From an uncultured Clostridia bacterium (GTDB lineage Bacteria > Bacillota > Clostridia > Christensenellales > Aristaeellaceae), in the NCBI GenBank assembly GCA_946414315.1, contig CAMKNZ010000001.1, positions 62,001 through 126,000 on the forward strand: a DNA stretch of 64,000 nt, read 5' to 3'. The position numbers were made by a program, and so were the translations under genes. Below, piece after piece: positions 1 to 64,000 of the stretch (the stretch's first letter is position 1; every line of letters begins with the position of its first letter). The notes below the pieces were generated by a model. It was not told the DNA's origin. It was given only the letters and a program-made list of their open reading frames with translations, and ran no database searches.

Positions 1-528
1 TCCACCGAAAACAAATATGTGCTCCGGCAGGGAACGGTTTATAAGGACTCCGTGGAGACCTCCCTGGACATGCTGCTGATTGACGAGAACGGAGATATGC
101 ATATCATTCCCGCCAGGCCGGAGCTTGAGACCATGGACAAGACGCAGATCGACGGGAAAGCGGTCCGGAACGTGTTTCAGTTCGGGCCGGGCCTCGTGGT
201 CGACGGAAAGCCTGCGGAAGACGCATATATCCTGGACGAAAACCATTCCCCCAAGTATGCCGTACCGGCCGGCGGCGCGCTGCGCATGGTCCTGATTCAG
301 CGCGGAAGCCTGCACTACATGGCCATCTGTTCCCGCTACCACACCAATCTCGTCCAGCTCAGGGACCTTGTACTCTCCGTAGCGCCGGATTGCGTCAATG
401 CGTATGTGCTGGACGGCGGAGGGTCCAGCCAGATGGTATTCATTGACACCCTGGTCAACAAGCTTACATCAAAACCGCGTCCGATCCCGGATATCATCTA
501 TTTCGCCAGCGCATGGTTTGAACAATAA
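1..528 (+). CDS. Phosphodiester glycosidase (NAGPA/DUF2233-like) C-terminal part, 5' truncated by window
   Basis: Open frame from base 1; YVLDGGGSSQMVF motif typical of phosphodiester glycosidase family. Confidence 0.75.
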   Translation, partial: STENKYVLRQGTVYKDSVETSLDMLLIDENGDMHIIPARPELETMDKTQIDGKAVRNVFQFGPGLVVDGKPAEDAYILDENHSPKYAVPAGGALRMVLIQRGSLHYMAICSRYHTNLVQLRDLVLSVAPDCVNAYVLDGGGSSQMVFIDTLVNKLTSKPRPIPDIIYFASAWFEQ

Positions 529-536
529 AAAAACTC

Positions 537-568
537 AGGGCTCCGGCATATGGCCGGAGCCTTTTTTC
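537..568 (+). terminator. Intrinsic terminator
   Basis: GGCTCCGGCATATGGCCGGAGCC followed by TTTTTT just after the stop codon. Confidence 0.75.
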
Positions 569-610
569 ATGCGTGTCCCGGGGTCTGCCTGTCCATGTTT
601 CCAATGATCT

Positions 611-1963
611 TTATCTTGAAGTCTCCCTGCTTTTTCTCACCAGCATGCTTCGGGAATACCGGATCAGCAGCAGGGTGGAGCACAGGATCCACCCCACCGG
701 ATAGGCCAGCGCGACCGCAATAAATCCCGCGCCCAGCGCTTTGGTCACGGCCAGGTAGATCTGTCGGAATACCACAAAGGACGCCAGCATGATAACCGTC
801 GGCATGGTAGCGTCCCCGATGCCGCGCAGCGCTCCCGCATAGATCTGGTTAAAGCAGACCGCAATATAAAACGGGGTCACAATCCGGATGAACCGGATGC
901 CGTATTCAACGACCTCCTCTTCCGGAGAGAAAAAGCCCATCAGCGGTCTGGCCAGCACAAATACCAGCAAACCCAGCACCGCTGTGGAGACCAGGCTCAT
1001 CAGCGTCGCCTTCCGGACGCCGTCCCTGGCCCGGCCCGGCTGTTTCGCACCCCAGTTCTGGCCGACAAAGGTTGTGGAAGACATGGAGATGCTCTGTACC
1101 GGGATCAGGGCAAAGGCGTCAATCTTGCCGTATACGCCGTACCCGGCCATGCAGGCCGAGCCGAACGCATTAATATAGGACTGGACAAACACATTGGAAA
1201 AAGACGTCACCGCGGCCTGGATGCTGCTGGGCAGGCCCAGCTTCAGGATCATGGTAAGGGAGTACCGGTCGATGCGGACCCTCCGCCACCGGATTCCGTA
1301 ATCCCCCTTTTCCTTCGTCAGGGTAAAGAGAATCAGGAGCGCGGAAAGGATCTGCGACAGGACCGTTGCATAAGCCACCCCGTCCACTCCCATATGGAAA
1401 GCCAGCACAAACAGAAGATCCAGCGCCGTGTTCAGCAGGGCGGAAATGATCAGGAAAATCAGCGGCCTCCGGGAATCCCCCACCGCCCGCAGGATTCCGC
1501 TTCCCAGGTTATAGAACAGGACTCCGGAGATGCCCGCAAAGTAAATGGACAGATAGGTTCCGGATTCCGGCATTACATCTTCCGGCGTCTGCATGAAACG
1601 CAGCATCGGTTCAATGATGAGCCAGCCCAGGGCTGTCGCAATCAGGCTGACGATAAACGTCAGCGCCACGGTCGTATGCACCGCCTTGCCCAGGCCTTCC
1701 CGGTCATGGGCGCCGTACCGCTGGGAAATCACCACGGAGGCGCCCGTGGCCAGCCCCGCGCAGAAACCGACGATCGTGTTAATGATCGGTCCGGTAGAGC
1801 CCACTGCCGCCTGGGCCTGCTGCCCCACAAACTGGCCGACCACCAGGGTATCCACCGTGTTATAGAGCTGCTGGAACAGAAGCCCGATCGCCATCGGGAT
1901 GGAGAACCGCAGCATATGCACCCATATATTTCCTTCTGTCATATCCAGGTCACGCCGCGCCAC
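611..1963 (-). CDS. MATE family efflux transporter
   Basis: 450 aa, 12-TM pattern, MATE-like N-terminus (IPMAIGLLFQQLYNTVDTLVVGQFVG). Confidence 0.9.
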   Translation of the reverse strand: MARRDLDMTEGNIWVHMLRFSIPMAIGLLFQQLYNTVDTLVVGQFVGQQAQAAVGSTGPIINTIVGFCAGLATGASVVISQRYGAHDREGLGKAVHTTVALTFIVSLIATALGWLIIEPMLRFMQTPEDVMPESGTYLSIYFAGISGVLFYNLGSGILRAVGDSRRPLIFLIISALLNTALDLLFVLAFHMGVDGVAYATVLSQILSALLILFTLTKEKGDYGIRWRRVRIDRYSLTMILKLGLPSSIQAAVTSFSNVFVQSYINAFGSACMAGYGVYGKIDAFALIPVQSISMSSTTFVGQNWGAKQPGRARDGVRKATLMSLVSTAVLGLLVFVLARPLMGFFSPEEEVVEYGIRFIRIVTPFYIAVCFNQIYAGALRGIGDATMPTVIMLASFVVFRQIYLAVTKALGAGFIAVALAYPVGWILCSTLLLIRYSRSMLVRKSRETSR

Positions 1964-2081
1964 TTCATCACCTCCCTGCCGGTTTCTGAATCAATATATA
2001 GTTCGCCGCGACACGGAGGATTCCTGTGTGCAGATTTTGCCGATAGGAATCCTCTGCCTTATACAGAACTGTATATCATAA

Positions 2082-2112
2082 AGAGAAGCCTGCATGACGC
2101 AGGCTTCTTTTT
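2082..2112 (+). terminator. Hairpin with T-run (orientation uncertain)
   Basis: GAAGCCTGCATGACGCAGGCTTC + TTTTTT. Confidence 0.5.
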
Positions 2113-2128
2113 TCAGTATGTGCTTCTT

Positions 2129-3688
2129 TCATTTCCGGGCCGGCAGTTCATGGATATCATAGGTATCGTAATAGATCTGGTACGCCAGGTCTTCGTCTCC
2201 GGACAGTTCGATCAGCGCGCCCGCCTGGAACATCACGGACAGGCTTCCGGAAGGCGCTTTATACGCGGCGTTTGATACGACCCTGAACCGGTCCTGCCCG
2301 TCCCCGGCGCGCAGGATGGATTCCGCCTCGAAGAGCAGCGTACCTGTCGCAATGTGATAATCGCTGGAGACGATCGCCAGCTGCCGGACCTGCGGGCAGT
2401 TTTCCTCCAGGATGTTCAGGGAGAACATGGCATTCTGCGCTGTAGTCTTCGATTCATCCTCAACAAAGATCCGGTCCAGGGCGATCCCGTTCTCGGCCAG
2501 CCACTCCGCCATCCTGCCGGCTTCCGTCGCCTCTTCGTTTTCTGCGGCGGTACCGCCGCCCGTACAGATGATCTTCGCGTTCGGGTATTTTTCCGCGCTG
2601 TTCAGCACAACCTTGAGCCGTTCGATCAGTTCATCCCGCATGGACCCGTCCGGATTCAGCTGGAAGCCCAGTGCGACAATGCATAGCTCATCCGTATCCG
2701 GAAGCCCGTCGGGAAGCACATTTTCGTTGACCGGAAGCCCGCTGCTGACTTCCTTCCACAATGCCATGATCTGCTCCCACTTTGCTGCGTTTTCCGGGTT
2801 CAAACCCTGCATCCTTGCAAACAGTTCCGCGTTTCGTTCGTTCGCTTCCTCACCGTAGGCGCCGTAGTTGATAACCATCTCCCGGGCTTCCCTCATCCCG
2901 GAGCGCAGATAAGTGACCATCTGGGACAGCTGCATTGCGGCAATCTGTGCATCCCTGTCCGATTCCCAGGGTGCATCCGCCTCACAGGAAAAATTACCGG
3001 TCAGAACAACCGAATAACCTTCCGTTTCCCGGATGAACTCCGCCAGTGCGGTATAAAGGATATTGGCCCGGCGCTGGTGGTAGTCGGAAGTGACCAGGGT
3101 AATCTCTTCAATCCCCTGTTCCTTCAGGATTTCAAAGCTGTTCAGCGCGTTGCCAACGGTATCCATCGCCTGCTCGTCAATAAAGATCCGGTCCGCGGCA
3201 ATCCCGCACTGCTTCGTCAGGTAGTCCTTCATCAGGCCGGCTTCGGTGTGTCCGTCCGGATTGTTGTCGCCGGTTGCCCCGCCGGAGCAGACCAGGATGG
3301 AATCCGGAAAAGCTTTGGCCGCCGCGGCGGCCGCCTCGCACCGGGCTTTCAGTTCATCCGTCATCTCCCCGTCCGCCAGCGCGAAACCCAGCACGACAAA
3401 GGCGTGTTTTCCGGAAAACTCCAGTACTGCCGGATCGTCAACCCCGTTGATCAGGATACCGTAATCCGGAACCAGATAGGTCTCCTTCCACGTCTTTGAA
3501 ATGGTGGCGAGCAGTTCATCATCGATTGCCAGCTCGTCTTTTTCAATCTGATAATACGCTTTCTGGGCGGCAGCCAGGTCGGAAAAGAACAAGTCCGGAT
3601 CAACAGGCTGTTCCGCTTCTTCCGCCGGGGCGGCACAGCATACCGTGATCAGGATCAAAACAAGCAGCAATGCAAAAAGCTCTTTCAT
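2129..3688 (-). CDS. Secreted/anchored protein with two tandem YdcF/ElyC-like DUF218 domains
   Basis: N-terminal signal-like segment; two copies of ALGFxLxxDGxMxDEL...CxGG...TEAGxMxxxL...DRIFxxExxxxT..NA..S..IL...VTSDYH. Confidence 0.8.
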   Translation of the reverse strand: MKELFALLLVLILITVCCAAPAEEAEQPVDPDLFFSDLAAAQKAYYQIEKDELAIDDELLATISKTWKETYLVPDYGILINGVDDPAVLEFSGKHAFVVLGFALADGEMTDELKARCEAAAAAAKAFPDSILVCSGGATGDNNPDGHTEAGLMKDYLTKQCGIAADRIFIDEQAMDTVGNALNSFEILKEQGIEEITLVTSDYHQRRANILYTALAEFIRETEGYSVVLTGNFSCEADAPWESDRDAQIAAMQLSQMVTYLRSGMREAREMVINYGAYGEEANERNAELFARMQGLNPENAAKWEQIMALWKEVSSGLPVNENVLPDGLPDTDELCIVALGFQLNPDGSMRDELIERLKVVLNSAEKYPNAKIICTGGGTAAENEEATEAGRMAEWLAENGIALDRIFVEDESKTTAQNAMFSLNILEENCPQVRQLAIVSSDYHIATGTLLFEAESILRAGDGQDRFRVVSNAAYKAPSGSLSVMFQAGALIELSGDEDLAYQIYYDTYDIHELPARK

Positions 3689-3916
3689 GTTCCTTATTCT
3701 CCTGTGGCCTTTTTGAATATTTTATCATAGGCGAAAACATGTGACAAGCTCCCGGGCTGATCACGGTAAAGCGCATTGTGTTAAGGCCCGGTATGTTTCC
3801 GGATTCTCTGATTTTCCAGTTTTTGGCAATCGTTCGTCTTTCAATCTTCGGATCCACATGGTAAAATACAGACAGCAGATCACAGCGTTTGAAAACGTGG
3901 AAATGAGGACGGGAAA

Positions 3917-4282
3917 ATGAGTGAGATCATTCGGAAGGATATCAGCGAAGAATGGGCGCATGCCGGAATTATCAAAGCCGGGGACTACTGCTTCCTGAGC
4001 TACTGCGTCGGCAACATCGGCGGCACCTTTGAGGAACAGGTGAACGGCGCCTTCGACCAGATGGAAAGCCGGCTCGCGCTCTTCGGCCTCACACTGGAAA
4101 ACGTGGTCCATATGGACTGTCTTTTCCGGGACGTATGGAACATCCCGATCATGGAAAAAGTAATCAAGGAGCGCTTCAACGGCAAATACCCCGCCCGCAA
4201 GTCCATCCAGACTGAATTCGCCCATGTGGGCGGAAAAGACGGCCTGCAGTTCCAGGCGGACGCCGTCGCCTATTGCGGATAA
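3917..4282 (+). CDS. RidA family protein
   Basis: 121 aa, RidA/YjgF-like AGDYCFLSYCVGN...F.QMESRLALFGLTLENVVHMD pattern. Confidence 0.8.
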   Translation: MSEIIRKDISEEWAHAGIIKAGDYCFLSYCVGNIGGTFEEQVNGAFDQMESRLALFGLTLENVVHMDCLFRDVWNIPIMEKVIKERFNGKYPARKSIQTEFAHVGGKDGLQFQADAVAYCG

Positions 4283-4298
4283 AGAAAGGAAACCCTGT

Positions 4299-5495
4299 AT
4301 GCTGGCCGTCACTCTGGATCAGGCAAGGCAGTTCATCCTGCTTCGGCAGGGGCTGCTCGGAGAGCACCGTTTCATCGGAAAAAACGGTGCGTATCAGTAT
4401 GTCCGCCAGGCCGGCTGCATCCAGTTCGATCCCGTGGACGTCTGCGGACGGAATGCGGAACTGACCCTTCAGTCCCGGGTAAAAGGCATTACCCGGAAAA
4501 CCCTGGGCGACCTGCTCTACCGGGACCGACTCCTGGTGGACTATTCCGACAAGGAACTGTCCATCTGGCCCAGCGAAGACTGGCCGTACTTTGCCGGTTA
4601 CCGGAAAAAAAGCATTGAGCACGGAAACCAGTTCGCCGGCATTCCTGAACTGGAAGAGAAGGCCGTCGCCTATATCCGGAAGCACGGCCCGGTCAGCAGC
4701 GATACCCTGCCGATTGAGGGGACAATCTTCTGGCATTCCTCCATGCACTGGAGCGGGCATTGGGACAAGGATTCCCTGGCCGCCCGGTCCGTGCTGGAAC
4801 AGCTCTATACGGATGGCGTCCTGCTGATCCACCACAAGACCGGTTCCCGGAAGTACTATGACCTGGCAGACAAATATCTCCCCGCGGAACTGCTGTCCGC
4901 CCCGAATCCCTGCCCGGACGAGGCATCCTGGCTCTGCTGGCGGGTAAAGCGGCGGATCGGCGCCGTCGGCCTGCTCTGGAACCGCAACTCCACCGCCTGG
5001 CTGGGAATCAATATGACCACGGAACAGCGGAACGCTTCCTTTGACCGGCTGGAGAAGGACGGCGTTATCATGCCGGTACAGGTGGAAGGAATCCGCTTTC
5101 CGCTGTATATGCTCACAGACGACCTCCCGCTCCTGGAATCCGTAACCGCCGGCCAGGCTTCCCTGAAGCCCCGGCTCGAATTCCTGGCGCCCCTGGATCC
5201 CATGCTCTGGGACCGGAAACTGATCGAAGCCGTCTGGGGATACCGGTATTCCTGGGAGATTTATACGCCGGTTGTCAAACGCAAATACGGTTATTACGTT
5301 CTGCCCGTGCTGTGGGGCGACCGGCTGATCGGCCGGATCGAGCCGAAGGCGGACAGGAAAGCAAAAACCCTCACGGTTCAGAACGTCTGGCTGGAGCCCG
5401 GCGTCCGCCGCACAAAGAAGCTCTCCGGACAGATTGACCGGGCAGTACAGCGGCTGGCCAGGTTCAACGGCTGCAGCGTTTTATCAAACGATTAA
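4299..5495 (+). CDS. Winged-helix DNA-binding / YcaQ-like DNA glycosylase family protein
   Basis: MLAVTLDQARQFILLRQGL...GCIQFDPVDVCGRNAELTLQSRV typical of YcaQ/AlkX superfamily; start after RidA stop. Confidence 0.75.
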   Translation: MLAVTLDQARQFILLRQGLLGEHRFIGKNGAYQYVRQAGCIQFDPVDVCGRNAELTLQSRVKGITRKTLGDLLYRDRLLVDYSDKELSIWPSEDWPYFAGYRKKSIEHGNQFAGIPELEEKAVAYIRKHGPVSSDTLPIEGTIFWHSSMHWSGHWDKDSLAARSVLEQLYTDGVLLIHHKTGSRKYYDLADKYLPAELLSAPNPCPDEASWLCWRVKRRIGAVGLLWNRNSTAWLGINMTTEQRNASFDRLEKDGVIMPVQVEGIRFPLYMLTDDLPLLESVTAGQASLKPRLEFLAPLDPMLWDRKLIEAVWGYRYSWEIYTPVVKRKYGYYVLPVLWGDRLIGRIEPKADRKAKTLTVQNVWLEPGVRRTKKLSGQIDRAVQRLARFNGCSVLSND

Positions 5496-5504
5496 GGAGT
5501 CATC

Positions 5505-6287
5505 ATGGGACAACTGACAGATACACAAACCCTGAATAATCAGTACGGCACGGCGGACAAACTGAATACCCGGATCTCGATCCACGCGAAATATTCGGTC
5601 AACAAACAGGGCTTCGGCAACTGGATCACGGAACACTACTGCTTCCCTGAACACGCTTCCGTGCTTGAACTGGGCTGCGGTACCGGGGATATGTGGAAAG
5701 GAAAGAGCGAAATCATCGCCCGCTGCGACAGGCTGATCCTGTCCGACTTTTCCGCAGGCATGCTGGACCAGGCAAAAGCGAACCTGAAGAACAAAAGCGG
5801 GATCGGGTACCGGGTCATTGATATCCAGGAGATCCCCTGCCCGGATCAGAGCTTTGATGCTGTCATTGCGAACATGATGCTTTATCATGTGCCGGATCTG
5901 GTCAAAGGCCTCAGCGAGGTCCGCCGCGTGCTGAAGGACGGCGGCAGTTTCTACTGTGCAACCTACGGCGAAAACGGCATGATGGAGTATATCGGCAGCC
6001 TGTTCAGCGGATACGGTATCGAAACCCGGGTCAATGCAAACTTTACCCTGCAGAACGGCGCGGAAAAACTCAGCCCGTTCTTTGCGGAGGTCAAACGGGA
6101 TCTGTATGAGGACGCTCTCCTCGTGACCGATGTGGAGGATCTCGTTGATTATATCTTTTCCCTCGCCGGTATGACAGATCTCCGGAAACTCCCGCGGGAA
6201 ACCATCCGGGAAGTGCTCTCCCGCCACATGGTTGACGGTGTACTGCGGATTCCCAAGGAATACGGTATGTTCATTGCCCGCAAATAA
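5505..6287 (+). CDS. Class I SAM-dependent methyltransferase
   Basis: VLELGCGTGDMW motif I and IANMMLYHVPD motif. Confidence 0.85.
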   Translation: MGQLTDTQTLNNQYGTADKLNTRISIHAKYSVNKQGFGNWITEHYCFPEHASVLELGCGTGDMWKGKSEIIARCDRLILSDFSAGMLDQAKANLKNKSGIGYRVIDIQEIPCPDQSFDAVIANMMLYHVPDLVKGLSEVRRVLKDGGSFYCATYGENGMMEYIGSLFSGYGIETRVNANFTLQNGAEKLSPFFAEVKRDLYEDALLVTDVEDLVDYIFSLAGMTDLRKLPRETIREVLSRHMVDGVLRIPKEYGMFIARK

Positions 6288-6317
6288 ACCAAACGACGAT
6301 CAGAAAGGAAGATCCCG

Positions 6318-6902
6318 ATGAGTAAGACCAGCCTGACCACCCTCACCAACGATTATTGCCCCCAGACCCTTTTCCTCTACGGCACCTATGATGACGAAGG
6401 CAAAGCGGATTTCGGCCTGTTCTGCTGGTTCAGCTATATCTGGAACGACGAGCTGGGCGTCATGGCCTGCATTGGCGGGAACAAGCTGACAAAGGAAAAC
6501 ATTCATAAGCGGAAAGTGTTCTCCGCCAACCTTGTCACGGAAGAACTGCTCCCCCTGGCGGATTATCTGGGCAACACCCCCGGCCACAGCCCGGAGAAGG
6601 AAAAGCTGGACATCAAAACCGAAGAAGGCCGCGTCCTGCCTGTGCCGGTCCTGACGGCTTCCCCGGTAAACTATGAACTTGAAGTAATCCAGTTCGTTCC
6701 CCTGCACGACGGTGAAGTCATGCTCTGCAGGATCCGCAACATCCTGCAGGAGGATGTCCTGACAGAAAAAGCTGCCGGTTCCACAGAGAAACTGGCAGCC
6801 ATCGCCCCGATCTCAACCACCTGCCGGCGCTATTTCAGCTGGAAAGGCGAAAACCTCGGTGCCTGGGGCGAACCCATGGCAAAGATCGAAAAGCCGGTCT
6901 GA
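6318..6902 (+). CDS. Flavin reductase (FMN-binding split barrel) family protein
   Basis: 194 aa, FMN-binding split barrel-like sequence (GVMACIGGNKLTKENIHKRKVFSANLVTE). Confidence 0.65.
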   Translation: MSKTSLTTLTNDYCPQTLFLYGTYDDEGKADFGLFCWFSYIWNDELGVMACIGGNKLTKENIHKRKVFSANLVTEELLPLADYLGNTPGHSPEKEKLDIKTEEGRVLPVPVLTASPVNYELEVIQFVPLHDGEVMLCRIRNILQEDVLTEKAAGSTEKLAAIAPISTTCRRYFSWKGENLGAWGEPMAKIEKPV

Positions 6903-6925
6903 CCGTTTCCGCCAGCGCCGTATAA

Positions 6926-6957
6926 ACAGGCTGCAGGAAATCCCTGCAGCCTGTTTT
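6926..6957 (+). terminator. Intrinsic terminator (possibly bidirectional)
   Basis: ACAGGCTGCAGG AAAT CCCTGCAGCCTGT TTTG. Confidence 0.65.
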
Positions 6958-6980
6958 GTTTAATGCAGATGTTCAGTGCA

Positions 6981-7508
6981 TCAGCGCAGTTTTTTGGAAA
7001 GATACAGCACCAGATCGTCGTCAACGGTGCAGACGGTTTCATACTGGACGCACTGTTTATCCCGGTACCATACGCCGGATCCGTCCGGGATATACCCGCG
7101 CTTCACATACATCCGCTGGGCGCTTCCATAGCTGTCGCACACGCCGACGCCCAGGCAGACCGTATCCGCGTACTGTCCGGCAATCTGCTCCGCCGCGTCC
7201 ATCATTCTGCCGCCGATTCCTTTCCGCTGGTATTTCTTCAGCACGCTGAAGTCAACGATCATCGGCCAGCCTTTCCCCTTGAAAGGCCCTTCGTGTACGG
7301 TCAGGTAGACATACACCGTGCCGGCGGGATGTCCCTTATATTCAGCCGTCAGGGCAATACATTTCCCTTCCGCCTGTTCCCTCACCCGCATCCGGTAGTA
7401 TTCAATGTCCGGATGCCAGCCCTGGGCGGTGTATTCGTCAAAAAAGACCTGCGCGTCCGCTTCTTCCATATTGCGGATTGTCAGTTCGTCATCCTGGTAA
7501 TAAATCAT
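6981..7508 (-). CDS. GNAT family N-acetyltransferase
   Basis: VLKKYQRKGIGGRMMDAAE acetyl-CoA binding motif. Confidence 0.85.
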   Translation of the reverse strand: MIYYQDDELTIRNMEEADAQVFFDEYTAQGWHPDIEYYRMRVREQAEGKCIALTAEYKGHPAGTVYVYLTVHEGPFKGKGWPMIVDFSVLKKYQRKGIGGRMMDAAEQIAGQYADTVCLGVGVCDSYGSAQRMYVKRGYIPDGSGVWYRDKQCVQYETVCTVDDDLVLYLSKKLR

Positions 7509-7517
7509 CTTTTCCTC

Positions 7518-8042
7518 TCATTCTCCGATCATGTCCATCGCCTCGTCAAACGTTACACATTCGGCGAAGCAGTCCGGCCAGATCTCTTCGTTGTAGTACC
7601 GGTATGTGGTTTCACCGGTCATATAATCGTTGTCAAAGGTGGAATTGGTCTCCTCGGGAACAATCACCTGATATCCCCTTTCAAAAGCGGATTTCACCGT
7701 TGCGTCAATGCACCAGTTGGTCTGCAGGCCGATAATCATCAGCCGCTTGTCTTCCTGCTGCTCCATATACCGCGTGAAATCCTTGTTCCCGAAGCAGCTG
7801 TTGATCGTCTTGACAAAGACTTTCTCTCCCTTTTCCGGAGCCGCCTGATCAACGATCTCAAAATCCTCGTCTCCGGCGGACAGTCCGCTTTCGGGACCTG
7901 CGTCATGCTGAACGAAGACGACTTCCACGTGGTTTTTCCGGGCGGCTCCGATCAGCCGGACCGTCCTGTCCATAAAGGTTTCATAGTTGTACAGCTCGCT
8001 GTCTGCGATGCCTTTCTGCATATCAACCACCAACAGAATCAT
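7518..8042 (-). CDS. Cysteine hydrolase (isochorismatase family)
   Basis: ILLVVDMQKGI...IIGLQTNWCIDATVKSAFERGYQVIVPEE. Confidence 0.9.
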   Translation of the reverse strand: MILLVVDMQKGIADSELYNYETFMDRTVRLIGAARKNHVEVVFVQHDAGPESGLSAGDEDFEIVDQAAPEKGEKVFVKTINSCFGNKDFTRYMEQQEDKRLMIIGLQTNWCIDATVKSAFERGYQVIVPEETNSTFDNDYMTGETTYRYYNEEIWPDCFAECVTFDEAMDMIGE

Positions 8043-8115
8043 ATTCCTGTCCTCCTGTAAATCAATCTTTAATCAGTATACGGTATCAGAATCCGCCGTG
8101 CAATCCGGGAAACGG

Positions 8116-9105
8116 TCACCATGCTTCACCGAAGCCTCCGTATGGAATATCGTGGACCAGGCAGTGTACAGCGTTCCCGATGTCCTCCTCTTCCGGTTCT
8201 TCGCCTTCCCGGACGCAGCATTCAAACTCATCGGTCACATACTCGATGATCGTCATGTCGATAAACAGCGGAAGCTTCTCCAGCATTTTTCCCGATACAT
8301 CCGTTTCGCTCCGGTATCCTTCCAGAACTGTCCCGAAATAGTGCTCCATGCAGGCCATGCGTTTCTTCGGATCCGGTTCATGCTGATACCAGCCCACGCC
8401 GTGGGTCCAGAGATGGGCCAGGTCGAACATATACCAGCAGTATATACAGTTGTCGAAATCAAACACTGTGATATCGCCGGTTTCCAGATCCACATGATAA
8501 TTGCCGTCGCAGAAATCAAAATGGACAAGTCCGTAATCCTCTGCGCCCTTCGGAAGCGTCCTGTATTCCTCCAGCCGCCGGCAGATTGCCCGTTTCAGTT
8601 CCCCGTATGAATCCGGAATCAGCCGGTTTATATATTCCGGAGTATATCGGTCCTGAAATGTCCCGCGGCAATGAACCGGTTTGTACTGTTTCGAAAGCCT
8701 GTGAATCACACCAAGCGCCTTGCCGGTGTTGTAGAAGTATTCCTCCAGCGGGGCGCCTTCCCGGTAGCGGTATCCGTTGTCGCTCAGCAGCATCCCTTTG
8801 GCATATTCAAACAGGCTCACAAATACCGTTGTCCCGTCCTGTTCATAGCTTTCGACCAGGTTTCCGTGAACAGAAGGCACCACATCCGCCACGGGCGCCC
8901 CGTTCCGCGCGAGGTATCGGATGAATTCCGTTTCCGCGAGATAATTTTCCCGTGTCCGGTCGCCCAGCGCCGAAATGCGGAGCACATACTTCTTTTCTCC
9001 GTGGAGGCTGCAGATATACACCCGGTTCCGTCCGCCTTCGTGGCCTGGCACCGGCCTGAGATCAAAACCCTCCAGCGCGTACAGCCCGATCGCTTTTTCT
9101 GTCAT
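8116..9105 (-). CDS. Aminoglycoside phosphotransferase-like (APH) family protein
   Basis: VHFDFCDGNYHVD...ITVFDFDNC kinase motifs; ATG overlaps rsgA stop (ATGA). Confidence 0.85.
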   Translation of the reverse strand: MTEKAIGLYALEGFDLRPVPGHEGGRNRVYICSLHGEKKYVLRISALGDRTRENYLAETEFIRYLARNGAPVADVVPSVHGNLVESYEQDGTTVFVSLFEYAKGMLLSDNGYRYREGAPLEEYFYNTGKALGVIHRLSKQYKPVHCRGTFQDRYTPEYINRLIPDSYGELKRAICRRLEEYRTLPKGAEDYGLVHFDFCDGNYHVDLETGDITVFDFDNCIYCWYMFDLAHLWTHGVGWYQHEPDPKKRMACMEHYFGTVLEGYRSETDVSGKMLEKLPLFIDMTIIEYVTDEFECCVREGEEPEEEDIGNAVHCLVHDIPYGGFGEAW

Positions 9106-10139
9106 TCTCTTCCTGTCCCCCTTCCGCACCGCTGGAGCGCTGTGTTCCTTTTGCGCCGTTCCATGGCGATGTTCATCATCTTTTCATTCTTCCGGACCTT
9201 GCTCCACTGGTTTTCCTTTTCCAGGTGGCTGAACATTTTCCATCTTTCGGCAGAGAGTGTTCCGTTCTCCAGCGCTTCCCTGACTGCGCAACCCGGTTCG
9301 CTGCGGTGTGTACAGTCTGAAAACGCGCACCGGCTGATCAGTTCCGCGATATCCGCAAAGGTACCGGCGATTCCCTCCTCCGCGTCAATCATACCCAGCT
9401 CCCGTAATCCGGGAGTATCGATGAAACTGACGCCGTCCAGCTCAATCAGTTCCCTGTGGGTAGTCGTGTGCCTGCCCTTCGAGTCTTCTTCCCGGATCCC
9501 GCCGGTCTGCATGATTTCCCGCCCTGCCAGCGTATTGATCAGCGTGGATTTTCCTGCGCCGGAAGATCCCAGCAGCGCAATCGTCGCGCCCGGCCTGAAG
9601 TACGTCCGCAGGCGGTCCAGCCCGTACCCCGTACGGGAGCTGATCGGCACAACCTGCAGGTTCTCGCTCAGGGATGCGGCCTCTGCTTCCAGCTCCTCCA
9701 CATTCGGACAGAGATCCGCCTTTGTCAGCACAGCAACAGGTACTGCGCCTCCGGAAACCGTCATAGCCGCATAGCGGGCAATCCGGCTGACGCTGAAATC
9801 CCGGTTCAGGGAAGTAATGATAAATACATAGTCGATATTGGCGATCAGCGGCTGAACCTGAAGGGTCTTGGCAAAACCATCCGCGTGACCTCCGCGGTCC
9901 GGCCGGCAGAACTGCGTCCTGCGCGGCCGGATCTCCTGGATCAGGCTGTCGCCGTAAGGGTTTTCCGTAACCTCCACATAGTCGCCGACAACGGGGAATT
10001 CGTCCCGGTAACGTCGTCTGCCGGCCAGTATACAGTAAAGTTCCTTTTCTTCATTCCGGACCAGGTACCGGTCCCTGTGGACCAGTACCACACGGTATAT
10101 TTCATTCAAATTCTTTGTTTCCTCCTCATTGTTCACCAT
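9102..10139 (-). CDS. rsgA: Ribosome small subunit-dependent GTPase A
   Basis: Circularly permuted GTPase: [23 protein letters not shown]-terminal Zn-binding CAFSDCTHRSEPGC. Confidence 0.9.
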   Translation of the reverse strand: MVNNEEETKNLNEIYRVVLVHRDRYLVRNEEKELYCILAGRRRYRDEFPVVGDYVEVTENPYGDSLIQEIRPRRTQFCRPDRGGHADGFAKTLQVQPLIANIDYVFIITSLNRDFSVSRIARYAAMTVSGGAVPVAVLTKADLCPNVEELEAEAASLSENLQVVPISSRTGYGLDRLRTYFRPGATIALLGSSGAGKSTLINTLAGREIMQTGGIREEDSKGRHTTTHRELIELDGVSFIDTPGLRELGMIDAEEGIAGTFADIAELISRCAFSDCTHRSEPGCAVREALENGTLSAERWKMFSHLEKENQWSKVRKNEKMMNIAMERRKRNTALQRCGRGTGRE

Positions 10140-10933
10140 ACCTGTTTGCGGTAGCGCCAGGTTGTCTTGCCGAAAGTGCCGGTATAAGCCAGTTCCTCCC
10201 AGCCGTCCGCCAGCAGCTGTTCATTCCGGCCGGTTTCACAATGCTGATCGCCGGGCACGTCCAGCAGCCAGCCGCCGGGCTTTGTAATCCGTGTCAGTTC
10301 ATCCACTTCCTCCCGGAAGAAGTCGCCGACCACATGTCCGCTCATCACCACATCAAAGCTGTTGTCCGGAAAAGGCAGGCAGTGACAGAGCCCGTCGCAG
10401 ACCCGCATGTTGCGGATCCCTTTCTGGGCGATTTCGTCCCGTATAAACTCCCGCAGGGAGTCTACCGGCTCGCTGGCCACCGTAAACGCGGCTTTCTCCG
10501 CGGCGGCAAACGCCAGTCTTCCTGTTCCGCTTCCCACGTCCAGGACGGTCTTTCCTTCCAGATCGCACAGTTCAAACAGCCGTTCCTTGTTCCAGCCGTA
10601 GATGAAATCACATTTTTCCGCCATGACTTCCGGCGTCGTATAGATCACAAAATCCTCAAACTCGTCGAGCGTCCGGATTTCCGCCGCCCGGATCTGCTCC
10701 GGCGTTAGGCTGTCCGGTGCCTGTGCTGTCAGCCCTTTCACCCGGCCTGCCATTTCCGGGCACTTGTGTTCAAAGAGCCACGCAACTTTCGGATTTGCCT
10801 TCAGCGCGGCTGCCATCGACGTCTCCGTTTCATCATAAAGATTCTCAAGCATCAGCCTGATCTGAAACCGTTCCAATCGAAGCATACAGTCAAAAGAATA
10901 GTTCTCTGTATTGATCCAACCGATGTTTCCCAT
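10133..10933 (-). CDS. Class I SAM-dependent methyltransferase
   Basis: VLDVGSGTGRLAFAA motif I; CAGGAGGAACTTT-ATG start. Confidence 0.85.
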   Translation of the reverse strand: MGNIGWINTENYSFDCMLRLERFQIRLMLENLYDETETSMAAALKANPKVAWLFEHKCPEMAGRVKGLTAQAPDSLTPEQIRAAEIRTLDEFEDFVIYTTPEVMAEKCDFIYGWNKERLFELCDLEGKTVLDVGSGTGRLAFAAAEKAAFTVASEPVDSLREFIRDEIAQKGIRNMRVCDGLCHCLPFPDNSFDVVMSGHVVGDFFREEVDELTRITKPGGWLLDVPGDQHCETGRNEQLLADGWEELAYTGTFGKTTWRYRKQVW

Positions 10934-10957
10934 AAAGTTCCTCCTGTTCAAATGCAC

Positions 10958-10989
10958 AAAAAAACTGCTTATCCGTCACGGATAAGCAG
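10958..10989 (-). terminator. Intrinsic terminator of microgene A
   Basis: CTGCTTATCCG TGA CGGATAAGCAG + TTTTTTT on minus strand (11-bp perfect stem). Confidence 0.85.
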
Positions 10990-11016
10990 CCGGTCACACC
11001 GAATATATGCCGGGAT

Positions 11017-11118
11017 TTATTCCCGAATGCTCTTCGGATGATCGGACGCAAAGCCGGTACGGATGATTTTTGCAGCGTTCGCGGTCACTGCAGCCCGTTC
11101 ATTCATCACTGTCCGCAT
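11017..11118 (-). CDS. Predicted 33-aa microprotein A (MRTVMNERAAVTANAAKIIRTGFASDHPKSIRE)
   Basis: Own promoter, SD AAAGGGGG, ATG, stop, then terminator; C-terminal F-x3-HPKS shared with 34853-34945; below ORF-track length cutoff. Confidence 0.55.
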   Translation of the reverse strand: MRTVMNERAAVTANAAKIIRTGFASDHPKSIRE

Positions 11119-11152
11119 ACGAAGAGCCCCCTTTCTGAACAAGATCACGTTA

Positions 11153-11182
11153 TATATACTATGAAAGCCTTGCTGCTGTCAA
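11153..11182 (-). promoter_or_regulatory. Predicted sigma70-type promoter of microgene A
   Basis: Minus strand TTGACA-N18-TATATA. Confidence 0.65.
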
Positions 11183-11200
11183 TTCCCTTTTTCGGAATGA

Positions 11201-12130
11201 TCAGATCTCTCCCACCGCCAGCAGGTTATCCTTTCCCATCCCGCAGACATACGGATTGGAATCGTAGCGGTAACAGAAGTCCAGGAAGTCCTGCTTTTGC
11301 TTGGGATCTTTCATGATTTTCATCAGGATTTCCCGCGGAATCGTCCTGCCGTAGGCTCCGGGACCGGACAGCTGAATGTTCTTTACACCGTATCCCTTCA
11401 GGATCCCTTCCAGTTCATCCGGCATAAAGGTATAGGTGATGCACCATGGCGTACCGCCCTGCTCGTACCGGGCAATCTCTTCTTCGCCGCCCATCAGGCC
11501 GTCTGCAAGCAGTTTCTCTGCATTTTGCCGGTTGAATGAAAATCCGCTGATCATCTGTTCCCGGTTTGCGACACACCACTGTACAAAGGGATCGTCAGCG
11601 TTCTCGTCCAGGAAGAACTGGTTCTTCTGAATCGGGTTGGCCAGATAGGGCAGCGAACCCAGCCGGCTGGAAACACTGAACGCGATCCGTTTCCCGGCAA
11701 TCCGCACCAGTTCGCTGATCACCCTGTTCTGATTGGGGTACGTATAGGAAATCGGCGCATCAAAAGATATCACCAGGTCAAACTCCCTGTCTTTATATGC
11801 GTTCAGGTCTTCCAGCGCGCCTTTCACAAAGGTGATCCGGTCTGATACGCCTTCCTTCTCCGCCAGTTCCCGGGCTTTGTCGATCATCGGCCGGGAAATG
11901 TCGAAGTGCGTGACCCGGCAGCCCTGCTTTGCCAGCAGGATCGAAAAACGTCCGCTGCCGGCTCCGCCGTCAAACACGGTACTGATCCCGTCCAGGTGCT
12001 CCAGCAGCTTCCGCTGGATATGGTCCTTCTGGATAATATCGTCGATATAAGTCGTCTCCCGGCGGCTTTCCAGTTCTCCCTTTTCCGGGAGATTCCATTG
12101 CCGTTCCGAGATTTTACGGCTGTAATCCAT
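11201..12130 (-). CDS. Class I SAM-dependent methyltransferase
   Basis: VFDGGAGSGRFSILLAKQGCRVTHFDISRPMI. Confidence 0.85.
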   Translation of the reverse strand: MDYSRKISERQWNLPEKGELESRRETTYIDDIIQKDHIQRKLLEHLDGISTVFDGGAGSGRFSILLAKQGCRVTHFDISRPMIDKARELAEKEGVSDRITFVKGALEDLNAYKDREFDLVISFDAPISYTYPNQNRVISELVRIAGKRIAFSVSSRLGSLPYLANPIQKNQFFLDENADDPFVQWCVANREQMISGFSFNRQNAEKLLADGLMGGEEEIARYEQGGTPWCITYTFMPDELEGILKGYGVKNIQLSGPGAYGRTIPREILMKIMKDPKQKQDFLDFCYRYDSNPYVCGMGKDNLLAVGEI

Positions 12131-12143
12131 GAATTGTTGCTCC

Positions 12144-14591
12144 TTACTTTTTCGTCAGCGTCAGGATATTCACCGACAGCGCAGGCGCCTCATAGGTAAA
12201 CACCCGGGAGGCTCCGGAAGCCTGAAGCGTCATGTCATGAACGTTCTCCGGCTTCTCAATGCTGTTCTCGTCCGTCGCGTTTCCGGTCAGCAGGCCCACC
12301 GTATAGTTTTCTTTCACATCACAGTCCAGGGTGATCTCCACCGGTTCGGCGCTGTCCGCAAAGTTCACGATCTTGACGAACACATGCTTATCGTCCTCCG
12401 TTGCCACCGTACCCATCGCGGGATAGGACGGCAGTTCCACCGTATCGACGGTCTCGCCGTTTACTTCCAGCGTCACGAAATGTCCGTTCACGGTATACTT
12501 CAGATGATTGAACTCATTCTTTTTCAGGCTGACCTCTTTGATTTCCGAAATGGGTTTGGGCGGAAAACTGTCCCGGGCCACATACGACTTCCCGCCGGAC
12601 AGGATCCACCGGGAAACCTCCAGGAAACGCATGCTCCAGGGATCGCACGGGTTGGGGTTTGTCCGGTCGTAATAGGAAAGCGGCTTCGGAGATACCAGGA
12701 TCCCCAGTGCGATATCCTTCCCCTCCTCGCAGAAAGCGTCCGTCTCAAACACGCCCTGCCGGCATTCCAGATCGTCTCCGAGGGTAACCAGCGGATAAAC
12801 TTTAAAGGAGAATCCGGGCATATCCGGATTCAGTTTCCGATAAACGGTGATCTCGTTTCCTTTGGCCTCCGATTCCGCCATGATATGTCTGGACGGAGTG
12901 ACTGGATCACCGTTCCATACCGGGTCCCGGTACCGGACACCGTCGTCGCCGGACAGGGCGGGCAGGCCGTGAATGTCATAGTGAATCTTTTGGACCACTT
13001 CTTCAGAGACTGCCACCCGGCTGCCCCGGCTGCCGCCGAAAAGCCGCCAGGCGTAATAGGTCGGGATCGCGAAACTCCGGCTGTTGTCGTAGATAATCAG
13101 GTTCGGGAACCAGGATCCGTAGCGCACGTGCTGGAACAGCGGGGCATAGGACGCCAGCTTCACCTTGTCCTGATTACGTTCAAAACCTACCATGAACATA
13201 GCCTCGGCTATAGCCGCCCGCAGTTGCCCTTCATAGGTCTGGTTGACCGAGAATTCCCCGACAAACACGTCCGCGTCCTGCCGGTCATAGCTGTCGTAAT
13301 GGGTGATGCCTTCCGCGAAAAACTCCGGCATATTGTAATAGTGGTCGTCCGCGATGTCCGCTTCCAGCCTGCGGGTCCTTCCGCGGTCGTTCGTGATGAT
13401 GGTCAGGTTCGGATACCGTTCCAGCACGGCTTTCTTCACCAGGTCGAACCGCCATTCATATTCGGGCCCCCAGTTTTCATTGCCGATCTCCAGGTAATCC
13501 AGGCGGAAAGGCGCCTCATGGCCCATTTGAGCGCGCAGCGCACCCCAGCGGGAATCCGCCGGACCCAGCGCATATTCCAGCGCGCCGAGGATATCTTCCA
13601 GCATGTCCGCCTGCTCTTCCTCATTGAAGTACCGGGGATTCCGGCCCTGGCAGGTCATGCCGCAGTTGCACACATACAGCGGCGCCACGCCGAGATCCTC
13701 GCACAACTGCAGGTATTCATGGAAGCCCAGCCCGTTGGTCGCCCGGTAATGCCAGAGAAGCCAGTGGGACGGCCGTTCCCATACGGGGCCCACCGTGTTG
13801 CGGAAATACCAGACGGTCTCCATGGAGAACCCTTCCACAATACAGCCGCCGGGGAAGCGCAGGAAAGCGGGATGAATATCCCGGAGCTTTTCCGCCAGGT
13901 CTTTCCGCAGGCCGTGGCCCATAAAAGTCTCTTTCGGCATAAGGGACATAAAACCGAACCGGACCGTCGTTTTCTCCGCGCAGCGGATGACAAATTCCGC
14001 ACCGCCGGTGGTTTCCTCAGCGGTAAATACCGCGTCATACCGGCCCCAGTCTCCGGGCCGGATCATAACCTCCGCGGACGCGGAAACCTTCCCCTTTTCT
14101 TCAATGCTCAGCGTCAGCAACGTTTCCCGTTCGGCTTTTGCAAACATATAAAAGCGGTATGTCTTGCCCTCTTCCTGGGGAATGCCGCAGAAACCAATGT
14201 TCCGGATGCTGCCGCCCGCACTAAAATCCACCCGCAGGGATACTTTCCGTTTCGGGTTCAGCGTATTCTCCGGATCCGGGATCATCTCCGCCCGGTCAGC
14301 ATACCAGGCCGGCACCGGCGTCGGTATCATTCCGTTGTCCTTTACCCACTGGGTCATTCCTTCCCCGTTGTTGAACTCCTCAATCCAGCCGGTGGGAGAT
14401 ACAAATGTTTTGCCGTCATCCTCCGAAACACATCCCTCCGGCATCAGGGAATCCTCGAAAGACCGGTTCCGAAGCATCTCAGGATAAAGTCCGCCGTCGC
14501 CGGCCCGGCTGATATCTTCAAAAAAGAGGCCGTAAAGATCCGGCGCCACGGGAAAACGCGTTTCTTTCGTCCGGATATTCATTCTGCTCAT
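12144..14591 (-). CDS. Alpha-L-arabinofuranosidase (GH51-like), 815 aa, no obvious signal peptide
   Basis: LYGLFFEDISRAGDGGLYPEMLRNRSFE; LRFPGGCIVEG; YLEIGNENWGPEY; C-terminal arabinofuranosidase domain. Confidence 0.9.
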   Translation of the reverse strand: MSRMNIRTKETRFPVAPDLYGLFFEDISRAGDGGLYPEMLRNRSFEDSLMPEGCVSEDDGKTFVSPTGWIEEFNNGEGMTQWVKDNGMIPTPVPAWYADRAEMIPDPENTLNPKRKVSLRVDFSAGGSIRNIGFCGIPQEEGKTYRFYMFAKAERETLLTLSIEEKGKVSASAEVMIRPGDWGRYDAVFTAEETTGGAEFVIRCAEKTTVRFGFMSLMPKETFMGHGLRKDLAEKLRDIHPAFLRFPGGCIVEGFSMETVWYFRNTVGPVWERPSHWLLWHYRATNGLGFHEYLQLCEDLGVAPLYVCNCGMTCQGRNPRYFNEEEQADMLEDILGALEYALGPADSRWGALRAQMGHEAPFRLDYLEIGNENWGPEYEWRFDLVKKAVLERYPNLTIITNDRGRTRRLEADIADDHYYNMPEFFAEGITHYDSYDRQDADVFVGEFSVNQTYEGQLRAAIAEAMFMVGFERNQDKVKLASYAPLFQHVRYGSWFPNLIIYDNSRSFAIPTYYAWRLFGGSRGSRVAVSEEVVQKIHYDIHGLPALSGDDGVRYRDPVWNGDPVTPSRHIMAESEAKGNEITVYRKLNPDMPGFSFKVYPLVTLGDDLECRQGVFETDAFCEEGKDIALGILVSPKPLSYYDRTNPNPCDPWSMRFLEVSRWILSGGKSYVARDSFPPKPISEIKEVSLKKNEFNHLKYTVNGHFVTLEVNGETVDTVELPSYPAMGTVATEDDKHVFVKIVNFADSAEPVEITLDCDVKENYTVGLLTGNATDENSIEKPENVHDMTLQASGASRVFTYEAPALSVNILTLTKK

Positions 14592-14620
14592 GGTAATCCC
14601 TCCGTCTGTTCAGATAAGTT

Positions 14621-15154
14621 TCAGTCTGCTTTGCCCGTTCTGCCGGCGTTCTTAATCCGGACGAAATAATGGCCTTCATCCTGTCCGACGATCCGCCCGC
14701 CGTTGTTCAGCATCACGTGCAGGGAGGCCGGGTTGTCCAGGTTCACCCGCAGGTAGATTTCCTCCTCCGGCACGATGCGGTATGCTTCCTCCAGGGTCAG
14801 GCGCAGCCCTTCCGTTCCGTAGCCCTTTCCCCGGAAGGGTTTGGCGATGAAATAGCCGATATGCCCGGCCCCGGTTCGCAGGGACTCGCACAGGTAATGG
14901 CGGATCCGGAACTGACCGATGATCTCATCGTCCTTCCAGAGAAAGAGAAAGGTCTCCGGCACATATCCTTCCGGAAGATTCTTTCCTTCCATGAAATTCA
15001 TCATAGCCGGAAACGCTTTCTGCTCAAAGTCTTCCCGGGAGATTCCGTGTAAGGAATTGGTCAGGCCGTTCTCATCCTCCGGCATATCCCGGACGAACCG
15101 CCATTCCTTTTCCATGTCTTCCGCGTTGAGTTTTTTGAGGTATAGCATATCCAC
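14621..15154 (-). CDS. GNAT family N-acetyltransferase
   Basis: IAKPFRGKGYGTEGLRLTLEEAYR. Confidence 0.85.
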   Translation of the reverse strand: MDMLYLKKLNAEDMEKEWRFVRDMPEDENGLTNSLHGISREDFEQKAFPAMMNFMEGKNLPEGYVPETFLFLWKDDEIIGQFRIRHYLCESLRTGAGHIGYFIAKPFRGKGYGTEGLRLTLEEAYRIVPEEEIYLRVNLDNPASLHVMLNNGGRIVGQDEGHYFVRIKNAGRTGKAD

Positions 15155-15160
15155 CGCTCC

Positions 15161-16087
15161 TTATAAAGCTTTTCCCAGAATCAGTTCCCTGGGCTGTTCA
15201 TATCCGGGGAAAGGAAGGTTCAGTTCTCCGCAGTCCCGGTAGCCCACAGCCCGGTAAAAAAGCTGGGCTTCTTCGTCTTCCTGGGTGGAAGTCAGAACCA
15301 GGCCGTACCCTCTTGCCCTCATATCTTTCTCCCAGTATTCCATCAGAATCCGGCCGTATCCCTTGCGCTGTTCCTTTTCCCTGACATACAGGAGCGTACA
15401 GAAAGGAATGCTGTCCCAGAACAGGGAATAACGAAGAACAGCAATCGGCTGATCGTCAGATACCAGCACATATCCCATCTGATCCCGTACCTTACGGGTA
15501 AACTCTGCTTCGCTCAGGTGACAGTCCAGTGTGAACCAGAAGTCCCGGTCCGCTTCTGTCACATAACGGACAGATGCCTGCACTTTATCTGCTTTTTCCA
15601 GGTCAATTTCCATATACCCACAGGTGAACGGGAAAAAGTCGAACTTCTCGGTGCCTGTATGGACCGCGCCGTTTCGTTCGTACCACTTCCGCAGGATGGT
15701 GTTCTCCTCCACGATGCTCAGTTTCATCACGCTGCAATTCTGCTCTCGTGCGGTCTCTGCCGCGTGCTTCAGCAACGCTCCGCCGATACCCCTGTGCCGG
15801 TATTCCGGCAGTACGGAAAGGCTGCCCAGTTCGCAGGTTCCGTCACCGTTCAGACGCAGGGAATAATACCCGCAGATCCGGCTGTCTTCCTCGTCCAGGT
15901 ACATGAGCCTGTGCTCGCAGCACATCTGCCAGGCCAGTCTGTCTTCCGTCGTGGCAAACGCGGTAAACCGGGGCGCGTTCTCCTCGGTAAAGCCGAATTC
16001 ATCCGCCACCGTCTGAAAACTGTTCCTGATCACCTTCACGCATTCGGGCAGGTCCGCCCGTTCCGATTTCCTGATCATATGCATCAC
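15161..16087 (-). CDS. GNAT protein with two acetyltransferase domains
   Basis: LSVLPEYRHRGIGGALLKHAAE and LYVREKEQRKGYGRILMEYWEK. Confidence 0.85.
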   Translation of the reverse strand: MMHMIRKSERADLPECVKVIRNSFQTVADEFGFTEENAPRFTAFATTEDRLAWQMCCEHRLMYLDEEDSRICGYYSLRLNGDGTCELGSLSVLPEYRHRGIGGALLKHAAETAREQNCSVMKLSIVEENTILRKWYERNGAVHTGTEKFDFFPFTCGYMEIDLEKADKVQASVRYVTEADRDFWFTLDCHLSEAEFTRKVRDQMGYVLVSDDQPIAVLRYSLFWDSIPFCTLLYVREKEQRKGYGRILMEYWEKDMRARGYGLVLTSTQEDEEAQLFYRAVGYRDCGELNLPFPGYEQPRELILGKAL

Positions 16088-16111
16088 CGTCCCTGCAGGA
16101 TTGTCACCATT

Positions 16112-16828
16112 TTATCTTCTTTGAACATACATGTAAACGAAATTCAGGATCCGGTTAAGCCCTTTTGACAGGAATTCCCGGTCCCGGACAGCAAACGGGT
16201 GGCCTGTGTTGAACCAGTCTTCCCAGGCCTCATCACAGCATTCGCCTTCCGTGACCGTGATGCCGCACTGATCCCCGCATTCTTCTTCAAGCAATTCCTG
16301 CCACCATTGCACGGTTCTGAAGCAAAGCGCGTCGTCTCCCTCCGCCCAGGTCTCAAAGAGATCCTTCATTTCGCCTTTCGGTTCTTCCTTCAGTCCCGGA
16401 ACCGCGATCATCACCTGCCCGCCTTTATGGACAAAGGGCAGGATCTTTTCAGCAAACACGCCCTTTTTGCACCCGAAATAATGATAGGAATCCACACTGA
16501 CGATGGCGTCGAAAAAACCATGTGCGAAGGGCATATCCGTCGCGTCCCCGTGGATCGGGACAATCCGGTCCTCCAGTCCCAGGCTGCGGATCCGCTCATA
16601 ATTGTCCGTGGCGGAAACCCACAGATCGAAAGCATATACCTGTTTTGCCGGCGTTTCGTTCGCCATGAATACAGAGGTCAGCGCCATACCGCAGCCCAGG
16701 TCCAGTGTCCGGTTATAGCAGGAGCTTTCCGGTGCCCTGCGGATCAGTTCATCCAGCAGCCGGAACGAGTTCGGGCCCATCAGGCAGTCCCTGGTAAAGT
16801 ATTGTCTGTATTTTTCACATCTGCTCAT
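16112..16828 (-). CDS. Class I SAM-dependent methyltransferase
   Basis: TLDLGCGMALTSVFMA motif I. Confidence 0.8.
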   Translation of the reverse strand: MSRCEKYRQYFTRDCLMGPNSFRLLDELIRRAPESSCYNRTLDLGCGMALTSVFMANETPAKQVYAFDLWVSATDNYERIRSLGLEDRIVPIHGDATDMPFAHGFFDAIVSVDSYHYFGCKKGVFAEKILPFVHKGGQVMIAVPGLKEEPKGEMKDLFETWAEGDDALCFRTVQWWQELLEEECGDQCGITVTEGECCDEAWEDWFNTGHPFAVRDREFLSKGLNRILNFVYMYVQRR

Positions 16829-16832
16829 GCTG

Positions 16833-18740
16833 TCATTCCTCCTTTTTCCCTTCCTTCAGCACGATCACGGCATCAGGGTCAAATTTTCGGTCCATGGTAT
16901 GGGCTGCCTTCCGGTTAGCCACAGTATCAAAGATGATCGAGAAATCATAGTCCGGGGGATAGAGCTCCGCGGCCGGCACCAGCAGTTTCAGCCGGTTATG
17001 CTTTACGGTCATTTTCCGTCCCTGGAACTGGATGACCACGTTCCCATCGTCGTCTGCCGGCTGATAGACGATCGCGTTCTTTTTGTCCGGCAGCAGCATC
17101 ACGCTGTCGCCCATGGTGAATCGTTCGAACGTTCCTTCCGTCTTCGCGGAAAGGCGCTGCAGGCGCCCCGCGGGAATCCGCATCTGTCTTCGTGCCGTTT
17201 CCGGTCTGGCACCCGGCCCGTGATCGGCTACCTGCCTGGCCCGGGAGAGCAGGCCTTCATCCATGCCGAGCCTTCGTGCGATCTCGATCGCGCAGCTCTC
17301 CCCGCTCATGCCCAGTTCCAGATGATAAAGGGGCATCAGGGAAACCTGATCAAAGGCCATCCGAGCGGAGATCACATGATCCGTCTGCTCCGCCCATTGC
17401 TTGATCTGCGGATCGTGGGTCGTCACCATAAAGAAACACCTCCGTCGAAGCAGTTCCTCCAGGATCGCCGCGGCAAGGCCGGATCCCTCCGCCGGATCCG
17501 TTCCGCTGCCCAGTTCGTCCAGCAGTACCAGGCTGTCCCGGCTGCACTCGTCCAGGATGCGGATCACATTGGTCATATGCCCGGAAAAAGTGGACAGGTT
17601 TTGACTGATGCTCTGGCTGTCGCCGATATCGCACAGCACCCGGTCCATCAGGCCGATTACGGTTCCTTCTCCGCAGGGGATATGAAGCCCGCTCTGCGCC
17701 ATCAGGGTCAGCAGGCCTACCGTTTTAAGGCAGACGGTCTTGCCGCCGGTATTCGGCCCGGTCACGGCAATGCCGGAATCCGGCAGGCTCAGCTCCAGGT
17801 TCAGCGGCACGCAGGTCTCCCGGTCCAGTAGCGGGTGCCGGGCGTCCGCAAGGCGGATCCGGCGCTCCCCGGTCAGCTCTGCCGGACGGGCATTCATCTC
17901 CAGGCTCAGCTTCGCCCGGGCAAAAAGCACGTCCAGATCCGTCATGACGCGGATCGCGTCACGCAAAGCCGTTTCTTCGGAAGCGACCCGGTCGCTGAGT
18001 TCCCAGAGAATCCGCCTCTCTTCCGTATCGATATCAATCAGCAGGTTTTCCAGCGCCTGCCGCGCAGACTGTACGGCGGACGGTTCCATGAAGACGGTGC
18101 CGCCCTTGCCGGAAGTATCGATCACATGTCCGGGGAAGGTGCCCTGGAAGCGTTTCTGCACCGGAATGACGAAGATTCCGTTCCGCTGGGTGATATAGCT
18201 GTCCGCCAGTTCCTTTTTATGATGAAGCAGGATCTGGTTCAGTTTTTCCCGGATCCCCTGTTCCGTATGCTCCCGCTGCCGCCGCAGGTTCCGAAGCACG
18301 GGGGAAGCGTCGTCCAGCACAAGGTCCTCCCGGACGGAGCGTTCGATTTCGCTTTGCAGGCCGTCCAGATCCGGCAGCTCCGTATGCCAGGAGGCGATGC
18401 CTGCGCTCCAGATCTGCGCGCCCTGAAGATAGCGGCGAAGCCGCTGGATGGTCGAACAGAACCGCGCAATGGAAGTCAGCTGGGCCGGCAGCAGCATCCC
18501 GCCCCGGGCCGCCTGGATCACGCCTGTATCCGCTCCCTCCGTTTCAGCCAGCGGCGGAGTACCCGCGTTTTCCATCACGCGGCGTGCGGCGGTCGTTTCC
18601 TCCATGCGGGCCCTGCAGAGCCCTTCGCTGAGAATCGGTTCCGTCTCCGCCAGGCGCTGCTTCGCGGCCTGTGAGACCGCCTGTTCCTGAAGTTGTTGAA
18701 TGATCCGGTCAAACCCGAGTGTTATCATATCCTGTGTCAT
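16833..18740 (-). CDS. MutS2-like MutS-domain ATPase lacking a C-terminal Smr domain
   Basis: Walker A TGPNTGGKTVCLKTVGLL, LVLLDELGSGTDPAEGSGLA; 635 aa with short atypical C-terminus. Confidence 0.85.
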   Translation of the reverse strand: MTQDMITLGFDRIIQQLQEQAVSQAAKQRLAETEPILSEGLCRARMEETTAARRVMENAGTPPLAETEGADTGVIQAARGGMLLPAQLTSIARFCSTIQRLRRYLQGAQIWSAGIASWHTELPDLDGLQSEIERSVREDLVLDDASPVLRNLRRQREHTEQGIREKLNQILLHHKKELADSYITQRNGIFVIPVQKRFQGTFPGHVIDTSGKGGTVFMEPSAVQSARQALENLLIDIDTEERRILWELSDRVASEETALRDAIRVMTDLDVLFARAKLSLEMNARPAELTGERRIRLADARHPLLDRETCVPLNLELSLPDSGIAVTGPNTGGKTVCLKTVGLLTLMAQSGLHIPCGEGTVIGLMDRVLCDIGDSQSISQNLSTFSGHMTNVIRILDECSRDSLVLLDELGSGTDPAEGSGLAAAILEELLRRRCFFMVTTHDPQIKQWAEQTDHVISARMAFDQVSLMPLYHLELGMSGESCAIEIARRLGMDEGLLSRARQVADHGPGARPETARRQMRIPAGRLQRLSAKTEGTFERFTMGDSVMLLPDKKNAIVYQPADDDGNVVIQFQGRKMTVKHNRLKLLVPAAELYPPDYDFSIIFDTVANRKAAHTMDRKFDPDAVIVLKEGKKEE

Positions 18741-18813
18741 GTGATCCCTCTGTTCGTTTTATGATGGACATGAACAGAGTTTCGGAGAATGCGGCACAGG
18801 GAAAAAAGCATAC

Positions 18814-18966
18814 AAAAAAGTGCCCGGTTACGTTCTGTACCGCGTCATGGCATCAGCAAACAAGCTGTCATGTCACAGCTTTCTTTGTTCAACCATGTTC
18901 TCCGTTACAGGACCGTCTCCAAACACACCTCCGGAGGATTGCCCGGTTTGTCCGGGATCCTCTCTG
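18814..18966 (-). ncRNA. Predicted independent small RNA (or long attenuated leader of the MutS2-like gene)
   Basis: Perfect TTGACA-N17-TATAAT promoter, several hairpins, TGCC...GGCA stem plus T-run about 150 nt downstream; no good ORF. Confidence 0.45.
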
Positions 18967-18971
18967 CCGTG

Positions 18972-19000
18972 ATTATAGTTCAGCCGTATGGCGCTGTCAA
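18972..19000 (-). promoter_or_regulatory. Consensus sigma70-type promoter
   Basis: Minus strand TTGACAGCGCCATACGGCTGAACTATAAT. Confidence 0.85.
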
Positions 19001-19016
19001 TCCTGAATTATGCCGG

Positions 19017-19769
19017 TCAGATCAGTTTCCGGATCCTGACCATATATCTGCTCTTCTTTGTCTCATAATCGATTCCGTCATAAACGGCTTTGCCGAAGCC
19101 CCGCACGGAGAAGGTATCGCCTTCTTTCAGCCGAGCGCTCCGGTCCGTAGCCATCCGGCCATTCACAAAGACCTTTTCGGCCGCAAACAGCTTGTCCGTC
19201 TGTCCGCGGGACAGGTTGGCAAAGGCAGCGATCACCGCGTCCAGCCGTTCTGACGACACATTCACCCGAAGCGGGGCATACCGTGGCTGAAGCTCCGGCA
19301 CGTCCGCCGCCGTGATCTCCGCGGTCACCGTTGTCCGGCGCACCTGGTCCAGGGAAGACACGATCATATCCGCGGCGGAACTCAGACAGAAAAGCCAGGC
19401 CCGGTGTTCCCGGACCAGGATATCGCCGATCAGGCTGCGTTCGATCCCCAGGCCCAGAACGGCTCCGAGGTAGTCCCGGTGGGTCAGTTCCTCCGCGTAC
19501 TTTTCAGATTTCGGTTTTACAGCGATCACGCTGACCGGCGGATCGAGCGGCCCCATCTCCGTTTCATTCCCGGCTGCCAGGATCTTTCGTTCCGCATTCT
19601 CATATCCCCCTGACAGAAGAAAAGAAAAGCCGGCCGATTCTTTGCTGCGAAGAAAATCGTCCTGCTCTGCCAGAGAAAGGAAGCCGGAATACTGCCAGCT
19701 CCCTGTCTTTTCGCTTTTCCGGCACAGATCCAGCAGGTGCCGGATCATTACGTCATTTGTCGGTGTCAT
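19017..19769 (-). CDS. YlmH-like S4 RNA-binding domain protein
   Basis: C-terminal S4 domain SSERLDAVIAAFANLSRGQTDKLFAAEKVFVNGR. Confidence 0.85.
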   Translation of the reverse strand: MTPTNDVMIRHLLDLCRKSEKTGSWQYSGFLSLAEQDDFLRSKESAGFSFLLSGGYENAERKILAAGNETEMGPLDPPVSVIAVKPKSEKYAEELTHRDYLGAVLGLGIERSLIGDILVREHRAWLFCLSSAADMIVSSLDQVRRTTVTAEITAADVPELQPRYAPLRVNVSSERLDAVIAAFANLSRGQTDKLFAAEKVFVNGRMATDRSARLKEGDTFSVRGFGKAVYDGIDYETKKSRYMVRIRKLI

Positions 19770-20459
19770 TTATTTGCTCCTGATTTTCAGGGTTTTCAGG
19801 TATTCCTTCTGTTCCGGCGTAATTCGGTAGCTTTCAATTGCTTTCCGGATCGCCTTGTTGTGCGTCCAGGTGTCCAGCCGGCGGTTTTCGATAAAGGGAA
19901 GCACCGCGTCATACTGCTTTGCCAGCGCCGTGGCAAAATACCAGGCGGTCATCATGTTGACATAATATTCTTCGGACCGGATCTTCGCGACCATCTCCGG
20001 ATACGCGATGTCGAAATCTTCGCCCAGATAGTGTTCCATCAGCATCCCGATCCCGAACCGGATTATATAGGTCTCCCCGGACGCGATCCATTTTTTGATA
20101 GGCTGGAGCAGCTCGGTCCGGTGCTTCCGGAACACCTTCGGCGACATCTGGTCGCAGGTGGCCCAGTTGTCCACATACGGCAGGAAACGCTCCAGTGCAG
20201 CCAGGCATTCCGCATAATCCTTCATGCCGGAGAGAATGAACGCGTGCAGCTGGTTCTCGTCAAAGTAGCGGTGCGGCAGGTCGTTCAGGAATGCGTCAAT
20301 TCCTTCTCTCCCGGCCAGTTCCTTTGCCATCCGCCGCAGTTCCGGGGTCCGTACGCCGATGATGCTTTCCGGCTTTACCGTCGGAATGATCTTCACCTGC
20401 ATCTCCCGGTACTTCAGGTCCTGAAGGCTGAACAGTTCCTTCCGGATTTTGTCGGTCAT
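19770..20459 (-). CDS. DNA alkylation repair protein (AlkD-like)
   Basis: HEAT-like ALK repeats: GVRTPELRRMAKELAGR, YVDNWATCDQMSPKVF. Confidence 0.85.
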   Translation of the reverse strand: MTDKIRKELFSLQDLKYREMQVKIIPTVKPESIIGVRTPELRRMAKELAGREGIDAFLNDLPHRYFDENQLHAFILSGMKDYAECLAALERFLPYVDNWATCDQMSPKVFRKHRTELLQPIKKWIASGETYIIRFGIGMLMEHYLGEDFDIAYPEMVAKIRSEEYYVNMMTAWYFATALAKQYDAVLPFIENRRLDTWTHNKAIRKAIESYRITPEQKEYLKTLKIRSK

Positions 20460-20537
20460 CCCGTTCACGCTCCTTACGATTATAAAAACGATCACTTGGC
20501 AAAGACAAGTGATCATCTGATGGTTACCGTTAACAGA

Positions 20538-20897
20538 TTATTTAATCTGTTTGCTGATCGCGGCAAAGGATTCCTCGGAAAGATCATGTTCGATCTTGCA
20601 GGCATCTTCCTTCGCGATCTCCTCCGGCACGCCGATCTGGATCAGATACTTCGTCAGCGCCTGGTGCCGGTCATAGATCTTCCGCGCGATGGCATAGCCC
20701 TTGTCCGTCAGGGAGATCAGGTTATCCGTGCTCATCTTGATATACCCGTTCTCTTTCAGCTTTTTCATGGCCACGCTGACGGAAGGCTTGGAAACGTTCA
20801 GGCCCACGGCGATATCAATGGAGCGCGCATGTCCCTTCTGTTCCAGCAGCATCAGGATCTGCTCCAGATAGTCTTCGCCTGATTCGTAGATATTCAT
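20538..20897 (-). CDS. DtxR/MntR family metal-dependent transcriptional regulator (canonical ligands)
   Basis: EDYLEQI, DRHQALTKYL, EDACKIEHDLS ligand positions retained. Confidence 0.85.
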   Translation of the reverse strand: MNIYESGEDYLEQILMLLEQKGHARSIDIAVGLNVSKPSVSVAMKKLKENGYIKMSTDNLISLTDKGYAIARKIYDRHQALTKYLIQIGVPEEIAKEDACKIEHDLSEESFAAISKQIK

Positions 20898-20924
20898 AAA
20901 AGCGCTCCTTTCCCGGTTCGGGAA

Positions 20925-20952
20925 ACGGGATGCCGGTCTCCGGCATCCCGCC
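20925..20952. repeat. GGGATGCCGG hairpin, copy 1
   Basis: CGGGATGCCGGTCTCCGGCATCCCG; related hairpins at 24228 and 26508. Confidence 0.6.
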
Positions 20953-21051
20953 TGAATAACGTCATTCTATATGATCCGGTTTCATTTCTCTAACCAGTCA
21001 CAATCTACCATTTTTCGTTTGATTCGTCAATACCGGTCAGACTCCGGTTTG

Positions 21052-23352
21052 TTACTCCGCAGTCTTCAGTGCCGCCACCATATCGATATGCCGGTTCTTC
21101 CGGGCCACCATCAGGCCTACGATCAGCGACACACCGAAGGTCAGCAGGATGCTGACCAGCCAGGTGGGCAGGCCCAGCACCAGTTTCAGCTCATATTCGG
21201 AAGCCAGCGCGGTCAGCAGGTACTGCAGCACGCCGACGCCCACCGGCACACCGATCAGGATACCGAGCACGGTCAGCCACAGGTTCTGGCTGATCAGCAG
21301 CCGGCCGATCTTGGAATCCTTGAAGCCGACCACCTTCAGCGTCGCCATTTCCCGGTACCGTTCCGTGTAGCTCATCACACCCAGGTTGTACAGCACCACG
21401 ATACCCAGGATCACAGCTGCGATCACCAGCAGCCAGATCATCTTGTTCATCAGGTCCATAAACACGTCGAAGGAATCCATGATCGACTGCTTGCTCTGCT
21501 GGTTCAGGATGTGTTTGTCTTCCGGAATCTCCGTAGCGTCCGTAAACACGGAATCCGCCGTATAGGTAATGCCGATGCTGTCCGCGAAGGTGTCCGTCAT
21601 AAAGATCCCTTCCGTCATGGAATCCAGCACGCCGGCCACCGGTACGGTATAATGTTCATTGCTGTCATAGGGCGAGAAGGTCAGTTCGCCTCCGGCTTTC
21701 AGGTTATATTCCCGGGCAATCCGGGAGCAGATATACGCGCCGCCGTCCGTCAGCGGAATGACGTTCATATCCTCGTCGGCAAAGCGGACCTTGTCATGGG
21801 TGACGGAATAGATCTCCAGCGAATAACCCCTGTCCCCGATCTGGATCGCGCGGGAAGCCGCCCAGTCCCCGTCCAGGGCTTCGGCAAGCGCTTTCCCTTC
21901 CTCCATGGTCATGTTGTCCGCGTCCAGGTTCACCCTGGTTTTGTAGTTGATCGACTGCTCATAGAAGATATCCAGGAAAGCGTCCATCGTATCCTTCATG
22001 CCCAGTCCGCCCACCAGCAGCACCATGCATCCGATCACGCCGAACAGGGTCATCAGGCTCCGGGCCTTGTGCCGGACGCAGTCCCGCAGGTTCCACTTCG
22101 TGCCGAAGCCGAGCTTCTTGAACCGTTTTGTCTCTTCAAACCGCAGGTGCTTCATCCGCTTCGGGGAATAGGGACGCAGCGCGTCCGCCGCCGTTCCCTG
22201 CAGCATCTTTCTCACGGACAGGAAACCGATGAAGGTCAGGAATGCAATGATCCCGATAATCACATACCAACTGAATGCCGGCGCATGCAGCGTCCAGGAC
22301 GGCATGTCGATATAGGTGGCCATGGCGCCGTCCGGGTTCATGATGAACCAGCCCAGGCCATAACCAATGGCAATGCCCAGGATCGTTCCCAGCAGGCCGA
22401 TGATCAGCGCATAGGCGGAATAGTGGACCAGGATCCGCCGGTCCTTGAACCCAAGCGCCTTGAATGTGCCGATCTGTGTCTTCTCGCTGGCGCAGATCCG
22501 GTGCATGGTCGTCACCATTGTCAGGATCGCGATGGCCAGGAACAACACCGGCAGGATGGATGCCATCGTCTTGCCCTCGTTTACCTCACCCTGGGCTTCC
22601 GCCCAGGAAACCGTCTCATCCTTGGAAAGGATCAGGCGGGTGGTTCCCAGGGCTTTATCCGCCGCTTCGACAAATGCCGGTTTGTCCAGGGAGGCTTTTA
22701 CATTGATCTGGTGATACAGGGAACCGACAAATGACTTGTACATTGCCGGGATCGCGTTGTCCAGCATAGCCGGAGAGATGTATACGAATCCGTAAGTCGA
22801 GTAATCCGGCATCATCTGGGTGGAATCCGGCAGGCAGATCAGGTATTCGCTGGCTTTGACCAGGCCCTTGACCGTTCCCTTGACCGTGATCATCTGGTAG
22901 GTCAGCGTCAGCGGATCGCCGAGTTTGATTCCGTTGGCGGCGGCATAGGAATCGGAAAGCCAGAAACCATCCGGATCCTCCGCACTGTAAGGCTCGCCTT
23001 CCATCACAAGCACGCCGGAAACATTGCTGTTTTCAGTAACGGTCAGTGCCAGCGTATCCGTGTCATCTTTCACCGAAACGTTCAGGGAAAGGAACCGGGT
23101 CGCGTCCTCCACCCCGTCGATCCCCTTCACCGCTTCCAGGTCCTCCGGGCTGAAACCCTTATCTGAATAGATCCGGAAATCGGCATACCCGGTCGCCTCA
23201 TAAATCTCTTTTGTATTGACTTCCAGGGAATACCATTCCACATTGAATCCCAGGAACACGCCGATGCCCAGCGCCACCATGATCACCATGGAAATAAACT
23301 GAGCCTTGTACTGCCACAGCGTCCTGAACAGTTTTTTCAGCAACATTACCAA
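21052..23352 (-). CDS. ABC transporter permease (FtsX/MacB type)
   Basis: 766 aa, two FtsX domains; FtsX-type C-terminal TM arrangement. Confidence 0.85.
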
Positions 23353-24047
23353 TCCACCTCTTCCACCGACAGCGGATTCTCCTGCTCTTCACAGCTCCTG
23401 ATCTTTCCGTTCTTCACCCGGATCACCACGTCCGCCATCTTCGCGATGTTCTGGTTGTGGGTCACAATAATGATCGTCTTGCCCATATCCCTTGCCATGG
23501 AAAGCAGGAGCTTGAGCACCATGACGCCGGTCTCGGAATCCAGCGCGCCGGTGGGCTCGTCGCACAGCAGGATGTGGGGATTCTTTGCCAGAGCCCGGGC
23601 AATGGATACGCGCTGCTGTTCGCCGCCGGACAGCTCGGACGGGAACTGGTGGATATGATCTTCCAGGCCGACAGCCCTGAGCATGTCATGGCTGGAGAGC
23701 GGATTCGGCGCGATCTCCTTTACCAGCGCCACATTCTCCACCACCGTCAGGGTCGGGATCAGGTTATAGCTCTGGAAAACAAAGCCCACGGACGCGGCAC
23801 GGTATTCCGCCAGTTCGTTGGGCGTCAGGGTGGAAATGTCCCTTCCGTTCACAACGATCGTGCCTTCCGTGGGACTGTCCAGGCCGCCGAGCATATTCAG
23901 CAGGGTGCTCTTGCCGGCACCGCTTGGGCCCAGGACCACGATGAACTTCCCTTCCTCCAGGCTCAGGTTCACATGGTCCAACGCCCGCTGTTCATGTTCG
24001 CCGTTCTTATATACTCTTGATACATCCTTGAATTCCACAATTGCCAT
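23346..24047 (-). CDS. ABC transporter ATP-binding protein (LolD/MacB type)
   Basis: [38 protein letters not shown]. Confidence 0.95.
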
Positions 24048-24082
24048 GTTCCTCTTTGCTCCTTCATTCGTGGATTGATATT

Positions 24083-24100
24083 GGTTAGTTATATCTAACC
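24083..24100. promoter_or_regulatory. Predicted DtxR-family box
   Basis: GGTTAG-TTATAT-CTAACC palindrome upstream of the ABC operon. Confidence 0.65.
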
Positions 24101-24160
24101 CATATATTTAAGAAAAATCGCGCTTATGATTCAACGGCTATCAACCGCGCGATTCCTTTT

Positions 24161-24176
24161 GTTAGCTTCTGCTAAC
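24161..24176. promoter_or_regulatory. Predicted DtxR-family box
   Basis: GTTAG-CTTCTG-CTAAC palindrome, second site upstream of the ABC operon. Confidence 0.6.
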
Positions 24177-24227
24177 GTTTGCATTTTATCACCAGTGTTT
24201 GATCTTGTCAACCCTTTCGGTCAAAGA

Positions 24228-24254
24228 AAACGGGATGCCGTTTCCAGGCATCCT
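24228..24254 (-). terminator. GGATGCC hairpin, copy 2; likely terminator after glutathione peroxidase gene
   Basis: Minus strand GGATGCCTGGAAACGGCATCCCGTTTTCTTT. Confidence 0.5.
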
Positions 24255-24340
24255 GTTCAGGTGTTATACAAGTCTTACGCAATTTCCCGGGAATCAGCTT
24301 CCTGCCGGCTTTCCGCGAATGTTTTACAGATCTCATCTGC

Positions 24341-24886
24341 TTACAGCGCAGCCTCAACTGCCTTCCGGACTTCCTTCATATCCACCGTGGGCTCGAACCG
24401 CGCAATCACCTTTCCTTCACGGTCCACCAGGAATTTGGTGAAGTTCCACTTGATATAGGCTTTCTCACCGAACTTCTTGTTGTTCATATCCGCGAACTTG
24501 CTCAGTGCCGCCATCTTCAGGCCCTTACCGAAACCTTCAAAGGGCTTTTCGGCTGCCAGATAAGCAAACAGCGGATCGGCAGTTTCCCCGTTCACGTCGA
24601 TCTTGGCAAACTGCGGGAATTCCGTGCCGAACTTCAGCGTGCAGAACTGATGGATCTCATCGGCGTCTCCCGGTGCCTGGTTTGCAAACTGATTGCAGGG
24701 GAAGTCCAGAATTTCCAGTCCCTGATCCTTCATTTCCTTATACATCGCTTCCAGGGGCTCATAATGAGGCGTGAATCCGCAGCCGGTAGCCGTGTTGACA
24801 ATCAGTAGCACCTTTCCCTGGTATTCTGACAGGTTGACCTCCTTCCCCTGTCTGTCTTTTACTGTGAAATCATAAACCGTTTTCAT
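24341..24886 (-). CDS. Glutathione peroxidase (Cys-type)
   Basis: VLLIVNTATGCGFTPHY, LDFPCNQF, IKWNFTKFLVDREG. Confidence 0.95.
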   Translation of the reverse strand: MKTVYDFTVKDRQGKEVNLSEYQGKVLLIVNTATGCGFTPHYEPLEAMYKEMKDQGLEILDFPCNQFANQAPGDADEIHQFCTLKFGTEFPQFAKIDVNGETADPLFAYLAAEKPFEGFGKGLKMAALSKFADMNNKKFGEKAYIKWNFTKFLVDREGKVIARFEPTVDMKEVRKAVEAAL

Positions 24887-25010
24887 GATCGGTTTCTCCT
24901 TTCTGTTTTATGCGATTATATTTTATCAAATATTTTATGATTGTCAACCCCTTTTTTCTGTTGTTCACAATTGTTTTTTCGTCATCACAGTCACAGCATA
25001 ATTTGTTTTT

Positions 25011-25790
25011 TCATCCAAGCGCCACGTCCAGGATCATCATCAGCACAAAGCCAAGTGAAAAAGCAATGGTTCCGGTATTGGAGTGTTTCCCTTCCGACAT
25101 TTCAGGAATCAGTTCCTCCACGACCACATACATCATGGCACCAGCCGCGAAAGCCAGGAAATAAGGCATCACCGGTGTAACCAGTCCCGCTGCCAGGATC
25201 GTAATCACTGCAGCGATCGGTTCGACCGCACCGGAAAGCACGCCCATCCGGAAAGTTTTCCTTCTGGGCATTCCCTCTGCCAGCAGCGGCATGGATACGA
25301 TCGCCCCCTCTGGGAAGTTCTGGATTGCAATCCCAAGTGCCAGCGTCAACGCTCCCCCGGCAGTAATACCGACAGACCCGGCCAGCAGTCCGGCATAGAC
25401 TACGCCAACAGCCATTCCTTCCGGAATATTGTGCAACGTAACGGCCAGGATCAGCTTTGTCGTTCGCTTGAAGCCGCTCTGCGGCCCTTCGTTCTGTTTA
25501 TCCATATGCGTATGCGGAGTAAGTACATCCAGCCCCAGCAGAAAACCGACGCCGATCAGAAAGCCGATGGCCGCGGGCAGGAAAGCCAGTTTCCCCATTT
25601 CCGAACTGCTGTCCAGCGCCGGTTGCAGCAGGCTCCAGAAGGATGCGGCGACCATCACGCCTGCCGCGAAACCAGTCAGCGCTTTCTGTATGCTGTCAGC
25701 AATCTGTTTCTTCAGAAGGAAAACCATCGCTGCGCCCAGGGCAGTGCCCAGGAACGGGATCAGGATGCCTTCGATAATCTGTATATTCAT
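25011..25790 (-). CDS. ZIP family metal transporter
   Basis: LHNIPEGMAVGV, AIQNFPEGAIVSMPL motifs. Confidence 0.9.
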   Translation of the reverse strand: MNIQIIEGILIPFLGTALGAAMVFLLKKQIADSIQKALTGFAAGVMVAASFWSLLQPALDSSSEMGKLAFLPAAIGFLIGVGFLLGLDVLTPHTHMDKQNEGPQSGFKRTTKLILAVTLHNIPEGMAVGVVYAGLLAGSVGITAGGALTLALGIAIQNFPEGAIVSMPLLAEGMPRRKTFRMGVLSGAVEPIAAVITILAAGLVTPVMPYFLAFAAGAMMYVVVEELIPEMSEGKHSNTGTIAFSLGFVLMMILDVALG

Positions 25791-25831
25791 GTTTTTCGCC
25801 TCGATGATAAACAGCTGCCGGAGTAAACGCT

Positions 25832-26464
25832 TCATTTATTCCTTTTTTTTGCCAGGACTGTGATCCAGGGTTTTGAGAGATGATGATCGATCTTTACATC
25901 TGAAAACCCTGCTGTTTTCAGCGCATTTTCAATCTGTTCCCTGGTATATACCTTCATTCCGTCAATGATCTTTTCGAACTTTTGGCCAACGGTATCCATT
26001 CCGTCTGATTCATTGCAGATCAGAAACAGGCCGCCCGGTTTCAGGACCCTGTATACCTGTGTAAAGCACTTTTCAAGCCCGGGCCAGAAATAGATTGTTT
26101 CAAAGGCTGTGGCAAGATCATATCGCTCAGACGGAAGATCCAGGGCAGAAACATCGCCCTGCCGTACCGTGCACCGTCCGGAACCAATCGCTTTCTGGTT
26201 GTACTCCCTGGCCTTCTCTACGGACAGTTCAGAATAATCAACGGCTGTAACATGCGCACCGGAATATCTGTTCAGAAGCTCTCCGGCATTCCGTCCGCCT
26301 CCGCATCCAAGATCCGTTATCTCCTCCGGATGAATAACCGGCAGATGGGAAAGTCCCCAGTCTGCCATCCTGGCATGCCCGGAATTCATGCCCTTCAGCA
26401 TCATCTTTCCCAGAAAGCCTTCCGGTTTCCTGGTTTGATTGACATAGTTTTTAAACAATCCCAT
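25832..26464 (-). CDS. Class I SAM-dependent methyltransferase
   Basis: ITDLGCGGGRNAGELL motif I. Confidence 0.85.
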   Translation of the reverse strand: MGLFKNYVNQTRKPEGFLGKMMLKGMNSGHARMADWGLSHLPVIHPEEITDLGCGGGRNAGELLNRYSGAHVTAVDYSELSVEKAREYNQKAIGSGRCTVRQGDVSALDLPSERYDLATAFETIYFWPGLEKCFTQVYRVLKPGGLFLICNESDGMDTVGQKFEKIIDGMKVYTREQIENALKTAGFSDVKIDHHLSKPWITVLAKKRNK

Positions 26465-26504
26465 CTCTCCATTTACTCCTTCTTTCAGTATTCAGCAGAA
26501 AGCG

Positions 26505-26532
26505 GGATGCCGGTACGCTTCGGCATCCCGCC
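26505..26532 (-). terminator. GGGATGCC hairpin, copy 3; likely terminator after ZinT-like gene
   Basis: Minus strand GGCGGGATGCCGAAGCGTACCGGCATCCCGCTTTC. Confidence 0.5.
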
Positions 26533-26607
26533 TCTTTGGAGGTAAGTCCATAGGAGGTCAATCCTCTGGTATATCATCCGGGCTGCCCGACCCGGCTGAT
26601 ATCATCG

Positions 26608-27348
26608 TCAAGCGGCGCCTTCCGCCTGTTCTTCCGCCAGGTTCTCTTCACAGAACAAGGTAATCACGTTTTTGATCATTTCTTCATCGGCGTCCACCGG
26701 GAAACCGGCAACCAGCCAGTAAGCATAGGGACCTTCGTTATATTTGGCCAGGTCATCCACGTTGCTGCCGTAACGGAATTCCAGATGATAGGTGGTTGCA
26801 GGAGTATCAGGCATCATATAGAAGTATTTGAATTCGCCCGCGTCCTCGTCAGCCGTTTCATAGAGATAACCTTCCATCATCCCGGCCAGGAGCAGCTTGC
26901 TGACGTAGGTATATTCATGGCTGAACACCTGCGTGCCGTTCTCATCCGCACCGCTGATCCTGGTTCCGTCAAAAGTAATCGTGGAAACACCGTTGATGAA
27001 CAGGCAGTCAAACTGTGCGCCGTTGGAGCCGTCGCCGTAGGCGTCGATTGCTTCCTGTCCGTAGATCGTACCATTGCATGCAGCCTTCAGCATTTCGGCG
27101 ACCATCGGTCCGTTTTCTTCGCCCATAGCCGCAACGCAGGGATCCAGCCAGATCTGATCATATTCCGGTTTGGTGATCACCGGGAACAGGGGTTCATAGG
27201 TACCTTTGATATTTTCCAGCAGCGCCGCGGCTTCCGCGGCTTCATCTGCAGTATCAGCTTTGACATAAGTACCGAGGACAACGAGCATCACAAGTGCCAG
27301 TACAAAGGGGGTCAGCTTTTTCAGAACCTGTTTCATCATGAAAAACAT
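26608..27348 (-). CDS. Secreted ZinT-like (lipocalin-like) metal-binding family protein
   Basis: Signal peptide; G-Y-LYE-DAG-KY...YHLEFRYGSNVDDL...YAYWLVAGFPVDADEEMI resembles ZinT C-terminal region. Confidence 0.45.
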   Translation of the reverse strand: MFFMMKQVLKKLTPFVLALVMLVVLGTYVKADTADEAAEAAALLENIKGTYEPLFPVITKPEYDQIWLDPCVAAMGEENGPMVAEMLKAACNGTIYGQEAIDAYGDGSNGAQFDCLFINGVSTITFDGTRISGADENGTQVFSHEYTYVSKLLLAGMMEGYLYETADEDAGEFKYFYMMPDTPATTYHLEFRYGSNVDDLAKYNEGPYAYWLVAGFPVDADEEMIKNVITLFCEENLAEEQAEGAA

Positions 27349-27363
27349 CCTTTCACTTTTTTA

Positions 27364-27377
27364 TTAGTTTATCCTAA
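27364..27377. promoter_or_regulatory. Predicted DtxR-family box
   Basis: TTAG-TTTATC-CTAA just upstream of ZinT-like start. Confidence 0.55.
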
Positions 27378-27437
27378 CCTGCGGATTGCGTTTTGCCCAT
27401 ACTCTTTGTTTTCTTACTTCATCTGTATGAGCAACTT

Positions 27438-27453
27438 GTTAGTCTTAGCTAAC
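27438..27453. promoter_or_regulatory. Predicted DtxR-family box
   Basis: GTTAG-TCTTAG-CTAAC, second site upstream of ZinT-like gene. Confidence 0.6.
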
Positions 27454-27465
27454 ATCTGAACAATA

Positions 27466-27888
27466 TCATGGCAGAGCTGGTTTGTCAACATGCTCCGCTG
27501 TCGCGATATTATCTTCTTTTTCTTTGCCGTCGTTCAGTCTGTATGCAGATCTGAGTGCTCTGCAGGAAGCATTGCTCAGTTTACGGCTCAACGTCACCGC
27601 ATCATGGTCTGCAACGGAGCTTTCCACGCCAAAGCTTACAAGTAGTTTTCGGAAAAAGACAATGCGTTCATTAATCTGATCAGCGTATTCCCTGAATAAT
27701 GGACTGAATGAAAGATCTCCGTTCACTTTCTTAATAAGATATCCCTGATCACGCAGCTTGCGCAGCGCCAGGCTGACAGCGGATGCCTTGACACCCAGAA
27801 AACGTCCGACATCCGCAGCACATACATATTCCTGCTTCTGTTTCAGCAGGCCGATCACATACAGGTACCGATCCAGCGAGTGTTTCAT
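27466..27888 (-). CDS. DtxR/MntR-like wHTH protein with degenerate metal sites
   Basis: DtxR-like wHTH plus dimerisation helices, but ligand positions are R/Y/I/V/S/R. Confidence 0.6.
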   Translation of the reverse strand: MKHSLDRYLYVIGLLKQKQEYVCAADVGRFLGVKASAVSLALRKLRDQGYLIKKVNGDLSFSPLFREYADQINERIVFFRKLLVSFGVESSVADHDAVTLSRKLSNASCRALRSAYRLNDGKEKEDNIATAEHVDKPALP

Positions 27889-27904
27889 GCTCTTTACTTC
27901 CGAT

Positions 27905-28267
27905 TCACTGCACAGATTCAGTCATTCTGTATTCGGTAGGTGTACAACCCTCAACTTTTTTGAAAACATGTGAAAAATGAGCGGGCGAGACAAATCCGAC
28001 CTGTTCCCCGATTTCAGAAACACTCCTGTCAGAGTGAATCAGCAGCTCCCTGGCCTGTTCGCAGCGCATCCGGTTATGATAGGCCAGCAGGGTGGTCCCT
28101 GTGTGTTTCCTGAAGATACGGGAAAGATAATTGCCGTTTATATATAGTGCGCCGGCAATCTTTTCAAGCGAGAACTTTTCTGCGATGTGTTCCCGGATAT
28201 AAAATTCGGCTTGTTTTGAAAGCCGCTCGCCGGCGCAGATCCTCGTCATTTCCGCCATAGCCGCCAC
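27905..28267 (-). CDS. AraC family HTH regulator (DNA-binding domain only, 120 aa)
   Basis: FSLEKIAGALYINGNYLSRIFRKHTGTTLLAYHNRMRCEQARELL...EIGEQVGFVSPAHFSHVFKK. Confidence 0.9.
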   Translation of the reverse strand: MAAMAEMTRICAGERLSKQAEFYIREHIAEKFSLEKIAGALYINGNYLSRIFRKHTGTTLLAYHNRMRCEQARELLIHSDRSVSEIGEQVGFVSPAHFSHVFKKVEGCTPTEYRMTESVQ

Positions 28268-28506
28268 ATCCTTCCTTTTTTCGTTGTTTCCTGCCCATTT
28301 ACGGAAAGCACAATATAACCAGTCGCGTTTATAACCTGCTTCAGCTTGTCTGTATCGATCGGATTGTCAGACTCGATCACAGTCTCTCCTTTTACCCGGG
28401 ATGAACGCACCTTCCTTACCGTAAAAGCAGAGCGGATTGCGTCGTTCACATGTGTTTCACACATGCCGCAGACCATTCCCGATACTTTGACACAGGTTCT
28501 GATCAT
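28246..28506 (-). CDS. Heavy-metal-associated (HMA) domain protein
   Basis: VSGMVCGMCETHVNDAIR; SD GGAGG upstream of ATG at 28506. Confidence 0.8.
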   Translation of the reverse strand: MIRTCVKVSGMVCGMCETHVNDAIRSAFTVRKVRSSRVKGETVIESDNPIDTDKLKQVINATGYIVLSVNGQETTKKGRMWRLWRK

Positions 28507-28562
28507 TGATGATATCCTCCCTGAAAGAGGAGGCACGGTTATTCCGCCGTGCCTTCTGAAAA

Positions 28563-28736
28563 TCATGATTGTTTATGGCAGGAACCCGACATCGGACAGC
28601 TGCCGCAATTGCAGCCGCAGGTTGATTTTCCTTGTTTCCTGTCTCTTCTCAGCGCGAAGATGATCCGGGCAACCAGCAACAGCAGCCCTAGGCTGACAAG
28701 AATCGTGCCCGCATGATCGATGATTCCCTGTAACAT
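28563..28736 (-). CDS. FeoB-associated Cys-rich membrane protein (57 aa)
   Basis: Translated by hand: MLQGIIDHAGTILVSLGLLLLVARIIFALRRDRKQGKSTCGCNCGSCPMSGSCHKQS; directly downstream of feoB; below ORF-track cutoff. Confidence 0.9.
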   Translation of the reverse strand: MLQGIIDHAGTILVSLGLLLLVARIIFALRRDRKQGKSTCGCNCGSCPMSGSCHKQS

Positions 28737-28740
28737 ATAC

Positions 28741-31203
28741 TCACACTTTCTTTGTCAGCTTCGTAGCCTCCTGATACTTCTTAAAGAACAGCATGTAGAT
28801 CATCACGCCGAGAATAGCGATCGCAGCGATCAGGCCGATCGCGTTCACACCGCCGGTAAAGATCCTGCCAAACTGATAGATCATCAGGGCAACGGCATAG
28901 GCAAAACCGCACTGCCAGGCAATGGCAAACCACGTCCAGCCCGCATTGTTCATCTCCCGTTTGATTGCGCCGATTGCGGCAAAGCAGGGTGCGCACAGCA
29001 GGTTAAATACCAGGAACGCATAAGCGGCGATGCCGGTAAAGGACGCGGCCAAATTGGCATATGTCTCCGTGCCGCCGTACAGGATACCCATGGTGCCGAC
29101 GATGTTCTCCTTGGCGATCAGTCCGGTGAAAGACGCAACCGTCGCCTGCCAGGTGCCAAAGCCCAGGGGCTTGAAGATCCAGGCGATCGCGTTGCCGACT
29201 GTGGCTAGGATGGACAGCTCCAGCTCTTCCTCTTCCAGCATCCGGAAGGTGCCGTCTGCTACACCGAAGCGGCTCAGGAACCAGACCAGGATCGTGGACA
29301 GCAGGATGATCGTACCGGCTTTCTTGATGAAACTCCAGCCGCGTTCCCACATGGAACGGAGCACGTTCCCAAGCGTCGGCCAGTGATAGGCAGGGAGTTC
29401 CATGACGAAAGGAGCAGGCTCGCCGGCAAAACGCTTTGTTTTCTTCAGGATGATACCGCTGACAATAATCGCCGCCATACCAATGAAATAGGCGCTGGTC
29501 GCAACCCAGGCGGATTTATGGAAAATTGCGCCGGCGATCATGGCGATAAAGGGCACTTTCGCGCTGCAGGGGATAAAGGTCGTTGTCATGATCGTCATCC
29601 GGCGGTCACGCTCGTTCTCAATGGTCCGGGAAGCCATAATGCCGGGCACGCCGCAGCCAACGCCGATCAGCATCGGAATGAAAGACTTGCCGGACAGGCC
29701 GAACTTACGGAAAATCCGGTCCAGCACAAAGGCAATACGGGCCATATAACCGCAGGCTTCCAGGAAAGCCAGCAGGAAAAAGAGCACCAGCATCTGGGGT
29801 ACAAATCCCAGCACCGCGCCGACGCCGGCCACAATACCGTCTAGGATCAGGCCCTTCAGCCAGGGCGCCGCATTGGCGGAATCCAGTGCCTGTTCGATCA
29901 GTGCCGGGATTCCGGGCACCCAGGTGCCGTAAGCAGCGGGATCAGGTGCTCCGACATCGGATTTATACCCATCCTCGGTGCTCAGGTATTCTGCCGCAGC
30001 GGCTTCCAGATCCGCTTTTGTTGTGCCTGGGTGGTCTTCCGTTTCCAGGGTTTCCTCATCCTGGGTGATATAGGTCACACTCGCATCATCCGGTGTGGCG
30101 GCGATCAGTTCTTTCAGGGATCCTTCCGGATCTTCCTCACTGATCTCCACGCCGTATTCTCCGGCAAATGCTTCAATGATGGCGTCTGTATCTCCGTACC
30201 TTTCGGCAGCTTCCTCATACTCGGCAGTACCGTTGCCAAACAGGTGATAACCGTCTCCGAAAAGGCCGTCGTTTGCCCAGTCTGTTGCCGGCGCACCGAC
30301 CGCTACCATGGCAATCCAGTATACCGCAAACATAATCGCGGCAAAGATCGGCAGGCCCAGCCAGCGGTTTGTAACTACCTTGTCGATCTTGTCGGAAGTG
30401 CTCAGGCTGCCCGCATTATGTTTTTTGTAGCAGGATTTGATCACCTGCGCGATATAGATATACCGCTCATTGGTAATGATACTTTCCGCGTCATCATCCA
30501 GTTCTTTCTCGGCTGCTTTGATGTCTGACTCGATATGATTCATGGTGTCCGGAGCGACCTTCAGCTGTTCCAGCACCTTGTCGTCCCGTTCAAAAACCTT
30601 GATGGCATACCAGCGCTGCTGTTCCTCCGGCAGGCCATGGAGCGCCGCTTCCTCAATGTGGGCCAGCGCATGTTCCACCGGGCCGGAGAAAGTATGCTGT
30701 GGTACAGTCTTCGTATCCTTTGCTGCCTGGATGGCCGCTTCCGCCGCTTCCATAACTCCGTTCCCCTTCAGGGCGGAGATCTCCACCACTTTGCAGCCCA
30801 GCTGGCGGGAAAGATCCTGGGAGTTCAGCTTGTCTCCGTTTTTCTTCACAACGTCCATCATATTGATGGCAACCACCACCGGTATACCAAGCTCTACCAG
30901 CTGTGTGGTCAGGTACAGGTTTCGTTCCAGGTTGGTTCCGTCAATAATATTCAGGATCGCGTCCGGCCGTTCATTGATCAGGTAGTTCCGGGCGACAACT
31001 TCTTCCAGGGTATAAGGGGACAGGCTGTAGATACCCGGAAGGTCGGTGATCGTAACCCCGTCATGCTTCCTGAGTTTGCCTTCCTTCTTTTCCACCGTAA
31101 CGCCGGGCCAGTTTCCGACAAACTGGTTTGAACCGGTCAGCGAATTGAACAAGGTTGTTTTGCCGCTGTTCGGGTTGCCCGCCAGGGCGATGCGAATATC
31201 CAT
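28741..31203 (-). CDS. feoB: Ferrous iron transport protein B
   Basis: GNPNSGKTTLFNSLTG, DLPGIYSLSPY, FeoB core membrane motifs (GCGVPGIMASRTIENERDRRMTIMTTTFIPCSAKVP). Confidence 0.97.
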   Translation of the reverse strand: MDIRIALAGNPNSGKTTLFNSLTGSNQFVGNWPGVTVEKKEGKLRKHDGVTITDLPGIYSLSPYTLEEVVARNYLINERPDAILNIIDGTNLERNLYLTTQLVELGIPVVVAINMMDVVKKNGDKLNSQDLSRQLGCKVVEISALKGNGVMEAAEAAIQAAKDTKTVPQHTFSGPVEHALAHIEEAALHGLPEEQQRWYAIKVFERDDKVLEQLKVAPDTMNHIESDIKAAEKELDDDAESIITNERYIYIAQVIKSCYKKHNAGSLSTSDKIDKVVTNRWLGLPIFAAIMFAVYWIAMVAVGAPATDWANDGLFGDGYHLFGNGTAEYEEAAERYGDTDAIIEAFAGEYGVEISEEDPEGSLKELIAATPDDASVTYITQDEETLETEDHPGTTKADLEAAAAEYLSTEDGYKSDVGAPDPAAYGTWVPGIPALIEQALDSANAAPWLKGLILDGIVAGVGAVLGFVPQMLVLFFLLAFLEACGYMARIAFVLDRIFRKFGLSGKSFIPMLIGVGCGVPGIMASRTIENERDRRMTIMTTTFIPCSAKVPFIAMIAGAIFHKSAWVATSAYFIGMAAIIVSGIILKKTKRFAGEPAPFVMELPAYHWPTLGNVLRSMWERGWSFIKKAGTIILLSTILVWFLSRFGVADGTFRMLEEEELELSILATVGNAIAWIFKPLGFGTWQATVASFTGLIAKENIVGTMGILYGGTETYANLAASFTGIAAYAFLVFNLLCAPCFAAIGAIKREMNNAGWTWFAIAWQCGFAYAVALMIYQFGRIFTGGVNAIGLIAAIAILGVMIYMLFFKKYQEATKLTKKV

Positions 31204-31231
31204 GGATTGTATTCCTCCGTCCGTTATGTAA

Positions 31232-31245
31232 TTAGATTAAACTAA
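31232..31245. promoter_or_regulatory. Predicted DtxR-family box
   Basis: TTAG-ATTAAA-CTAA between feoA and feoB. Confidence 0.55.
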
Positions 31246-31259
31246 CCCTTGTATAAAAA

Positions 31260-31499
31260 TCACTCGACTTCGATGCTTTCAGCATCCGCCTTGCGCAGAG
31301 ACAGTTCATACCCGCGTACTGTAATCTCGATCGGATCTCCCAGCGGCGCCACTTTGCGTACATAGATCTCCACGCCTTTTGTAATCCCCATGTCCATGAT
31401 TCTTCGTTTCACCGCACCTTCTCCATGAATCTTGATGACCTTTGCCGTTCCGCCCACCGGCACTTCCCTGAGATTGTTCATTCCCCTTTTCCTCCTCAA
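31260..31499 (-). CDS. feoA: FeoA family protein
   Basis: 79 aa SH3-like: VPVGGTAKVIKIHGEGAVKRRIMDMGITKGVEIYVRKVAPLGDPIEI. Confidence 0.9.
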   Translation of the reverse strand: MRRKRGMNNLREVPVGGTAKVIKIHGEGAVKRRIMDMGITKGVEIYVRKVAPLGDPIEITVRGYELSLRKADAESIEVE

Positions 31500-31735
31500 A
31501 TCATGATCTTGCGGGCCATTTCATCGTTGATGGCCACGCGGGATTCTTTCACTTTGACGATCACATTCCCGTTCATTGCCGTGATCACAGTCACATTTCC
31601 GCCTACCACAAAGCCGAGGTTTTCCAGGTGCTTTTTCACTTCCGGGCTTCCGCTGACTTTGCGGATCACGGATTCTTCTCCCGGAGTCGCATAGCTTAAT
31701 GGCATCATCCTGCCGCCTCCCAGCCGAACTGTCAT
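31496..31735 (-). CDS. feoA: FeoA family protein (second copy)
   Basis: 79 aa FeoA-like; stop overlaps next feoA start. Confidence 0.85.
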   Translation of the reverse strand: MTVRLGGGRMMPLSYATPGEESVIRKVSGSPEVKKHLENLGFVVGGNVTVITAMNGNVIVKVKESRVAINDEMARKIMI

Positions 31736-31750
31736 ACTCAGCTCGCAATC

Positions 31751-31766
31751 GTTAGATCATTCTAAC
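31751..31766. promoter_or_regulatory. Predicted DtxR-family box
   Basis: GTTAG-ATCATT-CTAAC upstream of feoA. Confidence 0.65.
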
Positions 31767-31780
31767 CGTCGTACAGTTTA

Positions 31781-31796
31781 GTTATATATTTCTAAC
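31781..31796. promoter_or_regulatory. Predicted DtxR-family box (one arm mismatch)
   Basis: GTTAT-ATATTT-CTAAC, 30 bp from the previous box. Confidence 0.45.
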
Positions 31797-31866
31797 TTGT
31801 CAAGCCGGTTATTTGTCTGATATTTACTTTTTTCACAGAGATAATCTCCCCCGGGCCACATAAAAA

Positions 31867-31895
31867 ACCGCTGTTCTGTTAAACAGCGGCTTTGT
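31867..31895. terminator. Hairpin terminator
   Basis: CCGCTGTTCTGTTAAACAGCGG flanked by A/T-rich runs. Confidence 0.55.
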
Positions 31896-31912
31896 TATTT
31901 AAGCAATTACAG

Positions 31913-32497
31913 TCAGAGACGTTCTGCCGATCCCCCGTCAATCCTTATACATTTCGTATCCGGCAGTCCATACGCAGTGAAGTAGGCTGCTTCCAGCGGG
32001 ATCCACCGGTCATAGAACCGCCTCAGGCTTTCCGGGGATTCCCGTTTCCGGAGGCGCGCCTCCTGAAGATCCCGGGAAACATCCAGAAAGATGCGCACGT
32101 CTGCTTTTTCCCGGATCCCAGGCAGATTGCTGTAGCTTCCTTCCAGGATCAGAACGTCATTCTCAGGAAGGGCTTTTTCAGGAAGAAGTATATCTGCCTT
32201 GCAGTCATACCGGCGCATCCGGACAGGCTGGTACTCTGTCCAGGGGATGACAACTTCCCGAAGGAGGCGCTCCGCGTCACAGTTCCCGCCCGGAATTTTC
32301 AGGCGTTCCGCTGTCTTTTGTACATGCGGAATCACATAATCATCCGTATGCACGACCGAAGCAGATATCTGCGCAGCCAATTCTGATGCCAGCGTCGTCT
32401 TGCCCGAAGCACAGGGTCCGTCAATTGTGATGAGGGGATGTTTGTGCATCCGGACCTGCCGTGCAATCCCTTCAAGGGTTTCCTGATCAAAAAGCAT
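31913..32497 (-). CDS. P-loop kinase (uridine kinase/PanK-like family)
   Basis: TIDGPCASGKTTLASELA Walker A; VLILEGSYSNLP; downstream of ECF S component. Confidence 0.75.
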   Translation of the reverse strand: MLFDQETLEGIARQVRMHKHPLITIDGPCASGKTTLASELAAQISASVVHTDDYVIPHVQKTAERLKIPGGNCDAERLLREVVIPWTEYQPVRMRRYDCKADILLPEKALPENDVLILEGSYSNLPGIREKADVRIFLDVSRDLQEARLRKRESPESLRRFYDRWIPLEAAYFTAYGLPDTKCIRIDGGSAERL

Positions 32498-32509
32498 ATA
32501 TTTCTCCGC

Positions 32510-33061
32510 TCAGGCCTTGTTCAGGTTGAGTCCGGCTTTTTCCATTGCATATACGATAGCCGGAATCAGCACCAACTGAGCAATGATACCCGGGATCGCA
32601 GTGGTAATCGCGCCGGACAGAAACATGGCAAAAGTAAATCCATTCCCCTGCACACCGGCCAGAATCAGGCGGACAACGCCCCAGACCAACCGTCCGCAGA
32701 TCATTGCGATCAGCAGAGAAGCATAGATACCTGGGATTGTTTTCGGAAACTTCCGATAGAGAAATCCGGCCAAAGCGCCATAGGTTGCCAGTTCAAAAGC
32801 CATGGCAAGCGCTGTCGGGATCATGGGCGGCATGCCGAAGATCACAGAGCGGAGCAGCGGCGCGATAAATCCGACCGCCAGGCCCCAAGGCCAACCACAC
32901 AGGAAACCGCACAGAAGCACCGGAAGATGCATCGGGCAAAGCGCAGAACCGATCTGCGGAATCTGGCCCGTCAGAAAAGGCAGGACCAGGGCAAGCGCCA
33001 GGCAAAGCGCGGAGTAAGTCATCCTGCGCACCTGCAGGGAATTGGAAGAAGCGTTACTCAT
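32510..33061 (-). CDS. ECF transporter S component
   Basis: Small 6-TM protein; ALCLALALVLPF...PMHLPVLLCGFLCGWPWGLAVGFIAPLLRS. Confidence 0.8.
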   Translation of the reverse strand: MSNASSNSLQVRRMTYSALCLALALVLPFLTGQIPQIGSALCPMHLPVLLCGFLCGWPWGLAVGFIAPLLRSVIFGMPPMIPTALAMAFELATYGALAGFLYRKFPKTIPGIYASLLIAMICGRLVWGVVRLILAGVQGNGFTFAMFLSGAITTAIPGIIAQLVLIPAIVYAMEKAGLNLNKA

Positions 33062-33476
33062 TCGTTTTCCTTTCCGTCAGTTGGCGGATGTGGTCCATTG
33101 CGTCAGCCAGAATGGCCGCGGAGCCCTTGGTTGTGCCGGCTACATAGGTATCGCACAGGTTCATGGGGATCAGTATCCGGTACGCGGTGCTGGAAGCCAC
33201 AGCGTTTGCCATGGCCGGTGAGATCTCTCCCAACATGGCATCCGCCATCGCGATCCCGATCGGTCCCACAATGATCTGTGCTTTCCGGCAGGCTGTGATG
33301 ACCGCGTTCTCCCCGGTCGCAAGATGATCGGCTGCATTAGCCTTCATCATATTGCCCGTGGCGATGCTGTTTGTTCCGACTGCTGTGATAACCGCTTCCG
33401 GGCAGATCTTCCGGATCTCCTCCACAAGCGACCTTCCCATCCGTCCTCCCTGACCGTCAATGATCAGTATATTCAC
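33054..33476 (-). CDS. DUF3842 family protein
   Basis: NILIIDGQGGRMGRSLVEEI...VGPIGIAMADAMLGEISP; GTG start at 33476 with AGGAGG SD. Confidence 0.8.
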   Translation of the reverse strand: MNILIIDGQGGRMGRSLVEEIRKICPEAVITAVGTNSIATGNMMKANAADHLATGENAVITACRKAQIIVGPIGIAMADAMLGEISPAMANAVASSTAYRILIPMNLCDTYVAGTTKGSAAILADAMDHIRQLTERKTNE

Positions 33477-33547
33477 GCTAATCCCTCCTGCCATTTGTTT
33501 TTCATCACATCTGTACAAGCGGAAACGCGTGATCCGCATGCTTCCAT

Positions 33548-33675
33548 AAACAAAAACGACTCCGGAGGCCGCCGTCAGACAGCCATCGGCACCTTCTGAT
33601 GCCGGATTTTCTGGAGTCGATCTTCTTTATGAAAGCGGGCCGCTTGTGCAAGCCATCGACAGCTTATGCTGACGC
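33548..33675 (-). ncRNA. Structured 5' leader (candidate riboswitch/attenuator) of DUF3842-ECF-kinase operon
   Basis: CGTCAG/CTGACG, GTCGAT/ATCGAC, CGGCATC/GGTGCCG pairings versus alternative CGACTCC/GGAGTCG-TTTTTG terminator-like stem. Confidence 0.5.
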
Positions 33676-33679
33676 GGGT

Positions 33680-33708
33680 ATCATACCGGAATCAGGATGG
33701 AATGTCAA
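33680..33708 (-). promoter_or_regulatory. Consensus sigma70-type promoter
   Basis: Minus strand TTGACA-N17-TATGAT. Confidence 0.8.
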
Positions 33709-33713
33709 CGATG

Positions 33714-34760
33714 TCATTTCAGGTGTATTTCCATATATCTCCGGTAGGTGCTGAACCCGACCGCTTCATAGAAGGCCAGAGCACCCCGGTTGAACGTCCA
33801 CATATTCAGTTCCAGCCGGCTGAAGCCCTGCTCCTTCGCCCAGTCCCGGATAAACCGGATCATTTCGCTGGCAGCGCCTTGCCGCCGGCTGTTTTCATCC
33901 ACGCCGAATTCGTCGATGTCCAGGAAGTCACGCTCGAACATAAAGGGGTTCTCCGGCCGGTTGATATGATTCAGCACCGCGAACCCGCAGACTTTCCCTT
34001 CAATCTCTGCCACCACGATCTGCTGGTTCGGATCCTTCCAGATGGTAAAGAGATGATCCCGCAGTTCGTCGCAGAAGCCGGGCTTGAATGTTTCGGACCG
34101 TCCGGCAACATGCAGGTCGTTCACCTGTCTGCGCAGCTCGTTGACCCGGGGCAGATCCTCTTCCCGGGCAAAGCGGACCGTAACCGGACCCTTTTCACGA
34201 GCCGGCTTCGGCGTCCGGTCGCTCCGCAGCAGGGCATAGCAGGCAGTATCGCAGATGCCCTGGTTGTTCTTCCCGCCGCCCCGGCGGACGCCTTCTTTCC
34301 TCAGTCCGGCCTTTTCCATGACCCGGCCGGAGTTGGGATTGTTCACGTCATGCCCGGCGCAGATCCGGTCGATGCCGGCAGTATCAAACAGATAATCCAC
34401 CACAGCGCGCAGGGCTTCCGGCATGATCCCCTGTCCCCACCAGGCCCGGCCCATGCAGTATCCGATCTCGGCTTCCCCGATGGCTTCCTCCAGCCGGACC
34501 ACCGCGATGTTGCCGATGACGCGGCCGGTTTCTTTTAATTCAATGGCCCACTGGAAAAAGCCGCCGTCATCGTAATAAGAGATCCAGGTGTTGAGTATCC
34601 TGCGGGTCACGTCGATGCTCGAATGGGCCGGCCAGGTCAGGAACTTTGTCACTTCCGGATCCGACGCCCAGTTATTGAACATATCCTCCGCGTCCTCGAT
34701 CCGGTATCGCCTGAGGATCAGTCTGTGGGTCTCGATACGCTGCGTTCCGGTCTTGTTCAT
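33714..34760 (-). CDS. GNAT protein with two acetyltransferase domains (RimJ-like plus GNAT)
   Basis: IETHRLILRRY...GRAWWGQGIMPEALRA and VDENSRRQGAASEMIRFIRDWAKEQG. Confidence 0.85.
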   Translation of the reverse strand: MNKTGTQRIETHRLILRRYRIEDAEDMFNNWASDPEVTKFLTWPAHSSIDVTRRILNTWISYYDDGGFFQWAIELKETGRVIGNIAVVRLEEAIGEAEIGYCMGRAWWGQGIMPEALRAVVDYLFDTAGIDRICAGHDVNNPNSGRVMEKAGLRKEGVRRGGGKNNQGICDTACYALLRSDRTPKPAREKGPVTVRFAREEDLPRVNELRRQVNDLHVAGRSETFKPGFCDELRDHLFTIWKDPNQQIVVAEIEGKVCGFAVLNHINRPENPFMFERDFLDIDEFGVDENSRRQGAASEMIRFIRDWAKEQGFSRLELNMWTFNRGALAFYEAVGFSTYRRYMEIHLK

Positions 34761-34784
34761 GGGGGTCACCATCCTTTTCTGAAA

Positions 34785-34824
34785 ATAAAAACGATCACTG
34801 ATCCGTCGAGCGGTCAGTGATCGT
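34785..34824 (-). terminator. Intrinsic terminator of microgene B
   Basis: ACGATCACTGACCG CTCGA CGGATCAGTGATCGT + TTTTATTTT on minus strand. Confidence 0.85.
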
Positions 34825-34852
34825 CTGATAACCTGGTTTATCCGGACGTTCT

Positions 34853-34945
34853 TCAGCTCTTCGGATGGCTGCACGTGAAACGATAACCGTAAGCATAACC
34901 GGCTTCGGCCATCATGTTCATGGAATGCATCATGTACAGCGCCAT
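34853..34945 (-). CDS. Predicted 30-aa microprotein B (MALYMMHSMNMMAEAGYAYGYRFTCSHPKS)
   Basis: Own promoter, SD AAAGGAG, ATG, stop, terminator; ends in F-x3-HPKS like 11017-11118. Confidence 0.6.
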   Translation of the reverse strand: MALYMMHSMNMMAEAGYAYGYRFTCSHPKS

Positions 34946-34977
34946 GGGAAGAGCTCCTTTCCGGAAAGATTGGTGTG

Positions 34978-35006
34978 AGTATACTCCGGAAAGGACGCTT
35001 CGTCAA
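34978..35006 (-). promoter_or_regulatory. Predicted sigma70-type promoter of microgene B
   Basis: Minus strand TTGACG-N17-TATACT. Confidence 0.75.
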
Positions 35007-35013
35007 GCAGGAT

Positions 35014-35844
35014 TTATGCCTTGTTCAGCGGGACCCAGATGTACACTTTGCTGTCAGACGAGCCTTCTTCCGGAGGCAGGTAGACTTCAATGTCATATTC
35101 CCCGGCCAGCGTGTATCCCTGAAGCGCCGGCAGCCATTCCGTCCAGATCTTTGTGTTGGTGTCCTGCAGCGTTTTAAGCGTGCAGGGGAACTGCGCCCAC
35201 AGGCTTCCGGGAATCATCCGGGTCTCACAGCCTTCCGGGATCTCGTCCCAGGGCCTGTAAAGATCGGCGATCCAGTAGTCGAATTCCTTCCCTTCGCATC
35301 CGATGCAGACCCCGAAGGTGCCCATGATCGGGCGGTTCTCCCCCTGTGCAAGCCATTCGTTCCAGAATTTCGGAACCTCCTGGTAGCTGGTATCGGAATT
35401 GAACGGCCTTTTCACGCCGACAATCGTGAACGGTGCTTTCTCAACAATACGGTAATCCATCATACTTCCACCCTCCAGTGATATCTTGATGTGCAGCGGC
35501 GCGAGTGACTTCAGCAGAGCGCCCGGCTCCCGGGCTCTGGACGGCGACACCCCGTGGAACCGCAGGAAAGCCTTCGTGAAGCTGTCCGGAGAGTCGTAGC
35601 CGTATTTGACCGCCACGTCGATCACTTTTGCTTCCGTTCTGGCCAGTTCCTGGGCCGCCAGCGTCATCCTGCGCGCACGGATATAATCGCCGGCGGTCAT
35701 CCCGCACAAGGCCCCGAAGATGCGCTGATAATAAAAGGGAGACAGCGCGGCTTTTGCTGAGATCTCTTCAATATCCAGCTCATCCGCCAGATGCTGTTCG
35801 ATATAGTCGATCGAACGCTGAATCCCTTCAACCCAGCCCTGCAT
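35014..35844 (-). CDS. AraC family regulator with GyrI-like effector-binding domain
   Basis: N-terminal AraC HTH; C-terminal YRIVEKAPFTIVGVKRPF... Confidence 0.85.
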   Translation of the reverse strand: MQGWVEGIQRSIDYIEQHLADELDIEEISAKAALSPFYYQRIFGALCGMTAGDYIRARRMTLAAQELARTEAKVIDVAVKYGYDSPDSFTKAFLRFHGVSPSRAREPGALLKSLAPLHIKISLEGGSMMDYRIVEKAPFTIVGVKRPFNSDTSYQEVPKFWNEWLAQGENRPIMGTFGVCIGCEGKEFDYWIADLYRPWDEIPEGCETRMIPGSLWAQFPCTLKTLQDTNTKIWTEWLPALQGYTLAGEYDIEVYLPPEEGSSDSKVYIWVPLNKA

Positions 35845-35937
35845 TCCGTTCACTCCTTTCACTGCGTTGTCAGTATATCAGCCCCTGCAGAAAAACACCC
35901 GACATTCTGTGCTCACAGAAGACGGGTGCTGTTGAAC

Positions 35938-36324
35938 TTATTTCTTTTCGGCTTTTCCTTCTTCATAGGCCCGGAGCTTCTCGGAAAAGAAGTTCAGTTT
36001 CCAGGTAACCTTGTCCAGATGTTTCTGCATCTCCTCCATCCGCTCCAGTACCCGTTCCCGGTGTTCCCGAAGCAGTTCCACCCGCTCCTTCAGGGTATGG
36101 TCGCCCTCATGGGTCAGCTGGACAAAGCGGGCGATTTCCTGGATGGACATACCGGTGTTTTTCAGGCAGCAGATGAGGCTCAGCCGTTCCAGGTCTTCAT
36201 CCGTATACTGGCGGAAACCGCCCTGGGTGCGCTCCACGCCGGAGAGCAGTCCCTCTTTTTCATAATACCGGAGCGTATGCGCGGTCAGCCCGGTCTTTTT
36301 GCTTACTTCCTGGATCGTATACAT
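35938..36324 (-). CDS. MerR family regulator (AdhR-like)
   Basis: MYTIQEVSKKTGLTAHTLRYYEKEGLLSGVERTQGGFRQYTDEDLERL. Confidence 0.9.
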   Translation of the reverse strand: MYTIQEVSKKTGLTAHTLRYYEKEGLLSGVERTQGGFRQYTDEDLERLSLICCLKNTGMSIQEIARFVQLTHEGDHTLKERVELLREHRERVLERMEEMQKHLDKVTWKLNFFSEKLRAYEEGKAEKK

Positions 36325-36344
36325 GGTGAACCTCCGTCCATTAA

Positions 36345-36362
36345 CTTGGATTGAACTCTAAA
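36345..36362. promoter_or_regulatory. MerR/AdhR-like operator
   Basis: CTTGGAT-TGAA-CTCTAAA imperfect dyad upstream of merR. Confidence 0.5.
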
Positions 36363-36372
36363 GAGCAGGAAA

Positions 36373-36401
36373 ATATTACCTGAAATCAAAAGGCCTGTCA
36401 A
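36373..36401 (-). promoter_or_regulatory. Predicted promoter of merR gene
   Basis: Minus strand TTGACA-N17-TAATAT. Confidence 0.75.
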
Positions 36402-36457
36402 TTCGGATTGGCTCTTTCCGGATCGATCCGCATCCTGTATAATCGTGCCGGAGGCGA

Positions 36458-37285
36458 ATGAAGATGATCCAGTATGGGATGCCGACCCTGATCGAAAACC
36501 GCACGCTGCAGGAGAACATCGATCTGTGCAGCCGGCTCGGTCTGCGCTTTATCGAACTGAATATGAACTTTCCCGAATACCAGGTGGACCGGCTGGAAAA
36601 AACCGATCTGTTTCTGGACGCGGCGGATGCCGCGGGGATTTATTACACCATCCACCTGGATGAGAACCTGAACATCGCGGACTTCAACCGGCTCGTCACG
36701 GACGCCTATCTGGAAACCGTGCGGCGGACCATTGAAGTGGCGAAGCAGCTGCTCCCTCTCCGGGACAAATACGGCGACGCTTCGCAGCCGCTGACGATCA
36801 ATATGCATATGCACCACGGGATCTTTATCACCCTGCCGGACCGGAAAGTGCAGATGTATGACCGGGATAAGGACCGGTATCTGGAGGACTGCCGCCGCTT
36901 CCGCGACCTGTGCGGCAGCTGGATCGGAGACGCTCCGGTCCTGATCGCCGTGGAGAATACAGACGGTTTTCGGGGCTATGAGCAGGAAGCGATCGACCTG
37001 TTTCTGAAAAGCCCGTATTTCGGTCTTACCTGGGACATCGGCCATTCCAAAGCGGTTGGCGAAAAGGATGTACCCTTCATCCTGGCCCGTCAGGACCGGC
37101 TGGTCCATTTCCATATCCATGACGGCACAGAACAGCCGCCCCGCAACCATCTGGCGCTGGGCGACGGGGAAATCGACCTGGCTGACCGGCTGGCACTGGC
37201 GGAAAGCCGCCATTGCCGGTGCGTACTGGAAACCAAGACGATCGAAGCCCTGACCCGCTCTGTCGGATGGCTTGCAGATCGGTAA
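36458..37285 (+). CDS. TIM-barrel sugar phosphate isomerase/epimerase-like protein
   Basis: AP endonuclease 2-like barrel; IAVENTDGF, FGLTWDIGHSKAVGE. Confidence 0.8.
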   Translation: MKMIQYGMPTLIENRTLQENIDLCSRLGLRFIELNMNFPEYQVDRLEKTDLFLDAADAAGIYYTIHLDENLNIADFNRLVTDAYLETVRRTIEVAKQLLPLRDKYGDASQPLTINMHMHHGIFITLPDRKVQMYDRDKDRYLEDCRRFRDLCGSWIGDAPVLIAVENTDGFRGYEQEAIDLFLKSPYFGLTWDIGHSKAVGEKDVPFILARQDRLVHFHIHDGTEQPPRNHLALGDGEIDLADRLALAESRHCRCVLETKTIEALTRSVGWLADR

Positions 37286-37303
37286 ATGATAAAACGTTCA
37301 TCA

Positions 37304-37328
37304 GACGGGCGCCCCGAGGCGCCCGTTT
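37304..37328. terminator. Convergent hairpin terminator
   Basis: GACGGGCGCCCCGAGGCGCCCGTTTTG between convergent genes. Confidence 0.6.
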
Positions 37329-37341
37329 TGCTGCGCTCTTC

Positions 37342-38337
37342 TCAGTATCCGATGGCGTTCAGGATCCGGTCCGTCACCCGGGCGGTCATCAGGCTGAATT
37401 CCTTGCTCACGTGCGGTTTTTCTCCGTACAGGATGCACCGGCTCAGCTGCTCCGTCTCCAGGGAATAGTTGTTCGGCGCGCTGACGGTTTTTGTCTCCGC
37501 CACGCCGTTCCGGATAATTGTATACGGAATCTCTCCGCACTGGTTGAACTCCACGGGCGAAATGATCTTTCCTTCCGTTCCGAAAGTGCAGAAACTGTCC
37601 TGCCGTCCCGGGATCAGCAGCATCCCGCAGTCGATCTTCGCCGCCGTGCCGTTGTTGTAAGTCAGGAGCGCCGAGGTGAACAGATCGATCTGTTTTTCCG
37701 AGAACTGTGCCACCGCCTTCACGTCATCCGGTTCCTTTCCAAGCATCCACAGCGCCATGCTCAGGGGATAGCATCCCAGGTCGTAGAAAGCGCCGCCGCC
37801 GGTTTCCTTCTTCAGGCGGATGTCCGTATCCGGCCTGCGGCCGGTTACAAACTCGGATTCAAAATACCGGACCTCCCCGATCACACCGGCGTCCAGTTCC
37901 GCTTTGACGGCTTTGACAAAGGGGCTGTGCAGATAGGCGAAGGCTTCCATCAGCAGGACGCCGTTTTCCTCCGCGGCGGCAAACATCTCTTTTACCTGCG
38001 CTTCGCACAGCGCCAGCGGTTTTTCGCACAGGACATGTTTCTTCGCCTTCAGGGCTTTGACGGTCCATTCGCAGTGGATATCGTTGGGCAGGGGGATATA
38101 GACCGCCTGCACTTCCGGATCGGCCAGCAGTTCATCATAGCTGCCGTACGCCTTCTGAAAGCCGAACTCCTCCTGATAGCTTTTTGCCTTTTCGATCCTG
38201 CGTCCGGCGATTGCATACCGCTCGCAGTGTTCCGCCAGTATCATGCCGGGAATCGTCTGTCCCCGGGCGATATCTGCTGTTCCCAGCACACCCCATTTCA
38301 CTTTTTCCATACCGGTTCTCCCTTCTTTTCTGATCAC
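37342..38337 (-). CDS. Gfo/Idh/MocA family oxidoreductase
   Basis: KWGVLGTADIARG, CEKPLALCEAQ. Confidence 0.92.
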   Translation of the reverse strand: MIRKEGRTGMEKVKWGVLGTADIARGQTIPGMILAEHCERYAIAGRRIEKAKSYQEEFGFQKAYGSYDELLADPEVQAVYIPLPNDIHCEWTVKALKAKKHVLCEKPLALCEAQVKEMFAAAEENGVLLMEAFAYLHSPFVKAVKAELDAGVIGEVRYFESEFVTGRRPDTDIRLKKETGGGAFYDLGCYPLSMALWMLGKEPDDVKAVAQFSEKQIDLFTSALLTYNNGTAAKIDCGMLLIPGRQDSFCTFGTEGKIISPVEFNQCGEIPYTIIRNGVAETKTVSAPNNYSLETEQLSRCILYGEKPHVSKEFSLMTARVTDRILNAIGY

Positions 38338-38393
38338 GGATCATTTTTCGTCATTCTTTGCGAATTTTGTACGGACTTTTTTGCTTTTGACTA

Positions 38394-38424
38394 TTGACTT
38401 AGAGTTAACTTTAAGGATTATCAT
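38394..38424 (+). promoter_or_regulatory. MerR-type promoter with 19-bp spacer and AdhR-like dyad
   Basis: TTGACT-N19-TATCAT containing CTTAGAG-TTAA-CTTTAAG (38398-38415). Confidence 0.7.
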
Positions 38425-38490
38425 CATTATAACCGATGTAATCAATAGTGTCAATCGCCCCGAAAAGGCGTCAGGAAAGGATGGTCGATC

Positions 38491-39666
38491 ATGGATAACT
38501 TTATGTTTTATTCCCCCACCTGTTTTGTCTTCGGCAAAGATGCAGAAAACCAGGCCGGCGCGCTGGTCAGGCGCTTCGGCGGCACCCGGGTGCTGATCCA
38601 CTATGGCGGCGGCAGTGCGGTGCGTTCCGGGCTGATCGACCGGGTGCAGGCCTCCCTGAAAGCCGAAGGACTTCCCTGTTTCCTGCTGGGCGGCGTCAAA
38701 CCCAATCCGCGCAGCGGTCTGGTCTATGAAGGGATCAATCTGTGCCGGAAGGAAAAAATCGATTTTATCCTCGCCGTAGGCGGCGGCAGTTCCATTGACT
38801 CCGCCAAGGCCATCGCGGCCGGTACCGTCTATGACGGCGATTTCTGGGATTTCTACAGCGGAAAGCGCATTGAGGAAGCGCTTCCGGTCGGCACGGTGCT
38901 GACCATCGCCGCCGCGGGCAGCGAAGGCAGCCCGGACAGCGTGATCACCCGGGAGGACGGCATGTTCAAGCGCGGCGCCAGCGGTGACGCGATCCGGCCG
39001 AAGTTCTCCATCCTGAACCCGGCCCTGACCCAGACACTACCCGCCTTCCAGACCGCTGCCGGCATTACGGACATCATGGCCCACCTGTATGAGCGGTATC
39101 TGACCAACACAAAAGAGGTGGAGGTCACCGACCGCCTGATTGAGGCCCTGCTCCTGACCATGATCCATGAAGGTCCCCGCGTCATCGCCAATCCGGACAA
39201 CTACGAAGCCCGGGCGAATATCATGTGGGCCGGCATGATGGCGCACAATAATTCCTGCGGCGTCGGCCGGAGCCAGGACTGGAACAGCCATAATATCGAG
39301 CATGAACTTTCCGCCCTGTATGACTGCGCCCATGGCGCAGGCCTGGCGGTCACCCTGCCCGCGGTCTTCGCCTATGTCATGAAGCACGACGTCATGCGCT
39401 TCGCCCAGGTTGCCGTTCGGGTCTGGGGCTGCCAGATGGACTTTGCCAATCCGGAAGCAACCGCCCGTGAAGGTATCAAAAAGCTGCAGCAGTTCTTCAT
39501 CTCCATCGGCATGCCCCGGAATTTCGCGGAACTCGGCGCGAAGGAAGAAGACATCCCGGCGCTGGTCAAGTCCCTCTGTTGGGGCGACGGCCGCCAGGGC
39601 AGCATCTCCGGTTTCGTGACCCTGAATGAGGATGACTGCGCAAAGATCTATCAGCTGATGGTCTGA
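38491..39666 (+). CDS. Iron-containing alcohol dehydrogenase
   Basis: ILAVGGGSSIDSAKAIAAG; GAGLAVTLPAVFAYVMKHD. Confidence 0.93.
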   Translation: MDNFMFYSPTCFVFGKDAENQAGALVRRFGGTRVLIHYGGGSAVRSGLIDRVQASLKAEGLPCFLLGGVKPNPRSGLVYEGINLCRKEKIDFILAVGGGSSIDSAKAIAAGTVYDGDFWDFYSGKRIEEALPVGTVLTIAAAGSEGSPDSVITREDGMFKRGASGDAIRPKFSILNPALTQTLPAFQTAAGITDIMAHLYERYLTNTKEVEVTDRLIEALLLTMIHEGPRVIANPDNYEARANIMWAGMMAHNNSCGVGRSQDWNSHNIEHELSALYDCAHGAGLAVTLPAVFAYVMKHDVMRFAQVAVRVWGCQMDFANPEATAREGIKKLQQFFISIGMPRNFAELGAKEEDIPALVKSLCWGDGRQGSISGFVTLNEDDCAKIYQLMV

Positions 39667-39703
39667 CCTTACCGTATCACGATGCAAAGGACATCAATGC
39701 TTT

Positions 39704-41449
39704 ATGCACAAACAATTTGAGTGGCTGTGGAAGAACATGGACGCGCCATTCCGGCGCCGCCATGTCATCGCGCTGTGCGTCTGCGCGTTTACCTGCCTGC
39801 TCCTGCTGGTGAATCCTGCCCTTTCCCGCCGCCTGATCGACGACGTGATCATGGCGGGCAACCCGGAGCCGCTTCTGTCCATCCTGGCCGTCATGCTGGT
39901 GGTCAAGCTGGGACGCGAGGGACTGCGCTATATGATGGTGATCTTTCTGGAGAAGGATTCCCAGAACGTCGTCTTCAATCTGCGCCGCCGTCTGTTCACC
40001 AAAATGCAGTACAGCGATATGCCCTTCTTCGACGCGCACCGCACCGGCGACCTGATGACCCGCATGAGCGCGGACCTGGACTGGTGCCGCCATTTCCTGG
40101 CTTATATCGATTACCGCATCATTGACGCGGTCTGCACCTTCGTTTTCGCCACGATCTATCTGGTCACGGTCAACTGGAAGCTGACCCTGCTGCTGATCGT
40201 CATCACACCCATCCTGCTGGTGATCTCCCGCTTCCTGTCCCGGCATATCCGGCCCCGGTTCATGTTCATGCGTGAACGACTGGCGGATATGAACACCGCT
40301 GCTCAGGAAAACATCGCCGGCAACCGGGTCGTGAAGGCCTTTGCCCGGGAGGAATACGAAAAAGAACGCTTTGAAAAAAAGAATAAAGCTTTTATGGACA
40401 GCCACCTGCGCATCAACAAACTGTGGCTTTCCTTCTTTCCCGTAATCGAGCTGCTGGTAAATGCCATCCAGCTGGTGACAGTCTTCGTGGGCGGTCTGTT
40501 CATCATTCAGGGAGAACTGACGCCCGGCGAACTGGCGATCTTCACCGGCCTGAGCTGGGCGGTATCCAATCCGATGCGGGAACTGGGCAACCTGATCAAC
40601 GACCTGCAGCGTTTCTCCACCTCCGCGGCGAAAGTCATGGAGCTCTATTATGCAAACTCTTCCATTGCGGACGCGCCGGACGCGGTAACGCATGAACGGA
40701 TACAAGGAAAAATCGAATTCGATCATGTTTCTTTCGCCTATGACAGCAAACCGGTCCTGACCGATGTGTCCTTCTCCGTGGAGCCCGGGAAAACGGTCGC
40801 CGTCATGGGACCCACCGGCAGCGGCAAGACCACCCTGATCAGCCTGCTTGCCCGCTTCTATGACGTGACCGAAGGCGCGGTACGCGTGGACGGCTGCGAT
40901 GTAAAGCAGTGGAAGCTGGACGAGCTTCGCGGCGGCATCGGCACCGCCACCCAGGATGTATTCCTGTTTTCGGACACGGTGGAAGGCAACATCGCATTCG
41001 GCAACCAGGAGCTGACCCTGGACGAGGTGAAGGATTTTGCCCGCCGGGCAGACGCCGCGGAATTCGCGGACAAACTGCCGGAAGGGTATGACACGATCAT
41101 CGGTGAGCGCGGCGTCGGGCTTTCCGGCGGACAGCGCCAGCGGATCGCCCTGGCCCGTGCCATGGCAGTTCGTCCCGGCATCCTCATCATGGACGATACC
41201 ACCTCCGCCGTGGACAGTGAAACAGAGCAGTATATCCAGGACCAGCTCAGGCATCTTCCTTTCGAATGCACCAAATTTATCATTGCCCAGCGGATCTCCT
41301 CCATGCGGGACGCGGATCTGATCCTGGTCCTGCAGGACGGAAAGATCACCGAGCAGGGCACCCATAAGGAACTGCTGGAAAAGCGCGGATACTACTGGCA
41401 GACCTACTGCCTGCAGTACGGACTGCAAATGGAAAGGGAGGTGGGATAA
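39704..41449 (+). CDS. ABC transporter, fused permease/ATPase
   Basis: MGPTGSGKTTLISLL, GVGLSGGQRQRIALARA. Confidence 0.95.
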   Translation: MHKQFEWLWKNMDAPFRRRHVIALCVCAFTCLLLLVNPALSRRLIDDVIMAGNPEPLLSILAVMLVVKLGREGLRYMMVIFLEKDSQNVVFNLRRRLFTKMQYSDMPFFDAHRTGDLMTRMSADLDWCRHFLAYIDYRIIDAVCTFVFATIYLVTVNWKLTLLLIVITPILLVISRFLSRHIRPRFMFMRERLADMNTAAQENIAGNRVVKAFAREEYEKERFEKKNKAFMDSHLRINKLWLSFFPVIELLVNAIQLVTVFVGGLFIIQGELTPGELAIFTGLSWAVSNPMRELGNLINDLQRFSTSAAKVMELYYANSSIADAPDAVTHERIQGKIEFDHVSFAYDSKPVLTDVSFSVEPGKTVAVMGPTGSGKTTLISLLARFYDVTEGAVRVDGCDVKQWKLDELRGGIGTATQDVFLFSDTVEGNIAFGNQELTLDEVKDFARRADAAEFADKLPEGYDTIIGERGVGLSGGQRQRIALARAMAVRPGILIMDDTTSAVDSETEQYIQDQLRHLPFECTKFIIAQRISSMRDADLILVLQDGKITEQGTHKELLEKRGYYWQTYCLQYGLQMEREVG

Positions 41450-43249
41450 ATGGCGCGGAATAAGTTTGACGTTGACGAGCGTCTGGAATCCCCCTTCCGG
41501 TGGAAACATCTGAAGCGGGCCGGAAAATACATTGTCCGGCACAAGTACAAGATGCTTGCGGCGCTCCTCATGAGCGCGCTGGCCAGCATCGCTTCCCTGT
41601 TTATCCCCAAAATCACCCAGTGGGTGCTGGACGAAGCGGTTCCGAATCAGGACACGGCCATGATCGGCCGGATGGCGCTGATGTTTGTCGGAATCATCGC
41701 GCTGAGCATCGTGTTCACTACCATCCGTTCACGCATGATGGCCCATGTCAGCCAGCGGATCATCTACGACATCCGCAGCGACCTGTTCGCCCACCTGCAG
41801 AAGCTGCCCTTCAGCTACTACGACAGCCGCCCTGCCGGCAAGATCCTGGTGCGGGTCATCAACTACGTAAACTCCGTTTCGGATATCCTCTCCAACGGAA
41901 TCATCAACATGATCCTGGAGATCATCAACCTGATCTTCATCGTGGTCTTCATGTTCTCCACCGACGCCACCCTGGCCACGGTGATCATCGCGGGCCTCCC
42001 CGTCTTCATCGGAATCATCATCCTGATCAAGCCGCGGCAGCGCCGCGCCTGGCAGAACCAGAGCAACAAAAACAGCAATTACAATGCCTATCTGGCGGAA
42101 TCCATCGACGGCGTCCGGGTCAGCCAGCTGTTTGACCGGCAGGAAGTCAACATCTCCATCATGGAACGCCTGGCCACGGCCTGCCGTCAGGCCTGGCTGC
42201 GGGCAATAAAGATCAGCAACTGCGTCTGGCTTTCCAGCGAAACCATGACCCAGTTGGTTCTGACCTTCCTCTACATCGCCGGCGTATACTGGATGGGCGG
42301 CGGAAAAATGGTATCCTTCGGCGTAATCCTGGCCATGGGCCAGTATGTAAGCCGCTTCTGGCAGCCCATTACCAACCTTGCGAATATCTACAACTCCTTC
42401 GTCAACAACATCGCTTATCTGGAGCGGATTTTTGAAACCATGGACGAACCCGTGGTCGTGGATGACGCGCCGGACGCGGAAACGCTGCCGCCCATCACCG
42501 GCGAGGTGGATTTTGAAGACGTGACTTTCGCCTATGAAGAAGACCTGAATGTGCTGGAACATATGAACCTGCATGTCAACGCGGGCGAGAGTATCGCCCT
42601 GGTCGGCCCTACCGGCGCGGGAAAAAGCACGGTCATCAACCTGCTCTGCCGTTTCTACAACCTGAACGGCGGCCGGATCATCCTGCACGACGAAAGCGGC
42701 GAAGCCCATGATATCAGCCGCGTAACGCTCCACTCCCTCCGCAGCCAGCTGGGAATCATGCTGCAGGACAGCTTTATCTTCTCCGGCACCCTGATGGACA
42801 ATATCCGCTACGGCCGCCTGGACGCCACCGACGCGGAAGTCATCGAGGCAGCCCGCCGGGTCCGCGCCGACGAGCTGATCCGGAAAATGCCCCAGGGTTA
42901 TCAGACGGAGATCCGGGAACGGGGCGGTAACCTCAGCCAGGGTGAGAAACAGCTGGTCGCCTTCGCGCGGACCCTGCTTTCTGACCCGGCAATCCTGATC
43001 CTGGATGAAGCGACTTCCTCCATTGATACCCAGACGGAAAAGCTCCTGCAGGAAGGCATCCAGGAGATGCTCAAAGGCCGGACCAGCATCATCGTTGCCC
43101 ACAGGCTCAGCACCATCAAGAACTGCGACCGGATCCTCTACATCAGCAACAAGGGCATTGCCGAAATGGGCAGCCATGAGGAGCTGATGGCAAAGAAAGG
43201 TTTATATTATCAGCTGTACACCGCCCAGGTACGGGATGATGCAGCTTAA
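41450..43249 (+). CDS. ABC transporter, fused permease/ATPase (partner)
   Basis: VGPTGAGKSTVINLL, GGNLSQGEKQLVAFARTLL; starts directly at previous stop. Confidence 0.95.
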   Translation: MARNKFDVDERLESPFRWKHLKRAGKYIVRHKYKMLAALLMSALASIASLFIPKITQWVLDEAVPNQDTAMIGRMALMFVGIIALSIVFTTIRSRMMAHVSQRIIYDIRSDLFAHLQKLPFSYYDSRPAGKILVRVINYVNSVSDILSNGIINMILEIINLIFIVVFMFSTDATLATVIIAGLPVFIGIIILIKPRQRRAWQNQSNKNSNYNAYLAESIDGVRVSQLFDRQEVNISIMERLATACRQAWLRAIKISNCVWLSSETMTQLVLTFLYIAGVYWMGGGKMVSFGVILAMGQYVSRFWQPITNLANIYNSFVNNIAYLERIFETMDEPVVVDDAPDAETLPPITGEVDFEDVTFAYEEDLNVLEHMNLHVNAGESIALVGPTGAGKSTVINLLCRFYNLNGGRIILHDESGEAHDISRVTLHSLRSQLGIMLQDSFIFSGTLMDNIRYGRLDATDAEVIEAARRVRADELIRKMPQGYQTEIRERGGNLSQGEKQLVAFARTLLSDPAILILDEATSSIDTQTEKLLQEGIQEMLKGRTSIIVAHRLSTIKNCDRILYISNKGIAEMGSHEELMAKKGLYYQLYTAQVRDDAA

Positions 43250-43277
43250 AAGAATGAAATCATAAGGAGGCAGACAC

Positions 43278-44498
43278 ATGGACCAACTGAAACACCGCAA
43301 AGCTGAGGCAAAACTTCAGATCCTCAATCCCGACGGTTCCCCGGCGGCCGGACGTTCCGTCCGCGTGGACCAGGTCTCCCATCAGTTCCTTTTCGGCTGC
43401 GGCGCGTTTGACACCGTGGAAATCATGAAAACAGACGATGAAAAGAAGCGCGCCTTCCTGCAGGAACGTATGGAAAAATGGCTGGGGCTGTTTAACTACG
43501 GCACCCTTCCCTTCTACTGGGGCCGGTATGAACCCGTAGAGGGCCGGACCGCCTATACCGAGACCATGGCGGCCGCCCGCTGGCTGCGGGAAAAGGGCGT
43601 TACCGTCAAGGGACACCCGCTGTGCTGGCACACCGCCTGCGCCCCGTGGCTCATGCAGTATTCCAACGAAGAGATTCTCCGCCGCCAGATCGAACGGATC
43701 CACCGTGATATGTCCGCCTTCAAAGGCGTGATCGGACTGTGGGACGTGATCAACGAAGTCGTGATCATGCCGGTCTTCGACAAGTATGACAATGCAATCA
43801 CCCGCGTCTGCAAGGACCTGGGCCGCGTCGGCATCGTGAAGGAAGTCTTCGCCGCCGCGAAGGAGACCGATCCGGACGCTGTGCTGCTCATCAACGATTT
43901 CAACACCAGCAAGCATTATGAAGACCTGATTGAAGACCTGCTGGAAGCCGGTGTTCCCATCGGCACGATCGGAATCCAGAGCCATCAGCATCAGGGCTAC
44001 TGGGGACTGGAGAAACTCAACGACGTCCTGGAACGTTTTTCCCGGTTCGGCCTGCCCATCCATTTCACTGAGAATACCCTGATCTCCGGCGACATCATGC
44101 CCGCGCACATTGTCGACCTGAACGACTGGCAGGTGGACGAATGGCCAAGCACGCCCGAAGGCGAAGAGCGCCAGGCCCGGGAGATCTCGGAAATGTATAC
44201 CGTGCTGTTCAGCCATCCGCTGGTGGAAGCCATCACGACCTGGGACTTCAACGATGGCTGCTGGCTGAAAGCGCCCTCCGGCTTCGTGCATGAAGACAAC
44301 AGCATCAAACCCTCCTATGAAGCGCTGAAACAGCTGATCCACGGAGACTGGGAAACCCACGAAGTCCTGACTGCTGACGCTGAAGGGTTCGTATCCTTCA
44401 CCGGTTTCAGGGGCGGTTATTCCGTACAGGCTGATGCAGAAAAAGCCGGCTTCACGCTGAATAATAACCTGTGTGAAAAACTGATCCTGAAAGCATAA
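43278..44498 (+). CDS. Endo-1,4-beta-xylanase (GH10), no signal peptide
   Basis: VKGHPLCWHT, GLWDVINEV, IGIQSHQHQGYW, PIHFTENTL. Confidence 0.93.
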   Translation: MDQLKHRKAEAKLQILNPDGSPAAGRSVRVDQVSHQFLFGCGAFDTVEIMKTDDEKKRAFLQERMEKWLGLFNYGTLPFYWGRYEPVEGRTAYTETMAAARWLREKGVTVKGHPLCWHTACAPWLMQYSNEEILRRQIERIHRDMSAFKGVIGLWDVINEVVIMPVFDKYDNAITRVCKDLGRVGIVKEVFAAAKETDPDAVLLINDFNTSKHYEDLIEDLLEAGVPIGTIGIQSHQHQGYWGLEKLNDVLERFSRFGLPIHFTENTLISGDIMPAHIVDLNDWQVDEWPSTPEGEERQAREISEMYTVLFSHPLVEAITTWDFNDGCWLKAPSGFVHEDNSIKPSYEALKQLIHGDWETHEVLTADAEGFVSFTGFRGGYSVQADAEKAGFTLNNNLCEKLILKA

Positions 44499-44514
44499 AG
44501 GAGATATCGCATCC

Positions 44515-46125
44515 ATGCATTCCCAGCCGTCTGTTTTCCGCATCAATCAGTCAGGTTATGCCACAGGGCTGCCGGTGACTGCCGCCGTACTGGGAGACGG
44601 GCCTGTCATCCTGAAAAACGCAGCGGGAGAAACCCTCCGCAGCATTGATTATGACACGCCGCAAACCGATCCCGCCTCCGCGGACAAGGTTGCGCTGGTG
44701 AACCTGGGCGTCCTGGCGGAAGGAAACTATGTGCTTGAATGCGGGAACGCCAGCCGTCAGCTGACCGTATGCTCCTCCCCCTGGAACACAGTGACCCACA
44801 CGCTGATCAAAGGCCTGTATTACCAGCGGTGCGGCTGCGGTCTGCTGCCGGAGCATGCAGGCGTTTACGCTCATCCGCCGTGCCATACGGCTCCCGCGCA
44901 GGAATGGACGGATCAAAGCGTCAGCCGCAGGATCACCGGCGGCTGGCACGATGCCGGGGATTACGGCAAATACGTCGCTCCCGGGGCCGTTACAGTGGCG
45001 CATCTGCTGTATACCTGGAAGCTGTTTCCGCAGGGATGCGGAGACGATCTGAACATCCCTGAGACCGGGAACGGCCTTCCGGATATTCTCAATGAAGCTC
45101 GGTTTGAACTGGAATGGATCCTGCAGATGCAGCGTTCCGACGGCTCGTTCCACCATAAGCTGACCAAGTCGCATTTTGCGGCCTTTATCATGCCTCAGGA
45201 CGACCTGGAACAGGAATATCTCATGCCTGTATGCTGGTGCGCGACGGCGGACGCCGCCGCCTGCCTGGCGCTGGCTTTCCGGGTATACCATTCCTTTGAC
45301 GAACCCTTTGCCAACCGTATGCTGCTGGCTGCGAAGCATGCCTGGACATGGCTGCAGGCGCATCCTGATTTCGTGCCCTTTATGAATCCGGAAGGGGTCC
45401 GCACAGGCTGGTACGGCGGCCGGAGCGATATCAGCAACCGGTTCTGGGCAGCCTGCGAGCTCTTTGCATCCACCGGGGAAGACGCATACCGTCTGGCGGC
45501 GGAGAAATTATATACGACGAACCTGAACCTGACCGAATTCGGCTGGATGGAAGTCGGCGGTCTTGGCGCTCTGTGCTGCCTGACCGATCTGAAGGATCAC
45601 GCCGGCGACGTACTGTATAACCGGCTGAAAGAAGACTTCCTCCGCCGGAGCGAAGAAGCGCTCACCCTGTCCCATGACTCCGGCTACGGAACATCCATCG
45701 CTCCGGACCGGTATATCTGGGGAAGCATCCTGCCGGTCATGAGCCATGCCATGGCGATGATCATCAATACGATCCTCACCGGGAGACAGGATATGCGGGA
45801 CGCCGCCCTGCTGCAGTGGCATTACGCCCTGGGCATGAACGCCATGGACCTCTGTTTTGTCACCGGGTTCGGAGAAAACACCGTATTGCATCCCCATCAC
45901 CGTCCCTCCGGCGCGGACGGTATCGAAGCGCCGGTTCCCGGGCTGATCTCCGGCGGGCCGAACAAATGCTTCTGCTATCCCCAGACGAAGGAAAAACTCA
46001 GGCCTGACACGCCCCCGGCCAAATACTTCCTGGACGAGACGCCTTCCGCCGATACCAACGAGATTGCGATCTACTGGAATTCTCCGGCGGTCTTTGTCGG
46101 AGCATACTTCAATTCGCCTTCCTGA
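44515..46125 (+). CDS. Glycoside hydrolase family 9 protein, no signal peptide
   Basis: GGWHDAGDYGKYVAPGAVTVAHLLYTWKLFP; FVTGFGENTVLHPHHRPSGAD. Confidence 0.93.
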   Translation: MHSQPSVFRINQSGYATGLPVTAAVLGDGPVILKNAAGETLRSIDYDTPQTDPASADKVALVNLGVLAEGNYVLECGNASRQLTVCSSPWNTVTHTLIKGLYYQRCGCGLLPEHAGVYAHPPCHTAPAQEWTDQSVSRRITGGWHDAGDYGKYVAPGAVTVAHLLYTWKLFPQGCGDDLNIPETGNGLPDILNEARFELEWILQMQRSDGSFHHKLTKSHFAAFIMPQDDLEQEYLMPVCWCATADAAACLALAFRVYHSFDEPFANRMLLAAKHAWTWLQAHPDFVPFMNPEGVRTGWYGGRSDISNRFWAACELFASTGEDAYRLAAEKLYTTNLNLTEFGWMEVGGLGALCCLTDLKDHAGDVLYNRLKEDFLRRSEEALTLSHDSGYGTSIAPDRYIWGSILPVMSHAMAMIINTILTGRQDMRDAALLQWHYALGMNAMDLCFVTGFGENTVLHPHHRPSGADGIEAPVPGLISGGPNKCFCYPQTKEKLRPDTPPAKYFLDETPSADTNEIAIYWNSPAVFVGAYFNSPS

Positions 46126-46141
46126 CTTTTATGGACATTTT

Positions 46142-46170
46142 AACGCCCGGCCTGCACGGCCGGGCGTTTC
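46142..46170 (+). terminator. Intrinsic terminator
   Basis: ACGCCCGGCCTGCACGGCCGGGCGTTTCGTT. Confidence 0.65.
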
Positions 46171-46250
46171 GTTGAAAAAGCCGCTGCAATCTGATATACT
46201 TCACTTTGATAAAGACAAAGCCATACAGACCGAAAGCGAGGGACCGTTCC

Positions 46251-49166
46251 ATGATCTCCACACAGTATTCGGCTTTCATCAGCTACCGCCATCAGACGCC
46301 CGACCAGGAGATTGCAAAAAAGCTGCATCACCTGATCGAAACCTATTCCGTTCCCTCCGCGCTGCGGACGGACGGAGCCCGGCATCCCGGCAAGGTGTTC
46401 CGCGACCAGGAAGAACTTCCGCTTTCTTCTGATCTGGGCAGGGATATCGAGGCCGCCCTGGATAACAGCGACTGGCTGATCTGCATCTGTTCCCCGCGTT
46501 ACCTGGAGAGCCGGTGGTGCCAGCGCGAACTGGAATACTTCATTGAGCACAAGGGACGGGACCGCGTCCTGACCGTACTGGCAGAGGGAGAACCCCAGGA
46601 CAGCTTCCCGGAATTGCTGCGTTTTGAAACAGACGAAAACGGAAATCAGGTCGAACGGGAACCGCTGGCCGCAGATGTCCGCAGCACGGATCTTGCAGAA
46701 AGTCTGAAAAAACTGAAAAAAGAAAAATACCGGATTCTCGCGCCGATGGTCGGGACTTCCTTCGACGGACTGTACCAGCGGCAGCGCAGGAGAACCATGC
46801 GGAACGTCCTGGCTGCCGCGCTGGCCGCGGTCGCAATCCTGGGCGGCTTCCTCACTTACGCGCTGATCCAGAATGCGAAGATCACCGAGCAGAACGAACA
46901 GATCAAAGCCCAGAATGAAAAGATCAGCACCCAGAATGCCGAACTGACCGAAAAGAATAAAAAGATCGAGACACAGAATACCGAGCTTTCGGAGAAAAAC
47001 GAGCAGATCGAAACACAGAATGCCGAACTGACGAAGAAAAACGCTCAGATCGAACAGCAGAACACCGAGCTTTCGGAGAAAAACGAACAGATCGAAGCGC
47101 AAAATACACAGCTGACCGAAAAAAACGAGCAGATCGAAACACAGAATGCTGAGCTGACAAGGAAAAACGAACAGATTGAACAGCAGAACACCGAGCTTTC
47201 GGAGAAAAACGAACAGATCGAAGCGCAAAATACGCAGCTGACCGAAAAGAACGAGCAGATCGAAGCACAGAATATCCGGATCGAGGAAGAACGGATCACC
47301 GCTGCCCGGAATGAATGCGATCTGCTGGTTGAAAAATCCATATACTACTCTTCCGTCAACCGGAAAAACGAAGCGACCCGTCTTGGTCTGGAAGCGCTTG
47401 CCGTTTCCGAAACGCTGGACGGATACGCGAAAGACAGTATCCGGGAAGCGCTCGCCGTTTCCTGCTCCATGGGCGATTTCGCCGTGGAAGCGGAGCTGGA
47501 TTTCCCCGGCATTGTGAATTATGACCCGTCCTGCTGCTTCTCTCCGGACGGCTCGAAGCTGGCAGTCGCTGATTCCCGTTCCGGCCTGTCACTGTGTGAC
47601 ACGGTAACCGGCGAGCGTCTGTGGGTCTCTTCTCCCTTCAGCCACGATATCACGTCCGTCCGCTGGAAGGAGGACAGTTCCCTGCTGGTCGTCACCGCCC
47701 AATGGGGCCATACGGTTTGCCTGGTTGACGCGGCCACCGGAGAACACCTGAAGGAACTCTATATCCCTTGGGCCAGCAACGCGGTTTTTGACGGGGACAA
47801 TGTGCTTATCGCCTTTGCGCAGGGTATTATCAAATGGGAAACCGCTGTCAGTGACGAAAATTTCCCCTGGGTCTACCAGGTTGACGAGGACCAGCACGCC
47901 ACTTCAAAATGTCTTCTGAACGAGCGGTTCATCTCCTTCTGTCAGGGGATTACCTTCACGAAACCCCGCATCTTTGTCAAGGAAAAAGGATCGGATGAGG
48001 CCTTTGTCACAGAACTGGAAAGCAGCAAGGTTGTCAGCGGATACACCCTGTCTCCGGACGGAGAATGGATCTTCGTCCATCAGTACGATCAGTGTATGGT
48101 CATTAACCTGCGCACGGATGAGATCCGGTGGCAGATCACCCGGGAGGAGGGCCTCTTCACCGGCTCGGACTGCGGACCGGTCTGGACCGGCAATATCATC
48201 CTCGACTGCGGAAAAGCATATGACGCCATGACCGGCGAAGTGCTTTATGACACGAAAAACCAGGCCTATGTCGGCGTCTTCCCGGACGGACAGTTCTTTG
48301 CCGATTCCGAAGCTGTTTACCGCCTGTCGGACGGCAGCTGGTTTGCCGATATCCCCGGAAACCTGAAAGCGATCGATCCTACCGGGAAACATCTGGTTGT
48401 GTACCACACCCTGGAATACGGGCGCGGCGCCCCGGGCAATCCGGATGCACTTATTTCCCGGAAACAGACCGCATATCTGGAAAAGTCTCCCGGAACCGGA
48501 AGCCAGTATATGGCAGAGCAGTATGACGGCACAGTCCTGGATATTCCTGATTTCACGGAACCGGAGCATGAAGAAGGAACGATCCTCGCGCTGAACGATC
48601 CCTACGGAACCGCCAGTACATCCGGTTATCTGCAGGCGAAGTCTTTCTTCAGTCCCAACAACGGCCGGTATTATCTGGTAATCAACCAGGGCGCCTATAT
48701 CCCGATCTACGACCTGGAAAAAAGCAATGAGCCTTCCTTCCGGATCTACGACTTCAGCGTCGGAGATCATGTGGAAGCAAAAGACGTCGGCTTCTCCGCA
48801 GACGGGCGTCTTGCAGCCATAACCGGCGCAAACGGGCAGGTGGCAGTCTATGAACTGGAAACCGGCAGTATGGTCTGCTCCTTCACCGATACTTATCTGG
48901 CACGATCCCTGTCCGATGTCAGGTTCAACGCAGGCAGCAGCCATCTGATGGTAGCGGATTTCAATCTGAGCAGCTTCCGTATCTATTCAGTGACCAACGG
49001 CCAGACGCTGTATGTGATGCACGCGGTGAAAGAAGTAGATTCCTGGGGTTTTGATGAACAGACCGGCGACGCCGTCGTGAAGTATACGGACGGCAGCGCG
49101 CTGATCGCCCGGATGTTTGAGGATGAAGAAACGCTGCTCAGCTATGCCCGGGAAAACGTGAAATAA
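46251..49166 (+). CDS. TIR domain - TM - coiled coil - beta-propeller (WD40-like) protein
   Basis: FISYRHQTPDQEIAKKLHHLIE...SPRYLESRWCQRELEYF; TM VLAAALAAVAILGGFLTYALI; 14-aa repeats; C-terminal propeller-like blades. Confidence 0.8.
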   Translation: MISTQYSAFISYRHQTPDQEIAKKLHHLIETYSVPSALRTDGARHPGKVFRDQEELPLSSDLGRDIEAALDNSDWLICICSPRYLESRWCQRELEYFIEHKGRDRVLTVLAEGEPQDSFPELLRFETDENGNQVEREPLAADVRSTDLAESLKKLKKEKYRILAPMVGTSFDGLYQRQRRRTMRNVLAAALAAVAILGGFLTYALIQNAKITEQNEQIKAQNEKISTQNAELTEKNKKIETQNTELSEKNEQIETQNAELTKKNAQIEQQNTELSEKNEQIEAQNTQLTEKNEQIETQNAELTRKNEQIEQQNTELSEKNEQIEAQNTQLTEKNEQIEAQNIRIEEERITAARNECDLLVEKSIYYSSVNRKNEATRLGLEALAVSETLDGYAKDSIREALAVSCSMGDFAVEAELDFPGIVNYDPSCCFSPDGSKLAVADSRSGLSLCDTVTGERLWVSSPFSHDITSVRWKEDSSLLVVTAQWGHTVCLVDAATGEHLKELYIPWASNAVFDGDNVLIAFAQGIIKWETAVSDENFPWVYQVDEDQHATSKCLLNERFISFCQGITFTKPRIFVKEKGSDEAFVTELESSKVVSGYTLSPDGEWIFVHQYDQCMVINLRTDEIRWQITREEGLFTGSDCGPVWTGNIILDCGKAYDAMTGEVLYDTKNQAYVGVFPDGQFFADSEAVYRLSDGSWFADIPGNLKAIDPTGKHLVVYHTLEYGRGAPGNPDALISRKQTAYLEKSPGTGSQYMAEQYDGTVLDIPDFTEPEHEEGTILALNDPYGTASTSGYLQAKSFFSPNNGRYYLVINQGAYIPIYDLEKSNEPSFRIYDFSVGDHVEAKDVGFSADGRLAAITGANGQVAVYELETGSMVCSFTDTYLARSLSDVRFNAGSSHLMVADFNLSSFRIYSVTNGQTLYVMHAVKEVDSWGFDEQTGDAVVKYTDGSALIARMFEDEETLLSYARENVK
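46881..47300 (+). repeat. 42-bp (14-aa) tandem repeats, about 9 full copies plus a partial one, within the TIR-propeller gene
   Basis: Consensus IExQNxELxEKNEQ; 47007-47132 and 47133-47258 are a 126-bp duplication with 9 differences. Confidence 0.95.
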
Positions 49167-49183
49167 AGGCGGAAAAAATAGGC

Positions 49184-49207
49184 AAGCCCTTGCTGACGCA
49201 AGGGCTT
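49184..49207. terminator. Bidirectional intrinsic terminator
   Basis: AAGCCCTTGC TGAC GCAAGGGCTT flanked by T-runs on both strands. Confidence 0.75.
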
Positions 49208-49432
49208 TGTTTGATTTATTTTATTCAAATCGTTTATCCCCCCGTCTTCCGGTAGGGACCGCTGTACCGGGTCTCCTTTGCCGCTCCGGATCTACCCTCT
49301 TGCCATGAGCGCCTCCGGCCGGTCACCGAACAGCTTCCGACGGATTCCTGATACCTTTTCAGGGTCTCCTCTCTTCTTTTCACCTCCCTGTTTCTGCGCT
49401 TATTCTGAAACGTTCTTTTTCTTTGTGGCTAC

Positions 49433-49461
49433 ATTATTACACAATTATTTTTGTTTGTCAA
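49433..49461 (-). promoter_or_regulatory. Predicted minus-strand promoter in TIR/tcdA intergenic region
   Basis: Minus strand TTGACA-N16/17-TAATAAT. Confidence 0.6.
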
Positions 49462-49511
49462 CACTTTTTTAACAATTTTGTAAAATATTTTTTTATTTTT
49501 TAAAATTTATG

Positions 49512-50255
49512 TCAGATTCCTTTGTTTTCACGGCCGGCAGCGCACAGGTCTTTAATCACTTCCCCGGCGATAATCAGTCCCGCCGCCGCAGGCACGAAAG
49601 CCGTGGAACCGGGGATATCCCGGCGGCTGCTCCCGGGTCTCTCATCTGCGGGGATTTCACCGAGGGGCCTGGTCGGCGTCTCCCTTGAATAGACCACCTT
49701 CAGCTTTTTTATTCCTCTCCTGCGGCATTCGGTGCGCATCACCCGGGCCAGCGGACATACGGAGGTCTGATAGATATCGGCAACCCGGAATGCCGTGGGA
49801 TCCAGTTTGTTCCCCGCGCCCATGGCGCAGATGATGGGCGTACCGGCCGCCTGCGCCTTCTCCGCCAGGGCCAGCTTGCCCTTTACCGTATCGATGGCGT
49901 CCACTACATAGTCGTATTGCGAAAAATCGAACTGATCCTCCGTTTCCGGCAGGAAGAATGTTTTGTATGTTGTCACACGGCAGTCCGGATTGATATCCCG
50001 GATCCGCTGTTCTGCCACGTCCACTTTATACTTTCCCACGGTGCTGTGCGTCGCGTGCAGCTGCCGGTTCAGGTTGGTCAGGCATACCTTGTCGTCATCG
50101 ATCAGATCCAGCGCGCCGATGCCGGAACGGGCCAGCGCTTCCACCGCATATCCGCCCACGCCGCCGACCCCGAAAACCGCCACGCGGCACTGCGCAAGGT
50201 ATTCCATTGCTTCGGGTCCCAGCAGCAACTGTGTCCTGGAAAACTGGTTCAGCAT
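49512..50255 (-). CDS. tcdA: tRNA threonylcarbamoyladenosine dehydratase (ThiF/E1-like)
   Basis: VFGVGGVGGYAVEALARSGIG, DLIDDDKVCLTNLNRQLHAT. Confidence 0.92.
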   Translation of the reverse strand: MLNQFSRTQLLLGPEAMEYLAQCRVAVFGVGGVGGYAVEALARSGIGALDLIDDDKVCLTNLNRQLHATHSTVGKYKVDVAEQRIRDINPDCRVTTYKTFFLPETEDQFDFSQYDYVVDAIDTVKGKLALAEKAQAAGTPIICAMGAGNKLDPTAFRVADIYQTSVCPLARVMRTECRRRGIKKLKVVYSRETPTRPLGEIPADERPGSSRRDIPGSTAFVPAAAGLIIAGEVIKDLCAAGRENKGI

Positions 50256-50426
50256 GCGTCAACGCTCCGTTCCGTCAAAATCGGGTTCATTATCTCATTT
50301 TCTTTTCTCATTTTCAATAAAAAACATGTCCGTACTGCTTTACCTTTTTACTGTATTCATATATAATTAACCGGATGATTATGTATCGTTCCCTATTCTG
50401 AACCAAGCATAAAGGAGTGCACCCAC

Positions 50427-51401
50427 ATGAGCGAACAGCGCAGGCCCCTGGTTTCCCACATTTTCACCGCGGATCCCTCCGCCCATGTGTTCAACGGAAA
50501 GCTCTATATCTATCCCTCCCACGATATTCCCCACGACGGAGAGGATAACGACGACGGCGACGAGTATCGCATGGAGGATTACCACATCCTGTCCATGGAC
50601 AACCCGGACGCGCCCTGCGTGGATCACGGCTGCGCCCTCCACATGAAGGACATTCCCTGGGTCAGCAAGCAGATGTGGGCACCGGACGCCGCCGAAAAAG
50701 ACGGCAAATACTATCTGTATTTCCCCGCCCGGGACAAAGACGGCATCTTCCGTCTCGGCGTCGCCGTATCGGACGATCCCGCCGGTCCCTTTACGCCTGA
50801 AAAAGATTATATTCCCGGCAGCTACAGCATTGACCCCGCCGTGCTGATGGACGACGACGGCCGCGGCTATGTATACTACGGCGGCCTGTGGGGCGGCCAG
50901 CTGGAAATGTGGCAGAGCGGAAGTTTCGATCCGGACGCTCACCGGCCCGAAGGCAGCGAGCCCGCTCTCGGACCGATGTTCGCGGAACTGGATCCGGACA
51001 TGAAGCACTTTAAGACCGAACCGAAACACCTGCAGATCCTGGACGAAAACGGCAGCCCCCTCACCGCCGGCGATGAGGACCGCCGCTACTTCGAAGGCCC
51101 CTGGATGCACAAGTTCAACGGAAAATATTACCTGTCCTATTCCACCGGCACCACCCACTACCTGGTTTACGCCGAAGGCGACAAGCCGGACGGCCCCTTC
51201 ACCTACAAGGGCCGGATCATGGAACCCGTACTCGGCTGGACCACCCATCACTCCATTGTGGAGTATCAGGGAAAATGGTACCTGTTCTATCATGACTGTG
51301 AGCTGTCCAACGGGATCAACCACCGCCGCAATGTAAAGTTCACCGAGCTGACCATCCATGAGGACGGCACAATTGATACCATCCGTCCTTACGAAGCATG
51401 A
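50427..51401 (+). CDS. Glycoside hydrolase family 43 protein
   Basis: SHIFTADPSAHVFNGKLYIYPSHD; SIDPAVLMDDDGRGYVYYGG; YFEGPWMHKFNGKYYLSYS. Confidence 0.93.
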   Translation: MSEQRRPLVSHIFTADPSAHVFNGKLYIYPSHDIPHDGEDNDDGDEYRMEDYHILSMDNPDAPCVDHGCALHMKDIPWVSKQMWAPDAAEKDGKYYLYFPARDKDGIFRLGVAVSDDPAGPFTPEKDYIPGSYSIDPAVLMDDDGRGYVYYGGLWGGQLEMWQSGSFDPDAHRPEGSEPALGPMFAELDPDMKHFKTEPKHLQILDENGSPLTAGDEDRRYFEGPWMHKFNGKYYLSYSTGTTHYLVYAEGDKPDGPFTYKGRIMEPVLGWTTHHSIVEYQGKWYLFYHDCELSNGINHRRNVKFTELTIHEDGTIDTIRPYEA

Positions 51402-52885
51402 CTGCCATAAAAAGCGCCGTCCGCCGGGCGGCGCTCTTTCTGTTGATCCTGCCGTTACTGGCGATCTGTGCAAAAGGAGAGGAAACCGAAATGAGCACCG
51501 TTCCCGTTACCCTGCAGAAATCCTACAAGAAAGCCTCCGAAAACAATCCGCTCTATACCCAGCGTTTCGGTGCCGATCCGGGCGTCATGGAGTATAACGG
51601 CCGGCTGTATGTCTACATGACCGACGATCTCCTGGAGTATGACGGCAAAGGCAACGTAAAGGAAAACTCCTACCAGCAGATCAGGACCATCAACTGCATT
51701 TCCTCGGACGACCTGGTCAACTGGACGGATCATGGAAAGATCTATGTCGCCGGTCCGAGGGGCGCCGCCACCTGGGCGGCCCACTCCTGGGCTCCCTGCG
51801 CAGCCCATAAAACGATCGACGGAAAAGAAAAGTTCTTCCTGTATTTCTGCAACGGCGGAGACGGCATCGGCGTGCTGTGCGCCGACAGCCCGGTCGGTCC
51901 CTGGCGGGATGAGCGGGGCAGTCTGCTGATCACCCGTGCCGTTCCGAACTGTGCCGACGTTACCTGGCTGTTCGATCCCGCCGTCATGGTGGATGAAGAC
52001 GGGACCGGTTATCTTGCTTTCGGCGGCGGCATTCCGGAAGGGAAACAGAGCGCGCCCGGTACCGGACGCATCGTAAAGCTGGCGGATGACATGATCCACA
52101 TTGACGGAGAACCGGTCCGGTTGGACGTTCCGTGGCTGTTCGAGGATTCCGGTATCAACCGGATCGGGGATAAGTATTACTATACCTACTGTTCCAACTT
52201 CATGACCAAAGGCAACGACATGAAAATCACGGACGGCGCGATCCAGTATATGATTGCGGACGATCCGCTGGGACCCTATACCTATATGGGCGAGCTCTTC
52301 CCCAATGAAGGACATTTCTTCGGAATGTACGGCAACAACCATCACTCTCTCGCCTGCCTGAACGGCGAATGGTACCTGTTCTATCATAACCGTCCCGTGG
52401 AAAAGGCCATGGGGATCACCGGCAACTACCGCAGCCCGCAGGCGAACCGGATCTTCTTTGGAGAGGACGGCCTGCCGAAACAGGTGAAGGGCACCATGAA
52501 AGGGCTTGATCAGCTGAAGCCGGTGGATCCGTTCCATACGGTCTCCGCCTCCACCATGTCCCATCAGGCCGGAATCACGGTCTACGGCGCCGACGGCAGA
52601 TCCTGGATCACCGGTGAAGCCGGCAGCTGGATCCGGATCTCCGGCGTGGATTTCGGAACGGAAGCCGCTGCCTTGGCCATCACGGCCATGGCGCCGACGG
52701 ACTGCACCGTCTACGCAGTCCTGGATGATCCGGACGGTTCCGTCGTCTCTCAGGTCCGGATCAGCATCCCGGATGACGGTCAGCCGGCAGCCTTCTCCGC
52801 GCCGATCCGGGCGGAGGGCGTCCACGATCTGTACCTGATCACGGACGGACCGATGAAACTGTTCTCCTGGATCGTCAAAAAGTAA
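51398..52885 (+). CDS. Glycoside hydrolase family 43 protein with signal-like N-terminus and C-terminal CBM-like domain
   Basis: FGADPGVMEYNGRLYVYMTDD; FDPAVMVDEDGTGYLAFGG; ATGA overlap with previous GH43. Confidence 0.9.
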   Translation: MTAIKSAVRRAALFLLILPLLAICAKGEETEMSTVPVTLQKSYKKASENNPLYTQRFGADPGVMEYNGRLYVYMTDDLLEYDGKGNVKENSYQQIRTINCISSDDLVNWTDHGKIYVAGPRGAATWAAHSWAPCAAHKTIDGKEKFFLYFCNGGDGIGVLCADSPVGPWRDERGSLLITRAVPNCADVTWLFDPAVMVDEDGTGYLAFGGGIPEGKQSAPGTGRIVKLADDMIHIDGEPVRLDVPWLFEDSGINRIGDKYYYTYCSNFMTKGNDMKITDGAIQYMIADDPLGPYTYMGELFPNEGHFFGMYGNNHHSLACLNGEWYLFYHNRPVEKAMGITGNYRSPQANRIFFGEDGLPKQVKGTMKGLDQLKPVDPFHTVSASTMSHQAGITVYGADGRSWITGEAGSWIRISGVDFGTEAAALAITAMAPTDCTVYAVLDDPDGSVVSQVRISIPDDGQPAAFSAPIRAEGVHDLYLITDGPMKLFSWIVKK

Positions 52886-52895
52886 GCCGGAACAT

Positions 52896-52937
52896 AAAAG
52901 GTCCCGCGGCTTCCGGCCGCGGGACCTTTTCTTTTAT
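52896..52937. terminator. Strong bidirectional terminator
   Basis: AAAAGGTCCCGCGGCTTCCGGCCGCGGGACCTTTTCTTTT. Confidence 0.85.
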
Positions 52938-52940
52938 ACA

Positions 52941-53897
52941 TCACAGGTATTTGATCAGTTCATCCCGGACGCCGTCCAGCCGGGCGTCGCTCAGGCCGAA
53001 GTCCATCTGGCGGTAGGACCAGGCGCTGCGGGCAATCTGATGCTTCTCAAACACCTCATTGATCGTCCGGAACCATTTGACCGTATCCTCCGGCGTCGCT
53101 TTATCGATCACGCCGTATTCTCCGCAGTACAGGGTGGTTCCGCGTTCCGCGGCCGTGCTGATCGCGGAGGCGAACTGCACTTCAAAGTACTCAGGAGTAA
53201 TCTCCATCTGCTCAAAGGCAACGCGCCGGCCGGGGTCAAACGCCGGATCCGGGATCCAGGTCGCACCCTGATGGGTAAAGTCCAGGGGATCGTAGCAATG
53301 GAAATTGTAGATCACCCGGTCGTCCGCCGGCAGATCCAGGTCCTTTACCGCAGCAGGGCTGTTGTTCCAGTAGCTGCCTACAAGGATCAGGCTCTTGGGA
53401 GCAATCTGCCGGATCCGGCGGATGCATTCCGCAGCGATCCGGTTCCATTCACCGATCACGGACTGGTCCGTCACTTCATTCAGCAGTTCAAACGCAATCC
53501 GGTCCGGTTCGTTGAACCGGGCAGCCAGGCCCTCCCACAGCCGGTAAAAGCGTTCCTGATATGCTTCGCTGTGGAAGAAACCGCCTTCATTCTCCCCTGC
53601 GTCAAAGGAGTACCCGGCTGTTTTGTGCAGATCCAGCACCACTTTCAGGCCGCGCTTCTCACACCAGCCCACCGCCCGGGCAATCCGGTCAAATCCTTCC
53701 GGATTCAGGGAGCCGTCCTCTTTTTCCAGTACGTTATAGTCCATCGGAATCCGGACATGGTCCAGTCCCCATCCGGCGATCACGTCAATATCCTTTTCCT
53801 CGATAAAATGATCCAGCCGTTCCCGGGAGTAGTCGCACTGGGAAAACCAGCCGCCGAGGTTCACACCCCGGTAAAACCCGAAATCTTTCATCTGCAT
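52941..53897 (-). CDS. Glycoside hydrolase family 5 (cellulase) protein
   Basis: RGVNLGGWFSQCDYS; VRIPMDYN; FELLNEVTDQS; LYCGEYGV. Confidence 0.9.
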   Translation of the reverse strand: MQMKDFGFYRGVNLGGWFSQCDYSRERLDHFIEEKDIDVIAGWGLDHVRIPMDYNVLEKEDGSLNPEGFDRIARAVGWCEKRGLKVVLDLHKTAGYSFDAGENEGGFFHSEAYQERFYRLWEGLAARFNEPDRIAFELLNEVTDQSVIGEWNRIAAECIRRIRQIAPKSLILVGSYWNNSPAAVKDLDLPADDRVIYNFHCYDPLDFTHQGATWIPDPAFDPGRRVAFEQMEITPEYFEVQFASAISTAAERGTTLYCGEYGVIDKATPEDTVKWFRTINEVFEKHQIARSAWSYRQMDFGLSDARLDGVRDELIKYL

Positions 53898-53989
53898 TGC
53901 GGTACGCTCCTGTTCTGTTTTTCGTTTCTCTGCTGAAAGCATAACACAAACCGGCCGCGTCGGTCTACCCCCTGCAGCCGGTTGGTTTT

Positions 53990-54847
53990 TTATTTCTTTT
54001 CCTTCCACTCCGTATCGATCGATTCCTTGCGTTCCCGGCCTTCCCGCAGCAGCCGGCACAGCGTCTGTGCGTCTCCTACCGCGATGGCGTCACGGTATTC
54101 CTGCAGGGAATGGATAATACAGTCCAGTTCAAAGCCCAGATGCTCCGCGTTGTCCAGGAACAGTTCCGTCCACATGGTCTCGTTCAGTTTCGCCACCCGG
54201 GTCAGGTCCCGGTAGCTTCCCGCGGAGAAGGACAGGTGTTCAGCGGCCGTAGGGGATTTGATGTAGGCGTTGGAGACCACATGAGCCAGCTGGGAAGTAA
54301 AGGCGATCATCTCGTCGTGTTTTTCCGCTGTGGTAACCGTCACGGAACGGAAACCGGTTTCCCGCAGCAGTTCGCTGAGCCGGCTGACCAGGAACAGGTC
54401 TTCCTTTTCCCGCGGAACCAGGATCATCGTAGCGTTCCGGAAAAGTTCCCCGTCCGCGTACTTGATCCCCGAAAACTGTTTTCCGGCCATCGGATGGCCG
54501 CCTATAAACGTAAAACCGTATTCTCCTGCAATCTTAAAGCAGGGTTCGCAGACCGCACGTTTCACACCGCACAGGTCGCATACAACCGCGTCTTTCCGGA
54601 GAAGCGGCGCCGCCTGCTTCAATGCTTCCACCGCCGCGCCGGGATAGATCGCCAGAAACAGATAGTCGCACTCGGCGATCCGGTCATCTGTCAGGTCTTC
54701 CCGGATCGTATCGGTCAGCCGGGCGTATTTCTGAACATGTTCGTCCGTATCCCTGCCCAGGATTCTGTGCCCGCAGGCGCCCAAAGCCTTGCACAGGGAA
54801 GCGCCCATCAGTCCGAGCCCGATGACGCCGATCGTTTTGCTCTCCAT
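53990..54847 (-). CDS. Prephenate dehydrogenase
   Basis: IGVIGLGLMGASLCKAL; GGHPMAGKQFSGIKYAD. Confidence 0.9.
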   Translation of the reverse strand: MESKTIGVIGLGLMGASLCKALGACGHRILGRDTDEHVQKYARLTDTIREDLTDDRIAECDYLFLAIYPGAAVEALKQAAPLLRKDAVVCDLCGVKRAVCEPCFKIAGEYGFTFIGGHPMAGKQFSGIKYADGELFRNATMILVPREKEDLFLVSRLSELLRETGFRSVTVTTAEKHDEMIAFTSQLAHVVSNAYIKSPTAAEHLSFSAGSYRDLTRVAKLNETMWTELFLDNAEHLGFELDCIIHSLQEYRDAIAVGDAQTLCRLLREGRERKESIDTEWKEKK

Positions 54848-54869
54848 TTTTCCGTTCCTCTGCTTTGCG

Positions 54870-55874
54870 TTATGCCACTACGGAGCGGATCTTCGCTACC
54901 GCCCGGGCTACATCGTCAAACTGTTCCGGCGTCAGGCTCTGGGGACCGTCGCACCGGGCATGGGCCGGATCGTTGTGCACCTCGATCATCAGGCCGTCTG
55001 CTCCGCAGGCAGCCGCCGCCATGGCCATCGGCTTCACATACCGTGCAGCGCCTGTCGCATGGCTGGGATCCACTACCACCGGCAGATGGCTGAGCTCATG
55101 CAGCACCGCCACAGCTGAAAGATCCAGTGTGTTCCGGGTATAGGTCTCAAAAGTGCGCACTCCGCGCTCGCACAGGATCACCTGCTCGTTGCCGCCGGAC
55201 ATAATATATTCAGCGCTCATCAGCAGTTCTTTGATATTGTTGGCCAGGCCGCGCTTAAGCAGGATCGGTTTGTCGATCCGGCCAAGTTCCTTAAGCAGTT
55301 CAAAATTCTGCATGTTGCGGGCGCCAACCTGGATCACGTCCACCTGTTCAAACAGCGGCAGATGTCCGATATCCATAATCTCGGTAATAATCGGCATACC
55401 TGTGCGCTTTTTCACTTCCAGCAGGATCCGGATTCCTTCGCCGTGAAGGCCTTGGAAATCATAGGGAGAAGTCCGCGGTTTGAACGCGCCGCCCCGGAGC
55501 ATCCCTGCCCCGCTGGCCTTCACAGCCCGGGCGATTGTTTCAACCTGATTCTCCGTTTCCACGGAGCAGGGACCGGCGATCAGCTGGAAGTGCCCTCCGC
55601 CGAGAGCAACCTGATCCGTCACCTGTACAACCGTATCATCCGGATGAAATTTCCGGTTCGCTTTCTTGAATGGCTCGGAGATCCTGGTCACGCTCTGGAC
55701 GATATCCAGGCCGCTGATCAGGTCCGTATCGATCCGGGTCGTATCGCCGACCAGGCCGACCACTGTCTGGAATTCTCCCTCGGAGATATGCGTCCGTACG
55801 CCGTAACTTTCCAGCCAGGCAATCAGGCGGTCCTGTTCCTCTTTGCGGATATCTTTTTTCAGTGCGATGATCAT
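54870..55874 (-). CDS. aroF: 3-deoxy-7-phosphoheptulonate synthase
   Basis: LIAGPCSVETENQ; GAFKPRTSPYDFQGL; VDPSHATG. Confidence 0.95.
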   Translation of the reverse strand: MIIALKKDIRKEEQDRLIAWLESYGVRTHISEGEFQTVVGLVGDTTRIDTDLISGLDIVQSVTRISEPFKKANRKFHPDDTVVQVTDQVALGGGHFQLIAGPCSVETENQVETIARAVKASGAGMLRGGAFKPRTSPYDFQGLHGEGIRILLEVKKRTGMPIITEIMDIGHLPLFEQVDVIQVGARNMQNFELLKELGRIDKPILLKRGLANNIKELLMSAEYIMSGGNEQVILCERGVRTFETYTRNTLDLSAVAVLHELSHLPVVVDPSHATGAARYVKPMAMAAAACGADGLMIEVHNDPAHARCDGPQSLTPEQFDDVARAVAKIRSVVA

Positions 55875-56129
55875 GGTCGTTACTCCTCCCCGGGAAAGCC
55901 TCTGTATTCAGATGCCGTATTTTATCACCTGCATTCCCTCTCTGACAAGAACTCCTTTTCAGCTGACAGCCGAAAACAGTCCCTGATGCAGAAGAAATAC
56001 ATTCCTGCCGCTGTTTTCGGCCATCGGCCGTCTTCCGTCCGCAGGAATACGGATTTCCCGGCTGCTCCCGCCGAAAAGCAGTACAACAGAAAAAGACGGG
56101 CCGACCGGATCCGTCAGCCCATCTTCCTG

Positions 56130-57410
56130 TTACTGTTTTTCCTTTGGCATCTGGCAGGTTATGACCAGCCGGTTCTCTTCCATGGCGGCAGCGATCCTGC
56201 CGCCGTGTTTTTCCGCAATCGCTGCCGCGATCGCCAGGCCGATCCCGAATCCGCTCTTCTTTTCCTTGTTACGGGACGGGTCCACCCGGTAGAACCTGTT
56301 GAAAAGCTGCTCGCATTGCTGCTTTGTCAGCGGTTCCTCCACAGGATTGGACAGCTGGAGGATAATGTTCTTTCCTTCACCCCGGATCTCAGCGCGGATC
56401 GGGCCGGCGGAAGCATATTTGACCGCATTGTCGCACAGGGTCGATATCAGCCGCTGAATCGAAGCCCTGTCGCCGTTCATCTGCAGGTTCTTTTCTGCAA
56501 TGACCGTCATTTCAAGTCCGTTGTATTCAGCCATGGCGGCAAAAGGCTCAGCCGTTTCTTTCAGCAGTTCGCCCGGGTCAAGCGTTTCAAACTCCAGCGT
56601 CGGGCTCACCTCTTCCATGCGGGAGAGATAGACCAGTTCGTCTACCAGCCGCCGCATAGCCGCTGCCTGATTCCGGGTGGATCTGACCCATGGATTTCCT
56701 TCATTCTCCATCTCCAGCAATTCCATATTGGTGGAGATCACCGTCAGCGGCGTCTTCAGTTCATGGGACGCGTTGGTAATAAACTGCTTCTGCTGTTCCA
56801 TGTTCCGGATCGTCGGCTGGATGGCTCTGCGCGAAAACAGCATGACAAGCATCAGTGCCAGCAGGATACCCCCTGCACAGGCAATCGCGGAGATCAGGAT
56901 CAGGGTCCTGACCGTCGCCAGGCGGGTTTCGCAGTTCAGCACCATGACTTCCCTGTTTCCGTTCTGCCAGGTCGTGATCCGGAAGAGATAATCCTGCAGG
57001 AAGCCTTCCGTCCTCCCGTCCGCCACGATCTGACGAATGAGTTCCCGGGCTGTTTCCTCCTCCAGGTTTTCAATTCTTGCCAGCATCACACGTTCCACTT
57101 CACCGGTTTCAGACACCATCGCGGAAAACCAGTTGGATTCCGCCATCATGTTCCGGAAATGCCTGGAGGGTCTCGGAAATGGAGATTTACGGCCGTTTTC
57201 CGACTCAGACTGATCGTGGCGCTCTTCTTCAGACTCCGCAATCTTTTCCATTTCCGATTCATTTTCACCAAGCAGATTCAGCGTACCGAACAGTTCGTTC
57301 CGTACGCTGATCCAGTTGGCGATATTAACAATCGCCACCACCAGTATCATCGCCATCGTCAGGGAGATGACGGCGATGCGGATAAACCGCCTCTGCAGCT
57401 GCCTGATCAT
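56130..57410 (-). CDS. Sensor histidine kinase
   Basis: FITNASHELKTPLTVISTNMELLE H-box; GFGIGLAIAAAIAEKHGG. Confidence 0.95.
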   Translation of the reverse strand: MIRQLQRRFIRIAVISLTMAMILVVAIVNIANWISVRNELFGTLNLLGENESEMEKIAESEEERHDQSESENGRKSPFPRPSRHFRNMMAESNWFSAMVSETGEVERVMLARIENLEEETARELIRQIVADGRTEGFLQDYLFRITTWQNGNREVMVLNCETRLATVRTLILISAIACAGGILLALMLVMLFSRRAIQPTIRNMEQQKQFITNASHELKTPLTVISTNMELLEMENEGNPWVRSTRNQAAAMRRLVDELVYLSRMEEVSPTLEFETLDPGELLKETAEPFAAMAEYNGLEMTVIAEKNLQMNGDRASIQRLISTLCDNAVKYASAGPIRAEIRGEGKNIILQLSNPVEEPLTKQQCEQLFNRFYRVDPSRNKEKKSGFGIGLAIAAAIAEKHGGRIAAAMEENRLVITCQMPKEKQ

Positions 57411-58081
57411 TCTTGCTTCTCCAATGCATAGCCTGTTCCGCGGTAAACCCTGATCTCTGTGTCCGAACCAAGCTCGCTCAGTTTTTTCCGAAGTTGGGAG
57501 ATGTTGACCCAGACTACGTTGATCTCAGCTTCGGAGTCCCAGCCCCATACTCTGTCCATCAGCTGCTGGGCGGAAAAAAGATGCTTCGGGTTTTCCATGA
57601 AAAGCTCCGTCATCTGATACATCTTTCCCGTCAGCCGGACGCTTTGGGTCCCGCATCTCAGTTCGCAGCTGCCCTTGTCCAGCTGCAGGTCTTCCCAGGT
57701 GATTACATCCGGCACATAGGTCTCGCGCCGCCGCATCATTGCCCTGACCCGTGCCAGCAGTTCCTTGCCGTTGAAAGGTTTCGGCAGGTAGTCATCCGCC
57801 CCCGCGTCGAGTCCGGTTACCCGGTCTTCGATCGCGTCCCTTGCTGTCAGCAGCAGGCATGGCGTCGTAATTCCCTTGGAACGCATCTCCCTCAGGGTTT
57901 CCACGCCGTCCTTTTCCGGCATCATCCAGTCCAGGATCATGCCGTCATAGGATTCCGCTTCCGCATAAGCCAGCGCTTCCGCGCCGTCATGTACGGTATC
58001 TACCAGATATCCGGTCCGCTCCAGCAGCGTCTTCACCGCTATGGAAAGGTCCCGGTCATCCTCCGCAAACAGGATTTTCAT
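57407..58081 (-). CDS. OmpR-type response regulator
   Basis: ILFAEDDRDLSIAVK...MILDWMMPEKDG; winged-helix C-terminus. Confidence 0.95.
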   Translation of the reverse strand: MKILFAEDDRDLSIAVKTLLERTGYLVDTVHDGAEALAYAEAESYDGMILDWMMPEKDGVETLREMRSKGITTPCLLLTARDAIEDRVTGLDAGADDYLPKPFNGKELLARVRAMMRRRETYVPDVITWEDLQLDKGSCELRCGTQSVRLTGKMYQMTELFMENPKHLFSAQQLMDRVWGWDSEAEINVVWVNISQLRKKLSELGSDTEIRVYRGTGYALEKQE

Positions 58082-58083
58082 CT

Positions 58084-59172
58084 TTATTCACCCGGGTTCA
58101 TGGTAGCAGAATTCTCTTCGGATGTCACTACCACGGTCATGCCGAAATACACGTTTTCATCCGGCGTAAAATCGATCACCGCTTTATAGGTTACTTCCTC
58201 CGCGTCCTCTTCCGGCATTTCGGCGATGTATCTGACCGTTCCTTCATAGGTCCTGCTGTCATCCGACTCCAGCTCGATCGTTACCTTGTCGCCGGCTTTC
58301 AGGGACAGACGTTCATCAGCACCGACAGCCGCTTCCACCCGCATGCCGCTGATCGGGGCAATCTGGGCTGCCACATCGCCTTTGCTGACCGTTGCGCCGA
58401 CTTCCGCGGAAACGGACACGATCACACCTTCCTCAGCGGCGGCCACAGCCGTACCGGTCATTTCATATCCTTCAAAAGTGCCGCTCAGCGTCTCCATCAG
58501 CAGATCGCCGCGTTTCACCCGGTCGCCGTCCTTGACCGCGATACTGACGATCGCACCGGTCGCATTCACGGCTGTCGGATTGACGCGGGAAACAGAGCCG
58601 CGGCCCAGGCGTTGTTTTTCGCTGTACGCCTCGTCACGGTATACCGTGATAGAATCACCGGGAATGAAGTTCCCTTCAGTAATCAGCACCGTATAACTGG
58701 TTCCGTCGACTGCCGTGATGACACCCACACCCTTCCGGGTTGCGTCTGTCCGGCACACGACATAAACCGTTTCTCCCGTATGGACAAGCGTTGTCTCAAT
58801 GGAACTGTACGCCTTGGACGTGCTGGCACTGACAGTGTACAGTGCCGTGCCTTCAATATACAAATCCGCGCCGTACTGTTCCGTCACCGTTTCCGCGTCG
58901 TCACCGGCTTTGGCGAACACACCCGTTACCGTTCCGTCTCCGGAGGCGTAGGTCTTCTCTGTCCGGTAGCTGAACAGCGTGTCGCCTGCGGCAACATGCA
59001 TCCCTGCTTCCACAGCCACATTTTCCACCGTTCCGCCGATCGGCGCATATACCGGCACCGTAATCCCGGCTTCCACTGTTCCGTTCAGGCTCAGGGTTTC
59101 CGCCTGGGCGGCGCATGCGGCCAGCATCATCACCATCAGGATCATCGCAATTCGTTTCATTTTCATCTTCAT
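58084..59172 (-). CDS. Periplasmic adaptor-like (HlyD/lipoyl domain) protein
   Basis: N-terminal signal; VPVYAPIGGTVENVAVEAGMHVAAGDTLF lipoyl-like. Confidence 0.75.
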   Translation of the reverse strand: MKMKMKRIAMILMVMMLAACAAQAETLSLNGTVEAGITVPVYAPIGGTVENVAVEAGMHVAAGDTLFSYRTEKTYASGDGTVTGVFAKAGDDAETVTEQYGADLYIEGTALYTVSASTSKAYSSIETTLVHTGETVYVVCRTDATRKGVGVITAVDGTSYTVLITEGNFIPGDSITVYRDEAYSEKQRLGRGSVSRVNPTAVNATGAIVSIAVKDGDRVKRGDLLMETLSGTFEGYEMTGTAVAAAEEGVIVSVSAEVGATVSKGDVAAQIAPISGMRVEAAVGADERLSLKAGDKVTIELESDDSRTYEGTVRYIAEMPEEDAEEVTYKAVIDFTPDENVYFGMTVVVTSEENSATMNPGE

Positions 59173-59213
59173 TACCCTCCATAATGATCATTATGATTCA
59201 TTGTTCATTTTGT

Positions 59214-60425
59214 TTATACCGCACGCAGTGCGTCAATCGGATTCAGCTTGCTGGCTTTCCTGGCCGGTGCCCAGCCGAAAATAATGCCCACCGCCGCGGA
59301 GAATCCCACGCCCAAGAATACAGCGCCCATGTTCAGCACGAACCCGGTCCCAAGCAGCCGGCACAGTCCGAAGGACAGCGCCAGGCCAAATACAACGCCC
59401 AGCAGGCCGCCGATCATGGAGAGCAGGAAGCTTTCCAGCAGGAACTGCATCTGGATCTGTCCGGGCACTGCGCCAAGGGCTTTCTTCAGGCCGATTTCCG
59501 CCGTCCGCTCCGTCACGGTCGTCAGCATCATATTCATAATCCCGATACCGCCGACCAGCAGCGCAATGGAGGCAATGCCGGCCAGGAGCGAACTGAGCAT
59601 GGTGGTCATCGTATTCATGGTCTCTTCGATGCTCTCCATCGACGAGACCGTAAAGCAGTCTTCTTCAAAGTCAAACAGCACGTCCATGGCGTCCTCAATC
59701 TCCTCCTGCGCCGCGGAAGAATCCGCGCCCGCCTTCAGATAGACGGTAAAGGAGTTGATGTCGGTGGAGTTGTTCACCTTCATGGCCGTGGTATAGGGGA
59801 TCAGCACAGCCGGCGAGCCGCTGAAGATCGAGGCAATACCGCCGCCGCTGTCTTCTTCATACCGTCCGACGATCGTAAAGGGAAGTCCGGATACATACAG
59901 CGTCTCCCCGATGGGATTGACGCCCAGGAAAAACTCGTCAACAATCTCCTGGCTGATCACACAGACATAACTGCTGTTATCATCGTCAATAAAGTTCAGC
60001 GCCCTTCCCTGGATAATCATATCCTCGTTCAGGAAGAAATAATAAGCGTTCCTGCCGGATACGGAGATCCGCGACTGTACGTCGCTGCCGTAAGAAACAC
60101 GGCCGTTCAGGCTGACGCTCGGAACTACGCCGTCCACGTTTTCCAGAGCAGTAATCACTTCCAGGTCTTCCGGGGTTACCCCGCTCTTCAGGTCGCTGCC
60201 GGTCACGCTCACCGTCAGGGTACCTACACCCATGCTTGAGAAGGAGGAAGAGATCGTTCCGGATACGCCGGATACCGTCGAGATCAGGGTAATGACCGCC
60301 ATGACGCCGATCATGATGCCAAGCAGGGTCAGGAAGGATCGGACCTTGTTGCTCCGGATATTGTCCAGCGCCATGACTGTACTCTCGTGGATCATGATCA
60401 GCTTTTTCCGGATCGTTTCAAACAT
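59214..60425 (-). CDS. ABC transporter permease (MacB-like)
   Basis: [58 protein letters not shown]. Confidence 0.93.
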
Positions 60426-61116
60426 TCCGGATCACCTCCCCTTCGGAGATTTCTCCGTCAACGATATGTACGACCCGCCGCGCATTGGAGGCGATCTTCA
60501 TATCATGGGTGATCATGATCACCGTACGTTTTTCTTCGTTCAGTTCCCGGAACAGCTGCATAATCTGCGCACCGGTCTTCTGGTCCAGGGCGCCGGTGGG
60601 TTCGTCTGCCAGCAGGATAGAGGGATTCCCCACCATCGCCCGGGCGATGGCTACACGCTGCTGCTGTCCGCCGGACAGCTGGCTGGGCAGATGATCCATC
60701 CGGTCCTTGAGCCCGACCCGTTCCAGCATCGCTTCCGCCCGTTCCCGGCGTTCTTTCGGCCGGATCCCCGTGTAGATCAGGGGAAGTTCTACGTTTTTCA
60801 GTGCGGTCAGCCGGGGAAGCAGCTGGGAATTCTGGAAGATAAAACCGATTTCCCGGTTCCTCAGCTCCGCCAGTTCCTGCTCATCCAGGTCTTCCACCTC
60901 GCGGCCCCGCAGGGTATATTCGCCGGAAGTAGGCGTATCCAGGCAGCCGATAATGTTCATCAGGGTTGTTTTGCCGCTGCCGGACGGTCCCAGCACCGAA
61001 AGGTATTCCCCTTCCTCCAGGGTCAGGGAGACCTTCTTCAGGGCGTGGACGTTTTCCCCTTCCAGCGGATAGATCTTGTCAATCTCCCGCATCCGGAAGA
61101 ATACTTCATCTGCCAT
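60418..61116 (-). CDS. ABC transporter ATP-binding protein (MacB-like)
   Basis: [30 protein letters not shown]. Confidence 0.95.
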
Positions 61117-61118
61117 CG

Positions 61119-62261
61119 TCAGTTCCCCCGTGATCCGCCGCCCGGGAATCCGCTTCCGCCGCCATTACCGCCGTTTCCGCCCGGGGATCCGCCGCTGGGC
61201 ATATTGCTGAAGTCAGGCATATCTCCGAATTCCGACGTGCTGTTCCCGTTCCGGTTCTGCCAGTTCCGGTTGGAACGGTTCACCTGCCGGTTGGTAAACA
61301 GGCCGGAGAACAGCGCGGCCAGTCCGGTCACCTCTTCTTCCTTCTCTGCGATCTTATAGACCGTTTCACCGGGTTCGATGCCGTCTTTGATCTCCACATA
61401 GTTGCCGTTGCTCACGCCTACGATCACAGGAGATTCCACCATTTCGCCGTTTTCGTCTTCTTTGTAGACGTAGGCGGTATTGTCCCGCGCCGTGCTCAGG
61501 CCTTCCATTTTCATCACCGTCACGTTCTGTGCCTCTTCCAGCGGAACAATAACCGTTGCCTGCATACCTGGCCATATATTCTCCGTCTCAGAGGTGTCCA
61601 CATTGACCGTAGTCGTATAATAGGCAACATTGTTGCCGCTGTACGATACATGATCGATCTTGTCGATCACGGACTCAAACGTCGCTCCGGCCGAGGAAAC
61701 CGTCACACGGCAGCTCTGCCCTTCGCTGACCTGGCCGATGTTGCTCTCACCCACGCGGACAGACACCGTCATATGGTCAAAATCCGCCACGGTGATCAGA
61801 CTGGCTTCGGCTTTAACCTCGTCACCCTTTTCCACGTCGATGGAGCTGACGGTTCCGTCAAACTCCGCTTCGATCGTTTCGCCGCCGGAAAGGCGCATCA
61901 GCTTGTCGCCTTCCCTGACTTTATCGCCTTCGGCTACATAGATCTCCTTGACCTTGCAATCCGACGACGCAGTATAGTTTGCGCTGTTGATCAGCTGCAT
62001 GCTGCCGGTAAAGGACAGCGAATTGGAAATGCTGCCTGTTGTCGCCGTATAGGGATCATAAGTGATTTTGTATTCCGCCTTCAGCTTGCTGTAGATTGAC
62101 CAGACAGCCACGCCGACCACCAGAAGGATCACCAGCATCCAGATCAGCCGTTTTACGATCCTGCGTTTCCGGCCTTTCTTTTTCTTCTTTCCTTCCGTTT
62201 TTTCAGCCGTCACGGCTATTTCTTCCGTTTCGGCTGTTTTCTTTTCCAGCTTTTCCGCCAT
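61119..62261 (-). CDS. Efflux periplasmic adaptor (HlyD/MacA-like) with Gly/Asn-rich tail
   Basis: N-terminal TM; CKVKEIYVAEGDKVREGDKLMRL lipoyl; C-terminal NGNGG/GGGSG tail. Confidence 0.88.
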   Translation of the reverse strand: MAEKLEKKTAETEEIAVTAEKTEGKKKKKGRKRRIVKRLIWMLVILLVVGVAVWSIYSKLKAEYKITYDPYTATTGSISNSLSFTGSMQLINSANYTASSDCKVKEIYVAEGDKVREGDKLMRLSGGETIEAEFDGTVSSIDVEKGDEVKAEASLITVADFDHMTVSVRVGESNIGQVSEGQSCRVTVSSAGATFESVIDKIDHVSYSGNNVAYYTTTVNVDTSETENIWPGMQATVIVPLEEAQNVTVMKMEGLSTARDNTAYVYKEDENGEMVESPVIVGVSNGNYVEIKDGIEPGETVYKIAEKEEEVTGLAALFSGLFTNRQVNRSNRNWQNRNGNSTSEFGDMPDFSNMPSGGSPGGNGGNGGGSGFPGGGSRGN

Positions 62262-62361
62262 CTTTCAGTCATCCTTTCCTTGTGTACCTCTTTGACGGTA
62301 TCCATGATACAAAGCCAACTTAAAACGAAACTTAAAAAAACTGCAAAAAATCCCGGTTTCC

Positions 62362-62387
62362 TCATGGAAACCGGGAAATGGATGATT
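62362..62387 (-). terminator. gyrA terminator
   Basis: Minus strand TCCCGGTTTCC ATGA GGAAACCGGGA TTTTTTG. Confidence 0.75.
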
Positions 62388-62395
62388 CTTTCCTG

Positions 62396-64000
62396 TTACG
62401 GGATTTCTTCAGGTGCGGGGCTTTCCGTCTCCGGCGCGGATGCGCTTTCGACAGCTTCTGCGGCCGTTTCCGGTGCTTCCGCGGTCTCGGACGGCTGGAT
62501 GTCTTCCGGAACTTCTTCCTCTTCTTTTTCCGCCCTGCAGACGCCGACGACGGTGCTTCCCTCCGCCAGCCGCATAATCCGGACGCCCTGGGTTGCGCGG
62601 CCGCACAGGCGGACGTCCGCAGCCCTGGCCCGGATAATCGTGCCGTCATCGGTGATCAGCAGGATATCCTCGTCTTCATGCACAAACATCAGCGCAGCAA
62701 GATCGCCGGTCTTTTCCGTCAGCTGCATGGCCTTGATCCCCATGCCGCCGCGGCCCTGTTCACGGTATTCGTCCGGATCGGTCCGCTTGCCGTAGCCGCC
62801 GGTAGTGATCGCCAGCACGGTCGTCTCCGGTTCCACTGCGGCGATGTCGATCACTTCGTCGCCTTCCGCAATCCGCATGGAGCGGACGCCGATGGAGTTA
62901 CGGCCCACGTTGCGGACGTGCCGCTCGTTGAAGCGGATGCACTTGCCCTTCCGTGTGGAAACGAGCATTTCGTCGTCTCCGTTGCTCAGCCGTACGCCGA
63001 TCAGTTCGTCTTCCTCCTTCAGGGCAATGGCGATCAGGCCGTTCTTGCGCAGGTTGCGGAACTCTTCCAGTGCTGTCTTCTTGATCATACCCCTGCGGGT
63101 CGCCATAACCAGGTTGTGTTCCTGCTCCGTTTCCTTCGGCATGGGCAGCATCGTGGAGACCTTTTCCCCGCCGGCAATGTGCAGCAGGTTGATGATCGCC
63201 GTACCGCGGGCCTGGCGCCCGGCCTCGGGGATCTGGTAGCATTTCAGACTGTAGACCCGGCCGAGATTTGTGAAGAACATGATCTCCTGATGGGTGCTGA
63301 CCACGAACATCTGGGTCGTGTAGTCGGTATCCTTCACATTCATGCCGCTCACGCCGCGGCCGCCGCGGTGCTGCGCCCGGTAGACGGAGGAAGCGACCCG
63401 CTTCACATAGCCGTCGTGCGTCAGCGTAACCACCATGTTCTCTTCCTGGATCAGATCCTCGATATCGATATCGTCTTCCGCGATGGTCAGTTCACTGCGC
63501 CGTTCGTCTCCGAACTTGTCCCGGATCTCGCTGATCTCGGTTTTGATGACTTCCATCAGAAGATGCTCGTCCCCGAGGATCGCGGTCAGCCGTGCAATGG
63601 TTTTCTCCAGCTCCTGGTATTCCTCCTGGAGTTTCTCGCGTTCCAGGCCGGTCAGGCGGGCAAGACGCATGTCCAGGATTGCCTGGGCTTGTTTGTCGGA
63701 AAACTCAAAGCGGAGCATCAGGGCTTCCTTGGCGGTGTTGGTATCCTTGCTGGCCCGGATGATGGCGACGATCTCGTCGATATGATCCAGCGCTTTCAGC
63801 AGGCCTTCGACGATATGTGCCCTGGCCTGCGCCTTGTTCAGCTCAAACCGGGTCCGGCGGGTAACGACATCCTTCTGGTGCTCCAGATAGAAGTAGATCA
63901 TTTCCCGCAGGTTCAGCACCTGCGGCTTTCCGTCTACCAGCGCCAGCATATTCGCGCCGAAGTTTTCCTGCATGGGGGTATGCTTGTAGAGCATGTTCAG
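62396..64000 (-). CDS. gyrA: DNA gyrase subunit A, C-terminal part (5' end outside window)
   Basis: GyrA tower/coiled coil and C-terminal propeller; GyrA box-like AQHRGGRGVSG. Confidence 0.95.
   Translation of the reverse strand: MNMLYKHTPMQENFGANMLALVDGKPQVLNLREMIYFYLEHQKDVVTRRTRFELNKAQARAHIVEGLLKALDHIDEIVAIIRASKDTNTAKEALMLRFEFSDKQAQAILDMRLARLTGLEREKLQEEYQELEKTIARLTAILGDEHLLMEVIKTEISEIRDKFGDERRSELTIAEDDIDIEDLIQEENMVVTLTHDGYVKRVASSVYRAQHRGGRGVSGMNVKDTDYTTQMFVVSTHQEIMFFTNLGRVYSLKCYQIPEAGRQARGTAIINLLHIAGGEKVSTMLPMPKETEQEHNLVMATRRGMIKKTALEEFRNLRKNGLIAIALKEEDELIGVRLSNGDDEMLVSTRKGKCIRFNERHVRNVGRNSIGVRSMRIAEGDEVIDIAAVEPETTVLAITTGGYGKRTDPDEYREQGRGGMGIKAMQLTEKTGDLAALMFVHEDEDILLITDDGTIIRARAADVRLCGRATQGVRIMRLAEGSTVVGVCRAEKEEEEVPEDIQPSETAEAPETAAEAVESASAPETESPAPEEIP

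Follow-up and report, generated by a model that had tools for sequence, protein, structure and literature searches.

Two leader units in the window

The window, a stretch of 64,000 nucleotides from an uncultured Clostridia bacterium, carries two short units on its minus strand, referred to here as A and B. Unit A has a -35 box TTGACA (11177..11182) and a -10 box TATATA (11153..11158) separated by 18 nt, followed by a strong Shine-Dalgarno (SD) sequence, AAAGGGGG, and by an ATG at 11118 that opens a leader ORF of 33 codons (11017..11118; MRTVMNERAAVTANAAKIIRTGFASDHPKSIRE), for which coding constraint was found over 11 homologues. A strong hairpin with a run of seven T residues closes the unit (10991-10958), with the 5' arm GGCUGCUUAUCCG at 10979..10991 and the 3' arm with its U-tract at 10958..10975. 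Unit B repeats the layout with a -35 box TTGACG (35001..35006), a -10 box TATACT after 17 nt (34978..34983), a leader ORF of 30 codons (34853..34945; MALYMMHSMNMMAEAGYAYGYRFTCSHPKS) and a terminator hairpin with U-tract (34782..34826, hairpin 34790-34826). TTGAC boxes are found at the same position in most units, and TATAnT in most homologues.

Behind unit A lies a gene for a SAM-dependent methyltransferase of 266 aa (10133..10933, minus strand; Pfam Methyltransf_11/25), with its ATG 25 nt past the U-tract. The second gene of this operon, encoding an RsgA-like GTPase paralogue of 345 aa (9102..10139, minus strand), overlaps the methyltransferase stop. Behind unit B lies a gene for a two-domain GNAT acetyltransferase protein of 348 aa (33714..34760, minus strand). 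In both cases, the end of the terminator is 20-35 nt from the ATG of the same-strand gene.

An earlier note on this DNA had described the promoter, SD, 33-codon ORF and hairpin with T7 of unit A, all of which are present as described. It had also pointed to the second unit of like layout, and this one (34780-35007) was likewise found, is homologous to A and is non-random. The note overlooked that the sequence GCTCTTC, located in the gap between SD and ATG, is exactly complementary to GAAGAGC, the two "KS" codons at the end of the ORF, in A as well as in B. In the RNA, GCUCUUC (segment 1; 11121..11127 in A, 34948..34954 in B) is the 5' arm and GAAGAGC (segment 2; 11029..11035 and 34856..34862) is the 3' arm of a pairing named P1, and the span from one to the other is 99 nt in both units. 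The 196 nt of unit B fold with a z score of -5.4, and P1 is part of the minimum-free-energy structure.

No match was obtained in the window by an Rfam covariance-model scan at the gathering score, and in a permissive Rfam scan of the units the best match was an unrelated snoRNA (E = 0.2). The leader peptides had no family match among Pfam and NCBIfam profiles. A phage origin of unit B was considered and dropped, as no phage match was found.

A family of units in the genus

Across genomes of the same genus, GCTCTTC...GAAGAGC recurs at the right spacing. The pattern RARRGRRGCTCTTCNNATG was found at 43 sites in 26 of the 45 genomes of the genus, and the reversed control pattern at none. The sites read from these 43 were all units bar one, the SD of an ordinary 363-aa gene (L054 in G012), which was left out of the family. 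A covariance model built from 37 units then recovered about 95 full-length copies in 26 of the 45 genomes, with hits down to E = 3e-40. Matches per genome reach nine in G002 and G008 and eight in G001, G005, G022 and G035; a stray terminator match on the opposite strand may be among those counted. In the assembly of the window itself, which is 60% complete, four units are full-length, and the terminator of A also gives a match on the opposite strand. Sister genera of the same family hold a few more units, and none was found in the other families of the order that were scanned. Distant covariance hits below about 35 bits (L275, L276, L280, L281) resemble stray terminators and carry no weight in the evidence. 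A GTDB-wide pattern scan gave mostly chance SD matches outside the family, together with the new units L089 and L127 and a part-masked relative, L133. Relatives that carry a name are assemblies of uncultured Clostridia, and ruminant gut is the source of many. The proposal that A and B are members of a single uncharacterised family, and that homologues would be found in related genomes, is borne out by these pattern and model searches as well as by the lack of a Pfam, NCBIfam or Rfam match.

The analysis set comprises 93 distinct units with 43 leader-peptide clusters. All have an ORF of 24-39 codons followed, about 25 nt past the stop, by a terminator, which is present in 93/93 units and starts 7-36 nt after the leader stop (median 25, IQR 23-26); a promoter and an SD are seen in most. 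The units were sorted by the leader peptide into types such as A (MRTVMNERAAV..DHPKSRPE), B (..YSHPKS), C (MAKYAV..RPKSREK), D (MRNA..RLKSSGV) and E (MNRFGFVAVLPANTVEHVRTIVVSDCRKIREE). A small island in L078 (G002), and likewise in L197 (G005), consists of a type-C and a type-A-like unit that stand back to back with their genes, about 4 kb from each other. The peptides of L250, L251, L253 and L256 (MKYGYIALALLLANTLKLVRAILL...) are hydrophobic and resemble membrane or signal peptides, unlike the rest of the family.

The leader ORF and its peptide

Each of the 34 gaps that fall in the ORF within clusters has a length divisible by three, whereas gaps in the spacer from ORF to terminator mostly do not (22/31; in another count 12/21, with sizes of 1, 2 or 5 nt). 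The dN/dS ratio across homologues is below 1 in all eight clusters tested, with values of 0.35-0.66 in five and of 0, 0.81 and 0.87 in the others. By this comparison of sequences the leader ORF is under protein-coding constraint, and it looks to be translated.

The shared FxxxHPKS end had been taken as a peptide motif. It is indeed common to A and B, but as a motif it is mainly a shadow of P1: GAAGAGC is the P1 3' arm, and the pairing persists as the end of the peptide varies to REE, REA, TKN, LKG or PKD. Selection on HPKS as a peptide motif was consequently rejected as the main reason for its conservation.

A mid-ORF hairpin is frequent in the interval between the P1 arms (11029-11127 and 34856-34954 in the window) and in homologues, as UGCAGUG..CGCUGCA in unit A and as GCGAAC..GUCCGC in the ANxxxxVR types. 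It is conserved partly at wobble positions, and a pause hairpin is one possibility.

Three RNA pairings that co-evolve

Each unit can be divided into four segments, in which P1 is formed by 1:2, an antiterminator by 2:3 and the terminator by 3:4, with segment 2 at the end of the ORF. In unit A, the antiterminator 5' arm consists of GAAGAGC and the bases next downstream. On the alignment, 96% of the cells in P1 and the terminator are paired, compared with 35-54% in slid controls, and nine pairs are changed on both sides, eight in the terminator and one in P1.

A swap test, independent of the covariance model, was performed by pairing the segments of the 43 cluster representatives with those of others. 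Matched P1 arms gave -11.9 kcal/mol versus -9.6 for swapped ones, and matched antiterminator arms -15.6 versus -12.5 kcal/mol; in neither case was any of 20,000 permutations as good. When swaps were kept within supergroups of the same ORF-end type, the result was again 0/20,000 for P1 and for the antiterminator, and mid-ORF control segments gave no matched-versus-swapped signal. Since the units are related by descent, these permutation counts are not strict probabilities, for which the within-group swaps and mid-ORF controls help partly.

Compensatory changes are seen directly in related units. P1 is GGUUCUUCG/CGAAGAACC in L158 and GGCUCUUCG/CGAAGGGCC in its relative L078, and CUCUCCUC/GAGGAGAG in L250 versus CUCUUCC/GGAAGAG in its homologue L256; further pairs are GUUUUUC/GAAAGAC in L249 and GCGCUUCUCU/AGAGAAGCG in L188. 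All three segments differ together between type G (CUCUUCCC, GGGAAGAG, UAUCCCU) and type E (CUCUUCUC, GAGAAGAG, UAUCUCU), and in type C AGGGA goes with UAUCCC and AGAGA with UAUCUC. A reading of GCTCTTC as a SapI-like restriction site flanking a cassette was rejected because diverged units alter both arms jointly. The signal is not uniform: for types D, D2 and F, the antiterminator in the final 36 nt of the ORF does not stand above synonymous shuffles, and P1 is little formed or absent in about 8 of 43 clusters. As judged from pairing and covariation, P1, the antiterminator and the terminator all exist and co-evolve.

Genes behind the units

Unit A had been described as a stand-alone, complete monocistronic gene, a view that the gene layout contradicts: the distance from the terminator to the next same-strand gene has a median of 35 nt and is at most 70 nt in 75/89 units. 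This gap holds an SD and no promoter. With no space for a second promoter, the downstream gene would depend on read-through from the promoter of the unit, so that a unit amounts to a promoter, a leader ORF and an attenuator. The D-type leaders, with at least 145 nt to the next gene, count against this attenuator reading. In L071 (at about 2340-2700) and L068, a second short ORF with an SD (MRIITARRIWLLLRNNKAVRHFGTVIDRTQGE in L071) lies between the type-D terminator and a 104-aa gene, and the same interval has a conserved ACCCAAAAAA stretch; it may be a second leader in tandem.

The layout also bears on the idea of a microprotein gene or a dual-function sRNA acting in trans. A promoter, SD and terminator of its own, an ORF under purifying selection and a CU-rich segment adjoining the SD would all suit such an element. 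However, the units nearly always stand 20-50 nt before a same-strand gene, too close for that gene to have a promoter of its own, the peptides form 43 clusters with little common sequence, and the most conserved features are the RNA pairings and the promoter, so that a trans-acting role has little probability. Of the earlier suggestion of a microprotein or dual-function RNA family, the family, the coding constraint and the RNA structure stand, and the trans-acting microprotein probably does not; the peptide is best read, from the sequence comparisons, as a leader peptide.

Translation attenuation of the ermC type, in which a hairpin hides the downstream SD, would likewise place a leader ORF and alternative hairpins before resistance-like genes. 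In the units, however, the final hairpin carries a U-tract, and the downstream SD is not part of it but lies 3' of the U-tract, which leaves this explanation hardly any probability.

The association of a unit with its gene is tight for some families. A unit stands upstream of 13/13 type-A methyltransferase genes in the genus, the last of which, L158, has diverged arms. Sister-genus methyltransferase homologues with readable upstream DNA are without a unit. In one of the sister genera (L145), a type-A methyltransferase homologue is preceded, at about 140-260 nt upstream of its start, by a different short ORF, MKLNSMRYPSNPGRTPTA, and a GC-rich hairpin without a U-tract, possibly a leader of independent origin for this gene family. 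Where a type-E methyltransferase gene lacks an adjacent unit, another gene (often a GNAT) comes before it, and such a cluster is headed by a unit in several genomes. The leaders L073, L076 and L055 precede broken or rearranged methyltransferase genes. In each of six further genomes (G001, G002, G022, G035, G040 and G044), a housekeeping RsgA is accompanied by a second, longer RsgA-like GTPase, and in 6/6 a unit is found upstream of this separate paralogue, at a distance of no more than about 2 kb. A type-A methyltransferase was looked for in G001, G022, G035 and G044, and none was found.

Over the whole set, GNATs follow about 30 units and several methyltransferase families about 31. Other units precede RsgA paralogues, 2H phosphoesterases, a GNAT-nitroreductase fusion, a nucleoside phosphorylase, a HAD hydrolase, phosphodiesterases, alpha/beta hydrolases, and P-loop and small proteins without a Pfam match. 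The enzymes tested against NCBIfam had no close relative among proven resistance proteins, with matches far below the cut-off, and a PDB search with the "GSGAVGKM" protein returned nothing.

A proposed ribosome-controlled switch

Each leader was folded as far as the terminator loop, where RNA polymerase has to choose, with the ribosome represented as a mask. In the ribosome-free fold, types A, B, C and G usually show P1, which is about half formed in E and hardly at all in D and F. When the ribosome masks SD and AUG, antiterminator pairing rises from 0.45 to 0.80 in type E, from 0.28 to 0.82 in G and from 0.06 to 0.49 in B, and changes little in type A (0.28 to 0.34). With a ribosome at the stop codon, it falls from 0.83 to 0.08 in type C, to 0.03 in E and to 0.29 in F. 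In types C and F the folded antiterminator is hardly affected by P1. By this modelling, ribosome position may decide between the structures, and the shifts suggest that a free ribosome favours termination while arrest at or near the start favours read-through.

A mechanism can be proposed in which transcription starts at a sigma-70-type promoter and passes first through a short leader ORF and then through an intrinsic terminator close to the start of the enzyme gene. A freely translating ribosome would reach the stop codon and cover segment 2, so that 3:4 terminates transcription. Without a ribosome, P1 would in many types sequester segment 2, again favouring termination. Should the ribosome instead be held at the start codon or close to it, it would cover segment 1; segment 2, left free, would pair with 3, and this 2:3 pairing would let RNA polymerase read into the enzyme gene. 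The signal is likely translation arrest by ribosome-targeting compounds, given the downstream GNATs, methyltransferases, second RsgA-like GTPase, nitroreductase fusion and the like; from this gene content we infer that the inducer would be a ribosome-targeting compound or antibiotic.

A promoter, an SD and a short ORF are found upstream, an intrinsic terminator without a second promoter follows on the same strand, and an antiterminator that excludes the terminator is present, though weaker in types D, D2 and F. Each unit is most likely a ribosome-sensing transcription attenuator before an enzyme gene; on this reading, one ancestral switch was copied in front of more than a dozen gene families, which would make up a regulon that needs no regulator acting in trans.

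A variant that overlaps with this attenuator is a nascent-peptide arrest leader, in which compound-specific and sequence-specific stalling drives the switch. Such a mechanism is known for the ErmL, MsrDL and CatA86 leaders (for MsrD, see PMC10314930). The constraint on the peptides and the retention of motifs such as ANxxxxVR and a C-terminal R-x-E are what stalling peptides would be expected to display; yet the peptides diverge strongly as the RNA switch is retained, and conservation of the motifs is partly at wobble positions (GCGAAC), which suggests that the motif may reflect the RNA. Stalling specific to compound and peptide is a rather unlikely basis for the switch.

Comparison with known leaders

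The attenuator proposed here may be compared with several known systems. In the trp attenuator of E. coli (trpL), pairings 1:2, 2:3 and 3:4 are chosen by ribosome position (PMC4191407), and the same segments are present in the units. This common four-segment anatomy, and the richness of some peptides in Tyr, Met or His, could suggest a leader that senses one amino acid in the manner of trpL or hisL. The units, however, have no regulatory codon run common to the leaders, and their downstream genes are not for amino-acid biosynthesis; amino-acid sensing is thus very improbable. Segment 1 of the units is at the ribosome-binding site, that of trpL inside the ORF.

The bmrB leader of bmrCD in Bacillus subtilis responds to ribosome-targeting drugs such as lincomycin by read-through into the resistance operon (PMC4191407). 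It resembles the attenuator units in architecture, with a translated leader ORF and a proposed ribosome logic that the model for the units shares, but its terminator lies inside the leader coding region and it is found at one locus. In the units the terminator is about 25 nt after the stop, the anti-antiterminator arm is between SD and AUG, and multiple copies stand before many gene families. In the toiL uORF of topAI-yjhQ in E. coli, a hairpin spans the uORF and several classes of ribosome-targeting drugs are sensed, with tetracycline and retapamulin thought to stall at the uORF start codon (PMC12121999). Start-codon stalling fits the proposed switch, although toiL works by unmasking of a ribosome-binding site and Rho-dependent termination, and in the units an intrinsic terminator comes after the leader. 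The whiB7 and vmlR leaders exert uORF-controlled responses to translation inhibitors (PMC12121999, PMC9226507), as is proposed for the units; they differ as single-locus leaders, whereas each gene in the present family has its own copy of the switch. Furthermore, the one leader of whiB7 drives a trans-acting regulator of many genes, unlike the units. No description of a leader family of this kind came up in the literature that was searched.

Meaning of the family

Leader-peptide attenuators of resistance genes are usually described locus by locus; the present case is a set of at least 90 homologous units, which has a covariance model of its own and shows strong covariation. HPKS illustrates how an RNA stem can cast what looks like a peptide motif, a trap for microprotein annotation. 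It is conceivable, and put forward tentatively, that one ancestral attenuator spread by duplication before more than 12 enzyme families, up to nine times per genome, forming a regulator-free stress regulon in which diverging peptides tune the copies to different inhibitors. The family of units flags its whole gene set as probably induced by translation arrest, and may guide the discovery of new resistance or ribosome-protection enzymes in Clostridia of the ruminant gut, among them GNATs, methyltransferases, the second RsgA-like GTPase and families without a Pfam match.
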